Source: Candidatus Puniceispirillum marinum IMCC1322 (GTDB lineage: Bacteria > Pseudomonadota > Alphaproteobacteria > Puniceispirillales > Puniceispirillaceae). From it: a stretch of DNA of 64,000 bases. Shown in pieces: positions 1 through 64,000 of this stretch; within the stretch, counting starts at the first letter, position 1, and the number at the start of each line of letters is the position of its first letter. The notes below the pieces were generated by a model. It had not been told where the DNA came from. It searched no databases and saw only the letters and a list, made by a program, of their open reading frames with translations. The position numbers were made by a program, and so were the translations under genes. The DNA is taken from contig NC_014010.1 in assembly GCF_000024465.1 (NCBI RefSeq), forward strand, positions 992,001 through 1,056,000. Direction: 5' to 3'.

Positions 1-33
1 TTTGATGAGCTTTATGGTCAATGCGTTAGACGA

Positions 34-113
34 TACGTCAGACGAGTTGTAGCCTAGGCTCCGACATGAAAGTGGTATAAAAACATGAAACGGCGTATCA
101 TTACGTCAGACGA
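34..113. repeat. 12-bp direct repeat upstream of ppk2
   Basis: The 12-mer TACGTCAGACGA occurs at 34-45 and again at 102-113, in the leader upstream of the polyphosphate kinase gene. The copies are exact and in the same orientation, with starts 68 bp apart. A regulatory role is possible, but only the repetition itself is seen. No complete gene is recognisable in bases 1-127. Confidence 0.4.
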
Positions 114-142
114 CATGCGCGCTGCGTATGGGGATAATACTA

Positions 143-1057
143 ATGGCCAAAGACAACTATAATGAAAAAGACTGGCTGGCGTTAGAAATCGAAGAAACGC
201 TGGAAGAAATGTTTGAGACTGAATTCAGCGAACCCATGCTGTCGCCTGAACTTCGGGAGGCTCTACGCACGCGCAACGCCAATCATCTTGATAATCAGAC
301 CTATTACCGGAACCTGTTGCGCCTGCAATCGGAAATGATCAAGTTACAGGATTGGGTGGTTGCAAATAACGCCAAGATACTGATCATTTGCGAAGGCCGT
401 GATAGCGCTGGCAAAGGCGGCGTGATCAAACGGATCACCCAGCGTATGGACCCCCGTGTTGCGCGTGTGGTGGCGCTGCCCAAACCATCCGAGCGCGAAT
501 TAAGCCAATGGTATTTTCAGCGCTATGTGCCGCATCTGCCAGCCGGGGGTGAAATCGTGCTGTTTGACCGGTCCTGGTATAACCGCGCTGGTGTCGAACG
601 CGTCATGGGCTTTGCCAGTGACGAACAGGTTGAACAGTTTTTTCAGGATGTAACCGAATTTGAACGGATGCTGATCCGTTCGGGTGTTATCGTACTTAAA
701 TACTGGTTTTCAATTACCGATGAAGAACAGCAATTACGGTTCCAGATGCGCATCGAAGATCCGATGAAACAATGGAAATTATCACCTATTGATCTGGAAG
801 CGCGTATCCGCTGGGAACAATATACCACCGCCAAGGAAGAAATGTTCGAACGCACATCCTTTCCCGAAGCGCCATGGTATATTGTCGAAGGGAATGACAA
901 AAAGCGTGAGCGGCTGAATTGTATGGAACATATTCTGTCAAAAATTAACTATCATGAAATCCCGCATGAAAAGGTCACCCTGCCCAAGCGCGTATTCAAG
1001 CCAAATTACGAAAGGCGCGTGCTACCCGATGATCTATATGTGCCGAAAGTATATTAA
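143..1057 (+). CDS. ppk2: Polyphosphate kinase 2 family protein (class I PPK2)
   Basis: This enzyme transfers phosphate between polyphosphate and nucleoside diphosphates (NDP to NTP, or the reverse) in the cytosol. The 304-residue product is normal for one-domain PPK2. It has the Walker A loop EGRDSAGKGG near residue 85, the Walker B region LFDRSWYNRAG near 140, and the lid segment with MRIEDPMKQWKLS. An in-frame ATG lies at 128, but the ATG at 143 has a purine-rich GGGGA stretch 8 bases before it and starts MAKDNY, so 143 is preferred. The gene stands alone, convergent with the gene at 1063. Family assignment is secure; direction of catalysis cannot be read from sequence. Confidence 0.93.
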   Translation: MAKDNYNEKDWLALEIEETLEEMFETEFSEPMLSPELREALRTRNANHLDNQTYYRNLLRLQSEMIKLQDWVVANNAKILIICEGRDSAGKGGVIKRITQRMDPRVARVVALPKPSERELSQWYFQRYVPHLPAGGEIVLFDRSWYNRAGVERVMGFASDEQVEQFFQDVTEFERMLIRSGVIVLKYWFSITDEEQQLRFQMRIEDPMKQWKLSPIDLEARIRWEQYTTAKEEMFERTSFPEAPWYIVEGNDKKRERLNCMEHILSKINYHEIPHEKVTLPKRVFKPNYERRVLPDDLYVPKVY

Positions 1058-1062
1058 TCTAT

Positions 1063-1629
1063 CTAGACAACAACCATGACATGCGGGCGTCTGGCCGATA
1101 TATCAGTAAAGCCCTGGCGGGTAGATGCCGAAAAATGATTGCCTTCAACGCATATCATAGTGAGGTTTTTGGCACGGTTAGCCCAGTCAAGAATGGCTTT
1201 GCCACTCTCGTCACCTAGATCACAGCTTACCAGCCCAAGCTCAGTCAGCGTTGATGGTAAAACACGCGCAAGCGCGATTATACCCGGGTCAGTGATGCCT
1301 GTGTTATAGCTGAGGCTGAAAGATCGTAAGACAGGATCGGCATTAGCGCTTTCCGACATGGCTCCTGACATGGCTTCGGCAATCAGCAAGGTATTCTGAT
1401 ATGAAAGGCCTGCATCGCGCAGATGCAGATCATAAAATCCATAGCGTGGTGGTGACGTTGTAAACCGGTTGGCAAGGCGGATACAGGCTGCATTTCCGGT
1501 CACATGTAGAGCCATTACCATAGCATCAAAAGACGGTGTACCAGCCATGGCTTTGTCAATCCGCATCAGGCCCCCTGCGCTAGCAAGCGTTATTAGCAAC
1601 CCATTATATAGAAGTTCGCGCCGGTTCAT
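1063..1629 (-). CDS. Exported leucine-rich-repeat-like hypothetical protein
   Basis: This is a 188-residue protein of unknown function. The N-terminus MNRRELLYNGLLITLASAGG looks like a signal peptide with an RR pair, so Tat or Sec export is likely, with cleavage near AMAG. The mature part has a weak LRR/ribonuclease-inhibitor-like pattern from about residue 60 to 170, for example TDPGIIALARVLPSTLTEL followed by LVSCDLGDESG and VEGNHFSA. Such repeats usually bind proteins. It is convergent with ppk2, 5 bases apart, so it is not in the same operon. Export and the LRR-like pattern are reasonable readings; function is unknown. Confidence 0.6.
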   Translation of the reverse strand: MNRRELLYNGLLITLASAGGLMRIDKAMAGTPSFDAMVMALHVTGNAACIRLANRFTTSPPRYGFYDLHLRDAGLSYQNTLLIAEAMSGAMSESANADPVLRSFSLSYNTGITDPGIIALARVLPSTLTELGLVSCDLGDESGKAILDWANRAKNLTMICVEGNHFSASTRQGFTDISARRPHVMVVV

Positions 1630-1752
1630 TTGATCTGGACAAACAAGGCCTGATGTCGGCAGGTGCTATCGCAGGGCATGAGACCTCCAATCATCAAGAA
1701 CATTTATCAAGTAGCATAGACCAGATTAGGGAAAACCGAGCTTAAACGCCAC

Positions 1753-3294
1753 TCAATACCATGCGTCGGGCATTGAGTCCTTGCGTCGGGCGATGAATTC
1801 AGACAAGGCCGCATCAATATCCGGATTCATCGCGGGCTCCTCATAGTTTGCCAGCATATCTTTCCAGCGCTGATTAGCGCGCTGTTCGGCTGTTAGCGCC
1901 CCTTTTTCAAGCCAGATTTCATAGGCCCCTGCTTCGGCAATCTCTGGCTGATAATTGCATGTCGCAAAATGCTTGATTGTGTGGGTTGTCGATAGAAAAT
2001 TCTCACCAACATCAACCTCATGATAGGGCGCTTCGGGCAATGCCTCGTCATGCACCGCCATCCCGCCAAGAAGCCGCAACATCATACCGCAATGATCACA
2101 ATCCATGATGAATTTCTCATAGGACATCGTTAAGCCACCTTCTAGCCAGCCAGCCGCGTGCCAGACCTGATTTGTCCCTGATAAAAGAGTTGCCCACATG
2201 GCATCGCTGCTATCCTGCATGGCCTGACCATCGGCGCTATTGGCGGCGGTGATTTGACCGCCACCAGAACGCACCGGCACACCAAGCCGCGCGCCAAGCT
2301 GGGATAGCACCATCGTCACCAAATTGGCTTCGGGCGTACCAAAAGTGAGCGCACCGCTTTTCAGATTCATCGTCGAATGGAAACTGCCAAACACCACCGG
2401 ACAGCCTGGCCGAACAAGCTGAGATAAAGCAATGCCTGCCATCGCTTCGGCCAGAGTCTGGGCAGCTATCGCCGCAGGTGACACCGGCCCCATTGCGCCA
2501 CCAAAAATCGCTGGTGAAATGGCAACGCATTGATTGGCGGCGGCATAGACACGCAACGCCCCCGACATGGTGGCATCATAGATGAACGGCGAATTGACAT
2601 TGATATTGCCCTGCATAACGCAATTATGGTCCATGAAATGCTGACCAAATACAAGCTGGGCCATGGTGATCGAGTCAGCCGCCCGTTCTGGTGATGTTAC
2701 CGCCCCCATAAACGGCTTGGCCGATAGCCGCAAATGCGCATAGACCATGTCAAGATGCCGCTTATTAACAGGAATATCGACCGGTTCGCATATAGTGCCG
2801 CCCGAATGATGAAGCCATGGCGTCATATAGGTCAGCTTGACGAAATTATGGAAATCTTCGCGCGTCGAATAACGCCGCCCCCGATCAAGATCGGTAACAA
2901 AGGGCGACCCGTAGCCCGGCATCAAAACCAGATGATCGCCGCCAAGCTGTACCGTATAACGTGGGTCGCGCGCATGTAAGGTAAATTGCGCTGGGGCGGT
3001 GGCACAAAGTTGGCGCGCCATACCGCTTTCAAAGCGCACCCGCGCGCCTTGCACATCAGCCCCAGCAGCGCGGAACAGATCACAAGCAACATCGTCACCG
3101 CGAAATTCAACGCCAATGTCGCGCAACAACCAATCAGCTTGCGCTTCAATGCGCACAAGCGACTCTTCATCCAGCAGGTTATAGGCACCAATACGCCGTG
3201 GCCCCAGAAAGGCACTGTTTTGGGGTGCATTAGCGGCGATGCCTAAACGGCGGCTGCGGCCTTTGCGCGATGGTTTGCGGGCGTCAGACTGCAT
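1753..3294 (-). CDS. Trimethylamine methyltransferase (MttB) superfamily protein, paralogue 2
   Basis: A 513-residue member of the MttB superfamily, TIM-barrel methyltransferases that move a methyl group from a quaternary or tertiary amine to a corrinoid protein. It aligns along its length with the product of the upstream gene at 3403-4947: shared blocks include NKRHLDM or SKRHLDM, GAMGPV, HAAGWLEGGL and an identical DAWY C-terminus. The N-terminal 25 residues are basic and probably disordered. No in-frame amber codon interrupts it, so it is a non-pyrrolysine type. Substrate is unknown; betaines or other methylamines are candidates by family. It lies 108 bases after its paralogue, plausibly co-transcribed. 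No corrinoid protein gene is next to it. Confidence 0.88.
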   Translation of the reverse strand: MQSDARKPSRKGRSRRLGIAANAPQNSAFLGPRRIGAYNLLDEESLVRIEAQADWLLRDIGVEFRGDDVACDLFRAAGADVQGARVRFESGMARQLCATAPAQFTLHARDPRYTVQLGGDHLVLMPGYGSPFVTDLDRGRRYSTREDFHNFVKLTYMTPWLHHSGGTICEPVDIPVNKRHLDMVYAHLRLSAKPFMGAVTSPERAADSITMAQLVFGQHFMDHNCVMQGNINVNSPFIYDATMSGALRVYAAANQCVAISPAIFGGAMGPVSPAAIAAQTLAEAMAGIALSQLVRPGCPVVFGSFHSTMNLKSGALTFGTPEANLVTMVLSQLGARLGVPVRSGGGQITAANSADGQAMQDSSDAMWATLLSGTNQVWHAAGWLEGGLTMSYEKFIMDCDHCGMMLRLLGGMAVHDEALPEAPYHEVDVGENFLSTTHTIKHFATCNYQPEIAEAGAYEIWLEKGALTAEQRANQRWKDMLANYEEPAMNPDIDAALSEFIARRKDSMPDAWY

Positions 3295-3402
3295 AATGCT
3301 CTCAATTCACGAAGATATCCGGTAATTGACAATAATACATAAATAACAGTGAGTTCAGGATAGAAGTAAATTGCAAAACTGCCAAGCAAATAATCTATCG
3401 CC

Positions 3403-4947
3403 TCAATACCATGCGTCAGGCAGTTCCACCTTGCGTTTGGCGACAAAGGCTTCCAGCGCTTCTTTGGTGGCCGGGTCGATCGGCGGCGGCACATAGGCCT
3501 CTAGCATACCCGTCCAGCGGTCATAAGCGCGACGGCGCATATCTTTTGCCCCGGTTTCTTCCCAGCTTTCGACATTTTCGCTATTGCTGAGTTGGGGTTC
3601 GTAAAACGCATCACGATAATTGCGCATCGTATGATCGCACCCCAGAAAATGGCCGCCTGGTGCCACCTCGTCATAGGCATCACGCGCCAGAGCATCGTCA
3701 GACACATCAAGGCCTTGCGCCAGAACTTTCTGGTAACTACCAAGCCGGTCAGCATCCATCACCAGCTTTTCAAAACCCGTACATAGCCCACCTTCAAGCC
3801 AGCCTGCCGCATGAAGCACGTAATTGGCCCCCGCCAGCATCGTCGAATGCATCGCGTCGGCTGATTCATAGGCCGCCTGCGCATCCTCGATCTTGGATGC
3901 GGTCAAAGACCCGCCACATCGCAAAGGCAAGCCTGCCCGCCGCGCCAGCTGGCCAATCACATAATTCGAAATCACCGGTTCGGGCATACCAAAGGTCGGC
4001 GCCCCCGATTTCAATGACATGGAGGATAGGAAATTACCCAGCACAAATGGCGCGCCCGGACGGATCAACTGGGCATAGGCACAAGCCATCATCGCTTCGG
4101 CCATTGCCTGTGCGGCGCTGGCGGCGGTGGTGACAGGCCCCATCGCACCCGACAGGATAAAGGGCACCACAACAATCCCCTGCCCGCGCCCGCAATAGAC
4201 ACGGATCGCCTGCGTCACGACCTTATCGATCAGCAAGGGCGAGTTGGTGTTTACATTGCCCATGATGACGCAATTATCCGCCATCACATCGCGGCCAAAA
4301 ACAATTTCGGCCATATCGACGCTGTCCTGGGCACGGCTCATCTCGGTGATCGCGCCCAGATGCGGTTTGTCGCTCAGCGTCATATGCGCCAGCAGCATAT
4401 CCAGATGCCGTTTGCTGACCGGCACATCGCACGGCTCGCAAGTGACAAAGCCGCCATGATGCAGATGCGGCAACATATAGGTCAGCCGCACCAAATCGTT
4501 AAAAGCGGCAATATCGCCATAACGCCGCCCGTTTTCCAGATCGCGGACAAAAGGCGCCCCATAGATCGGGGCAAAGACCTGATTTTTGCCCCCAATGACG
4601 ACGGAACGTTCGGGATTACGCGCCAGCTGGGTAAATTCACGCGGTGCCTTGCGGCATAGATCACGAATCCAAGCCGCCGAGGCGCGTACGATATTGCCAT
4701 CCTCGCCGCCAATGGTCGCGCCTTCGCGCCGCCATAGATCTAGCGCTTGCGTGTCGTCAAAAAAGGCGATGCCTTTATCCTCTAGAAGCCAGTCAACCTG
4801 CGCTTCAAGGCGCGCGACCTGCTCGGCATCCAGAATGTCATAAAAGGGGATGCAGCGCTTTATATGCGGCGAAGCGGGCGCATGGCTTGGCGCACTTCCC
4901 CTGCCCTTGGATGCTGATCCTCTAGCCCTAGATGATCTACGCGCCAT
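3403..4947 (-). CDS. Trimethylamine methyltransferase (MttB) superfamily protein, paralogue 1
   Basis: A 514-residue paralogue of the gene at 1753, and first in the likely two-gene transcript. It has the same core: DWLLEDKGI near residue 52, CEPCDVPVSKRHLDM near 165, GAMGPVTTAASAAQAMAEA near 270, HAAGWLEGGL near 380, and GGHFLGCDHTM near 430. The start ATG at 4947 leads a low-complexity Ser/Arg/Pro N-terminus. The family demethylates methylated amines in one-carbon metabolism, delivering methyl groups to a corrinoid carrier. The tandem arrangement suggests gene duplication followed by divergence, perhaps towards a heteromer or two substrates. Family confident; substrate unknown. Confidence 0.88.
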   Translation of the reverse strand: MARRSSRARGSASKGRGSAPSHAPASPHIKRCIPFYDILDAEQVARLEAQVDWLLEDKGIAFFDDTQALDLWRREGATIGGEDGNIVRASAAWIRDLCRKAPREFTQLARNPERSVVIGGKNQVFAPIYGAPFVRDLENGRRYGDIAAFNDLVRLTYMLPHLHHGGFVTCEPCDVPVSKRHLDMLLAHMTLSDKPHLGAITEMSRAQDSVDMAEIVFGRDVMADNCVIMGNVNTNSPLLIDKVVTQAIRVYCGRGQGIVVVPFILSGAMGPVTTAASAAQAMAEAMMACAYAQLIRPGAPFVLGNFLSSMSLKSGAPTFGMPEPVISNYVIGQLARRAGLPLRCGGSLTASKIEDAQAAYESADAMHSTMLAGANYVLHAAGWLEGGLCTGFEKLVMDADRLGSYQKVLAQGLDVSDDALARDAYDEVAPGGHFLGCDHTMRNYRDAFYEPQLSNSENVESWEETGAKDMRRRAYDRWTGMLEAYVPPPIDPATKEALEAFVAKRKVELPDAWY

Positions 4948-5257
4948 AATGTCCCTCAGACCGATATGCCAATGTGTCTATCTGTCTATATGGCTGGATT
5001 TTGAAAGATGTTCCGGCTAACGCCAGACCCTGTCACGCCATATATCTATTCATTAAAGGTATGACGCACATGAATGGCAATTAAACCGCGCCCGCTATAT
5101 TTTGTCGTGCGTTCGACATATGAGGGGGAAATTTTCTCGTTTCAGTGGTGTGACAAATGAGGCCACAATAGCTATTCCAGCAAATCCGTTTGGTTTCTGA
5201 AATATATCAAGGAAACCTATCTAGACATAATGTTTTATCAGAAAAAATCACCGTAAC
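4948..5257. other. Intergenic stretch upstream of the MttB pair
   Basis: These 310 bases lie between the start of the MttB pair and the end of the small gene at 5258. The stretch must hold the promoter of the MttB genes, but no riboswitch, strong inverted repeat or terminator was recognised. Composition becomes more AT-rich from about 5040 rightwards, matching the protease pair that follows. Confidence 0.3.
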
Positions 5258-5434
5258 TCATTTAGTAAAAGCAGGAAGTCCGATTGCTTGCTCAATAGAA
5301 TATCTAAATGGGTCAGGCTCTACATTCTCAAATTTTTCATCTAAACGTTCTGCTTCATCCAAGTTGTCCTGTTTTGACTTGTTTTCATGCATTTTCAAAA
5401 CATCTTCAACTTTTCTAGCAAGTTTTTGTTCCAT
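5258..5434 (-). CDS. Small charged hypothetical protein downstream of the SDH-type protease
   Basis: A 58-residue reading frame starting MEQKLARKVEDVLKMHENK and ending GLPAFTK. It begins 4 bases after the stop of the protease gene at 5439, which suggests translational coupling. The protein is very rich in Lys, Glu and Asp in its first 40 residues and looks like an amphipathic helix or coiled coil, with a final short hydrophobic segment. No family is recognised. The close coupling makes it a candidate partner, adaptor or inhibitor of the protease, which is inference only. Confidence 0.5.
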   Translation of the reverse strand: MEQKLARKVEDVLKMHENKSKQDNLDEAERLDEKFENVEPDPFRYSIEQAIGLPAFTK

Positions 5435-5438
5435 ATCG

Positions 5439-6308
5439 TCAATCTCCCATTAGATGATTATGCATATAGAAATTTTGTCCTGTTCTATCAATATATCCAG
5501 TCAAAGGATCATTATATTCGCGGATAGCACTTTTCAAGTCTTCATTGTCAGAGTAGTCATCAATTATTAATCTCATTTCTTGTAGCTTAATTATGTCAAT
5601 ATTACGACCATGTGTTCTCCATTTCCTATGATTGGCGAGTTCAGTTGCAATTTCCTCCGCTCTTTTTGTTTTTTCCTGCAAAGTTACAGGTTGTCCTTTC
5701 TTTGTTTTTTGGTGTTCATTCCAATCTTTAAATTTATATTTAACCAACCATTTTTTCAGCAAATCAATAGATAAATCCCTAGATTGCTCATATAAAGCAA
5801 GCATTCCCAAATCTAATCGCCTCAAAAAAACTACATCTGCTGGGGCTAACTCGTTTTTGTCGGTTATTACCTCAACTTTATCTAAATAGCCCATTGCTGG
5901 TAAATATTCCCCCGTATCAGGGGATAATACTTGTGGGTCAACAGGTCCAAGACTAGAGGCATAATCCATATAAATTTTATCGCCAGACATACAAAGAATA
6001 GTGCTTGCAGACATGGCCACATCAGGCACTACAAAGTAAACATCCTTATAGTGCTTTCTGAGAACTGAAACCATTCTTTCAGCAGCTTCAACTGCCCCAC
6101 CCGGCGTTCTCAAAAACATAGCTATCGCGTTGGTCTCAATTTCAGAGCGCTTTTTAACTTCCTCAATAAAGTCTCGAAATGTCCTGAAGTAAGCAGGATG
6201 TATTTGCCCACTGTAAAACACAACATCGGCTCCCAAGAGTTTTTCAACTCGGCGCGCTCTATCATGTATTAAGTCAATAATTGACCGATCTAATAGATCA
6301 GACTCCAT
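5439..6308 (-). CDS. SDH/ClpP-fold serine protease-like protein
   Basis: A 289-residue protein of the Clp/crotonase fold, most like the 'serine dehydrogenase proteinase' (SDH/Sah) family related to SppA. Visible hallmarks are RTPGGAVEAAERM near residue 67, the nucleophile region VAMSASTILCMSGDKIYM near 98, and SSLGPVDPQ near 119, the usual SxxGxxDPQ loop. No signal peptide is seen, so it is probably cytosolic. The C-terminal third is a basic/acidic helical tail. It is followed by a coupled 58-residue ORF. The region is AT-richer than the flanking metabolic genes, suggesting acquisition. Substrate unknown. Confidence 0.75.
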   Translation of the reverse strand: MESDLLDRSIIDLIHDRARRVEKLLGADVVFYSGQIHPAYFRTFRDFIEEVKKRSEIETNAIAMFLRTPGGAVEAAERMVSVLRKHYKDVYFVVPDVAMSASTILCMSGDKIYMDYASSLGPVDPQVLSPDTGEYLPAMGYLDKVEVITDKNELAPADVVFLRRLDLGMLALYEQSRDLSIDLLKKWLVKYKFKDWNEHQKTKKGQPVTLQEKTKRAEEIATELANHRKWRTHGRNIDIIKLQEMRLIIDDYSDNEDLKSAIREYNDPLTGYIDRTGQNFYMHNHLMGD

Positions 6309-6508
6309 TTATTCCCTCATGATTATGCTTTGATTGAAGAAAACCAAGCAACTTCAATGTCAAAGCATAGTACAAAAAGGTTAAAAATAAGTTAGCGGAT
6401 CAAATTTTAGAGGTGCTTTATTGCGCCACGGCGATATATGTAAAGAGTCTTGAAAATAGTTGTTACGAAGGTTTAAGCAATATGTGGATTATATGTGATC
6501 CCACCATC

Positions 6509-6540
6509 CCCTAAACCATAACCTCCCTAAACCATAACCT
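6509..6540. repeat. Exact 16-bp tandem duplication over the dppF stop codon
   Basis: CCCTAAACCATAACCT is present twice in a row (6509-6524 and 6525-6540). The copy nearer the gene contains the dppF stop codon at 6527-6529. Because 16 is not a multiple of 3, the second copy is read in another frame and lies outside the gene. It looks like a recent slippage event. Confidence 0.7.
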
Positions 6541-7342
6541 TTGGCGTGGCGTCGATCAGGGTCTTTGTATAGCTCTCTTGCGGGTTACGAAACAGCGTTT
6601 CCGCTACATTCGCTTCCACCAGACGGCCATGTTTCAGCACGCCAATATGATGCGCCATCACCCGCACCACCGCCATATCATGCGAAATGAACAGATAGGT
6701 CAGCCCCAATTCGCGCTGTAGCTCTTTGAGCAGATTTAGCACCTGTGCCTGTACCGACACATCGAGTGCCGAGGTCGGTTCATCGCACACCATGAAAGCC
6801 GGATCTGATGCCAGCCCGCGGGCAATCGAAATGCGTTGCCGCTGGCCGCCGGAAAATTCATGCGGATATTTGGCCGCGTCAGACGGTGACAGACCCACCT
6901 GATCGAGCAATTCGCGCACGCGCCGGTTCTGGCCCTGTTCATCGCTGATCAAATCAAACGCGCGGATCGGTTCAAGCAGAATGTCATTTACCCGCCAGCG
7001 TGGATTGAGTGACGAATAAGGCGACTGGAACACCATCTGCAAAGTCTGCCGCACGGCCTGCAACGAGACCGCATCCTGGCTGGTATTCAGATTATGACCA
7101 TTGATCGTCACACCGCCTGCATCCGGCCGCATCAAACCCACAACCATGCGGGCTATGGTTGATTTGCCCGAGCCGCTTTCACCAACCAGCGCATAGGTTT
7201 TACCGCGTGGAATTTCAAAGCTGACCGCATCAACCGCAACCAGTTCGCGCTTTGGCATACCGGTCAGCTTGCGCACCAGCCATGGATCAGACAGATCAAA
7301 GCGTTTGGTCAGATGTTCGCAGACTACCATGGGCGTGGTCAT
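6527..7342 (-). CDS. dppF: Peptide/nickel-type ABC transporter ATPase (DppF/OppF-like)
   Basis: This 271-residue ATPase is one of the two nucleotide-binding subunits that power the oligopeptide-class importer encoded just upstream. It shows Walker A GESGSGKST, the signature FSGGQRQRISIARGLA, Walker B FMVCDEPTSALD and the switch His in FISHDMAVV. The start at 7342 is chosen because it overlaps the dppD stop as ATGA and has AGGAG 8 bases upstream; an in-frame ATG at 7369 lacks this. It is last in a five-gene operon. Substrate of this class ranges over peptides, nickel, opines and sugars, so the exact ligand is open. Confidence 0.9.
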   Translation of the reverse strand: MTTPMVVCEHLTKRFDLSDPWLVRKLTGMPKRELVAVDAVSFEIPRGKTYALVGESGSGKSTIARMVVGLMRPDAGGVTINGHNLNTSQDAVSLQAVRQTLQMVFQSPYSSLNPRWRVNDILLEPIRAFDLISDEQGQNRRVRELLDQVGLSPSDAAKYPHEFSGGQRQRISIARGLASDPAFMVCDEPTSALDVSVQAQVLNLLKELQRELGLTYLFISHDMAVVRVMAHHIGVLKHGRLVEANVAETLFRNPQESYTKTLIDATPKVMV

Positions 7343-8286
7343 GCGCTGGCTCCTGTGAATAGATGACATGCTATTTGATCTTCAAAGACAGGTATTATAG
7401 TGCGGCATCGGGGTTTGCAATCACCGCAACGCGGATGAAACCGGCATCCGTCTGGCAAGGCATCGAGCGACGGCATCGCGCCCGGTATCTGTGGCAAGGT
7501 GCTGTCAACGCTGACATGATCCAAAACCGGTGTTGAGGCAATCAGGCCTTTGGTATAGGGATGGCGTGGCTGCTTTATAACATCACTGGTACTGCCAATT
7601 TCCATCATCCGGCCAGCATATAGAACCGCGACACGGTCAGTGGTTTGCGAAATGACGCCCATATCATGGGTGATGAGAATAACCGAGGCGCGGCGCTTTT
7701 GACATACCGAGCGCAAGAGATCGAGTACCTGTGCCTGAATCGAAACATCAAGCGCGGTGGTGGGCTCATCAGCGATGATCAGATCGGGTTCTGCCGCCAG
7801 CGCCAGCGCAATCACCACACGTTGGCGCATACCGCCTGAAAACTCATGCGGATAGGAATGAAACCGGTCAGGGTCGATACCGACTTCGCCTAGGCCAGCA
7901 ACCGCCTTGTTGCGCGCTTCGGTCGGGCTGAGATCAAGATTATGCTGGATCGTTTCGGTAAGCTGATCGCCAATGGTGCGCAACGGGTTGAGGCTGGTTA
8001 GCGGGTCTTGAAAGATCATGCCCACTTCCTTGCCACGCAGATTGGAGCCATAGTCGGCTACCGGTCGGCCTTTCAGCTTGATCTCGCCACTGGCTATATA
8101 ACCAGGCGGATCAATCAGCCCCATGATCGCGGCACCGGTAACCGATTTACCAGCACCGGATTCACCTACAAAGCCCAGAATCTCGCCCGCCTCCATCGAG
8201 ACCGACAGATTATCAATGGCTTTCAGCGCTTTACGGCGGGTCTGAAACACGACGTTAAGATCAGTAATTTCAAGTAATGGCGCCAT
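7339..8286 (-). CDS. dppD: Peptide/nickel-type ABC transporter ATPase (DppD/OppD-like)
   Basis: The 315-residue partner ATPase of DppF. It contains Walker [10 protein letters not shown], signature [16 protein letters not shown], Walker [13 protein letters not shown], and the C-terminal oligopeptide-transporter extension with Cys residues ([16 protein letters not shown] near residue 270), typical of OppD/DppD and able to hold a metal cluster. An upstream in-frame start would extend it into dppC. ATG 8286 is preferred because it shares one base with the dppC stop (TAATG) and gives the conserved N-terminus [14 protein letters not shown]. It is translationally coupled on both sides. Confidence 0.9.
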
Positions 8287-9263
8287 TATTTCAACCTCGG
8301 ATTCAGGGTGTCTTTCAGCCAATCGCCAAGCAAATTGACCGATAGCGCCAAAGCCAGCAATGTCGCCGCCGGAAATAGCAAAATCCACCATTCACCGGAA
8401 AACAGGAAATCCTGACCAATACGGATCAAGGTGCCAAGGCTTGGCTCGGTTGGCGGCGCACCAACACCCAGAAAAGACAATGTGGCCTCGGCAATAATCG
8501 CCAAAGCCAGCGTGATCGTCGAAATGACAAAGACCGGCCCCAGCACATTTGGCAGAATATGACGCCACATGATCTGAATGCGGTTCAGGCCGATGATACG
8601 CGCCGCCTGCACATATTCCTTTTCCTTTTCAACCAGCGTTGTCGCCCGCACAGTTCGGGCAAATGGCACCCATTCGGACAGGCCGATTGCCAGTATCAGC
8701 ACAATGACCGCCATTTCATCGCGCAGATCAGGTGGAATAACCCCGCGCATGACGCCAAAAATCAGCATCGCAATCAGGATTGACGGAAAGGTCATCTGGA
8801 TATCGGCACAGCGCATGATAACATTATCAATCCAGCCACCAACATAGCCTGCTAGTAAGCCAAGGCTGACGCCAATGCCCATCGCCAGCAATACCGACAT
8901 TAGCCCGACAAACAGCGAAATTCTGAGGCCATAGATAATCGCCGAAAGCAGATCCCGCCCCTGATCATCGGTGCCTAGCAGAAACACCTCGCCGGTAAAG
9001 GCATTCGGATCCATCGGCGGGGTAAAGCCGTTCATCAAATTTATCGATGTCGGATCAAAAGGATTACTTGGCGCAACAAATGGCGCCATCACCGCAACGA
9101 AAATCAACAGCGCGACAACAACCGATGCAATGATCGTGACAGGCGCACGGCGATAATCAAAGAAAAAGTCACTATCCAGAAAGCGTGAAAGCCGTGATGT
9201 TTCTTGGCGAGATGTTTCTTGGCGAGATGTTTTTTGGCGAGATGTTTTTTGGGTTCCGCTCAT
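8286..9263 (-). CDS. dppC: Peptide/nickel-type ABC transporter permease (DppC/OppC-like)
   Basis: A 325-residue inner-membrane subunit with about six membrane helices. The BPD_transp_1 region has the EAA loop as EYVQAARIIGLNRIQIMWRH (around residue 215). It belongs to the DppC type, with a large periplasmic loop after helix 1 (residues 70-110). Unusually, its cytosolic N-terminus holds four repeats of the pentapeptide TSRQ(K/E) encoded by a 15-bp tandem repeat. Its start overlaps the dppB stop by ATGA. Confidence 0.9.
   Translation of the reverse strand: MSGTQKTSRQKTSRQETSRQETSRLSRFLDSDFFFDYRRAPVTIIASVVVALLIFVAVMAPFVAPSNPFDPTSINLMNGFTPPMDPNAFTGEVFLLGTDDQGRDLLSAIIYGLRISLFVGLMSVLLAMGIGVSLGLLAGYVGGWIDNVIMRCADIQMTFPSILIAMLIFGVMRGVIPPDLRDEMAVIVLILAIGLSEWVPFARTVRATTLVEKEKEYVQAARIIGLNRIQIMWRHILPNVLGPVFVISTITLALAIIAEATLSFLGVGAPPTEPSLGTLIRIGQDFLFSGEWWILLFPAATLLALALSVNLLGDWLKDTLNPRLK
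9196..9250. repeat. 15-bp tandem repeat coding for (TSRQE/K)n in DppC
   Basis: The plus-strand unit GATGTTTCTTGGCGA occurs at 9196-9210 and 9211-9225, as a one-base variant at 9226-9240, and as a partial copy at 9241-9250. Because the period is five codons, copy-number change would stay in frame and only alter the length of the cytosolic N-terminus of DppC. Confidence 0.8.
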
Positions 9264-10246
9264 GATCCACCTCTGTTCAGCGGATCCTGTTTGATGCGCG
9301 GATCAATAAGGAAATACAGCATATCGACAATAAAATTAATGATAACAAATAGGGTGCCAACAAGAAGCAGATAGGCCGACATAACCGGCACATCGACAAA
9401 ATATACAGCATTGATAAACATCAGACCTACCCCCGGCCATTGAAAGACCGTTTCGGTGATGATGGCAAAGGCAACGATCGAACCAATCTGCAGACCCGCT
9501 ACCGTGGTCACCGGAACAAGTGTGTTTTTCAGCGCATGACGGAACAGGATCATTCTTTCAGTAAGGCCGCGGGCGCGCGCAAATTTAATGAAATCCTGCC
9601 GCAGAACCTCAAGCATCTCCGAACGGACAAGCCGCATGATTAATGTCATCTGGTAAAGCCCCAGCGTCACCGCCGGTAGAATGATCGATTTCAGTCCGGA
9701 TATGGTGAAAAGTCCAGTTTCCCATGCACCGATCATGATGGTATCGCCGCGACCAAATGAAGGCAGCCAGCCAAGCTCGACCGCGAATAGCCAGATCAAT
9801 AACACCCCGATCAGAAAGGTCGGCAAGGACACGCCAACAAGCGAAGCTGTCATGATAAAATGCGCCGAAAAACCCTGTCGTCGGACGGCGGTATAGACGC
9901 CAAGAATGACACCAAAAAACAAAGCAAAGAAAGCCGATACAAAGGCCAGCTCCAAGGTTGCTGGCAAGCGTTCGGCAATCAGTGCCGATACCGGTTCTGC
10001 CGTACGATAGGAAATACCAAATTCACCACGCACGGCATTCCAGATAAAGCGCCCATATTGAACGATCACCGGATCATCTAGCCCCATCCGGTCAATCAAT
10101 TCATTACGGTCTTCAACGGTCGCTTCCTGGCCAAGGATATTGTCAACAGGGTTGCCAACAAAACGAAAGATACAGAACGAAATCAATGCCACAAGCAATA
10201 GCACAAAAATCGCCTGATAAAGTCGGCGGAGCAGAATAATCAACAT
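9260..10246 (-). CDS. dppB: Peptide/nickel-type ABC transporter permease (DppB/OppB-like)
   Basis: The first permease of the operon, 328 residues. It begins MLIILLRRLYQAIFVLL, the typical DppB first helix, followed by the conserved G-(N)PVDNILGQEAT and DRMGLDDPVIVQYGRF periplasmic domain (residues 30-70). The EAA loop is RQDFIKFARARGLTERMILF near residue 215. It pairs with DppC to form the membrane channel. It lies 52 bases downstream of the binding-protein gene, with a strong hairpin in between that should reduce its expression relative to dppA. Confidence 0.9.
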   Translation of the reverse strand: MLIILLRRLYQAIFVLLLVALISFCIFRFVGNPVDNILGQEATVEDRNELIDRMGLDDPVIVQYGRFIWNAVRGEFGISYRTAEPVSALIAERLPATLELAFVSAFFALFFGVILGVYTAVRRQGFSAHFIMTASLVGVSLPTFLIGVLLIWLFAVELGWLPSFGRGDTIMIGAWETGLFTISGLKSIILPAVTLGLYQMTLIMRLVRSEMLEVLRQDFIKFARARGLTERMILFRHALKNTLVPVTTVAGLQIGSIVAFAIITETVFQWPGVGLMFINAVYFVDVPVMSAYLLLVGTLFVIINFIVDMLYFLIDPRIKQDPLNRGGS

Positions 10247-10264
10247 GACGGGAACCGGTACATA

Positions 10265-10290
10265 AAAGGAGGCGGATTTCCGCCTCCTTT
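10265..10290 (-). terminator. 12-bp perfect hairpin between dppA and dppB (attenuator)
   Basis: The arms AAAGGAGGCGGA (10265-10276) and TCCGCCTCCTTT (10279-10290) are fully complementary with a 2-base gap, and on the transcribed minus strand the stem is followed by a short T-run (TTTTATG). This is a partial intrinsic terminator or 3'-stabilising hairpin. It sits right after the solute-binding-protein gene, where such elements make the binding protein more abundant than the membrane subunits. Confidence 0.75.
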
Positions 10291-10298
10291 AAATGATC

Positions 10299-11882
10299 TT
10301 AGTTGAAAGACAAATATTTGAAATGCGGCTGGTCTTCTGGCTGCACATCAAATGTGATGCCGTCTTTCATGCCCCAGTTCAACACCTGATTGTGGATCGG
10401 AAGATATATCTGGTCTTCCTGAATCTGCGCCCATATTTTACCGATAGTGGCATCACGCACAGCAAGATCAGTTTCAGATTCCAAGCTGACAATCATGTCA
10501 TTCACCGCGGCATTATCATAGCCGGTGTTGTTCCATGACCCACGCTTGTCGGTGGTGCCATGCACAAGGAAGTTGAAAATGTAATGCGAGTCAAATGTTG
10601 GCACACCCCATCCCAGCATATAGAACTCAGTCGTCTTGTTCTGGATAAGCGGGAAATGCTGGGCTTTTGGTTTGGCGTCAAGATTTACCTTGATACCAAT
10701 CTGGCCAAACATACCAACCGCAGCCAGACAGATTGCTTCGTCATTGATGTAGCGGTCATTCGGGCAATTCAATGTGACCGAAAACCCATCGGCATATCCA
10801 GCATCAGCCAATAGCTTTTTTGCTGCAGCTACATCATGAGCCGGAATCTTGTCAAGCGCGGCTGTCCAGCCATTGACGAAAGGTGGCATGATAACATTTG
10901 TCGGTGATGATTGGTCACGCATGACGACTTGCTTGATCGCATCACGATTGATCGCGATGTTCATGGCGCGGCGCACACGCACATCGGCAAACGGGTTCTT
11001 GCCTTCGACATTATCTGTCTTCAGATCAGCAAGGCCACTATTCATGCCAAAGAAGATCACGCGGTTTTGCGCCGCTGTCACAACTTTCAGACCTGACTGG
11101 CTACCAACACGCTTTAGATCCTGTACCGGTACGTCCTGAATGAAATCGACTTCACCTGATAGCAATGCAGCAACACGGGTCGCCGCCGACTGGATAGGTG
11201 TAAAGATGATCTCGCTAACCTCTAGCGGGAATGTACCTTTACCCCAGTAATTCGGATTGGCTTTCAACACGGTCTTCTGGTCAGGCGTACGGCTTGTCAG
11301 AACAAACGCGCCCGTTCCATTGGTGTTCTGAGACGCAAATGTGGTTTCGCCAGCTGCCACATCCTGTGGGGTAGATGCACCATTCGCTTCGGTCCAGCCA
11401 CTATCCATCATGAACAGATTGGTCAGGTTATTGATCAGCAGCGGGTTTGCCCCATTGGTTTCCATATCAATCGTATGATCGTCAATCTTTCGGACATCCT
11501 TGACGCTGGTCAGCAGTTCTTTCATGGCCGAAGTTGGCATCATCGCGCGCTTGAAGCTGTAAACAGCATCATCGGCGGTGAAATCAGAACCGTCATGGAA
11601 TTTTACACCTTTGCGCAGGTTAAAACGCCACACATTCGGATTATCTGCCAGTGCTTTCCAGGATGTAGCAAGACCCTGTGTGATCTGACCAGCCATGTCA
11701 CGCTGTAAAAGCGGTTCATAAATCTGGTGTGCAAGTGTATGTGTCGGGCCTTCATTCTGGGCATGTGGATCAAGCGTAAGCGAGTCACCAGACCGCGCCC
11801 AGCGAAGCGTTTGTGCATTGGCAGCCGAAATCGCCATGCCAGTAATGGCCGCGACAACGATGCCTGTTTTTAGAAATTTCAT
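10299..11882 (-). CDS. dppA: ABC transporter substrate-binding protein, family 5
   Basis: A 527-residue periplasmic receptor of the DppA/OppA/NikA type. ATG 11882 is chosen because GGGAGA lies 5 bases upstream and it starts a classic signal peptide MKFLKTGIVVAAITGMA with cleavage after SAANA. The mature protein begins QTLRWARSGDSLTLDPHAQ and shows the family block WRFNLRKGVKFHDGSDFTADD near residue 80. It captures the ligand for DppBCDF. It is the first gene of the operon and is followed by the hairpin at 10265. The ligand is likely a peptide or similar small molecule, not resolvable here. Confidence 0.9.
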   Translation of the reverse strand: MKFLKTGIVVAAITGMAISAANAQTLRWARSGDSLTLDPHAQNEGPTHTLAHQIYEPLLQRDMAGQITQGLATSWKALADNPNVWRFNLRKGVKFHDGSDFTADDAVYSFKRAMMPTSAMKELLTSVKDVRKIDDHTIDMETNGANPLLINNLTNLFMMDSGWTEANGASTPQDVAAGETTFASQNTNGTGAFVLTSRTPDQKTVLKANPNYWGKGTFPLEVSEIIFTPIQSAATRVAALLSGEVDFIQDVPVQDLKRVGSQSGLKVVTAAQNRVIFFGMNSGLADLKTDNVEGKNPFADVRVRRAMNIAINRDAIKQVVMRDQSSPTNVIMPPFVNGWTAALDKIPAHDVAAAKKLLADAGYADGFSVTLNCPNDRYINDEAICLAAVGMFGQIGIKVNLDAKPKAQHFPLIQNKTTEFYMLGWGVPTFDSHYIFNFLVHGTTDKRGSWNNTGYDNAAVNDMIVSLESETDLAVRDATIGKIWAQIQEDQIYLPIHNQVLNWGMKDGITFDVQPEDQPHFKYLSFN

Positions 11883-12072
11883 TGTTATCTCCCAAAGTCT
11901 TTGATGCAAATTTTACTCACTACTTTTGCGCTTTGGGGGATGCTTTACAAGCGGTTTATTATTTAGGTCTTATTTTCCGATAGATAGCGTCGTAAAAGTA
12001 CAGCCTGTAGAGGCCATGCACCCCATAGTGACCCTATATTAGCCCAGTTCAGGTTAGCTGAGTTCTGACATA

Positions 12073-12168
12073 TCTTGGAAATAACCAGTCTTGAAAATGA
12101 CCAGTCTTGGAAAAGACCAGTCTTGGAAATGACCAGTCTTGGAAATGACCAGTCTTGGAAATGACCAG
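12073..12168. repeat. Six tandem copies of a 16-bp unit upstream of dppA
   Basis: The unit TCTTGGAAATGACCAG is repeated six times without spacers. Copies 4-6 (12121-12168) are identical; copies 1-3 carry one change each. It lies in the 377-base gap between dppA and the oxygenase gene (11883-12259), where no other gene is seen. It is a minisatellite, not a CRISPR, because there are no spacers. It could hold repeated protein-binding sites or simply vary by slippage. Confidence 0.9.
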
Positions 12169-12259
12169 TGAAAGCGATATTGTGCCTCACCATATGAACA
12201 AGACGCTGTCATAGATGAAGGAAGTGCCGTAATGCCACGTTTAAAAATGAACCCCATCA

Positions 12260-12802
12260 ATGCGTGAGTTGTACCAGCTGTGGCCAGCGGCGCTGACCCA
12301 CGAACAGATCGATAGCATCACCACTGCCGCCCTGTGCCAGCCCGCCCGCGATGCGACCATCTTTTCGACTGCCGAATCCATGCAAGATATGCGAAGCAGC
12401 ACAATCCGCTGGATGCCAGACCAATGGGTGCAAGATCTGCTGTGGGACTATGTCCAGCAGGCCAATGCCAAGGCCTTTGACGTTGATGTGCAGAATGATG
12501 CCGAGATACAATTCACCGAATATCATGCCGCCAAGGCTGGGCATTATGACTGGCACCATGATGTGCAATGGAACGGATCAAGCCAGTCAGACAGGAAACT
12601 GTCGATTACGGTTCAACTTAGTGACCCGTCAGAATATGAAGGCGGCCTATTTGAGTTTGATGACGTCAAAACCAATGCCGATTTTGCATCCAAAGGCACT
12701 ATTCTGATTTTCCCGTCTTATCTTCGACACCGAATTTGCCCCGTTACCATGGGGACAAGACGGTCATTGGTCGCCTGGTTTAAGGGCCCCCGATGGCGAT
12801 AG
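12260..12802 (+). CDS. 2-oxoglutarate/Fe(II)-dependent oxygenase (prolyl-hydroxylase-like)
   Basis: A 180-residue dioxygenase that should couple 2-oxoglutarate decarboxylation to hydroxylation of an unknown substrate in the cytosol. The iron triad is visible: HxD in HYDWHHDVQW (about residues 95-104) and the distal His in SYLRHRICPV (about 157). The 2OG-binding Arg follows in TRRSLVAWF. SEYEGGLFEF is the typical core strand. Its weak ribosome-binding site is preceded by a short leader frame (12232-12267) with a good site, whose stop overlaps this gene's start region. Small single-domain members act on proteins or amino acids. Confidence 0.82.
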   Translation: MRELYQLWPAALTHEQIDSITTAALCQPARDATIFSTAESMQDMRSSTIRWMPDQWVQDLLWDYVQQANAKAFDVDVQNDAEIQFTEYHAAKAGHYDWHHDVQWNGSSQSDRKLSITVQLSDPSEYEGGLFEFDDVKTNADFASKGTILIFPSYLRHRICPVTMGTRRSLVAWFKGPRWR

Positions 12803-12829
12803 ATGGCGATAGTCTGGCAATAGACACCC

Positions 12830-13228
12830 CTAATCATCGCCCTCGTCATTCTGGTATCGATATTGATTTGCTGGCCGGTAACGCACAACCAGACAGCCAA
12901 GCGCAATAATCAGAATGGCACCTGCTTCATAAACCAGCGTGATCGGTTCCATTTCCTTGCCCTGAAGGATAATCAAACGCGCAAGTGCAGTCATCGCAAT
13001 GAACAATGGCAAGGTGATTGGAATGCGGTTGCTGGCAAAGAAAATCCCGATCATGCCCAATACCTCTGTATAGATAAACAGAAGCAGCAAATCGGCAAGA
13101 TTAACTTTACCTGCTTGGAAGATGATGTTTATTTCCTGAAACGTGGCAATGACCGTCAGGATGGCGATCAAGGTCAACAGACCTTTTTCAATATACTTGA
13201 TTCCAATTGATATCTTCTTTTCAAACAT
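12830..13228 (-). CDS. psiE: PsiE family membrane protein
   Basis: A 132-residue integral membrane protein with four predicted helices: LLTLIAILTVIATF, LLLLFIYTEVLGMIGIFF, ITLPLFIAMTALARLI and LVYEAGAILIIALGCLVV. This matches the phosphate-starvation-inducible PsiE family in size and in the YTEVLGM motif. A longer frame exists, but ATG 13228 is preceded by AAAGGTGG at good spacing. It is convergent with the oxygenase gene. The family's molecular function is not established. Confidence 0.75.
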   Translation of the reverse strand: MFEKKISIGIKYIEKGLLTLIAILTVIATFQEINIIFQAGKVNLADLLLLFIYTEVLGMIGIFFASNRIPITLPLFIAMTALARLIILQGKEMEPITLVYEAGAILIIALGCLVVRYRPANQYRYQNDEGDD

Positions 13229-13504
13229 AAGTACCACCTTTGAAACTTTTTGAAATTGATATGTCCTGCGGTCAGATGTGTCTAGCGCGCACAAACTGTT
13301 CCCTATGGTTGATGACTCTAACGCCAAGGTCAACCCTCAGATCAAGTTGCATCTTGATAAGTGATCATCGATCACGTCCCGCCCAGACCAGGCGCGCGTT
13401 ACCGATTTTCATAACCGTGCGCCAGAATACCGCTTGCCTTGGTACAAAGAGATTTTATGATAAAGCATATAAGATAGTATTTACTTTATGAGTGGGAATG
13501 GTTC

Positions 13505-14635
13505 ATGACAACCGAGACAACACGCTATCATGGGCTTGATCTATTACGCGCGGTGGCGATGCTGTTGGGGATCGTTTTTCACGCGCCTATTATCTATTAC
13601 ATTCCCGAAATGGCTGACGGATTCAGGGAATTCGGCATTTCGACCGATATGATCCCTAAGATGGAATTATGGCTGCAAATTCTGACACAATGGACACATA
13701 ACTGGCGGATGCCAGTGTTTTTCATGATCTCGGGTTTTTTTGCTTTGATGGTGTTTGAGCGCCGCGGGCCTGGCTATCTGTTCAAAGACAGGTTTGTGCG
13801 GCTTGGATTAACGATGATTATATTTGCCAGCCTGATGGATATGCTAGATGGTCACTTCGCGGGTCAATTGAATCATTTCTGGTTCCTTTACTATCTTATC
13901 ATCATAACCTTTCTGGCCTCGATTATCTGGGCTATGATGCGGCCAGCATCTGAAGGCGTAGCCGCATGGCGTGTTAGCAATGGTCTATTTACAGCTCTGT
14001 TATTAGCGCTGATTCCTGTGCGGATGCTCTGTGACCAGTTAGATGGTGGTGCAATCCGCATTGCCGAAACCTATATCGATATCAAATTTGGTGGCTTGAT
14101 CTATTTTGCCCGCTGCTTTCTGGTGGGTGCCGCGCTCTATATCCGGCGTGATCTGCTGGCACCGCTAAGCCGCCGGTCTAACCTGATGATAGTCGGGCTA
14201 TTCGCGGTTGGCGCCTTTATACTGACATTCCAATATGTCGATGGTTTTTTCGGACATCGGCGATCCCCCGATATCAGCCTCACTGATACGCTTCTGGGGT
14301 CGGTCTTTGCCGCCAGTAGCGCTGTGCTGTGGTGTATGTTCATGCTAGGCGCAAGTCACGCGCTGGTTACACATAGCACCGCCCTGATCCGGTGGCTGGT
14401 TGAGCTATCATATCCAGTTTATATACTGCATCTGGTGCCCGCCATGCTGGTCAGCGCGATCCTGATCGGTCAGGGTTTTAGCCAGCTAATGGTCGTATCG
14501 GGCACTATCATCGCAACCTTTGTTATCAGCATGATCGGCTATTATGTCTTGATCAAATTCACACCGCTGAGCTGGATCATAAATGGGTACCGTAAATCCT
14601 GGCTGAAACTGCCTTTTGGCCAGCACACTAGATAG
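13505..14635 (+). CDS. Acyltransferase 3 family membrane protein (OpgC-like)
   Basis: A 376-residue polytopic inner-membrane protein with about ten helices. It starts RYHGLDLLRAVAMLLGIVFH; the His of VFHAP is the conserved acyltransferase-3 residue. RMPVFFMISGFFAL and LFKDRFVRLGL follow, as in OpgC/MdoC-type enzymes. These transfer O-acyl groups (succinyl, acetyl) to glucans, lipids or polysaccharides across the membrane. GGGAATGG stands just before the start. It is monocistronic and convergent with the GntR gene, so the acceptor cannot be inferred from neighbours. Confidence 0.85.
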   Translation: MTTETTRYHGLDLLRAVAMLLGIVFHAPIIYYIPEMADGFREFGISTDMIPKMELWLQILTQWTHNWRMPVFFMISGFFALMVFERRGPGYLFKDRFVRLGLTMIIFASLMDMLDGHFAGQLNHFWFLYYLIIITFLASIIWAMMRPASEGVAAWRVSNGLFTALLLALIPVRMLCDQLDGGAIRIAETYIDIKFGGLIYFARCFLVGAALYIRRDLLAPLSRRSNLMIVGLFAVGAFILTFQYVDGFFGHRRSPDISLTDTLLGSVFAASSAVLWCMFMLGASHALVTHSTALIRWLVELSYPVYILHLVPAMLVSAILIGQGFSQLMVVSGTIIATFVISMIGYYVLIKFTPLSWIINGYRKSWLKLPFGQHTR

Positions 14636-14708
14636 CGTTCAATCATGTAAAGTTGCTGACTTTGATGACTATTTGCTGATCGTTACAGCCAGTCACCCGT
14701 CATAGGCT

Positions 14709-15392
14709 CTAGAGAGCGACATAATTTTCCAACTGGTTAACACCTCGGCGCATATGGCTTTCAATTTCTTTGCGCATCAATTCAAAATCATCACACATAG
14801 CTAGCGTTAGATAGTTTTCGTGCGCGTCCTCTATGGGGCCTGTCCGGCCATGCGCACGTTGATGAAGCGCAAGATAGAGTTGTAGGCGACCCGCCACACG
14901 TTGCCAGCTTTCCAAAAGCAATTTATGACCACAACGCTCATATACAAGCGAATGAAGCCCTACCTCGGCCTCGCTTGACGCCACATGATCATCTATCTTG
15001 AGCGTGTCCATCAACCGCGAATGGCGGGATTCCAGTTCTTCGGCAAAAGCGTGATCGCGCTTGTCCCAAATTTCCTGAAATGCAAGGGTTTCGAGTGCCG
15101 TTCTAAGAGAATAAATCTCGCGTACATCCATCACAGATAACTTAATGACGCGGGTTCCCGTAAAGGGCACTGAATGAATGAGACCTTCGGTTGCCAATTG
15201 CGCCATAGCCTCGCGCAATGGACCACGACTCACCCCAAACCTAGATGCCAGCTGGGTTTCGGTGATTTGCGAACCGCCTTCGATCTCACCACTTAAAATT
15301 GCGCGCTTGAGATTGGAGACAATCTGATCACCAAAAGTTTCCCGCCGAACTGGCAAAAGCATGTCTGCATCTTTTTTAACTATACCATGCAT
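14709..15392 (-). CDS. GntR family regulator, FCD (FadR-like) subfamily
   Basis: A 227-residue repressor or activator. It has an N-terminal winged helix (QIVSNLKRAILSGEIEGGSQ then TETQLASRFGVSRGPLREAM, residues 23-62) and a C-terminal all-helical FCD domain with metal/ligand-binding His residues (HSLVYERCGHKLL and ESHMRRG). It is the last gene of the amino-acid ABC operon, 3 bases after the aminotransferase stop. A 30-base palindrome matching the GntR TnGTnnACnA rule lies ahead of the first gene of that operon (19354-19383), so autoregulated local control is likely. Confidence 0.88.
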   Translation of the reverse strand: MHGIVKKDADMLLPVRRETFGDQIVSNLKRAILSGEIEGGSQITETQLASRFGVSRGPLREAMAQLATEGLIHSVPFTGTRVIKLSVMDVREIYSLRTALETLAFQEIWDKRDHAFAEELESRHSRLMDTLKIDDHVASSEAEVGLHSLVYERCGHKLLLESWQRVAGRLQLYLALHQRAHGRTGPIEDAHENYLTLAMCDDFELMRKEIESHMRRGVNQLENYVAL

Positions 15393-15395
15393 AAG

Positions 15396-16319
15396 CTATG
15401 TATCCTGTTCACGTTGCATCAACCAGTCATGATAAGCCGCGCTTACAGACGCTGTAACTGGCCCTGGAGCGCCTACCCCAATCACCCTACCATCCATTTT
15501 AACAACCGGGGTCACGCCGCCAAGTGTACCTGTAACAAACATCTCATCAGCGGAATAACATTCAGCAAGTGTAAAGTCTTTTTCCTTCGCTGTCTCACCT
15601 TGCGCTTGCCAGCTATCAATGACAGCGCGTTGTGTCAGACCCTTAAATGAAAACTGACCGGTCGATGTCCATATTTCCCGACCACGTACAATAAATAAAT
15701 TGGTAGAATTGCAACTGGCGACAAAGCCACGCGGGTCAAGCATAACAGCTTCATCGGCACCCGCATTAATCGCCTGAATCAAAGCCTGAATCAAATTAAG
15801 CCGGCTATGCGAATTCAGCCGTAAATCGAACACATCAGGGCCACTGGTTCGAAACGTAGAGGTGAATAGTATCAGACCCTTTTGCTTTGATTCTGGGCGC
15901 GGCGTCTTGAACTCGGCCACAATGATCAGCGTTGCTTTGCCAATGACAAATCTTGGATCCTGATTAGGGGTGCTTTTCAGCCCCCGTGAAATCATAAGAC
16001 GGATATGAACGCCATCATGCATATCATTGGCTTTTAGCGTTTCATTTAAAGCCTGTTTCAATTCTTCACGACTACGCCCGATATCGAGCGCAATTGATGT
16101 CGCCCCTTCAAACAACCGGTCAAGATGCGCCTCAAGCTGCAAAATACGCCCATTCTTCAGGCGTAGCCCCTCCCATATGCCATCGCCCAACACAAAGCCG
16201 CTGTCAAAGACCGATATGCTGGCCTCATGTCTGGGGACAAGGTCCCCATTAACATAGACAAGCACGTTTTCATTTCGCGGATCAGGAAGATAACCTTGGG
16301 CACTGGATTGATTAGACAT
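15396..16319 (-). CDS. Class IV aminotransferase-like protein, catalytic Lys apparently replaced
   Basis: A 307-residue PLP fold-type IV protein of the branched-chain/D-amino-acid aminotransferase group. Recognisable are the N-terminal VYVNGDLVPRHEASISVFD, the ladder GADEAVMLDPRGFV, and STNLFIVRG near residue 205. The segment that normally carries the PLP-binding Lys reads NSHSRLNLIQA, with Arg173 (CGG) where Lys is expected, and the usual Glu after GFV is missing. ATG 16319 follows AAGG; a TTG start at 16334 is possible. It is embedded in an amino-acid uptake operon, so it likely acts on, or senses, the imported amine. Confidence 0.82.
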   Translation of the reverse strand: MSNQSSAQGYLPDPRNENVLVYVNGDLVPRHEASISVFDSGFVLGDGIWEGLRLKNGRILQLEAHLDRLFEGATSIALDIGRSREELKQALNETLKANDMHDGVHIRLMISRGLKSTPNQDPRFVIGKATLIIVAEFKTPRPESKQKGLILFTSTFRTSGPDVFDLRLNSHSRLNLIQALIQAINAGADEAVMLDPRGFVASCNSTNLFIVRGREIWTSTGQFSFKGLTQRAVIDSWQAQGETAKEKDFTLAECYSADEMFVTGTLGGVTPVVKMDGRVIGVGAPGPVTASVSAAYHDWLMQREQDT

Positions 16320-16330
16320 GATGGGCCTTG

Positions 16331-17101
16331 TCAAAATTGAAAACGTTGGTGATCGGCTAAAAACTGCTGGGTTAGGTGGCCTTTCGGGTTTTTCAGCACC
16401 TCATCAGGTGTTCCGGTTTCATAGATGCCTCCATCTGCCAGAAATACGATACGATTGGCTACATGATAGGCAAACCCAATTTCATGGGTAACAAGAAGCA
16501 TCGTTCTACCCTCATTCGCCAACTGTTCGATAACACCCAGAACTTCGCCAACCAGATTAGGGTCAAGCGCTGATGTTGGTTCGTCAAAAAGCAAAATTTC
16601 CGGACTCATCGCCAAGGCGCGTGCGATTGCAACACGCTGCTTCTGACCTCCAGATAGATGTGATGGATAGGCGTCTGCCTTATCCTCCAGACCAACGCGC
16701 CGTAGCTCACCTATGGCCAAGGCTTTTGCTTCTGGCTTGCTCATCCCACGAACCGTCACAAGACCTTCACTCACATTGCCAACAACAGTCATATGTGGAA
16801 ATAAATTAAATTGTTGAAAAACCATGCCGACGCGCTGGCGTAACGCGCATAGATCCTTTTCTTTATATGCTTGTCCATTGGCCTGACCCGTTGCCAAGCT
16901 AATATTGCCAAATTCAATCAAGCCCTGATCAGGTTTTTCCAGCGCATTTATGCAACGCAGAAGCGTGCTTTTTCCAGACCCGGAAGCACCTATTATTGCG
17001 ATACGGTCTCCTGCCTCAACTTGCAGATCAATCCCAGAAAAGACTCTGTTTTCGCTGAATGATTTTCCAAGACCGGACAGTTTGAGTAATGGTTGCGTCA
17101 T
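16331..17101 (-). CDS. Polar amino-acid ABC transporter ATPase (GlnQ/HisP-like)
   Basis: A 256-residue ATPase with Walker A GASGSGKST (about 37-45), the Q-loop QQFNLFPHMTVVGNV, signature LSGGQKQRVAIARALA, Walker B LLFDEPTSALDP and the switch His in VTHEIGFA. These features, including the LFPHMTV block, are diagnostic of the polar amino-acid uptake family (PAAT). It lies 2 bases after the second permease gene and drives the two permeases upstream. The exact amino acid is unknown. Confidence 0.92.
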   Translation of the reverse strand: MTQPLLKLSGLGKSFSENRVFSGIDLQVEAGDRIAIIGASGSGKSTLLRCINALEKPDQGLIEFGNISLATGQANGQAYKEKDLCALRQRVGMVFQQFNLFPHMTVVGNVSEGLVTVRGMSKPEAKALAIGELRRVGLEDKADAYPSHLSGGQKQRVAIARALAMSPEILLFDEPTSALDPNLVGEVLGVIEQLANEGRTMLLVTHEIGFAYHVANRIVFLADGGIYETGTPDEVLKNPKGHLTQQFLADHQRFQF

Positions 17102-17103
17102 AC

Positions 17104-17769
17104 CTAGTCACTCCTCGAAAGATGACGCTCGACAGCGTAGGTTACACGAACCAAAGGATACAATATTATCATAAACAGCGCGGCCACAACAGTGTAGACC
17201 TCAAGGGGGTTGAAGTTGAGCGATGCAATCAACTTACCTTGCTGAAGCATTTCGACATATGCCACAACCGAAGCCAATGTTGACATCTTGAAAATTTCTA
17301 TCCCCCTGTTGGTAAGTGCGGGCACGATGCGCCGGATAGCTTGAGGTAAGACAATTCTGCGTAGAACTTGTAATCCGTTCATGCCGATGGCTTTTGCCGC
17401 CTCCCACTGGCCTGGTTCAATCGACTGAATACCGCCACGGTAAATTTCTGCCGAATATGCCGCCGAATTCAATGAAATGCCTAAAATAGCGGCAATAAAG
17501 GGACTGATCTCAACAGGTGCGAGGATTGGCAAGGCATAATAGAACCACAATATCTGTACAAGCACGGGCGTATTGCGAAAAAACTCGACAAAGGCTGTTG
17601 ATGCCCAACGCACAGCTTTGGTTCGTGACCGCCGTCCAAGCGCTACAAATAAGCCAAGACTCATACCCAAGATCAGACAGACTATGAAAAGCCGAAGCGT
17701 GCCACCAAGCCCCACTGCCAAAGCCCACCAATTGTCAAAAACACTCTGAAAATTCCAATAATATGTCAT
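17104..17769 (-). CDS. Polar amino-acid ABC permease 2 (HisM/GlnP-like)
   Basis: A 221-residue permease with about five membrane helices. RLFIVCLILGMSLGLFVAL is followed by FRNTPVLVQILWFYYALPIL, a family signature, and by the EAA loop QWEAAKAIGMNGLQVLRRIV near residue 140. It forms a heterodimeric channel with the next-upstream permease, whose stop overlaps its start as ATGA. It is the third gene of the operon. Confidence 0.9.
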   Translation of the reverse strand: MTYYWNFQSVFDNWWALAVGLGGTLRLFIVCLILGMSLGLFVALGRRSRTKAVRWASTAFVEFFRNTPVLVQILWFYYALPILAPVEISPFIAAILGISLNSAAYSAEIYRGGIQSIEPGQWEAAKAIGMNGLQVLRRIVLPQAIRRIVPALTNRGIEIFKMSTLASVVAYVEMLQQGKLIASLNFNPLEVYTVVAALFMIILYPLVRVTYAVERHLSRSD

Positions 17770-18440
17770 AGTGAAAATTCCCCCGAACGGGTAAGGCGCC
17801 GTTCGAAGCGTGAAGCTAGGAAGCTGAAAATAGAAATGGTCACAAAGTAAATCAGCGCCACCACTGTAAAGACTTCAAGTGGGCGGAATGTTTTCTGCGC
17901 GAGTTCATTGGCCTGAAACAACAGATCAGCGTATGACACAGTCGCCACAAGCGTTGTGGTTTTCATCAATTCGATCGAACGTTCCATCATCGAGGGGAAC
18001 ATGCGTTTGACAGCCTGCGGCAGAATGATGCGGCGCATAGCCTGATTATATCTCATGCCAATTGCTTTGGCGGCTTCCCATTGACCATGTTCAATCGATA
18101 CGATTCCAGCGCGAAATATTTCAGCAAAAAACGCACCACTTTGAATGGTGAATGTAAGTGCAGCGGCAAGAAAGGGTGTCATCTCTACCGCCAGTACAAT
18201 AGGCAAGCCAAAGAAGAACCAGAATAACTGAACCAGAGGCGGCGTGGTGCGAAACACCTCAATAATTACATCTGCGGGAAACCTTACCCAACGGCGGGAT
18301 GACAAACGCGCGAATGCCAAGACAAGACCGACCACAAGCCCCCCTGACAAGGCCGTCGCCGTCAACACCAAGGTGTTACGGAAACCGGCAAGTAAAAAAC
18401 CAGTTTCCGTTAATACAGGTATAAAGTCCCATTCATACAT
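17766..18440 (-). CDS. Polar amino-acid ABC permease 1 (HisQ/GlnP-like)
   Basis: A 224-residue permease homologous to the one at 17104. The blocks FRTTPPLVQLFWFFFGLPIV (about 65-84) and QWEAAKAIGMRYNQAMRRII (about 140) correspond to the signature and EAA loop. It begins 15 bases after the binding-protein gene stop. Together the two permeases, ATPase and binding protein make a complete PAAT importer. Confidence 0.9.
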   Translation of the reverse strand: MYEWDFIPVLTETGFLLAGFRNTLVLTATALSGGLVVGLVLAFARLSSRRWVRFPADVIIEVFRTTPPLVQLFWFFFGLPIVLAVEMTPFLAAALTFTIQSGAFFAEIFRAGIVSIEHGQWEAAKAIGMRYNQAMRRIILPQAVKRMFPSMMERSIELMKTTTLVATVSYADLLFQANELAQKTFRPLEVFTVVALIYFVTISIFSFLASRFERRLTRSGEFSL

Positions 18441-18455
18441 AGAATTTAAACAGGG

Positions 18456-19292
18456 CTACAGAAGTTCTTTGACGATGGCGGGAGCCGCTTTTGGATCCAA
18501 CCCGAAACCACTTAGAAAATCTTCATACCAAGTCTGAATTTGTCGTGACTCATACCAACTCTTCAATTGGCCATCGACAAAATTTACAAATTCGGTATCG
18601 CCCTTACGAACCGCGGCACTGGTTGGATTCGACTTTGTCGGTGTTGGCACAATAATCTTGCCGCGACCCAAACGTTTGCGCGCGGCAATCAATGGCGGAT
18701 GGAACAAGCAGACAGCGTCAACGCGGCCTGACTGGAAAGCGGCAATAGCTTCGGTATTGCCCGGATAACGCTGAATATCTGCATTACCAGTATTTTCGGT
18801 CAGAAATGCATCCATGCTGGTGGCCTGAGGCACGGAAATCTTGATGCCTGCCTTATTTAGATCCTGCCAGCTTGACACGTCCAGATCTTCTCTTGCCATA
18901 ACGGCAAGTGAATAGAACAACAATGGTGATACCGGAAAGTCAGCCGCTTCCTTTCGTTTTGCCGTGGCATCCAACACAAACATAATATCGATCTTGTTAC
19001 TCTGCAACGCGGCAACAGCCGTGCCCCAGGTAACCTCGACAGGCTCAAACTCAACACCAAGCGCGGCCGCCATGGCCATACCTGCTGAGACACCAACTCC
19101 AGATGTCCATTTGCCAGTGGCTGGATCTTTCGAATACCAAGGCGGTGCCTGCGTAACCCCTACTCTTAAAGAGCCGCGTGATTTGATTGACGACATTGAT
19201 CCTGCAGCGAATGCTGGCATTACTCCTGATAATCCAATTGTTGCAACAGTTGCACTGGCAACCATTGTAAATGATCGACGGTTGAGCTTCAT
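18456..19292 (-). CDS. Amino-acid ABC substrate-binding protein, family 3
   Basis: A 278-residue periplasmic receptor. The signal peptide MKLNRRSFTMVASATVATIG has an RR pair and may use Tat or Sec, with cleavage near MPAFA|AG. The mature domain shows SLRVGVTQAPPWYSKD and DIMFVLDATAKRKEAADF, the family-3 pattern. It is the first gene of the operon that continues with two permeases, the ATPase, the aminotransferase and the GntR regulator. A perfect 30-base operator-like palindrome lies 62-91 bases ahead of its start. Confidence 0.9.
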   Translation of the reverse strand: MKLNRRSFTMVASATVATIGLSGVMPAFAAGSMSSIKSRGSLRVGVTQAPPWYSKDPATGKWTSGVGVSAGMAMAAALGVEFEPVEVTWGTAVAALQSNKIDIMFVLDATAKRKEAADFPVSPLLFYSLAVMAREDLDVSSWQDLNKAGIKISVPQATSMDAFLTENTGNADIQRYPGNTEAIAAFQSGRVDAVCLFHPPLIAARKRLGRGKIIVPTPTKSNPTSAAVRKGDTEFVNFVDGQLKSWYESRQIQTWYEDFLSGFGLDPKAAPAIVKELL

Positions 19293-19353
19293 GAGTTGTC
19301 TCCTTTCCCCCTGATTATTTCGTTTCGAACTTAATGATCTAGCTAATCATAGG

Positions 19354-19383
19354 TATTTGATGATTGTCAACAATCATCAAATA
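19354..19383. promoter_or_regulatory. Perfect 14-bp inverted repeat, probable GntR operator
   Basis: The arms TATTTGATGATTGT and ACAATCATCAAATA are exact reverse complements separated by CA. The centre TTGTCAACAA fits the FadR/FCD consensus TnGTnnACnA. The site lies 62-91 bases upstream of the amino-acid binding protein start, where a repressor would cover the promoter. The FCD regulator encoded at the end of the same operon is the obvious candidate to bind it. Confidence 0.8.
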
Positions 19384-19488
19384 AGAAATTCTAATGTCAA
19401 TGAGCAGTATGAAGTATTTGCGGCGCATCAATACCGGACGCAGCATATCAATATAGCATCGGCAAAACCCCAGATGTAATTCAAAACC

Positions 19489-22400
19489 CTAGCGCATCAG
19501 CAAATCGATATTGCCACCTGACGCGGTCATATCACGGCAGATATGCTTTTCCTGTTGCAGCCATACATGGCCGCCCTGATCGGTGATGAAAGGGATCACC
19601 CGCTGGCTAGAACGATGCAGCGCCTTGCGCAATGCCGCCAGATCGACATGATGATCGACATGCGTTATCACCACGTCGAAATTGTCATGATCCGGTATCG
19701 CCGTAACTTCCTGCACGCTATTGCCATGGTCACGTGCGATCTGTGATAGGCGGCCACGGGTTTGTGCATCCGGATGACAGACAAGCACCGTACCATGGCG
19801 CGGCATGATGCTATAGCTATTACGCTCACCTGACGGCCCCGGCAGTAGCACCGGAGACAACATTGCATCACCACTATGGCTCGTTTCCGGCATCGTCATG
19901 AAAGCCCGCAGATAGGCACCCCCACCAGCCTTTGGCCCGGTTCCTGATAACCCATGTCCGCCGAAAGGCTGTGCGCCAACAACGGCTCCAATCTGATTAC
20001 GGTTTATATAGACATTACCGACATTGATCATGTCGCTGACAGCTTTGATATTGGCGTCAATGCGGCTGTGCATGGCAAAGGTTAACCCGTAACCAGATTT
20101 GTTTATCGCCTCAACGACATTGGCCTCGTCGCCAGCCTTATAGGTGGCGACATGCAGAACCGGACCAAAAATTTCGCTTTCCAGACTCTCGATACCGGCA
20201 AGCTTGATAATCGATGGCGCGCAAAAACACCCCAAAGTAGGCGCTGTGCCTTGCCAGACCAGACGACCATCATGCCGTGCCGCGGCCACATGCTGATCGA
20301 TCCGCGTTTTGGCATCCTGATCAATGATCGGGCCAATGTCGGTGTCCATATCGGCAGCATCACCAACCTTTAGCATCGCCGCCGCCGCGCTGATCATGCT
20401 GATTAAATCAGCGGCAATATCGTCCTGAATATAAAGTATCCGCAACGCAGAACATCGTTGTCCTGCCGAGCGAAAAGCCGAGGTCAAAATATCATCAACC
20501 GCGCGTTCAAGTAGAGCTGAAGCATCAACAATCATTGCGTTGAGTCCGCCTGTCTCGGCAATAAGCGGCGCATGTGGCTTGCCAGACTGGGCGATAGCCC
20601 CCTCGATAATCTTGGCGGTCGCGGTTGAACCGGTAAAGACCACCATATCGGCCTGTCCCGCCTTGGTCAGCATGTCCCCAACCGCACCGCCACCGCATAA
20701 CAGGTGCAAGGCATCGTCTGGCACCCCGGCTTTATACATCAGCGAGATGGCCAAGGCCGCAATCCGCGGGGTTTGTGCGGCCGGTTTTGCCAACACCGCA
20801 TTACCAGCCGCCAAGGCCGCCACGACCTGTCCGGTAAAAATAGCCAGTGGGAAATTCCAAGGCGAAATAGCAACAACCGTACCCCGCGCCCGGGAATTGG
20901 CACCTAACTGCCGCGTCTGCACAGCATAATAGCGACAGAAATCAACCGCCTCACGCACTTCACCTACGGCATCATCAATGGTTTTGCCCGCTTCATGCAC
21001 AAGCAGATGATAAAGCCTGTCTGCTGCCTGTTCATAATGGTCAGCAATATGATCAACTATGTCAGCGCGCTGTGGTGCTGACAAATGTTGCCATGACGCA
21101 TTATCCGCCTGATCAAATGCGATAGCAACATCTTCACGGCTTGCTTGATCTGGTCGGGAGGGCATATCAGGTGACGCAATAGCTTTGGCAAAGCCACGCA
21201 CAGACTCGACATCTTCTTCATCAAATCCACGACTGTTTTGGCGCCATGGTGCAAACATCTGCACGCCCGTTGCCAGTAAAGCCTTAGCGTTATCGATCTT
21301 GGTATAGGGATCAGTTACTAAATCCTCGATACCAACCTGAACATCCGCCAGCTTGTTCATAAAGGAAGAACTCGCGCCATTCTCCAGAATCCGGCGAACA
21401 AGATAGGCAAGCAAATCTTGATGACAGCCCACCGGCGCATATACACGAAGCGGTGCCGAGGTAATCTTGCTGAGCTCATTATGTACCGCATCACCCATGC
21501 CGTGAAGCTTTTGTAACTCATAGGAAGCTGGCTTGATGCTATGAGCCAGATGGGTTACCGCCGCCAGCGTATAGGCATTATGGCTGGCAAATTGTGGCAG
21601 GAAATGCTGCGACGCTGTCATCAGGCGTTTAGCATGTGCCAGATAGGCCAGATCGGTGTGATTCTTTGACGTATAGACAGGGAAATCAGCGAGCCCCTTT
21701 TCCTGGGCAATCTTGATTTCCGTATCCCAATAGGCGCCTTTGACCAACCTTACAGGTATGCGGACAGCATGACGTTGTGCCTGTTGTTCCAGCCAATCGA
21801 TCACGGCGCCAGCATGGCGGGCATAGGCCTGAACCACAATGCCTATACCAGACCAGCCACGTAATTGCGGATGCGCCAACAGGCGTTCATAAACATATAG
21901 GCTGGGTTTCAGCCTGCTATATTCTTCAGCATCGATGGTCAGTGGGATATTATGCTGACGCGCCGCTAGTGCCAATTGCACCACCCTATCGATTAGCGCA
22001 TTACAGCTGGCTGACCAGTAACGAGTCTGCAACCGGCACGATAGCGCAGACAACTTGACCGACACACCGCTATTGTGATTGACATCATCTGCCTTGGCTT
22101 TGGCACCAGCACAGGCAATAGCATGCGCATAAGCGGCAAAATAGCGATCGCAATCATCTGCCGAGCGCGCAGCTTCACCCAGCATGTCGAAGGAGTATAG
22201 TTTATCACCATCATTAAGATGCGTAACAGCCGCTTCGATGGTTTCAGCAAAAACAAACTGTCCACCCATCTGCCGCATGGCGGTTTCAATCGCGCGGCGC
22301 ACAGCCGGAACACCCAGCTTTGACACCATGGCTTTGAGCCCCTTGTCACGTTGTCCGCGGACAATACCACTGGCCAGTTCTAGTGCCGTCTCCAGACCCC

Positions 22401-22770
22401 GAACAAAGCCGGTGGCATCTGCATCAAGCCAATGTCCCGAAGCCAGCTTGTCAAAAATCAGAAAGTCACGCGTTGCGGCATCGGGAACACGAAGCAGAGC
22501 TTCGGCCATTTCCATGATCATGCGTCCCTCGGCGGTAGATAATTTATACACAGCCATTATCTTTTCTGCCGAAAACAGGCTGCCAGCATCGCGCGCCACA
22601 GCGACAATCTGTCGGGCCTGTTCGAGCACAGTATCGCGGCTTGCGTTGTCCAGAACCGGATTTCGACAAAAGCCAGACACAAGCGCATCCTCATCGGGTA
22701 CCGGCGCCACTGCCGGAAAGACGCCCGCGCCCCATGATACATCGTCTGATACAGAATGTACGCCGTGCAT
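19489..22770 (-). CDS. putA: Bifunctional proline dehydrogenase / P5C dehydrogenase
   Basis: A 1093-residue enzyme oxidising proline to glutamate in two steps, with FAD in the first domain and NAD in the second. The PRODH barrel spans about 175-470 (DKLYSFDMLGEAA, SVKLSAL, RLVKGAYWDTEIK, VYAPVGCHQDLLAYLVRRIL). The P5CDH domain spans about 520-960 (AISPWNFPLAIFTGQ, then ETGGLNAMIVD and the catalytic Cys in SAGQRCSALR). It lacks the N-terminal ribbon-helix-helix of regulatory PutA, so control falls to the divergent Lrp gene. The C-terminal 110 residues form an extra small domain. Confidence 0.96.
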   Translation of the reverse strand: MHGVHSVSDDVSWGAGVFPAVAPVPDEDALVSGFCRNPVLDNASRDTVLEQARQIVAVARDAGSLFSAEKIMAVYKLSTAEGRMIMEMAEALLRVPDAATRDFLIFDKLASGHWLDADATGFVRGLETALELASGIVRGQRDKGLKAMVSKLGVPAVRRAIETAMRQMGGQFVFAETIEAAVTHLNDGDKLYSFDMLGEAARSADDCDRYFAAYAHAIACAGAKAKADDVNHNSGVSVKLSALSCRLQTRYWSASCNALIDRVVQLALAARQHNIPLTIDAEEYSRLKPSLYVYERLLAHPQLRGWSGIGIVVQAYARHAGAVIDWLEQQAQRHAVRIPVRLVKGAYWDTEIKIAQEKGLADFPVYTSKNHTDLAYLAHAKRLMTASQHFLPQFASHNAYTLAAVTHLAHSIKPASYELQKLHGMGDAVHNELSKITSAPLRVYAPVGCHQDLLAYLVRRILENGASSSFMNKLADVQVGIEDLVTDPYTKIDNAKALLATGVQMFAPWRQNSRGFDEEDVESVRGFAKAIASPDMPSRPDQASREDVAIAFDQADNASWQHLSAPQRADIVDHIADHYEQAADRLYHLLVHEAGKTIDDAVGEVREAVDFCRYYAVQTRQLGANSRARGTVVAISPWNFPLAIFTGQVVAALAAGNAVLAKPAAQTPRIAALAISLMYKAGVPDDALHLLCGGGAVGDMLTKAGQADMVVFTGSTATAKIIEGAIAQSGKPHAPLIAETGGLNAMIVDASALLERAVDDILTSAFRSAGQRCSALRILYIQDDIAADLISMISAAAAMLKVGDAADMDTDIGPIIDQDAKTRIDQHVAAARHDGRLVWQGTAPTLGCFCAPSIIKLAGIESLESEIFGPVLHVATYKAGDEANVVEAINKSGYGLTFAMHSRIDANIKAVSDMINVGNVYINRNQIGAVVGAQPFGGHGLSGTGPKAGGGAYLRAFMTMPETSHSGDAMLSPVLLPGPSGERNSYSIMPRHGTVLVCHPDAQTRGRLSQIARDHGNSVQEVTAIPDHDNFDVVITHVDHHVDLAALRKALHRSSQRVIPFITDQGGHVWLQQEKHICRDMTASGGNIDLLMR

Positions 22771-22825
22771 ATCTATCCCTTATAGCTTTGGTTTATCTCC
22801 TATCTTACCAAGAAGAGTGTTTTTC

Positions 22826-22919
22826 TTTATCCTGTATTTATGTATAATACAGTTTATTATTCTTATTTTTATGTATTTATTTTTTTAATATTCTTTATTT
22901 TAACAAAATACAGGATAAA
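22826..22919. promoter_or_regulatory. 14-bp inverted repeat pair in the putA-lrp divergent promoter
   Basis: TTTATCCTGTATTT (22826-22839) and AAATACAGGATAAA (22906-22919) are exact reverse complements 80 bases apart, and a partial third copy (AATACAG) stands at 22846-22852. They flank a very AT-rich stretch between the divergent putA and Lrp-type genes, one arm ending 6 bases before the regulator start. Spaced paired sites of this kind suit an octameric Lrp-family protein that bends or wraps DNA. Confidence 0.75.
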
Positions 22920-22924
22920 TTACC

Positions 22925-23359
22925 GTGGATCTGATTGACCGTAAAATTCTCGACAAGCTTGCCATCGACAGCAAAACAACGTTGAAAGCCTTATCCGATG
23001 AAGTGGGCCTATCTCCATCGCCATTACAGGCACGGATCAAAAAACTCGAAAAGGAAGGCTTTATCCGTGGCTATGTTGCGCAGTTGGATTTTGCCAAGAT
23101 CGATCAGGATCATGTCGCCTTTATCCAGGTCACGTTATCCGACACGCGCGCCGAAGCGCTGGCGGCCTTCAATGGCGCCGTCCGGCAACTCAAAACCGTC
23201 GAACAATGCCATATGATTGCTGGTAATTTTGATTATCTGTTGAAAGTCCGCACCCGCGATATCCGTAGCTATCGCATCGAATTGGCCGAAAAGATTTCAT
23301 CTCTGCCGCATGTCGCGTCAACATCAACCTTTGTATCGATGGAGACGGTCTGCGAGTAA
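22925..23359 (+). CDS. putR: Lrp/AsnC family regulator, probable proline-responsive PutR
   Basis: A 144-residue transcription factor. The N-terminal helix-turn-helix is LKALSDEVGLSPSPLQARIK (about 20-40), followed by the C-terminal RAM/ligand-binding domain (residues 65-140). It begins with GTG (22925), giving MDLIDRKILDKLAIDS, the standard Lrp opening. It is divergent from putA with 154 bases between, which contain paired inverted repeats. In alphaproteobacteria such a divergent gene activates putA in response to proline; this is inference from position and family. Confidence 0.88.
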   Translation: MDLIDRKILDKLAIDSKTTLKALSDEVGLSPSPLQARIKKLEKEGFIRGYVAQLDFAKIDQDHVAFIQVTLSDTRAEALAAFNGAVRQLKTVEQCHMIAGNFDYLLKVRTRDIRSYRIELAEKISSLPHVASTSTFVSMETVCE

Positions 23360-23383
23360 CGACTGGCGAGGGTGGCCAGGATG

Positions 23384-24886
23384 TTAATTCTGTTCCACAT
23401 AAAGCTGGATCGCGGATTCAACGCCATTTTCATAGATATGTTTCAGCCATTTCGCAAAGGCATCCGCAAAGCGTGCATGCTGACCAAGGTCACCATATAT
23501 CTGTTGCATTTCAAGCCAGACTGATGGGCTTTGCCGCGCCGCCGCCGCCGTAGCGGTGAGCATATCCCATATCGGGTCATTAGCCTCTATCTGGCTACCA
23601 TCTTCACGCATGCCTTCACACATGCGTGCCCATAAGGCTTCGACAAGCGCCAGCCCTTCGATCGGGTGCCCTGATGCCAAGCCATCACGAATTGTCGGCA
23701 GGATAAAACCGACATGACGCGCCGAGCCGTCAAAGGCAACGCGCCGCACTGTATCAATAATGGCATCATTAGCGAACCGCCTATCGATCAGATCCAGATA
23801 TTCGATTACCGGACTACCAGGCAAAGGATCGACATGGGGGATTATCTCGTCGGTGAGCACCTTCCTGAACAACGCATGAATAAAAGGCTGCATCATCGCA
23901 TCAGAGATATTTTCAACGCCTAGAATCTCGGCCGCATTGGCCAGCACCTGATGACCAGCATTCAGAACACGTATTTTCCGGGCCTCATACTGATGCACAT
24001 GATCTGAAAATTCCGCACCCACAAGGCTCCAGTCAGGGCGACCCGCACAAAATGTATCTTCAATAACCCATTGCCGGAAATTTTCATGCGTCACTGGCAC
24101 ATCATCATCTATGCCAAAAGCGCGTACACGTTGAAGTTCGGCAGGGCCTGTCGCCGGCACAATGCAATCGACCATCGAGTTTGGAAAAGAACAATGGCGG
24201 TCAATCCAGTCGGCAAGATCCGCATCGCTAAGTCGCGCCAGACCAACAACGGCCTGTCTAAATATCGTGCCATTCGCCTGTAGGTTATCACAGCTCAAAC
24301 CCGTGAAAGGACCAACGCCACTGTCACGCCGCAGACGCAGTGCGGCAACTATAGCGCCAAACGCCGTGCGGGGACGATCTGGATTTTCGGCGTCATAGAT
24401 AATGTCAGGATGCGTAAGATCCAATCCCTGATTAGCTGGATCAAGGTAATAACCACCTTCGGTTATTGTTGTTGTTACGATCCTTATTCGGGGATCAGCC
24501 ATGGCCTGAATAAGCGACTTATTATCGGCATCAACAGGCAAAAAGTCCAGCATCGCCCCCGTGACCTCAGTGGCCTGCGCGCCTAATGGGTCAAGCTCAA
24601 TCAATGTAGTCAGGCAATCTTGCCCCAACAGCTTTTCACGCATAACCGCATCATGTTCACGCACACCAGCCCCAATGATCGCCCAATCCAAAGCCTGGCC
24701 TTGCTGCATGAGGCGATGAACATACCATGCAAGATGGGCGCGGTGAAAATTACCAACACCTATATGCACGATACCTGGCGTCATCTTGGTACGGTCATAA
24801 TGCGGGCGCACGACATGCGATGGCAACGCATCTAGGGTATTGTTATTCAGGCTCGTCACACTGGTTTTACGGGAAGAAAGATCCAT
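23384..24886 (-). CDS. mtlK: Mannitol 2-dehydrogenase-like long-chain polyol dehydrogenase
   Basis: A 500-residue NAD-dependent polyol dehydrogenase of the mannitol dehydrogenase/fructuronate reductase family. The Rossmann entry is GIVHIGVGNFHRAHLAWY (about 40), and the catalytic triad Lys-x4-Asn-x2-His is present in KIRVLNAGHQ near residue 307, exactly as spaced in characterised mannitol dehydrogenases. It should oxidise mannitol to fructose. The start at 24886 shares one base with the preceding stop (TAATG) after GGATGAG; an ATG at 24898 is possible. It is the last gene of the polyol operon. Confidence 0.9.
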   Translation of the reverse strand: MDLSSRKTSVTSLNNNTLDALPSHVVRPHYDRTKMTPGIVHIGVGNFHRAHLAWYVHRLMQQGQALDWAIIGAGVREHDAVMREKLLGQDCLTTLIELDPLGAQATEVTGAMLDFLPVDADNKSLIQAMADPRIRIVTTTITEGGYYLDPANQGLDLTHPDIIYDAENPDRPRTAFGAIVAALRLRRDSGVGPFTGLSCDNLQANGTIFRQAVVGLARLSDADLADWIDRHCSFPNSMVDCIVPATGPAELQRVRAFGIDDDVPVTHENFRQWVIEDTFCAGRPDWSLVGAEFSDHVHQYEARKIRVLNAGHQVLANAAEILGVENISDAMMQPFIHALFRKVLTDEIIPHVDPLPGSPVIEYLDLIDRRFANDAIIDTVRRVAFDGSARHVGFILPTIRDGLASGHPIEGLALVEALWARMCEGMREDGSQIEANDPIWDMLTATAAAARQSPSVWLEMQQIYGDLGQHARFADAFAKWLKHIYENGVESAIQLYVEQN

Positions 24887-25659
24887 TAACTCATCCATTG
24901 TCCACCATCTACATTATAGGTTTGCGCCACAATGTAGTCAGCTTCATTACTTGCTAGAAAGATTGCCATGCCAGCCAGATCCGCGGGACGCCCCATTCTG
25001 CCAAAGGGCACAGCGGCGCCAACTTCCTGCTTCTTCTGGCCTGGCTGTTTGTTCTCATATTTTGCAAAAAAGGCGTCAACACCATCCCAATGTTCTCCAT
25101 CGACCACACCTGGTGAGATCGCATTCACATTGATTCCATGCTCAATCAGATTCATGCCAGCAGATTGCGTCAATGAGATTATCGCGGCCTTAGTCGCACA
25201 ATAGACCGCAACCAGCGGCTCGCCACGCCGTCCTGCCTGGCTGGCCATATTGATAATTTTCCCGCCCTTTCCGCGTGCAATCATATGCCGGGCAACAGCT
25301 TGCATTGTAAAAAGTGTCCCAGCAACATTGATATCAAATACCTGCTGGTAATCATCACGCGTGATGTCGGTAATTGGGGCCGCGGTGAAAATTGCCGCAT
25401 TATTGATAAGAATATCAATACCGTCAAATGCCGTTACAGCCATCTTCACACCAGCGTCAATACTCGCCTGATCGGTCACATCCATCTCGATAGCAATCAC
25501 CTGATCACCAAGACGCTTTGCGGCTTCATGAGCGCGCGCGCTATTGATGTCAGCTATGGCAACCCGCGCACCTTCATTGACATAGGCCTCAGCAAAATGA
25601 AGCCCAATCCCCCGCGCCGCGCCCGTAATCAGCGCTGATTTTCCAGCCAGCCGCTTCAT
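24886..25659 (-). CDS. smoS: Sorbitol dehydrogenase-like SDR (SmoS type)
   Basis: A 257-residue classical short-chain dehydrogenase. It has the cofactor loop TGAARGIG (12-19), NNAA, the catalytic Ser in NMASQAG and YCATK, and ends DGGQWMS like SmoS/PolS polyol dehydrogenases. Asp in IADIN after strand 2 indicates NAD(H). It likely oxidises D-sorbitol to D-fructose. It overlaps the ABC ATPase gene by ATGA and the mannitol dehydrogenase gene by TAATG, so three genes are translationally coupled. Confidence 0.88.
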
Positions 25660-26660
25660 GTCACCCGCAACCCCTGTTCGTCAAATCTATGCAGATGCGT
25701 GAAGTCGGGTGAAAGGTAAACCTTGGCACCATAGGACAGTTGCAACTCACCACTGGCACGTACCGTCAACATTTCCGAAAAAGCCGGGCATTGCACATGA
25801 ACGAATGTATCAGACCCCAAATGTTCAGTTACACCAACAACGCCTTCCCAATCACCTGACGTGGATGAAATGGCGACATGCTCAGGCCGAATCCCGATGG
25901 TATGCGCCTTATGTTTCAAAGCCTCTTTACCACCAAGAAGATTCATCTTGGGCGACCCAATAAAGCCAGCAACGAATGTATTGCATGGAGAATGATATAG
26001 CTCTAACGGGCTTCCCACCTGTTCGATCACGCCAGCCTGCAACACCACAATCTTGTCAGCCATGGTCATCGCCTCAACCTGATCATGCGTCACATAGATC
26101 ATCGTGGTCGCCAGCCGTTTATGAAGCTCGCTTATCTCAAGCCGCATCCCAACCCGAAGCGCGGCATCAAGATTCGATAAAGGTTCATCAAACAGGAATG
26201 CTGTTGGTTCGCGCACAATGGCACGGCCAATGGCAACACGCTGACGCTGGCCGCCTGATAATTGGCCAGGACGGCGATCAAGATAATCGGTAAGGTTCAG
26301 TACTTTTGCCGCATCTTCGACCCGGCGCGCCTGTTCGGCCTTGTCCATACCAGCCATGCGCAGGGGAAAGCTAATATTCTTGCGCACAGACATATGCGGA
26401 TAAAGCGCATAGGACTGAAAGACCATGGCCAGACCACGCTTGGATGGCGGGTTTATCGTTGCATCCTGACCGTTAATCAGTATCTGACCCGCTGTCACAT
26501 CTTCAAGCCCAGCAATCAAACGCAAAAGTGTGGATTTACCACAGCCAGACGGACCGACAAATACGACGAACTCGCCTTCATCAATCTGCAAATCGAGCGG
26601 CGGAATAACTTCGACATTACCAAAATGTTTTGAAACCTGTTTGAGTTGTATCTGTTTCAT
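25656..26660 (-). CDS. smoK: Sugar/polyol ABC transporter ATPase (SmoK/MalK-like)
   Basis: A 334-residue CUT1-class ATPase. It has Walker [10 protein letters not shown] (36-44), signature [16 protein letters not shown], Walker [13 protein letters not shown] and switch [12 protein letters not shown]-terminal TOBE/OB regulatory domain follows (residues 240-334, GIRPEHVAI). It energises the permeases encoded upstream and is coupled by ATGA to the sorbitol dehydrogenase gene. Confidence 0.93.
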
Positions 26661-26669
26661 ATCTGTTTC

Positions 26670-27500
26670 CTATTTTACCGCCCCAAAGGTCAGGCCGCGC
26701 ACAAGCTGTTTCTGGCTAAACCAGCCCATGATCAAGATTGGTGCGATGGCCATAACCGAGGCCGCACTTAGCTTTGCATAAAAAAGTCCCTCTGGACTCG
26801 AATAGCTGGCTATGAAGGCCGTTAGCGGTGCCGCTTTGGCGGCAGTTAGATTCAAGGTCCAGAACGCCTCATTCCAGGCCAGAATGATGTTCAATAGCAT
26901 TGTCGAGGCAATGCCGGGTATGGCCATTGGCGTGAGAACATAAAGCAGTTCTGAGCGTAAAGTTGCCCCATCCATTCGCGCCGCCTCAAGTATCTCATTT
27001 GGGATTTCTTTGAAGTAGGTATAGAGCATCCAGATGATTATCGGCAGGTTGATCAGCATCAGAATAACGACCAGACCAATACGGCTATCAAGAATACCAA
27101 ACTCAATGAACAATAGATAAATCGGGTATAGAACACCAACTGCTGGCAACATTTTTGTCGATAGCATCCACATCAGAATACCGCGCGTCCGACGTGAGGG
27201 TACAAAGGCCATAGACCAGGCGGCGGGCACAGCAACAAGAATACCAACAAGCGTTGAACCAACAGCGATAATCACTGAATTGTTGAAATGCTTTAAATAG
27301 TCAGATCGCACCTGCACCACAGCATAGCTTTCAAGCGTCCATGCCGAGGTTAGCACTTCGATGGGTGTTCTGATTGCATCACCTTCGGTCTTGAAGGACA
27401 GAACAATAATCCAGAGAATAGGAAAGAAAATCAGAATACCAATGGTCCATGCGATAATGGTCGTGATCAGTTTTCGATTAGTGGTGACGGTGCGGGCCAT
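26670..27500 (-). CDS. smoG: Sugar/polyol ABC permease (SmoG/MalG-like)
   Basis: A 276-residue inner-membrane permease with six helices. The EAA loop EILEAARMDGATLRSELLYV is near residue 175 and the late motif ILIMGWFSQKQLVRGLTFGA is typical of MalG homologues. ATG 27500 is chosen because GAGGAG lies 6 bases upstream; an in-frame ATG at 27533 would overlap the previous gene. It pairs with the permease at 27511. Confidence 0.9.
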   Translation of the reverse strand: MARTVTTNRKLITTIIAWTIGILIFFPILWIIVLSFKTEGDAIRTPIEVLTSAWTLESYAVVQVRSDYLKHFNNSVIIAVGSTLVGILVAVPAAWSMAFVPSRRTRGILMWMLSTKMLPAVGVLYPIYLLFIEFGILDSRIGLVVILMLINLPIIIWMLYTYFKEIPNEILEAARMDGATLRSELLYVLTPMAIPGIASTMLLNIILAWNEAFWTLNLTAAKAAPLTAFIASYSSPEGLFYAKLSAASVMAIAPILIMGWFSQKQLVRGLTFGAVK

Positions 27501-27510
27501 GTTTATCTCC

Positions 27511-28377
27511 TCACCTGTCCAGGTTCTTGCCAACGATGCGCATCAAGAAGATGGCAACAATATTGGCTAAAATAATGGCATAAACACCACCTGCCGAACC
27601 AAGCCCGACATTCTGGCTTTCAAGAACCCGCTGAAAAATCAGATAGGTCAGTGTTTTGGTGCCAAAGGCACCTGCAGTTGTAACGAAAATTTCAGCAAAA
27701 ATGGATAAAAGAAAAATTGTCTTAATCAACACCACGACGGTGATGGCACGCGAAAGATGCGGCAAGGTTAGAAAACAGAACCGGTTAAACGGTCCCGCGC
27801 CATCCATTTCTGCAGCCTCGCGTTGCTCTGAATCGAGAGATTGAACAGCCGTTAATAATATCAATGTCGCAAAGGGCAACCATTGCCAGCTGATGATCAT
27901 AATGAGCGAGGGTAATGATGCCTGGCTGAGCCATTGTATCGGTTCAGCGCCAAAGGCCCGCCAGAGATGGGCAAAAAAACCATTCACCGGATCCATAAAC
28001 ATATTCTTCCAGACAAGCCCCGATACCGTCGGCATCACGAAAAATGGCGCGATCACAAGAATTCGAACAATGCCCTGACCCCACATAGGCTGATCGAGAA
28101 GCAAGGCCAATAAAATGCCAAGGGTGATTGTTATGATCAGAACCCAACCAACAATGATCAAGGTCGTTGCCACAGCCGGCCAGAACGAGCTGGAAGACAC
28201 AAAACGCACATAATTGTCGAAGCCAACCCAGCCTAGATCACCGCCACGTAAAGGCAGATATTTCTTGAATGAGAAATACAGCGTCATAACCAGGGGAACA
28301 AGCATCCAGCCCAAAAGCAATATCGTCGCTGGCGCTATCATCAATCTGGCAGCTGATCGAGAATGTTGGGTAGCCAA
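27511..28377 (-). CDS. smoF: Sugar/polyol ABC permease (SmoF/MalF-like)
   Basis: A 288-residue permease. IAPATILLLGWMLVPLVMTL is helix 1 and the EAA loop reads EQREAAEMDGAGPFNRFCFL near residue 190. The start is a TTG at 28377, supported by a strong AGGAGG exactly 6 bases upstream. It follows the binding-protein gene after a 110-base gap that contains a stable hairpin (28450-28477). Confidence 0.9.
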   Translation of the reverse strand: MATQHSRSAARLMIAPATILLLGWMLVPLVMTLYFSFKKYLPLRGGDLGWVGFDNYVRFVSSSSFWPAVATTLIIVGWVLIITITLGILLALLLDQPMWGQGIVRILVIAPFFVMPTVSGLVWKNMFMDPVNGFFAHLWRAFGAEPIQWLSQASLPSLIMIISWQWLPFATLILLTAVQSLDSEQREAAEMDGAGPFNRFCFLTLPHLSRAITVVVLIKTIFLLSIFAEIFVTTAGAFGTKTLTYLIFQRVLESQNVGLGSAGGVYAIILANIVAIFLMRIVGKNLDR

Positions 28378-28449
28378 GGTGCGCCTCCTAATTTGATGGG
28401 ATCACTTCCCCGGGCGAGGTGTAAATGGCACCATAATCAAAGTAGGTGC

Positions 28450-28477
28450 GCAAGGGGCGACATGCACCGCCCCTTGC
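28450..28477 (-). terminator. 10-bp hairpin between the polyol binding-protein gene and smoF
   Basis: GCAAGGGGCG (28450-28459) pairs perfectly with CGCCCCTTGC (28468-28477) across an 8-base loop. There is no T-run after it on the transcribed strand, so it more likely stabilises the upstream binding-protein message or slows RNase than fully terminates. Confidence 0.65.
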
Positions 28478-28487
28478 AGATATAAGC

Positions 28488-29792
28488 CTAGCGGTAGCCA
28501 GCAGCTTCCATTGCGTCATTGGTCAAAGCCTGCGCTTTGGCCAATGCCTCAGCAACACTCTGCTGACCAGCATAGGCCGCGGAGAATTCCTGACTGACTT
28601 CAGTTGCAATGCCCGCAAATTCAGGAATAGCCGCAAACTGAATGCCAACATAAGGGCTCGGATCGACGGTCGAGTTATTCGGATCGGCCGACAGGATTGA
28701 GTCCAATGTCATCTTGGCAAACGGAACATCCATGTAGTTTGCATTCTTATATAGTGATGTCCGCGCGCCTGGAGGTACATTTGCCCAGCCTTCTTTTGAC
28801 GCAACCAACTCAATGTAACCGTTTGAGGTGGCCCATTCGATGAACTGCTTTGCAGCATCAACCTTTTGCGTGCCAGCCGGAATGGCCAACGCCCATGCCC
28901 ACAACCAGTTAGAGCGAACGCCCATACCATTGTCAGGTGCCAACGCGAAGCCAACTTTGTCAGCTACGGTTGAATCCTTTGGGTTGGTCACGAAAGATGC
29001 CGCAACAGTGGCGTCAATCCACATGCCACATTTGCCTTGCTGGAACAAAGACAGGTTCTCGTTAAAGCCATTTGTGGCAAAGCCTGCAGGACCTGAATCA
29101 TTCATCATGTTGACGTAGAAGTTCAATGTGTCTGACCATTCACGTGTATCAAACTGAGCATTCCAGTTTTCATCAAACCAGCGTGCGCCAAATGAATTTG
29201 ACATTGCTGTGATGAAAGCACCGCCCTCACCCCAACCGGCCTTACCACGAAGGCAAATGCCGTTGATGCCGTTGTCACGATCTGTCATTTCACGTGCCGC
29301 TTTGGCGATGAACGACCATGACGGTGCTTTTGGCATTGTCAGACCGGCTTTTTCCATCAGATCGGTACGGTACATGATCATTGAGCTTTCACCATAGAAT
29401 GGTGCCGCATAAAGTGTGCCATCATAGCTCAAGCCACCAGCCATGGCAGGCAGGATATCACCAGCGTTATATTCAGCACTTAGATCATCAAGAGGAACCA
29501 ACCAACCACTCTTGCCCCAAATTGGGGTTTCATACATGCCGATAGTCATGATGTCGAACGCACCACCCTTGGTGGTGATGTCAGTTGTTACGCGCTGACG
29601 TAGCACGTTTTCTTCCAAAGTCACCCACTCAACAGAGTGACCTGTCTTAGCTGTAAAATCATCAGTAAGGCCCTGCATACGAATCATGTCACCATTGTTC
29701 ACTGTTGCAATGGTAAGTGTATCTGCATACGCAACGCCTGACGCCATAAGCGATGCCGCCGCTGCCGTACAAATTAGTTGTTTCAATCGCAT
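28488..29792 (-). CDS. smoE: Polyol/sugar ABC substrate-binding protein, family 1
   Basis: A 434-residue periplasmic receptor of the SmoE/MalE-like CUT1 family. The start at 29792 has AGGAGG 6 bases upstream and opens a Sec signal MRLKQLICTAAAASLMASG, cleaved near AYA|DT. The mature region contains GHSVEWVTLEENVLRQRVTT and YAAPFYGESSMIMYRTDL, as in sorbitol/mannitol binding proteins. It is the first gene of the operon. An operator-like sequence shared with the kinase promoter lies 69-82 bases upstream. Confidence 0.9.
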   Translation of the reverse strand: MRLKQLICTAAAASLMASGVAYADTLTIATVNNGDMIRMQGLTDDFTAKTGHSVEWVTLEENVLRQRVTTDITTKGGAFDIMTIGMYETPIWGKSGWLVPLDDLSAEYNAGDILPAMAGGLSYDGTLYAAPFYGESSMIMYRTDLMEKAGLTMPKAPSWSFIAKAAREMTDRDNGINGICLRGKAGWGEGGAFITAMSNSFGARWFDENWNAQFDTREWSDTLNFYVNMMNDSGPAGFATNGFNENLSLFQQGKCGMWIDATVAASFVTNPKDSTVADKVGFALAPDNGMGVRSNWLWAWALAIPAGTQKVDAAKQFIEWATSNGYIELVASKEGWANVPPGARTSLYKNANYMDVPFAKMTLDSILSADPNNSTVDPSPYVGIQFAAIPEFAGIATEVSQEFSAAYAGQQSVAEALAKAQALTNDAMEAAGYR

Positions 29793-29860
29793 TGTCTTCC
29801 TCCTAGGTATATTACTCACCAAAAGTGAACACTATAATATTTGCCCGCGTCAATATAAAT

Positions 29861-29874
29861 TTAACGCGCGTAAA
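29861..29874. promoter_or_regulatory. LacI-type operator copy 1 (polyol operon)
   Basis: TTAACGCGCGTAAA surrounds the perfect 8-bp palindrome ACGCGCGT, with AT-rich flanks. LacI-family operators typically centre on a CG step like this. It lies between the LacI gene and the binding-protein gene, and a near-identical sequence stands upstream of the divergent kinase gene. Confidence 0.7.
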
Positions 29875-29913
29875 TAAATGTTTTTTCTGTTACTGATATT
29901 TGGCGCGGCTTTT

Positions 29914-30945
29914 CTAGGCAGAACCACGCATTATGAGGCGCGCGGCAAATAATGTTTCTTCACGATTATTCAGCTTGCCACCAGCTTCAATCAGCTGAAA
30001 TAACGTTTTGACAGCATGATCCGCCACCGATTCATAATCATGTGCCGCCGTTGTCAAAGACGGACAGGTAAAGCGTGAATAGGGATGATCATCATGCGAC
30101 GCCACCCGAATATCACAAGCGTCGTCGCGGCCGACAGTGACGCCTAATTCATGACAGGCAGACAGGAATCCAATTGCCAGACGATCATTGCTACATAGGA
30201 CGGTACTGGTTGGCAGTAATTTATCGCGCAGAACCTTCAAAGCACCCTGACGACCTATTTCTTCAAACCCCCACCCCATACCATCAATTTTGACAATATG
30301 TGGCTCTAGATCGAGGCGCCGCATCATTTCAAGATAGGCATGTCGCCGCTTATTGGCGTTTGGATTGGCTGGATCGCGCATTTCGAAGAAACAGGGGACG
30401 TTCCCCGTTCTGCTGAGATACTCGACAGTCTGGGACACAAAACTAAAATTATCCGAACCAACAAAGGCGGCGCCAACACCCTCAATATTACTGTCAAATA
30501 ATATGGTTGGCACATCACGACAGAATTGCTCGACATATTTTCGATCAGACGCACGACCCAAAGGTGCCAGCAACACGCCAGCAGGCTTTAGGGATCGCAA
30601 TGTATCAAGAATTGCATTTTCCAATCCCTGTTCACCATGCGAAGAAAACAAGGTTGGCGTAAAGCCAGCGTCAATACAGCGGCGCTCCAACACCCGGGCG
30701 ATCTCGGCAAAAAACGGGTCTGCAAGATATGGAACAACGATGCCAATATTCTTGGTCAGACGCCGATTCTGATTCATCGCATAGATATTTGGACGATAAT
30801 CATATTCCTTCAAAGCGGCTTCAATCTTGTTGCGCGTCGAGGATCTTACGCTGTCAGGGTCATTAAAATACTTAGAAATTGTGGGGCGCGAAATGCCGCT
30901 TAACGTGGCAAACTCCTCCATATTTCTAATTTTTTGATGGCTCAT
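29914..30945 (-). CDS. LacI family regulator of polyol utilisation
   Basis: A 343-residue repressor. The N-terminal helix-turn-helix is NMEEFATLSGISRPTISKYF with the hinge helix region RNKIEAALKEYDYRPNIYA (residues 8-58). The periplasmic-binding-protein-like sensor follows (NIGIVVPYLADPFFAEIARV onward). ATG 30945 gives the normal family length. It lies between the two arms of the polyol regulon, with identical-core operator candidates on both sides, so it probably controls both and senses sorbitol, mannitol or fructose. Confidence 0.9.
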   Translation of the reverse strand: MSHQKIRNMEEFATLSGISRPTISKYFNDPDSVRSSTRNKIEAALKEYDYRPNIYAMNQNRRLTKNIGIVVPYLADPFFAEIARVLERRCIDAGFTPTLFSSHGEQGLENAILDTLRSLKPAGVLLAPLGRASDRKYVEQFCRDVPTILFDSNIEGVGAAFVGSDNFSFVSQTVEYLSRTGNVPCFFEMRDPANPNANKRRHAYLEMMRRLDLEPHIVKIDGMGWGFEEIGRQGALKVLRDKLLPTSTVLCSNDRLAIGFLSACHELGVTVGRDDACDIRVASHDDHPYSRFTCPSLTTAAHDYESVADHAVKTLFQLIEAGGKLNNREETLFAARLIMRGSA

Positions 30946-31014
30946 CAAATCATTCCATTTCAATATTGGTCGCAGAGACACTTGACAAATATGCAACCCT
31001 TACCGCATCCAATA

Positions 31015-31028
31015 TTAACGCGTGTAAA
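31015..31028. promoter_or_regulatory. LacI-type operator copy 2 (kinase promoter)
   Basis: TTAACGCGTGTAAA differs from the copy at 29861-29874 by a single base (position 9). It lies in the 172-base divergent gap between the LacI gene and the P-loop kinase gene. The two copies flank the regulator gene, which allows coordinated control and possibly looping. Confidence 0.7.
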
Positions 31029-31117
31029 GTTTGGTGCAAGTTAAGTTTGCACCTCTTGGTAAATTTTGCATCCTAATATGAAGGTTAGGCATAAGCGGAA
31101 AGGATGAATATAGTACG

Positions 31118-31750
31118 ATGTTAATTGATACAAATCCACACATCACCGATATCAATAAAGTGGTGGCAGATATTTCGGCACAGGCATCCAATTCGTCATT
31201 GCTGACAGTGGCAATCGCGGGCGCCCCCGGTAGTGGCAAGTCCACCCTTGCCGCAAAAGTGGCAACAAAGCTTGGGGACACATGCTGTATCATTCCAATG
31301 GATGGCTTTCATCTGGATAATGTGACATTGACAAAGCGCGGCCTACTGTCTGTTAAGGGCGCGCCTGAAACATTCGATCTGGCTGGCTTTTCGCATTTGA
31401 TCGAGGCGTTGAAAGATGGCAGCGCACAGCAGTTTCCCACTTTTGACCGCGATCAGGACAGCGTCATCGACAATGGCGGCACGGTGCCTGACACAGCGTC
31501 AATTTTGCTTTTTGAAGGTAATTACCTGTTATTTGACGAGCCAGGCTGGGTTGAGCTGGCGGATAAATGGGACGCCAGCATCTGGCTTGATGTATCAGAG
31601 GCTGTTCTGGAGGAACGTCTGATCCAACGCTGGCTTGATCAAGGCATGTCCCCCGAAGCCGCCAAAGCCCGCGTGCAGATGAATGATCTGGCCAATGCAA
31701 GACGGGTGCTAGAAAAGGCATTGCCCGCAGCATGGGTCATATCGAATTGA
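31118..31750 (+). CDS. P-loop nucleoside/sugar kinase-like protein (FrcK/uridine-kinase fold)
   Basis: A 210-residue kinase with Walker A GAPGSGKST (about 34-42) and the motifs IPMDGFHLDN and ILLFEGNYLLFDEPGW found in the PanK/uridine-kinase-like family. Relatives near alphaproteobacterial sugar importers (FrcK-type) are of uncertain substrate. It is divergent from the LacI gene and precedes fructokinase. The context suggests a role in fructose or polyol handling. Confidence 0.75.
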   Translation: MLIDTNPHITDINKVVADISAQASNSSLLTVAIAGAPGSGKSTLAAKVATKLGDTCCIIPMDGFHLDNVTLTKRGLLSVKGAPETFDLAGFSHLIEALKDGSAQQFPTFDRDQDSVIDNGGTVPDTASILLFEGNYLLFDEPGWVELADKWDASIWLDVSEAVLEERLIQRWLDQGMSPEAAKARVQMNDLANARRVLEKALPAAWVISN

Positions 31751-31855
31751 GCTGGTAACCTCAAGTGATGTTTCCAGCTTGCGGGGGCGGCTCGAAAAAA
31801 CCAGTTTAGCCAGAGATGTTGTTGTAAGGGCAAACGCCCATTAAGGAGCTTAAAA

Positions 31856-32797
31856 ATGATTACTGTTGGCGGAGAAAACCTGATTGATCTTGTGTCGGGA
31901 AAGCAGACTGATAATGAACAGCCGCATTATCTGGCAAAACCAGGGGGTGGCCCGTTTAACGTCGCTATGGCCATTGGCCGGCAAGGCTGTGACGTGACCT
32001 ATGTAACGCCTATCTCGACAGACGCGTTCGGTGATCTTCTGGCAACTCGCCTGTTTGAAAGCAATGTAGTGGTCGCCGTGCCGCGTGTGCAACAACCCAC
32101 ATCACTGGCTGTTGTTTCCCTTACAGCTGATGGTGTGGCATCCTATAGCTTTCATCGTAATGGCACAGCTGAGCGTCAGGTCACGCGCGAAACACTCGCC
32201 AGCTATGTGCCGCCAGAGACGAATATCTTTCATGTTGGGGGCTTGGCGTTGATTGAAGGCGATGATGCAGAGGCCTGGAAAACAGAATTTCAACGCTGTA
32301 AAGATGCTGGGATTCTGACCTCGCTTGATCCCAATGTACGACCTGCCCTTATCCATGACCGGAACCAATATGTTGCGCGTTTGCATGAATTGATGAAGAT
32401 TGCCGACATCGTCAAACTCAGCGATGAAGATTTAGAATGGTTATATCCAGACCGGCCACTCGAACAAGCGCTGGCTGATTGCCGCGCTGATTGCAATGCG
32501 GCTTTATTTATCCTGACCCTTGGTAGCGCGGGCGCACGTGGCTTTGTTGAGGCCGGTGACGTGCATGTGCCAGCCGCCACAATCGACATAATGGTTGATA
32601 CTGTCGGTGCAGGCGATACCTTTATGGCCACAATACTTAGGTGGATTATTGAAACTGGTCGCATCACCCCAGAGACGCTAGGCAACACTGATATTGCCGC
32701 TTTGAAAATGGCCTTGTCAGCGGCGGCAAACGCCGCTGCATTGAATTGCGCGCAAAGTGGCTGTAACCCGCCCTGGCGCGATCAATTGACGGATTGA
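31856..32797 (+). CDS. mtlZ: Fructokinase-like PfkB family carbohydrate kinase
   Basis: A 313-residue ribokinase-fold enzyme. It has the substrate segment KPGGGPFNVAMAIGRQGCDV (about 26-45), SLDPNVRP and the catalytic DTVGAGDTFMATIL (about 255). AAGGAG lies ahead of ATG 31856. In Smo/Mtl operons the matching gene phosphorylates fructose made by sorbitol and mannitol dehydrogenases, so this closes the pathway to fructose 6-phosphate. The symbol is by context. Confidence 0.88.
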   Translation: MITVGGENLIDLVSGKQTDNEQPHYLAKPGGGPFNVAMAIGRQGCDVTYVTPISTDAFGDLLATRLFESNVVVAVPRVQQPTSLAVVSLTADGVASYSFHRNGTAERQVTRETLASYVPPETNIFHVGGLALIEGDDAEAWKTEFQRCKDAGILTSLDPNVRPALIHDRNQYVARLHELMKIADIVKLSDEDLEWLYPDRPLEQALADCRADCNAALFILTLGSAGARGFVEAGDVHVPAATIDIMVDTVGAGDTFMATILRWIIETGRITPETLGNTDIAALKMALSAAANAAALNCAQSGCNPPWRDQLTD

Positions 32798-32916
32798 ATA
32801 TGAAAGGTTTTGATCAAAAATGGCGCATTCGGGTAACCGTAAAGTACATCTGAGCTGAACAGATTTTAAAACAGTATAAATAAGTAAACCACTTCATCGG
32901 CAAATCGATATTACGC

Positions 32917-32954
32917 CCTGATGGACCATATAATACCTGATGGACCATATAATA
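32917..32954. repeat. Exact 19-bp tandem duplication
   Basis: CCTGATGGACCATATAATA is present twice back to back (32917-32935, 32936-32954). It lies between the fructokinase gene and the transposase remnant, near the point where composition changes. Confidence 0.7.
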
Positions 32955-33044
32955 GCAGACATGTTCTTTGAACAAAGCCAACCAAAACTTGTATCAAATT
33001 ATAACAACATATCATGAAAAGAAGTTTTTTATTGATTATGATCC

Positions 33045-33690
33045 GATTGGCCAAAAAGTAAGGGCGATACGGTTACAAGTAGGTGACCGCGCTGTTGCTT
33101 ATGGAAGGCTGGCGGGTCAATCACAAGAAGATCGAACGTTTATGAGGCAAAAAAGCTCTGCAACTCCCCCCAACGGTACAAGAAGAAACGGTAGATTTAT
33201 CACTAAGACAACTCCGTCATCAGGCTATGCCCCACACACCGAAACCATATCTGGGCGACAGACTTTGTTCATGACAAGCTCAGCAATGGGCGCAGCAATA
33301 AGATACGGACGGTACTAGATGATTATACCCACGAGGCGCTCTGCATGGCGGTGCGCCCCAGAATGAACGCAGAGGATGTTTTGGACGCATTGCACAAGCT
33401 TCTCATGAAGTGTGCGGCCAAGGGTTTGCAGCCAGGCATCTGCAGGACTGGTTGAAAAATATTGGTGTCTGGTCGATACCGATCTACCCTGAGATCCCTT
33501 GGGAGAACGGATACAATGAACGCTTCAACAGAACATTGAGACGGGAGGCTCTGAATGCAGAGTGGCTCCACAGCACAATATAGGCGCTGATCGCGATCAA
33601 TGTTTAGCTCAAGCAATACAATCGGATCAGGCCCCATCACGCTTTAAGTATGCGAACTCCGGTGCCAGAAACCCTGTTAGAGAACAGCAA
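33045..33690 (+). pseudogene. Decayed IS3-family transposase (OrfB, rve integrase)
   Basis: The homology runs through all frames with several frameshifts and stops. In order one can read VRAIRLQVGDRAVAYG, then GWRVNHKKIERL followed by a stop. Next are WATDFVHDKLSNG and KIRTVLDDYTHEALCMAVRP with the first catalytic Asp. After a gap come ARHLQDWLKNIGVWS, PWENGYNERFNRTLRREALN with the catalytic Glu, and YNRIRPHHAL. The SDNGPEF segment with the second Asp is destroyed. Boundaries are approximate and no convincing terminal inverted repeats were found. It cannot encode an active enzyme. Confidence 0.85.
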
Positions 33691-33699
33691 AATAGTGGT

Positions 33700-34383
33700 A
33701 CTTAAAGCAGGGATTAGACATGTTGACCCCAAATTTGTCAGGTATTATTCCACAAGTTCAAGCTTAATAAGTGTAAATTCTAAGATAGTGAAAGCGCCAA
33801 AAATCAAACCAGCCATAACGTCTAGAACACTCTATAACTCACAGCCTTTGGTGATAAGGAATTTAGCTTGATAGGCACTGTCTCGACTCATAATGTCTGT
33901 TATGAAAGCGGTCCTTTTCATTGATTTCACTCAATAGTAGCGTTATGTGTTAGTCAGTAACATCAATCTTTATGGACCTGATAAATCACAAGACAAATTT
34001 AATAATTGATTGCATACTATACCCCATAGAACTCCTCTTCGCTCTAATGTTTTCGAAAGAGTGTTTTATTCAATTTACTCAAAAAATTTCAAATCCAACT
34101 TTCAGACTGAAAGACAAACTGGATCTGCATACAAATACAGTTTGCATGTGTTTTTTGTCATCCAAATGCTGGGTTAGACAAAGACGTATTCTCCCACCCT
34201 TACGCACTTAGATAGATGCGATAAAAGGAGCGCTTGCAACCAAAATTTTGGTTTGCTCATACGACGATTAAAATGATATGTTTTTAAAAATAATCTAACT
34301 TTATCTATGAGATAGCGTCTATATCAATTTTCTAATGCTATATCCAAGCCATTAAAATTTTTAAAGAATTGGAACATAAGAAG
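33700..34383. other. AT-rich gap without a supported gene
   Basis: About 680 bases between the transposase remnant and the aminotransferase. Short open frames exist, but none has a recognisable domain, a good ribosome-binding site or a plausible composition. It is probably decayed insertion-sequence flank plus the promoter of the next gene. Confidence 0.4.
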
Positions 34384-35553
34384 ATGATTGCCTTTTCGAA
34401 AATAAGTGCAGAAATAACTAGCCAGCCAATGTTTGAAATATTATCTGAAGTCCAAAAAATAGAACGTTCTGGGCTACAGGTTTTACATTTTGAATTGGGT
34501 GAACCAGATTTCCCAACGCCTGAAAACATCAAACATGCTGCGCGGCAGGCAATCACTGATAATTTTACTAAATATGCACCATCTTCTGGACTTCATGAAT
34601 TCAAGGAAGTTGTTCAAGAAGCCACATTTCAGTCTAGAGGTTTTAAGCCAAATTTAAATCAAGTGTTAGTGACTCCGGGCGCAAACGCAATAATATACCT
34701 TGCTCTTAAATGTGTTCTTGATGTTGGTGACGAGGTCATCGTCCCGGATCCGGGATTCCCAACATATTTTTCAGCGATTAAATCTTTGGGTGGGACGATA
34801 AGGCCATTGAACTTAAATGAAAAAACACAATTCAGCTTCACGATTGCTGATTTGGAAAAGCTTATAAATAAAAAAACTAAAGCAATAATTGTAAATACTC
34901 CAAGCAACCCAACCGGCCAAACTCTCAGCGCTGATATTCTTCATCAGCTATATGAGATGGCAAATAAGAACAATATTCTTCTCATCAGTGATGAAATATA
35001 CTCACGGCTGATATTTGAAGATGAAAGTTTTTATTCACCGTCACAGTGCGATAATTGCCAGAGCAATACGCTAATATTAAATGGCTTCAGTAAAGCATTT
35101 TCAATGACAGGTTGGCGACTTGGAGTTGCAGTAGGACCTGAACCTTTGATAAAGATAATGGAAAACCTAACCTCAACAATTGTATCTTGTGTCCCCCCAT
35201 TTATCCAGAAAGCGGGGATAGAAGCAATTATTGGTGATCAGAGTACAGTGAAAACTATGGTTTCGACTTATCATAAGCGTGCACAATTAATTGTTGATGG
35301 CTTAAATAGTATTCAAGGGATTGAATGTATAATGCCAAAAGGATCTATTTATGCGTTTCCAAATATTACTGGCACAGGCTTTTCTAGTGATGAATTTTGT
35401 CAAATGATTTTACATAAATGCAATATTGCTGCGACACCTGGTAATTGTTTTGGGAATAATGGTGAAGGGTATGTGAGATTCAGTACTGTAAACAATGAAG
35501 CAGTGATACAACTGGCAATTAGTCGGCTACAAACTCTTTTTGGTAAAAAATAA
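34384..35553 (+). CDS. Class I/II PLP aminotransferase (aspartate aminotransferase-like)
   Basis: A 389-residue fold-type I aminotransferase. Visible landmarks are LHFELGEPDFPTPENI (near 37), the cofactor Asn in NTPSNPTGQ, the Asp in SDEIYSRLIF, and the PLP Lys in NGFSKAFSMTGWRLG near residue 230. ATG 34384 gives the usual N-terminus; a TTG at 34369 is the alternative. It stands alone in AT-rich DNA between the transposase remnant and the polysaccharide locus. The substrate cannot be fixed, though it could supply an amino-sugar or amino-acid decoration. Confidence 0.88.
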   Translation: MIAFSKISAEITSQPMFEILSEVQKIERSGLQVLHFELGEPDFPTPENIKHAARQAITDNFTKYAPSSGLHEFKEVVQEATFQSRGFKPNLNQVLVTPGANAIIYLALKCVLDVGDEVIVPDPGFPTYFSAIKSLGGTIRPLNLNEKTQFSFTIADLEKLINKKTKAIIVNTPSNPTGQTLSADILHQLYEMANKNNILLISDEIYSRLIFEDESFYSPSQCDNCQSNTLILNGFSKAFSMTGWRLGVAVGPEPLIKIMENLTSTIVSCVPPFIQKAGIEAIIGDQSTVKTMVSTYHKRAQLIVDGLNSIQGIECIMPKGSIYAFPNITGTGFSSDEFCQMILHKCNIAATPGNCFGNNGEGYVRFSTVNNEAVIQLAISRLQTLFGKK

Positions 35554-36209
35554 CCTGCTGACAAAAAGAAAAATTAAAATAAATAAGTACAACAATTTGA
35601 GAGTTAATGTAGCTGACTATATTACCGAATTTTTAAATAAAATGGGATTAAGACAGTACCTAGCTTAATGGGTGGGGATGCATCAGGCCTAAATTTTGGG
35701 TTCATTCGTAACTCTGAGGTTGAATATTTACGCTACCATCACGAGTAGGCCGCAGGCTGTGCTACCTTAGGTGAAATACGACTAACCAAACGTTGGGGCG
35801 TATTAAATCCGAGGTGAGTTGCGTAGGAGTAAACGCTTTCACTCATCTGCTAAACGCATTACAGACTCATTACCGTTAGTTATAATTTCAGGTAACGTTA
35901 GATGAAACATATTAGCTTATAGCTTCGATAAAAACCATGACATAAAATAAATTAAACTATTTACAATCGCATTTCTAGCGCTGTTAATCAGGTGCAAGAA
36001 CGGCTAGATACCTTTGATCCCTAGTATGAATGATAAAACAGATTCTGCAGATTTTAAGGCTAAATTCATCCAATTATCTTGGCCGATTCTATTGGTGGGA
36101 GGTGGTGATCCACACCAAACCACTTTTGAGGCAATATTTAAGAAAAGGAATGTTTGCTATCTATCAGTCATTACAGGGGAGTTTTTACAAAAAACTTTCA
36201 AATGATAAA
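35554..36209. other. Gene-poor gap before the polysaccharide locus
   Basis: About 655 bases of mixed composition. A 63-codon open frame at 36014-36205 has no recognisable family, and neighbouring frames are equally open, so it is not called a gene. Part of the stretch may be degenerate mobile DNA. Confidence 0.4.
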
Positions 36210-36935
36210 TTACTCATCTTTGATTTTATCAAATGATAGTAAATAATCATTCGGGTTTAAATATTCGGCTGGCGTTCCAAAATCGATAAACTCAGCGCCT
36301 GACTGATGCATCCCAAAGGAAAGACCACATTTATGGGCGTTCGATAATAGCACCCCTTCAATACTCTTCTCCTTCTCAAGGGTCTGATCTTGCAACCATC
36401 TCACAGCATTACCACCAAGATAAATGACACCGTTCGTCACATGCCCCTTTGTGTCATCTTTCCCCATATCATCTTTCTTAAAATCAAAGCCGCCAGCTTT
36501 AGTATCAGGGAAAATTTGCGTGGCTCTTCCTATTGATTGAAAAGATGTAGAGAAACAAACATCATAATTAGCATTCGCTTTGGGCAATAGTGCATCATAA
36601 TTGCTAAAAAGCGTATCGCCATTCATCACGCAAAAATCCCCGTCTAGACCGCAGGTGTGAAGTTGGACGGCGTGCGCAGTTCCTTTTTGAAACTGGTCTT
36701 GAACAAGCGTTATTTTTTCAAGTTTTGAGCCCGTAATTTCACCGCTCAAAATATCATTATAATATGGCTTACCATCTGCATGGGATATAATTACTTTAGC
36801 GCAATAATCAGACAGCTCATTGATAAGCGTACCTAAAATTGATGTGCCTTGAGCTTTTAAAAGGCATTTTGGGACATCATTATTCACACCCTGTAATCGG
36901 GAAGCTTTACCACCACATAAAATTAGCAAATACAT
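36210..36935 (-). CDS. hddC: Sugar-1-phosphate nucleotidyltransferase, probable heptose guanylyltransferase
   Basis: A 241-residue nucleotidyltransferase: N-terminal LILCGGKASRLQGVNNDVPK is the activated-nucleotide loop with the catalytic Lys, and CVMNGDTLFS binds metal. Size and sequence pattern fit HddC-like D-glycero-D-manno-heptose 1-phosphate guanylyltransferases. An HddA-like heptose kinase at 47715 supports this reading. It is separated from the main minus-strand run by a plus-strand glycosyltransferase gene, and is transcribed divergently from it. Confidence 0.78.
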   Translation of the reverse strand: MYLLILCGGKASRLQGVNNDVPKCLLKAQGTSILGTLINELSDYCAKVIISHADGKPYYNDILSGEITGSKLEKITLVQDQFQKGTAHAVQLHTCGLDGDFCVMNGDTLFSNYDALLPKANANYDVCFSTSFQSIGRATQIFPDTKAGGFDFKKDDMGKDDTKGHVTNGVIYLGGNAVRWLQDQTLEKEKSIEGVLLSNAHKCGLSFGMHQSGAEFIDFGTPAEYLNPNDYLLSFDKIKDE

Positions 36936-37077
36936 TATGGAATAGGAACCTTTAGCTTTACGACTTTAGTCTTTAAATCTAGAGTATCTATTAAGCGTAG
37001 AACAAAACCTAGGAGGATTTCAATATTTAGTGATTCTGTAGCCGCTTTGAATTAATCTCTTTTCTAGAAACCATATT

Positions 37078-38211
37078 ATGATTAATCAAGAAACCCACAA
37101 AATACACGTAATCCATTTGTTCAAATCCTATTTTCCTGAGACTTTTGGGGGGATTGAGAAGGTGATTGAATTGATATGTCGCCTTTTACGAAAGGACGGT
37201 GTTCAATCAGACATCCATGTTTTAAGCGACAACACAAAACAAAAATTGATAGAGGTGGATGGCACGCCTGTCACACGGTCGATAAGAATCGGCTATATTG
37301 CAACCACACCATTTTCACTTAATGCTTTTCGAGACTTTAGAGCGCTGAGAACGCCAAACTCCCTTATTCACATTCACTCTCCATACCCCCTTGGAGAAAT
37401 TCTGTTTCTCTTATTTGGCAGAAAAATGAAGTCAGTTGTAACCTACCATTCCGACATTGTTGGTTATGAATTTCTGTACTTCTTCTACAAACCATTACAA
37501 TATCTGTTTTTGAAAAAAGTAGATGTGATCGTTGCAACTTCCGAAAAATACAAAGAATCTAGCGCTGTCTTAAAAAAGTTTGCGCCAAAGGTAAAAGTTA
37601 TTCCGCTCGGCATTTCCGATGATTGGGACAAAGTGGCCGAAACCGAACTTGCGCCTAAAGTGACTGAGGTTCTGATGTCTGATTACATGCTGTTTTTAGG
37701 TGCGTTGCGAGGGTATAAAGGCTTAAAAGTACTTCTAGAGGCAGCAAAAAAGACAAAGAGCCAAATTATCATTGCAGGTGACGGCCCTTTAAAAGAAGAC
37801 CTTGAAAGAATAATTAAAACACAATCAATAAAGAACGTAACTCTGTTAGGCGCGGTTACAGAGCAAGAAAAAAATGCGCTACTATCAAACTGCTCTGCGT
37901 TAGTATTGCCTTCTACCATGCGTTCAGAAGCTTTTGGCATTGTATTGCTAGAAGCAAGTGCGCATTCAAAACCAATGATCTCCACAAAACTGGGAACAGG
38001 CACTGACCTCATTAACCAGCATATGGAAACCGGACTTGTTGTATCCAAAAAGTCAGCTAATGATTTAGCGAGCGCAATGAACTTCTTGATAGATAATCAA
38101 CATGTAAGATTAGAAATGGGTCAAAAAGCGCGTCTTTTGTTTGAACAAAAATACACCGCGAAAGTCATGAGCCAGCATTACTTAGACCTATATAAAGAGC
38201 TTCAGAATTAA
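37078..38211 (+). CDS. Glycosyltransferase family 4
   Basis: A 377-residue GT-B glycosyltransferase. The N-terminal domain holds the glycine-rich turn YFPETFGGIEKV (about 18). The C-terminal donor domain has LFLGALRGYKGLKVLLEAA and the ExE-type SEAFGIVLLEASAHSKP (about 280-296). It transfers a sugar from an NDP donor to a lipid-linked glycan on the cytosolic membrane face. It is the only plus-strand gene inside the locus, facing the flippase gene at 38266. Confidence 0.9.
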   Translation: MINQETHKIHVIHLFKSYFPETFGGIEKVIELICRLLRKDGVQSDIHVLSDNTKQKLIEVDGTPVTRSIRIGYIATTPFSLNAFRDFRALRTPNSLIHIHSPYPLGEILFLLFGRKMKSVVTYHSDIVGYEFLYFFYKPLQYLFLKKVDVIVATSEKYKESSAVLKKFAPKVKVIPLGISDDWDKVAETELAPKVTEVLMSDYMLFLGALRGYKGLKVLLEAAKKTKSQIIIAGDGPLKEDLERIIKTQSIKNVTLLGAVTEQEKNALLSNCSALVLPSTMRSEAFGIVLLEASAHSKPMISTKLGTGTDLINQHMETGLVVSKKSANDLASAMNFLIDNQHVRLEMGQKARLLFEQKYTAKVMSQHYLDLYKELQN

Positions 38212-38265
38212 GTTTGAAAAACACCCAATAGCCTATGATTTAACTTGTGCTCAAAAACACTTCAA

Positions 38266-39477
38266 TCAGCTTGGTTTTGAGGTAAATGGCTTTGTTAGGA
38301 TAATCGATATAATAAACAGCGCTAAAATGCCATATTCAACAATGACGCGTGAATATAGTGCGCCATATAACCCATAAGTCACTGTCAATGACAGGTTGGC
38401 CGCTAGGGAAATAACGCATCCCAATACCATGCAAATTAACAAGGTCTTGGTCTCCCCCATAAAGATCATTTTTTGAAAAATGAATATATTCAATGTGCTT
38501 GCTATTAGTACTAACGCTAGCTTTTCGTATAAAGCGCTAGAAAGAGCATATTCATCACCAAAAAAAGAGCTGATTAAGCTAGGCATCACTAATAAGCTCG
38601 CAAAATAGCCAAGCACGCCAAGCAACCCAACAAGCCCTAAAAAAGATAGTAAGCTTAAACGTCTGACAAACTCAAAGTGTAAATTACCTTTTAAGATATT
38701 GAAATAAATGACAGCGCACGGGAATATAACCGTGTGTTGTGCATCAATAATCCGCGTGGCGACGCCATATTGACCAATTTGAACGGGGTCTACTGATAGA
38801 AATGATAACATCAATACTTCTAGTTTTGTGTAGATTGAAATCATGAGTTCAAGTGTGAAAAAAGGCACTGTTGAGGACAATAACACTTTTTCAGCAGAGG
38901 TAATTTTTATGCCTAATTTTACATATGAATACCAAATCATTAAACAGGCGCTTATTGTCATGGCAAAGAAAATGAAGACAAGCCTATCGGAGAATTGCAA
39001 GACTGCCAGAATAACGCAAAACGATAAAAGCCTGTAAAAAAACTGTAGCCATGCCTCACTTCCTAATGCGCCAGTCCCCTTTAGGGCACTGAAAAATAAT
39101 TGTAGCGAGCTAATTGACGCGAACGCCATCAGCATCATAAAATAGTCTGCGAAAGAAAAAAGATGTCTTGGCAAAAAGAAAAAAATAAACAAAGCCAATA
39201 CCATTACAACAACAAATTGATAACAAAAATTCACCAATGCCCCAGTTAAAGGATCATGTGTTTTGTTATTATTTTTGTAGATAAATGTCTTCAAACCCAA
39301 GTCAAAGAAATGGGCAAAATATCCGCCATAGGTAAATAGAACAAGATAAATCCCAAATTTTGCGGGCCCTAATTCTTTTGCAATGATTAGACCAAGCGCA
39401 AAGGAAATAAATCCACAGACGATGAGGGACAGATATTGTAGAAATATTTTTGGAAAAATGTGACCCGAACGAGTCAT
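38266..39477 (-). CDS. wzx: Polysaccharide flippase (Wzx/MATE-like), copy 1
   Basis: A 403-residue protein with about 12 membrane helices. The N-terminus IFLQYLSLIVCGFISFALGL precedes IIAKELGPAKFGIYLVLFTY, the classic Wzx/RfbX opening. It moves undecaprenyl-linked repeat units across the inner membrane. ATG 39477 shares one base with the previous stop (TGATG). It is the last gene of the long minus-strand run. A second, unlike flippase lies at 55262. Confidence 0.85.
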   Translation of the reverse strand: MTRSGHIFPKIFLQYLSLIVCGFISFALGLIIAKELGPAKFGIYLVLFTYGGYFAHFFDLGLKTFIYKNNNKTHDPLTGALVNFCYQFVVVMVLALFIFFFLPRHLFSFADYFMMLMAFASISSLQLFFSALKGTGALGSEAWLQFFYRLLSFCVILAVLQFSDRLVFIFFAMTISACLMIWYSYVKLGIKITSAEKVLLSSTVPFFTLELMISIYTKLEVLMLSFLSVDPVQIGQYGVATRIIDAQHTVIFPCAVIYFNILKGNLHFEFVRRLSLLSFLGLVGLLGVLGYFASLLVMPSLISSFFGDEYALSSALYEKLALVLIASTLNIFIFQKMIFMGETKTLLICMVLGCVISLAANLSLTVTYGLYGALYSRVIVEYGILALFIISIILTKPFTSKPS

Positions 39478-40589
39478 CAAACCAACTTTTCATAAACGAA
39501 TGCTGTGCTAGCTTGCATTGCAGAAATTGAAAAATTCTTTACGTAGTCGCGCGCTTGTATCTTCATATCTCTGATGTTTTCCGACCCGTAAATTGCCTGC
39601 TTCAAAGCTTCAACAATCTCAGATGTTTGTTCAGGATTCACAAGATAAGCGTAATCTCTCGCAATCTCTTTATTTGCAGTGACATTAGATGTGATTACGG
39701 GGCAACATTGCGCAAATGCCTCTATGATAGGATAGCCAAACCCCTCAGCAAGGGTCGGGAAAACTAATGTTTTTGCGGCTCTATAAAAACACCTAAGAGC
39801 TTCATCAGAGGCGTCTTCTATATGAATGATATTCTCATTAGATGTGATTAAACCTCTTACGGAATTGCGCCAACCGCCTCCTCCAACAATGACGAGTTTG
39901 CAATATTTTTGTTCTGTTATACTTAGTCGATTATAGGCATCTATTATTCTTGCGTAATTTTTTCTAGGCTGAAATGTCCCTACGCAGAGAAAAAAATCAT
40001 TGTCAATTCGATAGCTTTTAAGCGTTTTTTGAACCTGCTTATCTGCAACCTCTTCAAACCAAAAATCATCTATACCATTATAGACAACTGAAACCATTTC
40101 TTCCTTGAACGGAAAATACTTAATAATTTGTTCCTTAGAATACTCAGAGACTGTAATCACATGGTCTAATGGTCTGATGCTACCTGCTAAAATTGGCTTG
40201 CCGAAATAATTAAACCTGCGCCGCATAAATTCAGGGTTGGCAAAGGGGAATACATCATGAATAGTGCCAATAATTGGTATCCCCAACCCCATAGGAGCCC
40301 GATGGTCTGGGCTATGAAACAGATCAAGATTTGTTGTATCAAAACGCAGCGGGTTAATCAGGCCATGGCTTAATTGGCTAACAAAAGAGCCTATCGAGTA
40401 TTTTGACGCCAAATGCAGCTCATTTTTTTGAGGCGTCCTTTTAGACCCAAAAAAGATTTTTTGAAACGCAATACCGCATTCCTTTGGCGTTGAAAGCAGA
40501 CCTTCGGTGTATTTTGTAATACCATCTCGCCTTGCATTATAAAGTGCGCTACAACCAAGTCCAACCGTTATGTTTCGATTATGAGCCAT
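39477..40589 (-). CDS. Glycosyltransferase family 4 (mannosyltransferase-like)
   Basis: A 370-residue GT-B enzyme. FHSPDHRAPMGLGIPIIGTI then HDVFPFANPEF, HVITVSEYSKEQIIKYF, FLCVGTFQPRKNYARIIDAY and FPTLAEGFGYPIIEAFAQ are the usual order for WbaZ/MtfB-like mannosyltransferases. It is coupled by TGATG to the flippase gene. Confidence 0.9.
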   Translation of the reverse strand: MAHNRNITVGLGCSALYNARRDGITKYTEGLLSTPKECGIAFQKIFFGSKRTPQKNELHLASKYSIGSFVSQLSHGLINPLRFDTTNLDLFHSPDHRAPMGLGIPIIGTIHDVFPFANPEFMRRRFNYFGKPILAGSIRPLDHVITVSEYSKEQIIKYFPFKEEMVSVVYNGIDDFWFEEVADKQVQKTLKSYRIDNDFFLCVGTFQPRKNYARIIDAYNRLSITEQKYCKLVIVGGGGWRNSVRGLITSNENIIHIEDASDEALRCFYRAAKTLVFPTLAEGFGYPIIEAFAQCCPVITSNVTANKEIARDYAYLVNPEQTSEIVEALKQAIYGSENIRDMKIQARDYVKNFSISAMQASTAFVYEKLV

Positions 40590-40642
40590 TTGATACTATA
40601 AAGTTCCTACAAAGACGCGGTGTAAGCATAGTATGATTATTA

Positions 40643-41683
40643 TTATTTATTTTCATCACTTATGTCGAACCAAGGACGTGTTTTTATAATAGCGTCTTCA
40701 AAAGTTGTATATTGCCTCAACCCCAGCTGTGACCCGGCCTTATCGGTATTTGGTAAATAGGATGTCGCTGTTGCGTTTTGACTCATGGTCGCTTTGACTA
40801 TCCTTGATTTACTTCCCAGTACCTCAACTACTTTTGATGCTAAATCACCTATCGCAATGGCTGAATTAGACCCCAAATTAATAACCGCACCATTTTCACT
40901 TCGCATAAAGATGACAAGAAGCCAAACGACAAAATCAGCACAATATAAGTACGACCTTTGAGTTAATTCATTACCTGATAATATGATATCTTCGTCAGCT
41001 AACGCATTTTGCATAAATTCACTTATAGCAAATTGTTTTGTACGCGGTATAAAAGCACCAACAAATGTGAAGCAACGGGCAACAGAACAACGAAACTGCC
41101 CACCAGCAGAAGCCACTAATAATGTCTCTTCACTGCTAATTTTCTGAGCCGTATAAGCGTTCAAGCTCGCCAGAGCATGATCTCTTGGCCCGTCAGTCTC
41201 TTTGCACCACACATCAGGCGCATTAGCGCCATAAACAGCACCACTGCTAAGATATACCACCCGACAATTAGGGTTAAGTTTGGCAATAGATATAATCGAT
41301 TGCGTGCCAATTGCTGCACAATTGAAGCTATCATCATCTGAAACAGCCTTTTGCACATCAGTTGCGCCATGGATGATAAGATCGAAAGACGTATCACTCT
41401 CCAAGGGAACGGCAAGGTCATGTTCTATTATCGTCACAAGCTGATTGTTTCGGCATTCAGGCATATTGGACAAAAATCGTGATTTGTCTCTTGTCACAAT
41501 CGAAATGTGATTATTGTCACCGTGAACGTCATTGGCCCATAAAAGATACGCTACAAGCCAGCTTCCAAGGAAGCCTGTCCCACCAGTGATCAAAATCCTT
41601 TTGTCTTTTATGACCACATCATGCGATGCCAGACAGCTCTTTATAAAGTCAAAATCTGTATCAATGCCATATTGCTCTTTCAT
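40643..41683 (-). CDS. NAD-dependent epimerase/reductase acting on a CDP-deoxysugar (candidate)
   Basis: A 346-residue extended SDR. The Rossmann loop ILITGGTGFLGSWLVAYLL begins near residue 31; the catalytic Ser is in VYLSSGAVYG and YxxxK is in NAYTAQK. ATG 41683 lies 4 bases after the rfbH stop; an upstream TTG is possible. Being directly downstream of rfbF-rfbG-rfbH, it is the natural candidate for the last reductase or epimerase of the CDP-3,6-dideoxyhexose branch (abequose/paratose synthase- or YerF-like). Sequence alone does not fix the product. Confidence 0.8.
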   Translation of the reverse strand: MKEQYGIDTDFDFIKSCLASHDVVIKDKRILITGGTGFLGSWLVAYLLWANDVHGDNNHISIVTRDKSRFLSNMPECRNNQLVTIIEHDLAVPLESDTSFDLIIHGATDVQKAVSDDDSFNCAAIGTQSIISIAKLNPNCRVVYLSSGAVYGANAPDVWCKETDGPRDHALASLNAYTAQKISSEETLLVASAGGQFRCSVARCFTFVGAFIPRTKQFAISEFMQNALADEDIILSGNELTQRSYLYCADFVVWLLVIFMRSENGAVINLGSNSAIAIGDLASKVVEVLGSKSRIVKATMSQNATATSYLPNTDKAGSQLGLRQYTTFEDAIIKTRPWFDISDENK

Positions 41684-41687
41684 GAAT

Positions 41688-43001
41688 TTACTTCTTAGCA
41701 AATTGTCTCAACTGCTCAGCAGAAAATTCCAACATCTCTTGTGTCAATGCAGGCTGGATGCCAACCCAAAATGTGTCTCTCATCACACGATCAGTCTGTT
41801 CCAAACTTCCTGCCACTCTAAATGTCTCATTCTTCATGTAAGGCTGCTTTGTGAGATTCCCAGAAAATAGCAAACGCGTTCCTATGTTCTTGCTATCTAA
41901 AAACTTTAGCAATTCAACCCTTGGCGTTGAATGTCCATCTCTTAAAGTTATAGGAAAGCCAAACCAAGATGGGTTTGAATTTGCTGTCGCACTAGGTAAA
42001 ATATAATGTTGTTCGAGATCTGATAAAGCAGAATGAAGAAATGCAAAATTCTCGCGGCGCTTTGCAATGAAGCTATCCACCTTTTCCAGCTGGGCTAGAC
42101 CACAAGCTGCCTGCATATCAGTTATCTTTAGGTTAAACCCTCTATGGCTATAGATATATTTATGGTCATAACCCTTCGGCAAGTCCCCAAGTTCCCAGCT
42201 AAATCGCTTGCCGCACGTATTATCACAGCCAGGTTTGCAATAACAATCGCGTCCCCAATCTCTATATGATTCAGCAATCATTTGAAGCTTTTTGCTATTG
42301 GTGAAGACAAGTCCGCCTTCACCCATCGTTATGTGGTGCGCAGGATAGAAACTTAAAGTTGCAATATCGCCAAAGGTTCCCACATTCTTGCCATTATATG
42401 TTGTGCCTAGCGCATCGCAGCAATCTTCAATGAGCCATAGGTCATATTTTTTACAAATCTTCACAATAGCGTCTAAGTCAAAGGGATTACCCAATGAGTG
42501 CGCCAAGAATATAGCCTTTGTTTTGCTCGTAATGGCATCTTCTACAAGAGCAGGATTGATGTTGTAATTTCCTAACACAACATCAACAAACACAGGTACA
42601 GCGCCCACCTGTAATATTGGGTTGACGGTCGTCGGAAAACCCGCAGCAACTGAGATGACTTCATCACCTGCTTTAATCGCACGTTCACCCAAACGTGGGC
42701 TTGTTAACGAAGAAAAGGCAACCAAATTAGCAGACGAGCCTGAATTTACGGTCAAAGCGAACTTTACGTTCATTTTCTCAGCAATTTTCTGCTCAAATTC
42801 ATCGTTGAATCTGCCAGTTGTTAACCAACCGTCAAGAGAGGCCTCTACCATATTAGAGATCTCTTTTTCATCTATCAGCTTTCCTGATGGCGGGATAGGC
42901 GTAACACTAGGAACAAATTTTTCTGCCTTGAACCTGATATCAGCGTATTTTTTTGTTAATTTAACAATCTCTTCTCTTAAGGCAATCTCTTCGTTAATCA
43001 T
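41688..43001 (-). CDS. rfbH: CDP-6-deoxy-4-hexulose 3-dehydrase (E1, RfbH)
   Basis: A 437-residue PMP/[2Fe-2S] enzyme removing the C3 hydroxyl from CDP-4-keto-6-deoxyglucose. Unlike other DegT aminotransferases, the PLP-Lys position is His (SFYPAHHITMGEGG, His223). The E1 iron-sulfur motif C-x57-C-x1-C-x7-C is present exactly as Cys195, Cys253, Cys255 and Cys263. N-terminal and C-terminal blocks are full length. Its partner reductase E3 is not encoded in this window. Confidence 0.95.
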   Translation of the reverse strand: MINEEIALREEIVKLTKKYADIRFKAEKFVPSVTPIPPSGKLIDEKEISNMVEASLDGWLTTGRFNDEFEQKIAEKMNVKFALTVNSGSSANLVAFSSLTSPRLGERAIKAGDEVISVAAGFPTTVNPILQVGAVPVFVDVVLGNYNINPALVEDAITSKTKAIFLAHSLGNPFDLDAIVKICKKYDLWLIEDCCDALGTTYNGKNVGTFGDIATLSFYPAHHITMGEGGLVFTNSKKLQMIAESYRDWGRDCYCKPGCDNTCGKRFSWELGDLPKGYDHKYIYSHRGFNLKITDMQAACGLAQLEKVDSFIAKRRENFAFLHSALSDLEQHYILPSATANSNPSWFGFPITLRDGHSTPRVELLKFLDSKNIGTRLLFSGNLTKQPYMKNETFRVAGSLEQTDRVMRDTFWVGIQPALTQEMLEFSAEQLRQFAKK

Positions 43002-43014
43002 CTTTATTTACTTT

Positions 43015-44082
43015 CTATTTTAAAGAATATTCGATTTGTGATTTACACATTTCTTCCAAGTTTTGGCCGTTATTTGCAGCAAGATGCCATTCCACCGTTA
43101 AGCGCACAATCTCTTCAAATGGTATGGATGTACTCCAACCTAATTCATTCTTCGACTTTGTGGAGTCAATCGACAGAAAATTAGATTCAAGCGCCCTCGA
43201 GGTTCCCTTTGACATATGACAGCTAAAATCAAGACGCGCCTTTAGGTGTTCAACTAATGTGCCAACAGAAGAATGCGCGTTATTGCTGGGTCCAAAATTC
43301 CAAGATTGGCTAAAATAACGAGGCTGATTATAAAGATTTTGTGCCAAAATAATATAGCCACGTAGCGGGTCTAAAACATGCTGCCAGGGACGAACCGCAT
43401 TTGGGTTTCTTATCTCAATCACTTTTTGACTATCAGCCGCAGATAGAATATCTGGGACAATTCTATCGCAAGATATATCACCACCCCCAAGAACGTTTCC
43501 AGCGCGCACATTGGCAATGCCAATGTGATCCGATTTATTGGCTGCTTCTACAAGATGCATATAGCAGCTTGAGACTAAATCAGCGCAGGCCTTGCTATTG
43601 CTATAAGGGTCTTTTCCCCCAAGCTTATCGCTCTCAGTAAATGATGTTTGTCTTTCATCATTTTCATAACATTTGTCAGAGGTCACATTAATCAGTGCAA
43701 TTTTTTTTGTGCTTTCACAAACAGCATTTAGCACATTTAGTGTGCCCATAATATTAGTATCGAACGTTGTAAGAGGGTCTTCATAAGATGCCAAAACCAG
43801 TGGTTGGGCAGCAAGATGGAATACAATATCAGGCTGAAACTCATTTATGACTTTTAGCAAGCTTTCACGGGAGCGAATATCACCATTTTCCTCGGCAATC
43901 TTACCCCTCGTCACATCTGTGTAAAAACGACTTTCAAGCAAGCCAGCTTGAGAGAACCCCAATAAATCAGCACCAAGTTGTTTTAACCAAAAAGATAACC
44001 ATGCCCCTTTGAAACCTGTATGCCCTGTAAGAAGGATTTTTTTGCCTTCCCAAAAATTTTTATCCACTACCAAACTTGCCAT
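43015..44082 (-). CDS. rfbG: CDP-glucose 4,6-dehydratase
   Basis: A 355-residue extended SDR making CDP-4-keto-6-deoxyglucose. Signature pieces are LLTGHTGFKGAWLSFWLKQL (16-35), VFHLAAQPLVLASYEDP, the catalytic region NVTSDKCYEN and YSNSK, and RPWQHVLDPLRGYI, all diagnostic of RfbG. It overlaps rfbF by 16 bases and precedes rfbH by 13 bases. Confidence 0.95.
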   Translation of the reverse strand: MASLVVDKNFWEGKKILLTGHTGFKGAWLSFWLKQLGADLLGFSQAGLLESRFYTDVTRGKIAEENGDIRSRESLLKVINEFQPDIVFHLAAQPLVLASYEDPLTTFDTNIMGTLNVLNAVCESTKKIALINVTSDKCYENDERQTSFTESDKLGGKDPYSNSKACADLVSSCYMHLVEAANKSDHIGIANVRAGNVLGGGDISCDRIVPDILSAADSQKVIEIRNPNAVRPWQHVLDPLRGYIILAQNLYNQPRYFSQSWNFGPSNNAHSSVGTLVEHLKARLDFSCHMSKGTSRALESNFLSIDSTKSKNELGWSTSIPFEEIVRLTVEWHLAANNGQNLEEMCKSQIEYSLK

Positions 44083-44837
44083 GGTGCTTGGCCTTCATTC
44101 CATAAAGCTTCTAAATATCTTTGTTCTCGAAGAGTATCCATCGGTTGCCAAAATCCATGATGCTTATAGGCAGATAACTCATTCTGGCTAGCCAGCTTTA
44201 CCAACGGCTCTTGTTCCCAAACAGTCGTATCATCTTCAATTAAATTAATAACATCTCTATGGAGCACAAAGAACCCACCACTGACAAAAGATGATGTATC
44301 TGGCTTTTCCACAAATTGTCTAACCCTATTAGCCTGAGCGATTTCTAGATTGCCAAACCGTGTTGGGGGTTGCACAGCTGTCACCGTAGCAAGCACCTTA
44401 TCTTCCATATGCTGTTTTATTAAATCTCTGATATTCACGTCACCTAGGCCATCGCCATACGTTAGCAGAAATCTCTCATCGCTTCCTAAATACGGCTCGA
44501 TACGCTTTATGCGCCCGCCTGTCATTGTGTTCAGACCAGTATCAATCACAGTCACTTTCCAATTTTCTGCCTGCGTATGCATCGTTTCGATTTTGCCATC
44601 TTTCAAGCTCACAACAAGGTCAGAATTATGGAGATGATAATTGAAAAAATATTCCTTGATTTGATAGGCTCTATATCCCGCACAAATTATGAACTCTTCA
44701 ACACCAAAGTTTGAAAAATATTTCATGATATGCCATAGGATAGGCTTTTGACCAATTTCAATCATCGGCTTTGGTTTGCTCTCACTTTCTTCGGAAATTC
44801 TTGTCCCAAAACCGCCAGCAAGTATTACTAATTTCAT
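44067..44837 (-). CDS. rfbF: Glucose-1-phosphate cytidylyltransferase
   Basis: A 256-residue nucleotidyltransferase making CDP-glucose from CTP and glucose 1-phosphate. MKLVILAGGFGTRISEESES then KPKPMIEIGQKPILWHIMKY is the RfbF signature; TYGDGLGDV carries the metal-binding Asp and EGQAPWQVW is the typical C-terminus. It begins the CDP-dideoxysugar gene trio. Confidence 0.95.
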   Translation of the reverse strand: MKLVILAGGFGTRISEESESKPKPMIEIGQKPILWHIMKYFSNFGVEEFIICAGYRAYQIKEYFFNYHLHNSDLVVSLKDGKIETMHTQAENWKVTVIDTGLNTMTGGRIKRIEPYLGSDERFLLTYGDGLGDVNIRDLIKQHMEDKVLATVTAVQPPTRFGNLEIAQANRVRQFVEKPDTSSFVSGGFFVLHRDVINLIEDDTTVWEQEPLVKLASQNELSAYKHHGFWQPMDTLREQRYLEALWNEGQAPWQVW

Positions 44838-44856
44838 GTTATAGCCCTAAGTTTAT

Positions 44857-46491
44857 TTAGTCCATATGAGCCTGAACTCGTGAAAAGATAGTATAATAGT
44901 CGTCTGTATAAATGGTCTTATACCCTACCAATGGCAAGTTTTCCTGCCACTTCTTGAGCCATAACCTGTTATGCGTCTCATCCAGTTTACTTCCGAATGT
45001 TTGATTAGCTTTTTTTGATAATATAATGACGTCAAAATCCTCATTTTTATTTATCAGGCCATAATGAAGCCGATGAGCAAATTTTGGAACGAAAGCGTCA
45101 TTAGTGACGCCTATTGAAAGCGCACTATTCTGACTAATCCAATCGTTCATTTTTGACATTTGAAACATACTACTATTCGCCAAGTATTTGCTATAATTAA
45201 ATGTTGAGGCGCTAAACTTTGAATGGAAATTTACACTATATGGCATTGACCCGTGCCCTATGCCCTGACCTAAAAAATAAAAAGGTAGTATGCAGAGACA
45301 TATTTGGCATAGGGCTCTCATCTTTTTTGCTAGTTGTTTTATATCAACAGTTGCAACGATCAAAAACAATATGGCCATAATATCATAGGTGTAATGCCCT
45401 TCCACCGAAACATGATATTCCTCAGACACTATAAGTATCTTTGCAATGGCTGGTATGAGCGCAATGGACAATCTTGCATTCATCACAACAAAAGGCAAAA
45501 AGGCAGCGCCTATCCAAAATCCAAAGAATAGTTTCTTTATCCAAATGGCTGGGTCAGAATAAATAGATACGGCATCGGCAGGCTGATGGAAAACAGAATA
45601 AACTTGGCTGTTAGTCAGTTTAAACCAAAGATAAAAAATAAAGATGCTAAACACTGCAAATGCCATGATGCGGGCATGCCTCACAATGCCTCTATCGGCT
45701 TTGTAAACAAGTAACAAAGCGCACAAACTTGGCATCCATTGCTCGCCCGCAGTCACCGCTGTGGCAGTAAAAATAAAGAACCCAACTTTGTTATTTTTAG
45801 TCATGAAATACGAAAGCCATAGAATTGATGGCAAAAACACATGATCGGGATGAAACCCTAATATGTCTAGAAAATGAATAACAGGAGATATCAAAAACGC
45901 TAACATCACTAGCATTTGTAATTTTACGTTTTCGAAATGAATTTCTGCCAACTTATATAAGGGGTAAAGTGACGAAACCAAAAACAGAGTCTGAAAAACT
46001 AATATAGACGAAAACCCAAAGGCTTGTTCAATAACTGAAAAAATAACAAGATTGGGGTGAAAATGTCCTTTTAACGAAAACAGCAATTTATCAAACAGAT
46101 TAGGGGCAAGTTTGATAGATTGAATTTGATGATAATACAGGCCTAAATCAAAAAGCTCATAGTTTAAGTTAATATATTTCAGAAGCTTGAGACTTATCAT
46201 CAAGCTCACAAGAACCAGACTTATAACCATAAACAGCCGCTTTTCATAAGTGCTGATTTTGGGCATTTCAAAATTGCTCAACTTAAAAAATAACACCCCA
46301 ATAAATGAAAAAACAATTGGAATAGCGACCAAGCGAAGAACTAATGACGCGGCTTTGTTATTAAGGAAAAATTGCTCAAAGGTGATAACGCTTAAAACCA
46401 CAGAGGCACCAAACACCAGAGTAGCCACAAAAAGCATCACATGATGAAACACTCTTATGCTATTCTGCTGAATGTCCGCTGACTGAGACAT
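44857..46491 (-). CDS. DUF2079 family polytopic membrane protein
   Basis: A 544-residue protein with about 11-13 membrane helices. The block ELFDLGLYYHQI (near 117) followed by LKGHFHPNLVIF (near 150) and LGFHPDHVFLPSILWLSYF (near 220) marks the DUF2079 family, a GT-C-like group with acidic residues in the first periplasmic loop. It may transfer a sugar from a lipid carrier on the periplasmic side. It is coupled to the glycosyltransferase at 46491 by TAATG. Confidence 0.8.
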   Translation of the reverse strand: MSQSADIQQNSIRVFHHVMLFVATLVFGASVVLSVITFEQFFLNNKAASLVLRLVAIPIVFSFIGVLFFKLSNFEMPKISTYEKRLFMVISLVLVSLMISLKLLKYINLNYELFDLGLYYHQIQSIKLAPNLFDKLLFSLKGHFHPNLVIFSVIEQAFGFSSILVFQTLFLVSSLYPLYKLAEIHFENVKLQMLVMLAFLISPVIHFLDILGFHPDHVFLPSILWLSYFMTKNNKVGFFIFTATAVTAGEQWMPSLCALLLVYKADRGIVRHARIMAFAVFSIFIFYLWFKLTNSQVYSVFHQPADAVSIYSDPAIWIKKLFFGFWIGAAFLPFVVMNARLSIALIPAIAKILIVSEEYHVSVEGHYTYDIMAILFLIVATVDIKQLAKKMRALCQICLCILPFYFLGQGIGHGSMPYSVNFHSKFSASTFNYSKYLANSSMFQMSKMNDWISQNSALSIGVTNDAFVPKFAHRLHYGLINKNEDFDVIILSKKANQTFGSKLDETHNRLWLKKWQENLPLVGYKTIYTDDYYTIFSRVQAHMD

Positions 46492-47699
46492 TAAACTTCC
46501 TTTAAGAAAGGTAGAACATCGCGTATTTCATGCGCAAACCCATCAACACAGTGAAAATCTCTATAATGTTTAGACATGTTTCGCAATTTTTCTAAGGTTG
46601 ATGGCATCTCAGCATGTCGTAAACTCTCAACCATACCGTCAACTGAGGCATCAAAAATCAATTCTGGCAAACCGAACTTTTCATATTCATAAGCCATCCA
46701 TGTTTCATTTGGAACCAACGCGGGTCTTTCGGCAAAAATACATTCAACAAACACGCCTGAAGTTGACTCATTATAAACATCTTTTGAATAGGGAAGCAAA
46801 ATGACATCCATTTTGGAAAATAATAAATTATATTCGTCCACATCTAAATTGGGGGATAATTCTTCAATTTGGATATGCGCTGCCTCAGTCTGCACGAGGT
46901 CAGATTTTGACAGACTCAATTGAAATTTCGCAAGGTACTCATCTTTTCTGCTGATGAATTCCGAAATCACTTCAGATCCTTTATCCAAACGAGGATGCCC
47001 TGGCCACCAGAGTTGTGTGTGTGTCTTTGTCTTTTTTGGTAGCTCTGGCAACACATCTGGCGTATGAGGAATGGGAAGTACTGTGACAGGCCTTCGGTAA
47101 TACTCTCTCAGACGAATGGCGACCTTCTCACTATCAGAGGTCAAAACCACATTCGGGACTATTTTAAAAATATCATTGACCCAAAAGAGCAACTTAAAGG
47201 CTCTGTGAAATCCTTTGGATTGAAGCCAATATAACCCATTGCCCCACTTATCGCTTCCTCTGAGGAGCAAAATTATGTGCCAGTCTTTTTTATTTTTGAA
47301 CATAAAAAACGAGACAAATAACGCAGCAAGTTGGAAAGGGTTGAAGGATTCAAAAAAGACGTTTTTATATATGTAACTTTTATCAAGCGATTTGAAAATT
47401 TTTCGTAAATCTAGACCAAGCTTCATTGTGTCCAAAAACAAAAACACAAATCGCCAAGACAGAACGAGCTTCATCATATCTTGGCGTTCAAGTTCAAGAC
47501 TTCTGTGCGGGGCAAAAAAACTAATCACCTTTGACGCAGGTGCAAAAAATTTAGATGTCTCATCTGGCAATATGAAAATATGTTCTATTTTCAGCACCTC
47601 AGATACTTTTGCTAATGATTTGTGGTAAGGAAGCACATGCCCCTTGCCATCTCTGAGGTGATGGATAATCGATACAAGACAAGAGGTGGTTTTTGACAT
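46491..47699 (-). CDS. Glycosyltransferase, GT-B/GT4-like
   Basis: A 402-residue protein with a GT4-type C-terminal domain: LWWPGHPRLDKGSEVISEF (about 230), MDVILLPYSKDVYNESTSGV and FVECIFAERPALVPNETWMA (about 320-350). The N-terminal half is divergent and has a hydrophobic stretch that may dock on the membrane. It lies between hddA and the DUF2079 gene in one transcript. Confidence 0.75.
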   Translation of the reverse strand: MSKTTSCLVSIIHHLRDGKGHVLPYHKSLAKVSEVLKIEHIFILPDETSKFFAPASKVISFFAPHRSLELERQDMMKLVLSWRFVFLFLDTMKLGLDLRKIFKSLDKSYIYKNVFFESFNPFQLAALFVSFFMFKNKKDWHIILLLRGSDKWGNGLYWLQSKGFHRAFKLLFWVNDIFKIVPNVVLTSDSEKVAIRLREYYRRPVTVLPIPHTPDVLPELPKKTKTHTQLWWPGHPRLDKGSEVISEFISRKDEYLAKFQLSLSKSDLVQTEAAHIQIEELSPNLDVDEYNLLFSKMDVILLPYSKDVYNESTSGVFVECIFAERPALVPNETWMAYEYEKFGLPELIFDASVDGMVESLRHAEMPSTLEKLRNMSKHYRDFHCVDGFAHEIRDVLPFLKEV

Positions 47700-47714
47700 T
47701 GAAATTTTTTCTTA

Positions 47715-48701
47715 TCAGCCAACTGGTTTTGAGGCATCCCAGCAGAATTCAAAATTGACTCTTTTGCGAGGTGATAGAGCCATTTCTAATGTTTTATGTT
47801 GATCTGGCTTGGCCAAGAATAACATCATTCCCGTTTTTCCAGCCCCCAAAAGCTTTCCTGCAAAGGCACCATAATCCATCGCTTTTGTATATATTTCATC
47901 AACAAAATCATTTGATACTTGAGAAGATAATTTTTTCTTCAATGCCCAACTTTCACACAGTAATTTGCCAATCTCATGCACTGGTTCACTCGCGTCACTA
48001 TCTGTGAGTATTCTCTTAGCTTCTAAAGCTATGTCAGTCATCTCACGCAATGTGGAATCATTTTTCTTGTTTAAGTTACGCGCAATCTGCTCATCTAATA
48101 TTTGCGGCGCAGATCTTTGGCTTCCAAGATAGAACATCACCATGTTTCGCTCGAGGCTAGCTATGGTTTTTTGGTTAAGCCCCTCATTAGATAAAGTAAA
48201 GCTTCCGTCTTTGAATTCAACGATGTTGAATCCACCTAGTGAGGTTAGAATCTGGTCTTGCAGACCAACATTTTCACCGATTTTTTCGATTTCGATCACA
48301 TGCGCAAGTTCTGTAATCTTCTTCGCATCTAGCCTCTCTCCTTTATAAAGTGAAAGGGCATTTATCAGTCCCACCGTAAAGGCAGATGAAGAACCTAGCC
48401 CCGTTCTTGCTGGAAGCTCAGCTAATGAGTGCAACTCAAATGGTGGTTCAATCTCAAAAAACCGAAAGCATTCTCTGATAGAGTTATGCTTTATATCCGA
48501 TATATTGGGCACACTCTCTCTTATGGAATAATTCAAACGGTATTCTGAATCATTATTTAAAGGATTGCCGTTCACATAAACATAATTGAACTTATTGATG
48601 GCAGAGCCTATCACAATGCCGTCATTATTCTCGAGGTAAGAGGGATAATCCGTGCCACCACCAAATAAACTCACGCGCAAGGGTGTCTTGACTATTATCA
48701 T
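47715..48701 (-). CDS. hddA: D-glycero-D-manno-heptose 7-phosphate kinase-like GHMP kinase
   Basis: A 328-residue GHMP kinase. N-terminal TPLRVSLFGGGTDYPSYLEN and the ATP loop PARTGLGSSSAFTVGLINAL (about 94) match HddA, which makes heptose 1,7-bisphosphate. GAFAGKLLGAGKTGMMLF is the third GHMP motif. With HddC at 36210 it suggests GDP-heptose production. The isomerase GmhA and phosphatase GmhB are not in this window. Confidence 0.9.
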   Translation of the reverse strand: MIIVKTPLRVSLFGGGTDYPSYLENNDGIVIGSAINKFNYVYVNGNPLNNDSEYRLNYSIRESVPNISDIKHNSIRECFRFFEIEPPFELHSLAELPARTGLGSSSAFTVGLINALSLYKGERLDAKKITELAHVIEIEKIGENVGLQDQILTSLGGFNIVEFKDGSFTLSNEGLNQKTIASLERNMVMFYLGSQRSAPQILDEQIARNLNKKNDSTLREMTDIALEAKRILTDSDASEPVHEIGKLLCESWALKKKLSSQVSNDFVDEIYTKAMDYGAFAGKLLGAGKTGMMLFLAKPDQHKTLEMALSPRKRVNFEFCWDASKPVG

Positions 48702-48715
48702 TACAGCAATCTTCC

Positions 48716-49651
48716 CTAAAGATTAGTATATTGATGCTTTGAAATCATAGAGTAGCCCTTGATGAGTTCTTCTATACCAAAGTCAAGGGAATGCGTTGGC
48801 ATAAAGCCTGTTTTCTCCAACTTTTCATTAGACACGATATAATTTCTTTGGTCTGGGTCTTTTTGATTATCGGCAATCGGGAAAATGAATTTCGGTAGCT
48901 GTTGCTGAATTCTTTCACACAATTCAAATTTGGAAATATTCGCATCTGAAAGGCCGACATTATAGACATTGCCAACCATGCTATCAACGTTTTTGATAGC
49001 ATACACAAAAGCGCGTGTTACATCGCGGATATGAATATAATTTCGCTTAAAATGAGGCTCGTACAACACAACAAATCCATCTGTTTTTGCTCTGTAAACA
49101 AAGTCATTTACCAACAGGTCTAGTCTCATTCTTTGAGACATCCCAAATACAGTTGCCAATCTATAACTGATTGAATTCGCGCGTTCCATCAGGCGCGCTT
49201 CAACAGCTACCTTTTCTTTGGCATATTGGGAAATAGGGTTCAAAGGGCTTTCTTCGTTACAGAAATTATTTTCGTCCCCTGTGCCATAGGCACTATTTGT
49301 TGTTGGCATAATGATAAGCTGGCTCTTGGCCGTCATATCAAACAGATCATAAACAGCGGCTTCATTTATTGTTGCAGCATCTTTTGGCTTACTCGCACAT
49401 GCAGGCGCGCCGACAATTGCTGCCAGTGGAATGATGATATCTGCTTTTGCCACCAAATGCTTGTAATTATCCACATCACGAACATCTGATTTTATGACAC
49501 TGAAATTCTCATTCGCGCAATATTGATTGAGTGTTTGACGGTCATATAAGAAATTGTCGACCACAACAACTTTATAGCCAGCCTTTAAAAGATAACCCGT
49601 TAGAAGCGAGCCAATATACCCAGCTCCGCCAGTTAAAAGTACTGTTTCCAT
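48716..49651 (-). CDS. NAD-dependent epimerase/dehydratase (extended SDR)
   Basis: A 311-residue nucleotide-sugar SDR. VLLTGGAGYIGSLLTGYLLK (4-23) binds NAD. IIMPTTNSAYGTG and QYAKEK carry Ser and YxxxK, and RNYIHIRDVTRAFVYAI is the typical sugar-side segment. ATG 49651 lies one base after the carbamoyltransferase stop. It sits next to hddA, so a GDP-heptose modifying step is possible; not provable by sequence. Confidence 0.82.
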   Translation of the reverse strand: METVLLTGGAGYIGSLLTGYLLKAGYKVVVVDNFLYDRQTLNQYCANENFSVIKSDVRDVDNYKHLVAKADIIIPLAAIVGAPACASKPKDAATINEAAVYDLFDMTAKSQLIIMPTTNSAYGTGDENNFCNEESPLNPISQYAKEKVAVEARLMERANSISYRLATVFGMSQRMRLDLLVNDFVYRAKTDGFVVLYEPHFKRNYIHIRDVTRAFVYAIKNVDSMVGNVYNVGLSDANISKFELCERIQQQLPKFIFPIADNQKDPDQRNYIVSNEKLEKTGFMPTHSLDFGIEELIKGYSMISKHQYTNL

Positions 49652-49652
49652 C

Positions 49653-51428
49653 TTATGAATCCATTCCATTTTTTGAGATTAGAAGGTTCCTAATTACCAG
49701 ATATTCAAGGCCAGACCGTTCGAATGTTGAAAAAGCATCTTCTGCTGAGCACACAAGAGGCTCTCCATGCAAATTAAGTGAGGTATTCAAGAAACCCCCC
49801 ATACCTGTTAATTCATGATACCGTGACAAAATAGCGTGGTACTTCTGATTTTGTTCTTTTTTAACAATTTGAGGGCGTGCAGACCCATCATATTGGTGAA
49901 TGCCCGCGGCCAGATGTTTTTTTGCTAACGGCTTTGTATTAGCCCCAACTGCCATATATTCAAGGGATTCATATGTATCAACATCCAAATACATGTCTGC
50001 CTTCTCTTCCAACATGCTACAGGCAAACGGCATCCAAAAATCACGTCCTTTAATCTGTTTGTTAATGGTTCTAACACTGGCTGTATTTGACGCATTAGCT
50101 AAAATAGAACGGTTACCAAGCGCTCTTGCGCCAAATTCCATTCGGCCATCCACATGCGCTACAATTTTATTATCGGCTAAAAGTTGTGCTACCACATCTA
50201 CAATATCTGACTTAAACTCAGCTTTGTATTTGCCATCAGCTTTTATCCTCTCATAGAGAGCCTCACATTCCACTTTATGAATGGCTGTTCCGAGATACAG
50301 GCTTTTCGCTTCATGCGCCTCACCAGGCTCAATGCCATTCAATTTAAGACCGTAATAGGCCGCACCTAAAGCGATGGATTCATCACCGCCACTAGGGCAA
50401 ACAATCATCTTATCAACTGCCTTTAATGTGCGGATATGTTGATTCACTTTGATGTTCATGAAAAAGCCTCCGCTTAAAACGACGTTTGAAATGCCATATT
50501 TATGTATGGTTAGCTGTATCCATTCCGCTGCAATTTCTTCGACAAACAATTGTGCAGCCGCAGCCACCAAATCAAAGCGCTTATGCTTTAATTTTGCAGG
50601 AAGCCACCTGTCAAAATAATTTCCGCCCCCAATGGCAGAGAAGCTTAAGTCTGGATTGATGGTAAATTGCGAACGGAACAAATTCGCCAAATCTTGTATT
50701 TCTGGACTTGTGCAATAAGGTGCTAACCCCATCACCTTATATTCATGTTCATTTATCTTCATGCCCAAGAATTTCGTAATAGAGCCATAAAAGCTTGCAA
50801 TAGAATTCCCTGCTTTTGTCTTTGATACCAAGCGCCATTCACCATCTGCAACCGTTGAAATAGTCGCACATAATCCATCGCCTTCACCGTCTAATGTGAA
50901 TACAAGAAATGGTTTTTTCCTTTCTTGATGCGGCACAAATCCGTAAAAGGCTGTGTAGGCGTGGCATAGATGATGGTCTGCATACACCACATCCAATGTT
51001 TCACATTTCAACTCACGTTTAATTCGTTCTGTTACCAAACGTTGGTAACCGCTTGACATCAGATAGCGATAATTCAGCTGATAAAGAGCGCTAAAAATTG
51101 GCTTTAGGAACGGCATCCTATAGTGAATTTCATTTAAAATTAGCTTTACTCTAGATTGCCAAGACGTCCCAACACCAACGCGCTCTTCATTATAAATTTC
51201 TATATTTTTTTCCTTAACAAAAGGGATTGCGCGTGACGCAACAACAACGCAGTCCAATTCATCAGCTGTTATTGAGGTTTCGCCCAAAAGCGCAAATGAT
51301 GATTCTCTTGGAAAATCAGTCGAGTTTTTCGATCTAGTTAGACGCTCTTCTGAGATCGCCCCCACCAGTGTTTGCGAAATGAGAGCACATGATGAATTAT
51401 GACCAAATAGTAAACCTAATATTTTCAT
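49653..51428 (-). CDS. Carbamoyltransferase, NodU/CmcH family
   Basis: A 591-residue O-carbamoyltransferase. The N-terminal TsaD-like domain opens MKILGLLFGHNSSCALISQ and includes VVYADHHLCHAYTAFYGF with metal-binding His residues (about 150). The C-terminal domain has DGRMEFGARALGNRSILANA (about 435) and FLNTSLNLHGEPLVCSAEDA. It transfers carbamoyl from carbamoyl phosphate through carbamoyl-AMP onto a sugar hydroxyl. The glycan is therefore probably carbamoylated. Confidence 0.93.
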   Translation of the reverse strand: MKILGLLFGHNSSCALISQTLVGAISEERLTRSKNSTDFPRESSFALLGETSITADELDCVVVASRAIPFVKEKNIEIYNEERVGVGTSWQSRVKLILNEIHYRMPFLKPIFSALYQLNYRYLMSSGYQRLVTERIKRELKCETLDVVYADHHLCHAYTAFYGFVPHQERKKPFLVFTLDGEGDGLCATISTVADGEWRLVSKTKAGNSIASFYGSITKFLGMKINEHEYKVMGLAPYCTSPEIQDLANLFRSQFTINPDLSFSAIGGGNYFDRWLPAKLKHKRFDLVAAAAQLFVEEIAAEWIQLTIHKYGISNVVLSGGFFMNIKVNQHIRTLKAVDKMIVCPSGGDESIALGAAYYGLKLNGIEPGEAHEAKSLYLGTAIHKVECEALYERIKADGKYKAEFKSDIVDVVAQLLADNKIVAHVDGRMEFGARALGNRSILANASNTASVRTINKQIKGRDFWMPFACSMLEEKADMYLDVDTYESLEYMAVGANTKPLAKKHLAAGIHQYDGSARPQIVKKEQNQKYHAILSRYHELTGMGGFLNTSLNLHGEPLVCSAEDAFSTFERSGLEYLVIRNLLISKNGMDS

Positions 51429-52189
51429 TTGTTTGTCTCCAAAAATTCCATAACAGTGACCGTCGTAGCTGGCACTTCAAGAATTTCACATGCTTTTTTC
51501 ACGCTTAGATTATATTTTACTAATGGCGTATCAGGAGAAATTTCACTCTTGGATGAAACGGCATTGATAAGATCAGATAATATTAAATGCCCTTTACCAG
51601 TTAAATTATAAATTCCTGAATGAGACTTGTCTAACAGTTCGCTAATAAATTTTGCTGCAAACGCAACGTTAACATATTGCATTTCACTATCGGCTGATAC
51701 CCATAGTTTTTCGTTATGAGAGATATCATAAATCGGATTCTTCGATAGCCCTTTTCCTACCAAGCCACCAAGCCTCAGAATAATAGCATTAGAACAAGCC
51801 TGTTGCACTTCTCGCTCAGCCATCCGTTTGTTTTTACCATAATTTGATAGGTTATCTTCGTTAATCTCTTCATCTTCTTCACAGAGCCTACCCGTGCTGA
51901 CATCTGGGTAAACTTCACCTGAGGAAAGTAAAACATATTTCTTAAAGTAAAAGTCTTTTAATGATTTACGAACGCTTTCAACTGAAAGTTGATATTCTAA
52001 CTCTGGGTCTTTATCTGCCAAATATTTTTTTGAATTACCATTGGCGTTGATAAATATATCGCAACTCTCGCCTATTAGGCTTTGGTAATTTTTTCTGGTT
52101 ATGACTTGGACGTCAGCGTTCTGCCTCTCAAAGTGACTAACTATCGCCCTGCCAATAAACCCTTCTCCGCCTAAAACAAAATACCTCAA
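51425..52189 (-). CDS. Short SDR-type nucleotide-sugar epimerase/reductase
   Basis: A 254-residue protein with the NAD loop FVLGGEGFIGRAIVSHF, Ser in VLLSSGEVYPDVS and YxxxK in NYGKNK. It is shorter than most extended SDRs because the substrate domain is reduced. The only suitable start is TTG 52189, overlapping the previous stop as TTGA. It lies between the Fcl-like and carbamoyltransferase genes. Confidence 0.75.
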   Translation of the reverse strand: MRYFVLGGEGFIGRAIVSHFERQNADVQVITRKNYQSLIGESCDIFINANGNSKKYLADKDPELEYQLSVESVRKSLKDFYFKKYVLLSSGEVYPDVSTGRLCEEDEEINEDNLSNYGKNKRMAEREVQQACSNAIILRLGGLVGKGLSKNPIYDISHNEKLWVSADSEMQYVNVAFAAKFISELLDKSHSGIYNLTGKGHLILSDLINAVSSKSEISPDTPLVKYNLSVKKACEILEVPATTVTVMEFLETNK

Positions 52190-53130
52190 AGCCTTATAGC
52201 TCCCTCAACCTCATAATTAGTGGAGAACCAATCGTAACTTTTCCTCAGCCCTTGCATCAAATTCGTGTCGCATTTGAAGCCCCAACTTTCCATCAACGCA
52301 ACATCAAAAACCTTCTCTTTTTGACCATCTGGTTTGCTAGTGTCCCATTCAAGAACACCTTTATAATCAACAACTGATGCGACAAGCTCAGAGAGCTCTT
52401 TAATTGAAATGCCATTGCCAGATGAAAGATTCATTGGCGTCTCGATATGTTTAAAGTCAATTAAATCAACAATAATTGACGCGACATCTTCCGCGTATAC
52501 GAAATCACGAATTGGAGAGCCCGTTCCCCAAAGATTTACCTTTGGCGAATTTGAGATTTTTGCCTCATGGAATTTTCTAATTAAGGCTGGAATAACATGT
52601 GAGTTGTCTAAATTATAATTATCATATTTCCCATATAGATTTCCAGGCACTAGCACTTTTGTTTTTAAACCATATTGTTTTTCATAAGCCTGGCCAGCGA
52701 TTATGCCCATCTTCTTGGCAACCGAATAAGCTGAGCTGTTACCCTGCGGCATACCTTCCCACATTTCACCTTCAGATATCGGAGATGATGCAGAATTTGG
52801 ATAGCTGCACCCCCCCATTGTATAAATCATGTCTTTTACACCAAGCGAACCACATGCTTGAAATACATTTGTGACCAAAAGAGAATTTTCAAAAAAGAAG
52901 TCGGCAGGGCGCTCGGTATTCGCGCCAATTCCACCAGATAAGGCAGCGAGATGAATCACAACATCTGGCCTATGCTCTTTCACCATTTTGGAGGCTTGTG
53001 ATAATTCTGTTAAGTCATAGTCGGATGAATTTAAAAAAATACAATCGAATTTTTTATCACTTTTTTCGAGTGCGACACGTAAATTGGACCCAAGAAAGCC
53101 ACTTGCACCTGTAATCAAAACTCTTTTCAT
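52186..53130 (-). CDS. GDP-fucose synthase-like epimerase/reductase (Fcl family)
   Basis: A 314-residue SDR of the GDP-4-keto-6-deoxymannose epimerase-reductase family. It has VLITGASGFLGSNLRVALEK, VIHLAALSGGIGANTERPAD, the MGGCSYPNSA segment (Fcl has a GSSCIYP-like block here) and YSVAKKMGIIAGQAYEKQYG with YxxxK. No Gmd-type 4,6-dehydratase is adjacent. Given HddA/HddC, its substrate could be a GDP-heptose derivative, as for MlghC-type enzymes. ATG 53130 is preferred over TTG 53139. Confidence 0.82.
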   Translation of the reverse strand: MKRVLITGASGFLGSNLRVALEKSDKKFDCIFLNSSDYDLTELSQASKMVKEHRPDVVIHLAALSGGIGANTERPADFFFENSLLVTNVFQACGSLGVKDMIYTMGGCSYPNSASSPISEGEMWEGMPQGNSSAYSVAKKMGIIAGQAYEKQYGLKTKVLVPGNLYGKYDNYNLDNSHVIPALIRKFHEAKISNSPKVNLWGTGSPIRDFVYAEDVASIIVDLIDFKHIETPMNLSSGNGISIKELSELVASVVDYKGVLEWDTSKPDGQKEKVFDVALMESWGFKCDTNLMQGLRKSYDWFSTNYEVEGAIRL

Positions 53131-53135
53131 TTTAA

Positions 53136-54155
53136 TCAATTTAACCTTAATTTCTCTTTACATTTTTTGAGACCCATTTTGAATGCGAACGAGCTGTAAC
53201 CAACCGTAAATGCAAAACAAATGATAGGGTGTAAGAACCAAGCTATATCCTGCTTTGAAAAGTAGCCCTTTATAGCTCTCAAGATAGGAAAAATAAAGGT
53301 AATTGAATAGATCGCAAAAACAATGCACCAGAAAGCCGAATGACTATCAAAAATTTTATATAATCTTTTTTCTGCGAATTGGTAATCACCAGCGTATTGA
53401 ACACGCCTTTTAACAAAGGCAATGACTGAGGTATCAATACAATGATGAATTGTTTCACCCTCAACAAAGGCAAACCCGCCTTTTGACTTTCTGCTGGCCT
53501 CATATGCCATGTCTATATGCAAACCATCGCTTGCGTAATGTGAATTCTTGTACATATTAGTCGGGTACAGAAATCCATTAGCACCGATTGTCGGAAAATT
53601 GCGAAATGATGAGAAATTTGCCAATAAGCCAAACTCATATTGGTCAGCGTCAAACGCGATTCCCCAAATTTTCTCATCATAAGCCAACCTATCATTAAGC
53701 CTCAAAAACACCACAAGCGGATCAGTTCCACCATTTAACGCAAAATAGCGAGAGATGGGTCTATCATCTCTCACATGTGCGTATCGTAGCGTTGAAACCC
53801 CAAGAGACTTTGTTTCAAGATAGGCAGCAACCATTTTCGACAATGTTAAAGGAGAGCCAAACCGATTATCAGCTGAGAAAAACAAGCTTAGCTCTGTTGA
53901 AGGTGTCGTTAGCGCAAGGCCCCCTCTTCGTGAGGCATAATTTTTCAATTCTGGCATTGATTTGAATATAGCGCCATATTTTTCGGCTATATCAGCCGTT
54001 CTATCCGTAGAACCACCATCGATTAATTGTATAACCACTTTGTCTTGCGGATAGTCTTGTTCTCTAATGGACTGTAAGCAAGTCTCAATTATTGTTTCGT
54101 CTTGATAGCTGATCATTGTGACCGTAACTGATGGCAAAAAATCACTTTTATTCAT
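53136..54155 (-). CDS. Membrane-associated glycosyltransferase family 2
   Basis: A 339-residue GT-A enzyme. VTVTMISYQDETIIETCLQS and VVIQLIDGGSTDRTADIAEK form the nucleotide site, followed by SLFFSADNRFG near residue 94 in the DxD position. Two C-terminal hydrophobic segments (VFAIYSITFIFPILRAI and WFLHPIICFAFTVGYSSFAF) anchor it. Its start overlaps the upstream GT4 gene by 8 bases. Confidence 0.85.
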   Translation of the reverse strand: MNKSDFLPSVTVTMISYQDETIIETCLQSIREQDYPQDKVVIQLIDGGSTDRTADIAEKYGAIFKSMPELKNYASRRGGLALTTPSTELSLFFSADNRFGSPLTLSKMVAAYLETKSLGVSTLRYAHVRDDRPISRYFALNGGTDPLVVFLRLNDRLAYDEKIWGIAFDADQYEFGLLANFSSFRNFPTIGANGFLYPTNMYKNSHYASDGLHIDMAYEASRKSKGGFAFVEGETIHHCIDTSVIAFVKRRVQYAGDYQFAEKRLYKIFDSHSAFWCIVFAIYSITFIFPILRAIKGYFSKQDIAWFLHPIICFAFTVGYSSFAFKMGLKKCKEKLRLN

Positions 54156-55287
54156 TGGTAAAAATACCTAATTCGAACAGAGCTTGTTTAAAACTCTTAT
54201 TTGTATTGTCTAAATTATTCTCAAAGCTATATTCCCAAGCGTTATAGGCTAATGTCTTAATGCTTTTGCTATCCTGTGCTAATTTCACAATCTCACTAGC
54301 CATTTCCCTTGGCGAATTATCCTTACAAATAACGCCTGAAACCCCGTCTTTAACCGCATCTCTTAAACCATCTGCATCATAAGCAATGGTTGTAACGCCT
54401 TGCGTAGCGGCTTCTGTTATCGTAAGCCCCCACCCCTCTTTAACAGAGGTCATCAATAAAATATCAAAAAGCTGCAATGTGCTAGCTTTTTGACCCTCGG
54501 CCATATGCCCTCTATAAGTTATTTTGTCCTTATGACGAGATATTTCTAGACAGTTCATAAATCTCTCAAAATACGAACCTGAACCAGACCCAAAGACATC
54601 CAAAGTAAGCGTAGGGCACTTATCTGCTGCTAACTCAAACGCCTCAAGCTGTTCTATTGTTCTTTTCATAGGACGAATGGACCCAAAACTTAAAATCCGA
54701 CCTTTGAATGTCGTCTTATTAAATGCCTCGCGTGGGGTAATTTCCACCCCTTCAATAACAGGGGAAGATATTTTTTGAAATCCATGTTTTTGCAAATCAT
54801 GTCTTGTGCTGTTTGACATAGGTACAGCTGATTTTCCTGAGAGCAAAAATAGCCAAATTTTTTCAAGCAAAAATCCAAAGGCGCCAACTGTGCGAGGAAG
54901 TTGGTAGAACCACACTTCTTTGCAAAGCTGATGAAAAAATAAGACAGTTGGCTTGGAGGTAAACAGCGATATGAAAAAAGGAACAGTGTTTACCTCTTCA
55001 ACAATCAAATCAGCGTTCATTTTACCTCGTAAATATTTTAACACACAAAGCGGGTAGCACGTTATTGCATTGCCTTGCCTATATACAGAATAACCGTCTT
55101 TTCCTTCAAAAGCAGGAAGGCCTTTTGGCCTTGATGTGAAAAGAACAACATTGTTTCCCTCGGCCACAAGCCATTTCATTATAGAAGATGATATAACCTC
55201 AGCGCCCCCTGCTTTGGGGTGGTCGCTATCCTTCCAGCTGAACCAAATGATTGTTTTAATTTTATGTGAATCTTCGATACCAGACAT
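54148..55287 (-). CDS. Glycosyltransferase family 4
   Basis: A 379-residue GT-B enzyme. FSWKDSDHPKAGGAEVISSS near residue 16 is the common GT4 opening. The donor domain has GRILSFGSIRPMKRTIEQLE (about 205) and LLMTSVKEGWGLTITEAATQ (about 285) with the ExE-like acidic pair. It overlaps the flippase gene by 26 bases and the GT2 gene by 8, so it is translated within a tightly packed operon. Confidence 0.9.
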   Translation of the reverse strand: MSGIEDSHKIKTIIWFSWKDSDHPKAGGAEVISSSIMKWLVAEGNNVVLFTSRPKGLPAFEGKDGYSVYRQGNAITCYPLCVLKYLRGKMNADLIVEEVNTVPFFISLFTSKPTVLFFHQLCKEVWFYQLPRTVGAFGFLLEKIWLFLLSGKSAVPMSNSTRHDLQKHGFQKISSPVIEGVEITPREAFNKTTFKGRILSFGSIRPMKRTIEQLEAFELAADKCPTLTLDVFGSGSGSYFERFMNCLEISRHKDKITYRGHMAEGQKASTLQLFDILLMTSVKEGWGLTITEAATQGVTTIAYDADGLRDAVKDGVSGVICKDNSPREMASEIVKLAQDSKSIKTLAYNAWEYSFENNLDNTNKSFKQALFELGIFTNE

Positions 55288-56467
55288 ATCCCACCAACAT
55301 AAAAGCCACAGAAAAATTGACCACTAAAAAGGCAACGCTAAAGTCACTTGGCTGAGATACAAACCAAATAGATGCCGCCAGTTGAAACAAAACCAACAGT
55401 CCCTGGAACACCAAAATATGAGTTTCCCCTTTTGCAAAGCCAATATGTTCGATAATTGAAAATATCCCAATGGGAATTAGTGCAAATCCATAAATTTTTA
55501 GAACTTCAACAGTTAACGAACTAATGTTGCCGTAAAGCGTTGTCAAAACGAATTCAGAAAAGGCGTAAAACATCACAGCACATATAGTGCCTATCGCTAT
55601 TGTTCCCAATATAAGGATCAAAAACCCTCGCTGCGACAAACTTATGCGGCTTAGAATGGGATATGCGACCATGCCGAGGGAAGAAGTTATAAAGAAAACT
55701 GCTTTAGATAAAACAAGAGCTGTTACAACCTGCCCTGCAATTTCTTCGGAGAATACTGTTTTCGCAATAATGACATCAGACTGAATAATGAGCGCTGAAA
55801 AAATAACGACACCAAAAAAGCGTCCTTCATCACGTAAAAACTGAATGATGCGTTTCAATTTGAACGATTTAAGCTTTGTGATGTTTAAATATTTATTTAA
55901 AAAAAGTGTCAAGATTACTATCAAAGCATGGGCGAGAAGTATGGCCATCATGACTTGATAAATATCTTCATGCCAAATCCAAATAAATAGTATCTTCAAC
56001 AATGCTATCGATAATCCACAAAGCGAGAGTATTGGGATACGATTTTCTCCCCATAAAATGGCAAAGACTTTTGTTTGAATGGTAAGCAATGTGCAAAAGG
56101 AAAAGAAAAACACTAAAGATAGCGTATCAAAAGGAAACTCTGAATTGAAAATGCCGAATCGCGAAACCGCAAAGAATAGGGCTACAAACAATAATTGAGA
56201 ACCGAACGAAAGATATAAATAATTTGAAAACAAACAATTAATTTCAAAATATTTTCGAAAATTATTCTTATTGCTTACCAGTCGCGCAATACTGAAAGAC
56301 GCAGCAGAGCAAGGGGCAACAACAATGAGGCAAAGAGACATAAGAAACGCCAAGTCACCGAAATCTTTTGGGTTTAAGTAAGCCACCAGGAGCAACTGTA
56401 GCGCATAATTCATGCCGCCATTCAAAAGGTTCGCGCCAGATGCGAGAAAAAAATTAAGTAAAACCAA
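55262..56467 (-). CDS. Polysaccharide flippase (Wzx-like), copy 2
   Basis: A 401-residue, about 12-helix transporter with the family entry YALQLLLVAYLNPKDFGDLA (about 20-39). It differs strongly from the flippase at 38266, so the locus may export two glycans or be a fusion of two loci. The start is TTG 56467, in the same frame as the preceding GT2 gene and only one codon after its TAA stop. Confidence 0.8.
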   Translation of the reverse strand: MVLLNFFLASGANLLNGGMNYALQLLLVAYLNPKDFGDLAFLMSLCLIVVAPCSAASFSIARLVSNKNNFRKYFEINCLFSNYLYLSFGSQLLFVALFFAVSRFGIFNSEFPFDTLSLVFFFSFCTLLTIQTKVFAILWGENRIPILSLCGLSIALLKILFIWIWHEDIYQVMMAILLAHALIVILTLFLNKYLNITKLKSFKLKRIIQFLRDEGRFFGVVIFSALIIQSDVIIAKTVFSEEIAGQVVTALVLSKAVFFITSSLGMVAYPILSRISLSQRGFLILILGTIAIGTICAVMFYAFSEFVLTTLYGNISSLTVEVLKIYGFALIPIGIFSIIEHIGFAKGETHILVFQGLLVLFQLAASIWFVSQPSDFSVAFLVVNFSVAFMLVGYVWYRRFT

Positions 56468-56470
56468 TTT

Positions 56471-57415
56471 TTACAGAATCTTTCTTCTAATGATATAGAT
56501 AGGCTTGCCTGCCACTTCGGTCGCGATTTTTGATAGGTAGAGTGAAATAACGCCTAAAACCAAAAGAATAAGGCCTAAATTACTGAATGTAAGAACCAAC
56601 ACAAACGCCGCTGGCGAGGCATTAAGAAAATCAAAAAACAGCTTATCAACCATCATGACAAAGAACATTGACAAACCAATCACCAAATTCAAAACTCCTA
56701 ATATAAACGTGAATTTCAGAGGTGCGGTGGTTAAAGAGGTTATGGAACTTAAAGCAAGGTCGATTAGTTTGAAGGCTGAAAATTTTGTTTGCCCTTTACT
56801 TCTCTCGTCAACATCAAAAAAGACAAAGGTTCTATTGAAACCAACCCAATCAACAATGCCTCGGAAAATACGATCCTTTTCGCCTATCTGCCTGATTGCC
56901 TCAACAACACTTTGGTCTAACAGCCTGAAATCCGTACTATTTGGTATGGGGCTTATCTCACTAAATTTTCTGACAAATGCGTAATATATACCCCCAAAAT
57001 ATTTACGGAACATATTCGTCGTCGTAGCCGTATTTCTGACCCCGATTACGACCTCATGCCCCTCCTGCCATCGCGATATAAATTCTGGAATTAATTTAGG
57101 GGGGTGCTGCAAGTCACTATCAATAAAGATAACGGCATCTGCGTCATTATGGTGGTCAAGACCAGCTGTAAGAGCGCGCTCTTTTCCAAAATTTCTAGAT
57201 AGATCTATCGCTTTAAGGAAAGAATATTTCTGACACAACGCTTCGATACACTGCCATGTGCCATCTTCACTGCCATCATTGACTAGTATCGCCGAGAAAT
57301 CAATGTCATGCGTCCCACTCACCACTTTATCCAGTTCAGAAACAAATAAAGAGATTGAATTCTCTTCATTATACACGGGTGATATTACAACAATTGTTTT
57401 CCTAGATTTGTCCAT
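56471..57415 (-). CDS. Undecaprenyl-phosphate glycosyltransferase, GtrB/ArnC-like GT2
   Basis: A 314-residue GT-A enzyme loading a sugar onto undecaprenyl phosphate. VVISPVYNEENSISLFVSEL, LVNDGSEDGTW, DLSRNFGKERALTAGLDHH and the metal-binding DSDLQHPP follow the GtrB order. Two C-terminal helices (FTFILGVLNLVIGLSMFFVM and AFVLVLTFSNLGLILLVLGV) complete the family form. Together with the polytopic protein upstream it resembles a three-part glucosylation module. Confidence 0.92.
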   Translation of the reverse strand: MDKSRKTIVVISPVYNEENSISLFVSELDKVVSGTHDIDFSAILVNDGSEDGTWQCIEALCQKYSFLKAIDLSRNFGKERALTAGLDHHNDADAVIFIDSDLQHPPKLIPEFISRWQEGHEVVIGVRNTATTTNMFRKYFGGIYYAFVRKFSEISPIPNSTDFRLLDQSVVEAIRQIGEKDRIFRGIVDWVGFNRTFVFFDVDERSKGQTKFSAFKLIDLALSSITSLTTAPLKFTFILGVLNLVIGLSMFFVMMVDKLFFDFLNASPAAFVLVLTFSNLGLILLVLGVISLYLSKIATEVAGKPIYIIRRKIL

Positions 57416-57460
57416 GACAACCGCGATATTGAAGGGATTATATAGATTTAGTTAACACAT

Positions 57461-59068
57461 TTAGTACTTTGTTTGATAAATAAAAATTGGGAAAAATTTT
57501 TCTGCTAATAATAGGCAATCATAATGATCTAATTCTACATGTCGGTCTGTGATAACATCGCTGCGGTTGATTACATGCGTAATACCTATTTCCTTGAGCG
57601 ACGCACAGAATGTTCCCTGAGATATTGCCCTCTCTAAATCGTCAATAATTCTATTATTGGGATGCGCCAACGTTTTGAATAAAACTTGTCCATTTGGAGT
57701 GAAGGGTACGCCATATCGATAGCCATTATATGCCCCCCAATGGAAGTGAGAATTAAAAGAAAATGGTGTAAGCAAAATTGTAGCATCGTCACTCTTGTTG
57801 ACATAATTCTCGACAGAAGCCCAATAGGGCGGTACCTTTTCTGCCTTCAGAATGGGTGATACAACTCCCACACCGACTAATAACAAGACACAAAAACCTG
57901 TATAAATCAACATGAGCCACAAATGCGTTTTTGTGCCCCTTAATAACAAAGTGAGAAGCAGGAACATTATGACTAAGGTGAAAAACTTTATAGTGTTTCT
58001 GAAAATCAAAACAGGCGACAACATGTCACCTAAAATATGAATGAGATACGCAACAGGTGAAAACAAGTTCGCGCTCATAGTTGCAAACCAGAAAAAGGCT
58101 GTTGCCATAATGAGCTTTCTAGACACATTATCATCTGGATGTGCGCGTGTCAGGCAAACAGATACAAACACAAAGAAGATAAGCGACGATAATAATGAGG
58201 TAAACGGTACATCATCTAAGGCAGCGCCGAAATGGCTAGAACCTGTCACGGTGGCCCAATTACCCGATAATTGCGCCACCAAATGAGGAAGCGAATAGCG
58301 AGCATAAAATTGAAAATCTTCAGCTTGCACAAAATAATTTGCAAAGCTAGTATCTTGAAAAACACTAAAAAGCGTAAGAAAGACAAACCAAGAATTGCAT
58401 AATAGTGTTAATGACAAAGTTTTAAGAACGTCTTGCCAACGAATAAAAATCATACCCAACACAAACGCGCCAATCAGGCCGATAGCATAATAGGTTATTT
58501 GTGTCGTTATGAATTGGGCGCCTATTACCAGCCATAAAAACGCAAATATATTTAACGATTTTGATTGCAGTGAATGTGCAAAATGAATGACCGCAAAACA
58601 ATAGAATATAACGCCAAAATAATGGAGGTTTGCATAGCCGCTTTCCATTTGCGTTAGCGTGAAAAAATTTATTACCCCAGCGACGGATAGCAAAACGATG
58701 CCCGCTTCACTAAATTGCGATGGATGGTCTGCCATAGAGCTTATTTTATGAAATAATTTATAAAAGGCAAAAAAACCGAAATTTAAGAGGCAAACAAACC
58801 AGACACCGGTTCTATACTCAAAAGGAACATCTAAGACATCTATTGCTAAGAAGAAAGCAATGGGTAGCAAATGAAAATAAAATAAGACGGTCTCAACGCC
58901 ATATATTTTTGTATCTTCGCGCTCTAATAATAGCTCAAAATACATCCAAGGGTCAGACATCAAACTAAGGTCTAGATAAGATAGATTATATCCAAAGAAC
59001 CCAAAACAAAGCGCCGTGATAAAGAGGTGGCCATATATGATGGCTGGCACTCTAAATGTTCCTTTCAT
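57461..59068 (-). CDS. Large polytopic membrane protein, probable GT-C glycosyltransferase
   Basis: A 535-residue protein with about 12-13 helices and a soluble C-terminal part (residues 440-535, containing HFHWGAYNGYRYGVPFTPNG). An acidic/aromatic loop after helix 1 (SLMSDPWMYFELLL, residue 36) is where GT-C enzymes carry catalytic acids. No named family is certain. Position beside the GtrB-like gene suggests it uses undecaprenyl-phospho-sugar as donor on the periplasmic side, or polymerises the glycan. Confidence 0.65.
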   Translation of the reverse strand: MKGTFRVPAIIYGHLFITALCFGFFGYNLSYLDLSLMSDPWMYFELLLEREDTKIYGVETVLFYFHLLPIAFFLAIDVLDVPFEYRTGVWFVCLLNFGFFAFYKLFHKISSMADHPSQFSEAGIVLLSVAGVINFFTLTQMESGYANLHYFGVIFYCFAVIHFAHSLQSKSLNIFAFLWLVIGAQFITTQITYYAIGLIGAFVLGMIFIRWQDVLKTLSLTLLCNSWFVFLTLFSVFQDTSFANYFVQAEDFQFYARYSLPHLVAQLSGNWATVTGSSHFGAALDDVPFTSLLSSLIFFVFVSVCLTRAHPDDNVSRKLIMATAFFWFATMSANLFSPVAYLIHILGDMLSPVLIFRNTIKFFTLVIMFLLLTLLLRGTKTHLWLMLIYTGFCVLLLVGVGVVSPILKAEKVPPYWASVENYVNKSDDATILLTPFSFNSHFHWGAYNGYRYGVPFTPNGQVLFKTLAHPNNRIIDDLERAISQGTFCASLKEIGITHVINRSDVITDRHVELDHYDCLLLAEKFFPIFIYQTKY

Positions 59069-60146
59069 CAGACTGCCCCCAAAAAGAAATCAAAAAGCAA
59101 TAGATACTAGTGATAGCCAATGAATTAAGCGCAAAAGACACAAAAGAATAATGCGAGAAGAAAAACTCCGTTAAAATAGCGCATAAAATGATGCTCACCA
59201 TGATGATACTAATATTTTGTCGCTTTGAAAGATAAGAGCATATTATGACGCCCAAGGTGACAAAAAAGAGCGAAGCCAATGCGCTAAGAGAGCCTTGGTT
59301 TAGGAAAAAATACATTGAATTAAGACTGTACATAGCAACAAATGCGACACTCTTAGAAAACAACATAAGCACTAACATCAATGCACCTGATAACAATAAC
59401 GGCCCTTGGCTTACCTTGTAGTAACCTTTTTGGATGATAGAGTTCTCATTTGAAATTGCTTTCAAATTTAGCATCAATGCCCCTATCCAACTGCGTCTTA
59501 GCTCCCCTTCAAGTTGTTGAATTTTTGCCAAACGGAAATCCTCATCTATAGATGAGCTTTCAGCATCTAGTTCAATAGTTCTATTGCATGAGTTCGTATC
59601 ATGAAGCTTCACATAGGCAGAGCCAACTTCACTGATATCTATGATAGACACCGTCTGACTTTCAAGAATTGAAATCCAAGTTCCGATATGTTGCAATGAC
59701 GTAAAATCCAATATCGAAAAATGATTTATGTCATGTACGATTTGCTTCAAATGGTTACCAGAAATAGTCATATCGCCAATTCTCGCCTCAGAGAATGTTA
59801 ACTTTGACAATATATCAGGTTGAATTTCACCGTTCACATATTTGAAAGAAATGTCAGTAATGAACGAGTTGATATCCAACGAAGATTTTTCATTGAAATA
59901 AATTGTAGCGTCACACACGCCATTTAGTTTAATGGCGTTATAAAATCCGAAACCCAAACTTTGGTTTTCATTTTGAACAACCAGCGGTAACGCAGACACA
60001 TCTTCTTCGGGGATTGGTAGATTTTCACTTGTGAAAAAAAGCAAAACAGAAACACAAATAACTAAGGACAGAATGGCTGAAATGATTTTCTGTTTCCTGC
60101 CAAAAAATGCAGAGCTGTTGATATTTCCTTTTATTCTCCAAATCAT
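59052..60146 (-). CDS. Unknown membrane protein with large periplasmic domain
   Basis: A 364-residue protein: one N-terminal helix (IISAILSLVICVSVLLFFTS, about 20-39), a soluble part (40-250), then about five closely packed helices (260-360). The soluble part has no recognised motif. Its gene overlaps the methyltransferase by ATGA and the GT-C-like gene by 17 bases, so it probably works with them in glycan assembly or export. Function unknown. Confidence 0.6.
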   Translation of the reverse strand: MIWRIKGNINSSAFFGRKQKIISAILSLVICVSVLLFFTSENLPIPEEDVSALPLVVQNENQSLGFGFYNAIKLNGVCDATIYFNEKSSLDINSFITDISFKYVNGEIQPDILSKLTFSEARIGDMTISGNHLKQIVHDINHFSILDFTSLQHIGTWISILESQTVSIIDISEVGSAYVKLHDTNSCNRTIELDAESSSIDEDFRLAKIQQLEGELRRSWIGALMLNLKAISNENSIIQKGYYKVSQGPLLLSGALMLVLMLFSKSVAFVAMYSLNSMYFFLNQGSLSALASLFFVTLGVIICSYLSKRQNISIIMVSIILCAILTEFFFSHYSFVSFALNSLAITSIYCFLISFWGQSDERNI

Positions 60147-60946
60147 TTTTTGTTCTTAGCTAAAAAAATGAGGTTGTTTGCGGCCGCCCTATGACGCATC
60201 GTGATACTGTCTTTAAACCAAGGTGATACAACTAAATTATGAAGGCGCTTCATCCAATTATATTTAAGAACGCCCCCATATCTTACGATCTTTGAGCATT
60301 GGAATATAACATCTGCTGGATAGACAAAAGTAGAGCCTGGAAAGTGCTTTTCTAGCGCAAAAAAGTTAGCAATTCTCTCGATATATTTATCATATGGCTC
60401 TAGGCCCACATGCCCCCAAGGGTCAATCCAATTCTCTTCATAAACGTTGTTTTTGATAAGCACACGGGTCAGCCAGTTATCGCCTGCCGTCTCAATACTG
60501 CCAAGGAAGTGACCTGACGGCTTTAACACCCTCTGACATTCTTCAAAAATGAAGTCTTTATGCTCATTAAAAATATGCCCAAATACTTCTGAGGAAAAAA
60601 TCACATCAAACGAATTATCATCAAATGGCAAGCCCTTTGATACGTCTAATACAAACGCCTCATCATATATCTTCTGCGCGTTATCAACGCTTGCCCTGGA
60701 TACATCAACACCCACAACATGGCCATGCTGCGGCAATAGCTGGTTGCCACGGCCACAGCCTAAATCCAATATTTTAGCGTTCTTTGGATTTATTGCCCCA
60801 AATAAATCAACTAAACTCTTTTGCGTAAAAGTGCTCGGGGAATGTTTGAAATAGAAATTTTCAAGCGCAGATTTTTTCTGATACTGAAGCGTATCAACAA
60901 ATCTTCCTTCAAACATCTCTGAATATTTAGAATTTGAACTAGTCAT
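60143..60946 (-). CDS. Class I SAM-dependent methyltransferase
   Basis: A 267-residue methyltransferase. Motif I KILDLGCGRGNQLLPQHGHV (about 54-73), acidic VVGVDVSRASVD, LPFDDNSFDVIFSSEVFGHI (about 110) and LKPSGHFLGSIET follow the Methyltransf_11 order. It probably O-methylates a sugar of the encoded glycan. ATG 60946 is preferred over an upstream TTG. It is second in the minus-strand run. Confidence 0.85.
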   Translation of the reverse strand: MTSSNSKYSEMFEGRFVDTLQYQKKSALENFYFKHSPSTFTQKSLVDLFGAINPKNAKILDLGCGRGNQLLPQHGHVVGVDVSRASVDNAQKIYDEAFVLDVSKGLPFDDNSFDVIFSSEVFGHIFNEHKDFIFEECQRVLKPSGHFLGSIETAGDNWLTRVLIKNNVYEENWIDPWGHVGLEPYDKYIERIANFFALEKHFPGSTFVYPADVIFQCSKIVRYGGVLKYNWMKRLHNLVVSPWFKDSITMRHRAAANNLIFLAKNKK

Positions 60947-60974
60947 AAGGTTACTTTGCAAAAATTGAATTTAA

Positions 60975-62831
60975 TTAACTTTTATCTCTAACAAATTCAA
61001 GGTCGACACTCGACAGTGACTTTAGCTCTTCAATTGACAGATGCGGAGCCATGTCATGCATGCCAGCTTGTTTTCCATCTATTCGATTTTGGAACGGCGC
61101 AATGACTTCATCTTCAACACAGCAGACTTCTACTATCACAGGACCATTCAAGGTCCTGAGTGACGGCAAGTCAGCTACGGTATCAACTTTCACATATTGC
61201 AACCCAAAGCTAGATGCTAATATTTCAAAGTCAGGGAACATAATGCCCCTACCTTCATGCTCACCCCAAATGCTGTTTCCGTAGTTATTTTTTTGTGTAT
61301 TCGATATACTCATATAGCCTTTATTTTGAAGTAAGATCACAACAACATCTGCTTTATGGTAAGATAAGGTCGCCAATTCTTGTAAGTTGGACATGAAACT
61401 GCCATCGCCCGTAATTGTGATCGTTTTGGCGTCAGATGATAACGCCGTTCCAATTGCAGATGGCAAAGCGCAGCCCATATCAGCTTGAGCAGGTGAGAAA
61501 ACAAAATTGCGCGTTTGTCTGTAATGAAGGCCAACAGGCCCAGCATAACTTATACTACCAGCATCTATGACAAAATTACACGCGTCATATGCTTCGGATT
61601 TGAACTCATCAAGAACATGGTAGATGCTAATTCCATCATAGTCATAATGAGATAAATTAGAAGCAATAACGTCCCACTTTTGGGCAGAGGTAACGCATTT
61701 TTGATACCAATCCGGTTCTACCTCTATAGCTGGATTAGATAAGTTTACGGCCTCTAAAAAATTGATGATGCTTGCATGACATTGAGATATGTTTTGCGTA
61801 AAATTAAGTTCATTTTTCTGCAATTCATTATTGTCAACATCGACAACAAATATGTTTGCTTGCTTTGCAAAGCTTGCAACATCATATCCGATAACCGCAA
61901 AAGGAAGTCTTGAGCCTAACACAATAAGCAAATCACAATTTTGAACGGCAAAGTTGCCTGCACGACTGCCTTTGATACCAACGCAACCTAAATAATGTTC
62001 AATGTCATGGCTGATGATATTGGTTCCCGCATAGGACGCCACGACTGGTAGTCTATGTCTTTCCACGAACTCTTGGACTGTTTTTTTTGTTTCCTTATCG
62101 CTGCTTGCACCGCCACCTAATAAAACAAGAGGTCGTCTCGAAGATTGTAGCAACGCTTCAAAATGAGATAGACTGTCAGCGTTTACTTGAAACTCGTTTG
62201 AAACTTTCGCAAAGATACATGCCTGTAATTTTTCTGCAACGATTTTGAGTTTATCACGTGTTTGAGCAGATACAAGCTGATGCTGTACGTCTTGAGGCAC
62301 ATCCAACCATACCGGCCCTTTCCTGCCCGTATTCGCAATAACGAACGCGTCAAGGAAACTATCAAACAGTTCGGCTTCGCTCTTTACGGTCTTCGCAAAC
62401 TTGGTCACAGATGACATGTTTTCAATGATGTCATGCTCTTGAATGCCATAACATCTGACATAAATGTCGTTAACTTCATTTAGATGTTCGCTACATGTCG
62501 CTATTGGCACATTTCCAGATATGACCACCAAAGGAACAGAATCTTGCCAAGCGTTTACGACAGGCGTCAAACAGTTCGTTCCGCCACATCCTGTTGTGGG
62601 ATTTACCACTGCAAAAAATTTCGTTAAGCGGCTTTCCGCAAGCGCGCCATAGGCTGCCCCTTGCTCATGATGGTAGCTAATGTATTTAATCTCAGAATTT
62701 CTGATAAAGGCATCATTTAAGCCTGCGGCCCCGCCGCCCATCAAGCCGTGAACATTTTTAATGCTTATCGCATGCAGAAATGCGGCAATCCAATCTGCGA
62801 CGTTCATGTTGGAATTAGCATCTTCATACAT
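60975..62831 (-). CDS. Acetolactate-synthase-like ThDP enzyme (candidate sugar carboligase)
   Basis: A 618-residue thiamine-diphosphate enzyme of the AHAS/POX superfamily. The catalytic Glu lies in ISYHHEQGAAYGALAESR (about 55), the central Rossmann-like domain runs about 220-390, and the ThDP/Mg motif GDGSFMSNLQELA with NKGY is near 480-510. Housekeeping AHAS genes are linked to ilvN/ilvC; this one heads a polysaccharide operon with rfbFGH. YerE, from yersiniose synthesis, is a precedent for adding a two-carbon unit to a CDP-3,6-dideoxy-4-ketosugar. Start ATG 62831 follows GGAAG; GTG 62849 is possible. Confidence 0.85.
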   Translation of the reverse strand: MYEDANSNMNVADWIAAFLHAISIKNVHGLMGGGAAGLNDAFIRNSEIKYISYHHEQGAAYGALAESRLTKFFAVVNPTTGCGGTNCLTPVVNAWQDSVPLVVISGNVPIATCSEHLNEVNDIYVRCYGIQEHDIIENMSSVTKFAKTVKSEAELFDSFLDAFVIANTGRKGPVWLDVPQDVQHQLVSAQTRDKLKIVAEKLQACIFAKVSNEFQVNADSLSHFEALLQSSRRPLVLLGGGASSDKETKKTVQEFVERHRLPVVASYAGTNIISHDIEHYLGCVGIKGSRAGNFAVQNCDLLIVLGSRLPFAVIGYDVASFAKQANIFVVDVDNNELQKNELNFTQNISQCHASIINFLEAVNLSNPAIEVEPDWYQKCVTSAQKWDVIASNLSHYDYDGISIYHVLDEFKSEAYDACNFVIDAGSISYAGPVGLHYRQTRNFVFSPAQADMGCALPSAIGTALSSDAKTITITGDGSFMSNLQELATLSYHKADVVVILLQNKGYMSISNTQKNNYGNSIWGEHEGRGIMFPDFEILASSFGLQYVKVDTVADLPSLRTLNGPVIVEVCCVEDEVIAPFQNRIDGKQAGMHDMAPHLSIEELKSLSSVDLEFVRDKS

Positions 62832-62898
62832 TTCTTTTTCTTCCAGCACGAACTAAAAAAAACAAATCATAATAAAATTTTACCTGTTTTAACCACGA

Positions 62899-63288
62899 AT
62901 GCAGTCAGGAAAAAGACGAATTGATTTTAATTGCATCCTAAAGATTTCCCCTAAATTGGTCAAGACAGACAAGAAGAGTAGTTCTATTTTATCAAAGGCG
63001 TCAATTAGATGTGTTATACGCCTTGTAAAAGGATCTGCTCTTCGCTTTTTACTCTATTTTACAAAACTTGTTGTATCTTTTCTGTGCTACCTTAGTAAAA
63101 CCAGAAACAACAATCCTACATCGTGCTATTTTCTTGACGCACAATGGGTTAGTTTCCTGGCTCATATTCATATTTGGCAGATCCTCTCTCATTACAATCA
63201 ACACCCAAACAGGGACATAACTGACATAAAATATGCTATCTTTGAGGCTATGTTCAGATTGAGAAAAGCGCAACACATTCAGCAGTGA
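62899..63288 (+). CDS. Uncertain hypothetical ORF
   Basis: An open frame of 129 codons with no recognised family, no clear ribosome-binding site and a Lys/Arg/Ser-rich N-terminus. A 75-codon frame on the other strand is equally open. It fills the 540-base gap between the start of the polysaccharide run (62831) and the tRNA fragments. It might be a real island gene or chance; no function is proposed. Confidence 0.25.
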   Translation: MQSGKRRIDFNCILKISPKLVKTDKKSSSILSKASIRCVIRLVKGSALRFLLYFTKLVVSFLCYLSKTRNNNPTSCYFLDAQWVSFLAHIHIWQILSHYNQHPNRDITDIKYAIFEAMFRLRKAQHIQQ

Positions 63289-63370
63289 TTAACAATAAAT
63301 ATTCTTGAATGCTAAAAACACCTCAAAGTAATTTCGAGACACTATAATATATTGATAATATTGAGATAAA

Positions 63371-63415
63371 TGGTAGCGGAGGAGGGACTCGAACCCCCGA
63401 CACGCGGATTATGAT
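63371..63415 (-). tRNA. Truncated elongator tRNA-Met 3' half (att site)
   Basis: On the minus strand this reads from the CAT anticodon loop through the T-arm (GGGGGTTCGAGTCCCTC), acceptor CTCCGCT, discriminator A and encoded CCA. It matches the 3' half of an alphaproteobacterial elongator tRNA-Met. Upstream of the anticodon loop the match stops abruptly, so there is no D-arm or 5' acceptor strand. Such a fragment is an attachment site left by integration into a tRNA gene. It is not a functional tRNA. Confidence 0.8.
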
Positions 63416-63498
63416 AAAACTACTTCAACTTTTCATATTTTATTTGAGTTGTTTACAAGCACATAAATTAGGTGTGTTAAAAAGTGTGTAATGGAAAA

Positions 63499-63542
63499 TG
63501 GTTGCGGGGCAGGATTTGAACCTGCGACCTTCAGGCTATGAG
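63499..63542 (-). tRNA. Truncated initiator-tRNA-Met-like 3' half (att site)
   Basis: On the minus strand: CTCATAGCCTGAAGG (anticodon CAT), then GTCGCAGGTTCAAATCCTGC and CCCGCAACCA. This is the 3' half of tRNA-fMet, with one C missing from the acceptor strand. The match begins at the anticodon loop, as in the fragment 83 bases to the left. Only the 3' part is present, so it is an attachment-site remnant. Its broken end faces the integrase gene to the right. Confidence 0.8.
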
Positions 63543-63854
63543 TTGAACCCGACCCATTGTTTTTGTGGTACTTCCAAACACTAAAACCCCCTCACCTTTT
63601 CGCTAACCTTTTGATATCTGGCCGCAATCCGAATCCAGAAAGCAAATCCTGTCACTCTTGGTTTCGCCAGCTTTCGCAGGAACATTCGCTTCATTTAGTG
63701 CATTTTTAGTGCACGGTATTTATCGCCATACGCAGCAGTTCTCATTAGCCATTTTGTTTGCGCACCACTACACCAACGCATTGATATTACTTGATAATAT
63801 ACGGATTCCACGCAACCCTACGCGCACTGCAATTCTAGCCCGTGTAGGTCGCCC
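63543..63854. promoter_or_regulatory. Integrase upstream region with short direct repeats
   Basis: This 312-base stretch between the fMet-like att fragment and the integrase holds two direct copies of TTTAGTGCA (63694-63702 and 63705-63713). Repeats of this kind near an integrase can be arm-type binding sites or promoter elements. No gene is supported. Confidence 0.35.
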
Positions 63855-64000
63855 ATGCCCAAATTAACAAAAACCGTCATCGAAAAAGCCACCGCAAAAG
63901 ATAAGCCTTATTTTCTTTTCGATGACCAACTGGCGGGATTTTGCGCTCGTATCACACCCGGTGGCAAAAAGACCTATTACGTCCAATACATGGTCTACAA
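63855..64000 (+). CDS. int: Tyrosine-recombinase integrase, partial (N-terminus only)
   Basis: The frame opens MPKLTKTVIEKATAKDKPYF and continues LFDDQLAGFCARITPGGKKT then YYVQYM to the window edge. This is the DUF4102/Arm-DNA-binding N-terminus typical of P4/CP4-57-type integrases. The catalytic Arg/His/Tyr domain lies beyond the window. It sits 312 bases from a truncated tRNA 3' end, the standard layout of an integrated island. Confidence 0.85.
   Translation, partial: MPKLTKTVIEKATAKDKPYFLFDDQLAGFCARITPGGKKTYYVQYMVY

Follow-up and report, generated by a model that had tools for sequence, protein, structure and literature searches.

A protein of the class IV aminotransferase fold is routinely annotated as a branched-chain or D-amino-acid aminotransferase. 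In the D-amino-acid transaminase Halhy, Lys143 is paired with Tyr147, which contacts the phenolic oxygen of PLP, while Glu176 contacts the pyridine N1 and Arg52, Ile202, Thr203 and Thr239 contact the phosphate (excerpts of PMC8401098). According to excerpts of PMC11673721, DtolTA carries a Glu at the place matching Ser202 of the protein described here. Asn in the column of the Schiff-base Lys is already present in the PDB, in entry 7z79 ("aminotransferase-like protein from Variovorax paradoxus") and in entry 9j32, its "mutant N174K"; the depositors evidently noticed the Asn. In open-access PubMed Central, a scope that leaves subscription papers mostly outside, no paper recognisable as dealing with 7z79, 9j32 or Asn-type class IV proteins was found.

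We analysed a 64,000-nucleotide stretch of the genome of Candidatus Puniceispirillum marinum IMCC1322 (contig NC_014010.1, positions 992,001 to 1,056,000), referred to as the window. It contains an open reading frame of 307 aa from ATG on the minus strand (15396-16319), which the ORF list begins at a TTG five codons upstream. A first-pass annotation, made from the letters alone, had described this gene as intact and well formed and its product as a class IV aminotransferase; the reading frame is indeed complete, and the fold is confirmed by Pfam Aminotran_4 (PF01063, E 4.3e-42) and by Foldseek. Eighteen NCBIfam class IV families (IlvE, DAAT, ADC lyase and others) match the protein at E values up to 0.001, none of them above its curated cut-off; for example, TIGR01122 scores 195 against a cut-off of 245.55 and TIGR01121 150.3 against 277.45. 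The same genome has three further class IV genes, two of which align with both Lys and Glu, and the third shows both by eye. Judged by alignment, the gene belongs to a lysine-less (Asn-type) branch of the fold. The gene and its relevant residues are as follows.

15396..16319, minus strand: Asn-type (lysine-less) class IV aminotransferase-fold protein, 307 aa
15813..15815, minus strand: Asn169, codon AAT, where the PLP Schiff-base Lys aligns; equivalent to residue 174 in 7z79/9j32
15801..15803, minus strand: Arg173, codon CGG, in the Lys+4 column; corresponds to Halhy Tyr147 (beside Lys143)
15714..15716, minus strand: Ser202, codon AGT, in the column of the Glu contacting pyridine N1
16116..16118, minus strand: Arg68, phosphate-cup Arg (role from excerpts of PMC8401098); R in 149 of 149 Asn-type proteins
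15633..15635, minus strand: Thr229 of G-L-T, phosphate-cup Thr (role from excerpts of PMC8401098); T in 149 of 149 Asn-type proteins
15525..15527, minus strand: Thr265 of a G-T turn, phosphate-cup Thr (role from excerpts of PMC8401098); 146 T and 3 S among 149 Asn-type proteins
15975..15977, minus strand: Lys115, the most conserved Lys of Asn-type proteins; 145 K and 4 R of 149

The best PDB match is 7z79 (phmmer E 4.2e-118), and chains of 7z79 and 9j32 take the first eight Foldseek ranks. Although it comes from another organism, 7z79 is 60% identical in the Foldseek alignment and has the same Asn and the same NSHSRLN and SCNSTN segments; residue 174 of both entries aligns with Asn169 (offset +5). 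The archaeal-type branched-chain aminotransferases 5mqz, 5cm0 and 5e25 share the fold (34-36% identity in Foldseek alignments) but differ in the two critical columns: in ungapped alignments their Schiff-base Lys falls on Asn169 and the Tyr four residues on falls on Arg173. MAFFT alignments concur in placing Asn169 in the Lys column. The D-amino-acid transaminases bsDAAT and Halhy are likewise of fold type IV and have corresponding phosphate-binding residues, but keep the Lys and the Glu that the window protein has lost. From the alignments, the fold and the phosphate cup (Arg, Thr, Thr) of a PLP-dependent fold type IV transaminase are present; the Schiff-base Lys and the N1 Glu are absent, being replaced by Asn169 and Ser202.

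The first-pass annotation had placed Arg173 on the Schiff-base Lys. Its codon, CGG, was read correctly, and so was the lack of the usual Glu in GFVASCN, where Ser202 occupies the Glu column. The placement itself has to be corrected, as the branched-chain aminotransferase and MAFFT alignments, together with the name "mutant N174K" of 9j32, assign that column to Asn169. The loss of Lys and Glu thus stands, and Arg as the residue replacing Lys does not. Arg173 remains noteworthy, since Arg or Lys fills this column in all 149 Asn-type proteins. An AlphaFold2 model computed from 28 window and locus sequences has a pLDDT of 82.7, with residues 162-172 below 50 and a helix at 171-185.

A scan of species genomes yielded 180 stretches encoding a relative, of which the best 80 (64-79% identity) were used. 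More distant relatives were taken from 41 genomes (the window's own and its relatives), 289 class genomes and 398 phylum genomes, with up to 30 loci each; class and phylum searches were run at 1e-60 and 1e-45, respectively, and sequences between these thresholds and the Lys types lie outside the sample. Deduplication reduced the set from 226 to 178 distinct proteins, which were aligned; the 7z79 and 9j32 sequences were kept outside alignment and tree. Column 169 holds N in 149 of them and K in 29, and no other residue; these 29, two encoded in the window's genome and one top hit from each of 27 relatives, make a narrow outgroup. Column 169 itself gives the two groups their names, and they separate by score and by column 202 too. 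N rows score at least 229 bits against the window protein and K rows at most 113. At column 202, 95 of the Asn-type proteins have S and 54 have T, and 29 of 29 Lys-type proteins have E; column 173 is R (96) or K (53) in the Asn type and L (26) or W (3) in the Lys type. Because 149 proteins share Asn169 and are set apart also by bit score and column 202, the change is neither chance nor error.

In the Asn type, 68 columns are at least 97% one residue (n=149). Residues that are fixed or nearly so there but do not prevail in the Lys type include Trp49, Arg53, His105, Arg107, Lys115, Gln120, Glu136, Ser172, Asn204 and Ser219. When a surrogate catalytic Lys was sought among the 149 proteins, no Lys column proved universal; the best candidate, Lys115 (145 of 149), was rejected as a universal surrogate, being Arg in 4.

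A phylogenetic tree was constructed by a quick method from 105 of the 178 proteins (27 near ones including the window's, 68 distant, 10 Lys-type); the tree tool flags the outgroup and L197 as long branches. The Asn type forms one clade (SH-aLRT 98). Within it, 41 Arg173/Ser202 rows make up a derived clade (SH-aLRT 99) located beside and among Lys173/Thr202 rows; L129, with Arg173/Thr202, falls outside this clade. The window protein clusters with Rhizobiaceae and Jiella rows, with a support of only 80. Among 40 relatives of the window's genome, two (G017 and G035) have a match better than 1e-32, both with Asn169/Lys173, and the best match in 27 others has Lys169. The column was read in these 29 genomes; of the remaining 11, one is without a match and the others do not exceed 31% identity. 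GC content is 48.5% in the operon vs 44.7% in the window. The window gene was likely acquired horizontally. Across the class, an Asn-type protein occurs in 35 of 289 genomes at 1e-60, with the Asn itself confirmed in 34 (G124 left out).

The gene had also been assigned to an amino-acid uptake operon, and the neighbouring genes agree with this, an 11-bp gap separating it from the importer ATPase gene:

18456..19292, minus strand: solute-binding protein; matches to NCBIfam models of amino-acid binding proteins all fall below cut-off; the L071 member of its cluster is SBP_bac_3
17766..18440, minus strand: ABC permease; clusters with L019:2262-2936 (BPD_transp_1)
17104..17769, minus strand: ABC permease; clusters with L019:2262-2936 (BPD_transp_1)
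16331..17101, minus strand: amino-acid-type ABC transporter ATPase, same operon
14709..15392, minus strand: GntR-type regulator; matches NCBIfam GntR models below their cut-offs; the L061 member of its cluster has GntR and FCD

The order is thus solute-binding protein, two permeases, ATPase, aminotransferase-fold gene and, after 3 bp, the GntR-type regulator, which makes the aminotransferase-fold gene the last enzyme-type gene of the importer operon.

Gene neighbourhoods were compared in 141 loci, i.e. the 80 closest relatives, 60 loci from the wider searches and the window; since the 80 were chosen by closeness to the window gene, they are biased to its context. Counts come from a six-frame search, as gene calling misses 8 of the 141 focal genes. 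Loci were divided into type NRS (Asn, Arg173, Ser202; 94 loci) and type NKT (Asn, Lys173, Thr202; 44 loci). An ABC context, defined as same-strand matches to a permease and an ATPase no more than 5 kb away, is found in 77 loci including the window, 69 of them also with a solute-binding protein. In 39 loci a gene of the PF19798 family lies on the same strand within 300 bp, with 5-165 bp between the matched parts. No locus has both contexts and 25 have neither; at least three of these 25 (L031, L037, L040) have less than 1.2 kb upstream. The ABC context belongs to 74 of 94 NRS and 2 of 44 NKT loci and one unclassified locus, the PF19798 context to 8 NRS, 29 NKT and 2 others. A GntR match within 5 kb occurs in 53 of 94 NRS and 1 of 44 NKT loci, some loci being short.

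PF19798 is treated as a sulfotransferase family (excerpts of PMC12506393 and PMC11625862); the word "aminotransferase" is absent from PMC12506393. The family was named on the L207 member (L207:10335-11072, E 9.3e-72), the other 38 loci being assigned by similarity to it. In 42 sulfotransferase proteins W-S-G-P-R-N-x-S-T is fixed, and R-x-P-x5-S is present in 41; we take motifs of this type to be PAPS-binding.

Other neighbours were considered as well. Hydantoinase A and B genes lie near the gene in loci of the ABC-operon type (e.g. L061:9001-11013, L066:6921-8585); their nearest NCBIfam models are caprolactamase subunits, below cut-off, and in each of the 18 clustered loci HyuB and the class IV gene are on opposite strands. 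A hydantoinase pathway as the defining one was rejected, as HyuB is within 5 kb in only 19 of 94 NRS and 1 of 44 NKT loci. Aconitase X and the PutA-like neighbour were rejected as substrate hints because they concern few loci. The latter is an ORF of 1093 aa (19489-22770, minus) that precedes the operon and shares its strand; by eye it is a PutA-like proline/P5C dehydrogenase, and it clusters with no neighbour gene of other loci. A 180-aa ORF at 12260-12802 (plus strand) resembles, by eye, a 2-oxoglutarate/Fe(II) oxygenase of the prolyl-hydroxylase kind.

Because the sampled branch lacks both defining residues throughout and has no universal Lys column, the window protein is, as far as sequence comparison tells, not an ordinary PLP transaminase. 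It is probably repurposed rather than broken, since its relatives share the change and keep the remodelled pocket. The first-pass suggestion of a catalytically altered or a binding protein gains support from the loss of Lys and Glu, the fold, the conservation and the single clade. We consider it rather likely that the pocket was rebuilt to work without an internal aldimine and that it binds and processes an imported amino-acid-like compound. With the Schiff-base Lys and the N1 Glu replaced, the old pocket would have been remade as a different site, in which the phosphate cup was kept and a basic residue became fixed at Lys+4. This site would bind a small amino-acid-like compound, possibly phosphorylated or sulfated, or PLP/PMP non-covalently, and then process it; in the window lineage, the compound would be the cargo of the adjacent ABC importer, under GntR control. 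The Asn-type clade, the phosphate cup, the type-specific fixed residues, the ABC context and 7z79/9j32 all count for a repurposed site. Against it count the 25 of 141 loci in neither context and the low pLDDT (<50) of segment 162-172, which holds Asn169. If chemistry indeed proceeds without an internal aldimine, this would be a clear case of a cofactor-enzyme fold repurposed after loss of its anchor residue. Lysine-less proteins are likely misnamed wherever annotation follows the fold alone.

A conserved pocket would be equally expected of a conserved binding protein, the main rival of a repurposed enzyme. The protein might be a non-catalytic ligand-binding or sensor pseudoenzyme that reports an imported amino acid or PLP to the importer or to the GntR regulator. 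The loss of two key residues and the location of the gene between those of the importer ATPase and the GntR-type regulator would suit such a role. However, the GntR neighbour is inconstant, 39 of 141 loci have the sulfotransferase and no importer, and the fixed polar and charged residues suggest chemistry; we regard a sensor as unlikely.

We find it distinctly improbable that the protein is still a transaminase or half-transaminase, holding PLP/PMP non-covalently by the phosphate cup and employing another base, e.g. Lys115 or Arg173. Retention of the cup and near-invariance of Lys115 would allow this, but the N1 Glu is lost in 149 of 149 proteins, and Lys115 is not strictly kept.

The catalytic Lys might instead have shifted by four residues, the ancestral Asn type using Lys173, on the helix that in branched-chain aminotransferases carries the PLP-contacting Tyr, and the window lineage later swapping it for Arg, with only the charge kept. 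This would agree with the restriction of column 173 to Lys and Arg, with the nesting of the Arg173/Ser202 clade among Lys173 rows and with the Lys+4 residue of Halhy contacting the PLP phenolic oxygen (excerpts of PMC8401098). Yet Arg forms no aldimine, therefore the mechanism would be lost again in the window protein, and the position of L129 outside the derived clade implies that the swap is not unique. For a Lys173-type protein, too, the nearest PDB entries are 7z79 and 9j32, hence no Lys173-type structure was found in the PDB. We consider such a shift very unlikely.

A decayed gene, sequencing error or misalignment can practically be dismissed, given Asn169 in 149 distinct proteins, the crystal structure 7z79 of a homologue that has this Asn too, and the comparison with L001, where identity is 80% for the protein but 68% for the nucleotides (dN about 0.17; dS is saturated, therefore no dN/dS value is given).

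The PF19798 context was also followed at the level of whole genomes. Among 289 genomes of the class, 35 have the Asn-type protein (1e-60), 27 have PF19798 and 25 have both (Fisher 8e-26, with shared ancestry ignored). PF19798 is present without the protein in G093 and G299, the latter being a 57-position match. In the 15 kb around the PF19798 gene of G093 (L229), no relative of the window protein is seen at E 1e-5. Ten class genomes have the protein without PF19798: six of them show the ABC context (G000, G084, G161, G242, G305, G318), G147 and G264 lie outside it, and G124 and G326 are outside this context count. Among 398 genomes of the phylum, a sample overlapping with that of the class, 41 have the protein (1e-45), 37 have PF19798 and 36 both (P 1.3e-44, with shared ancestry ignored); PF19798 is alone in G642 and the protein in G000, G147, G305, G527 and G634. 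The two genes lie on separate contigs, or at a distance of over 0.8 Mb, in 4 of the 25 class genomes and 9 of the 36 phylum genomes that have both (G193 belongs to both sets). Since protein and PF19798 also co-occur unlinked, their link is more than a shared operon. The PF19798 model that matched 27 class genomes has no match in the window's genome, and none in 14 control genomes either.

This tight link with a sulfotransferase gives a concrete handle on the role of the Asn-type protein. Plants carry proteins named "branched-chain-amino-acid aminotransferase-like protein", in which a sulfotransferase-like portion is joined to a class IV one. Three ORFs longer than 450 aa were considered as sulfotransferase fusions and left out of the counts; in L201 the genes lie in different frames. 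A function for the Asn-type/PF19798 pair was not found in the open-access PubMed Central literature.

The PF19798 pairing and the choline-sulfatase neighbours in L016, L181 and L198 suggest a possible, still doubtful, extension, which is a lead and not a result. The Asn type may be a new enzyme family whose substrate is a small, sulfate-esterified amino-acid-like compound, which PF19798 would make or tailor in many branches and which the window lineage would import by its ABC operon without PF19798; the old phosphate cup may hold the sulfate or phosphate of the substrate. In these three loci (L016:3151-4740, L181:10464-12005, L198:1934-3472), one NRS and two NKT with no PF19798 nearby, a gene above the NCBIfam choline-sulfatase cut-off directly adjoins the Asn-type gene, and in L181 and L198 a gene for a Cys/Met-metabolism PLP enzyme is also close. 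Across the loci, about 2.0 Mb in all, no other match of the choline-sulfatase model is as strong (at least 940 bits); five other loci (L030, L072, L078, L080, L191) have weaker sulfatase matches (80-222 bits) some 3-9 kb off. The one sulfatase gene in the window's genome is far from the operon, and its product is 41-47% identical to those of L016, L181 and L198.
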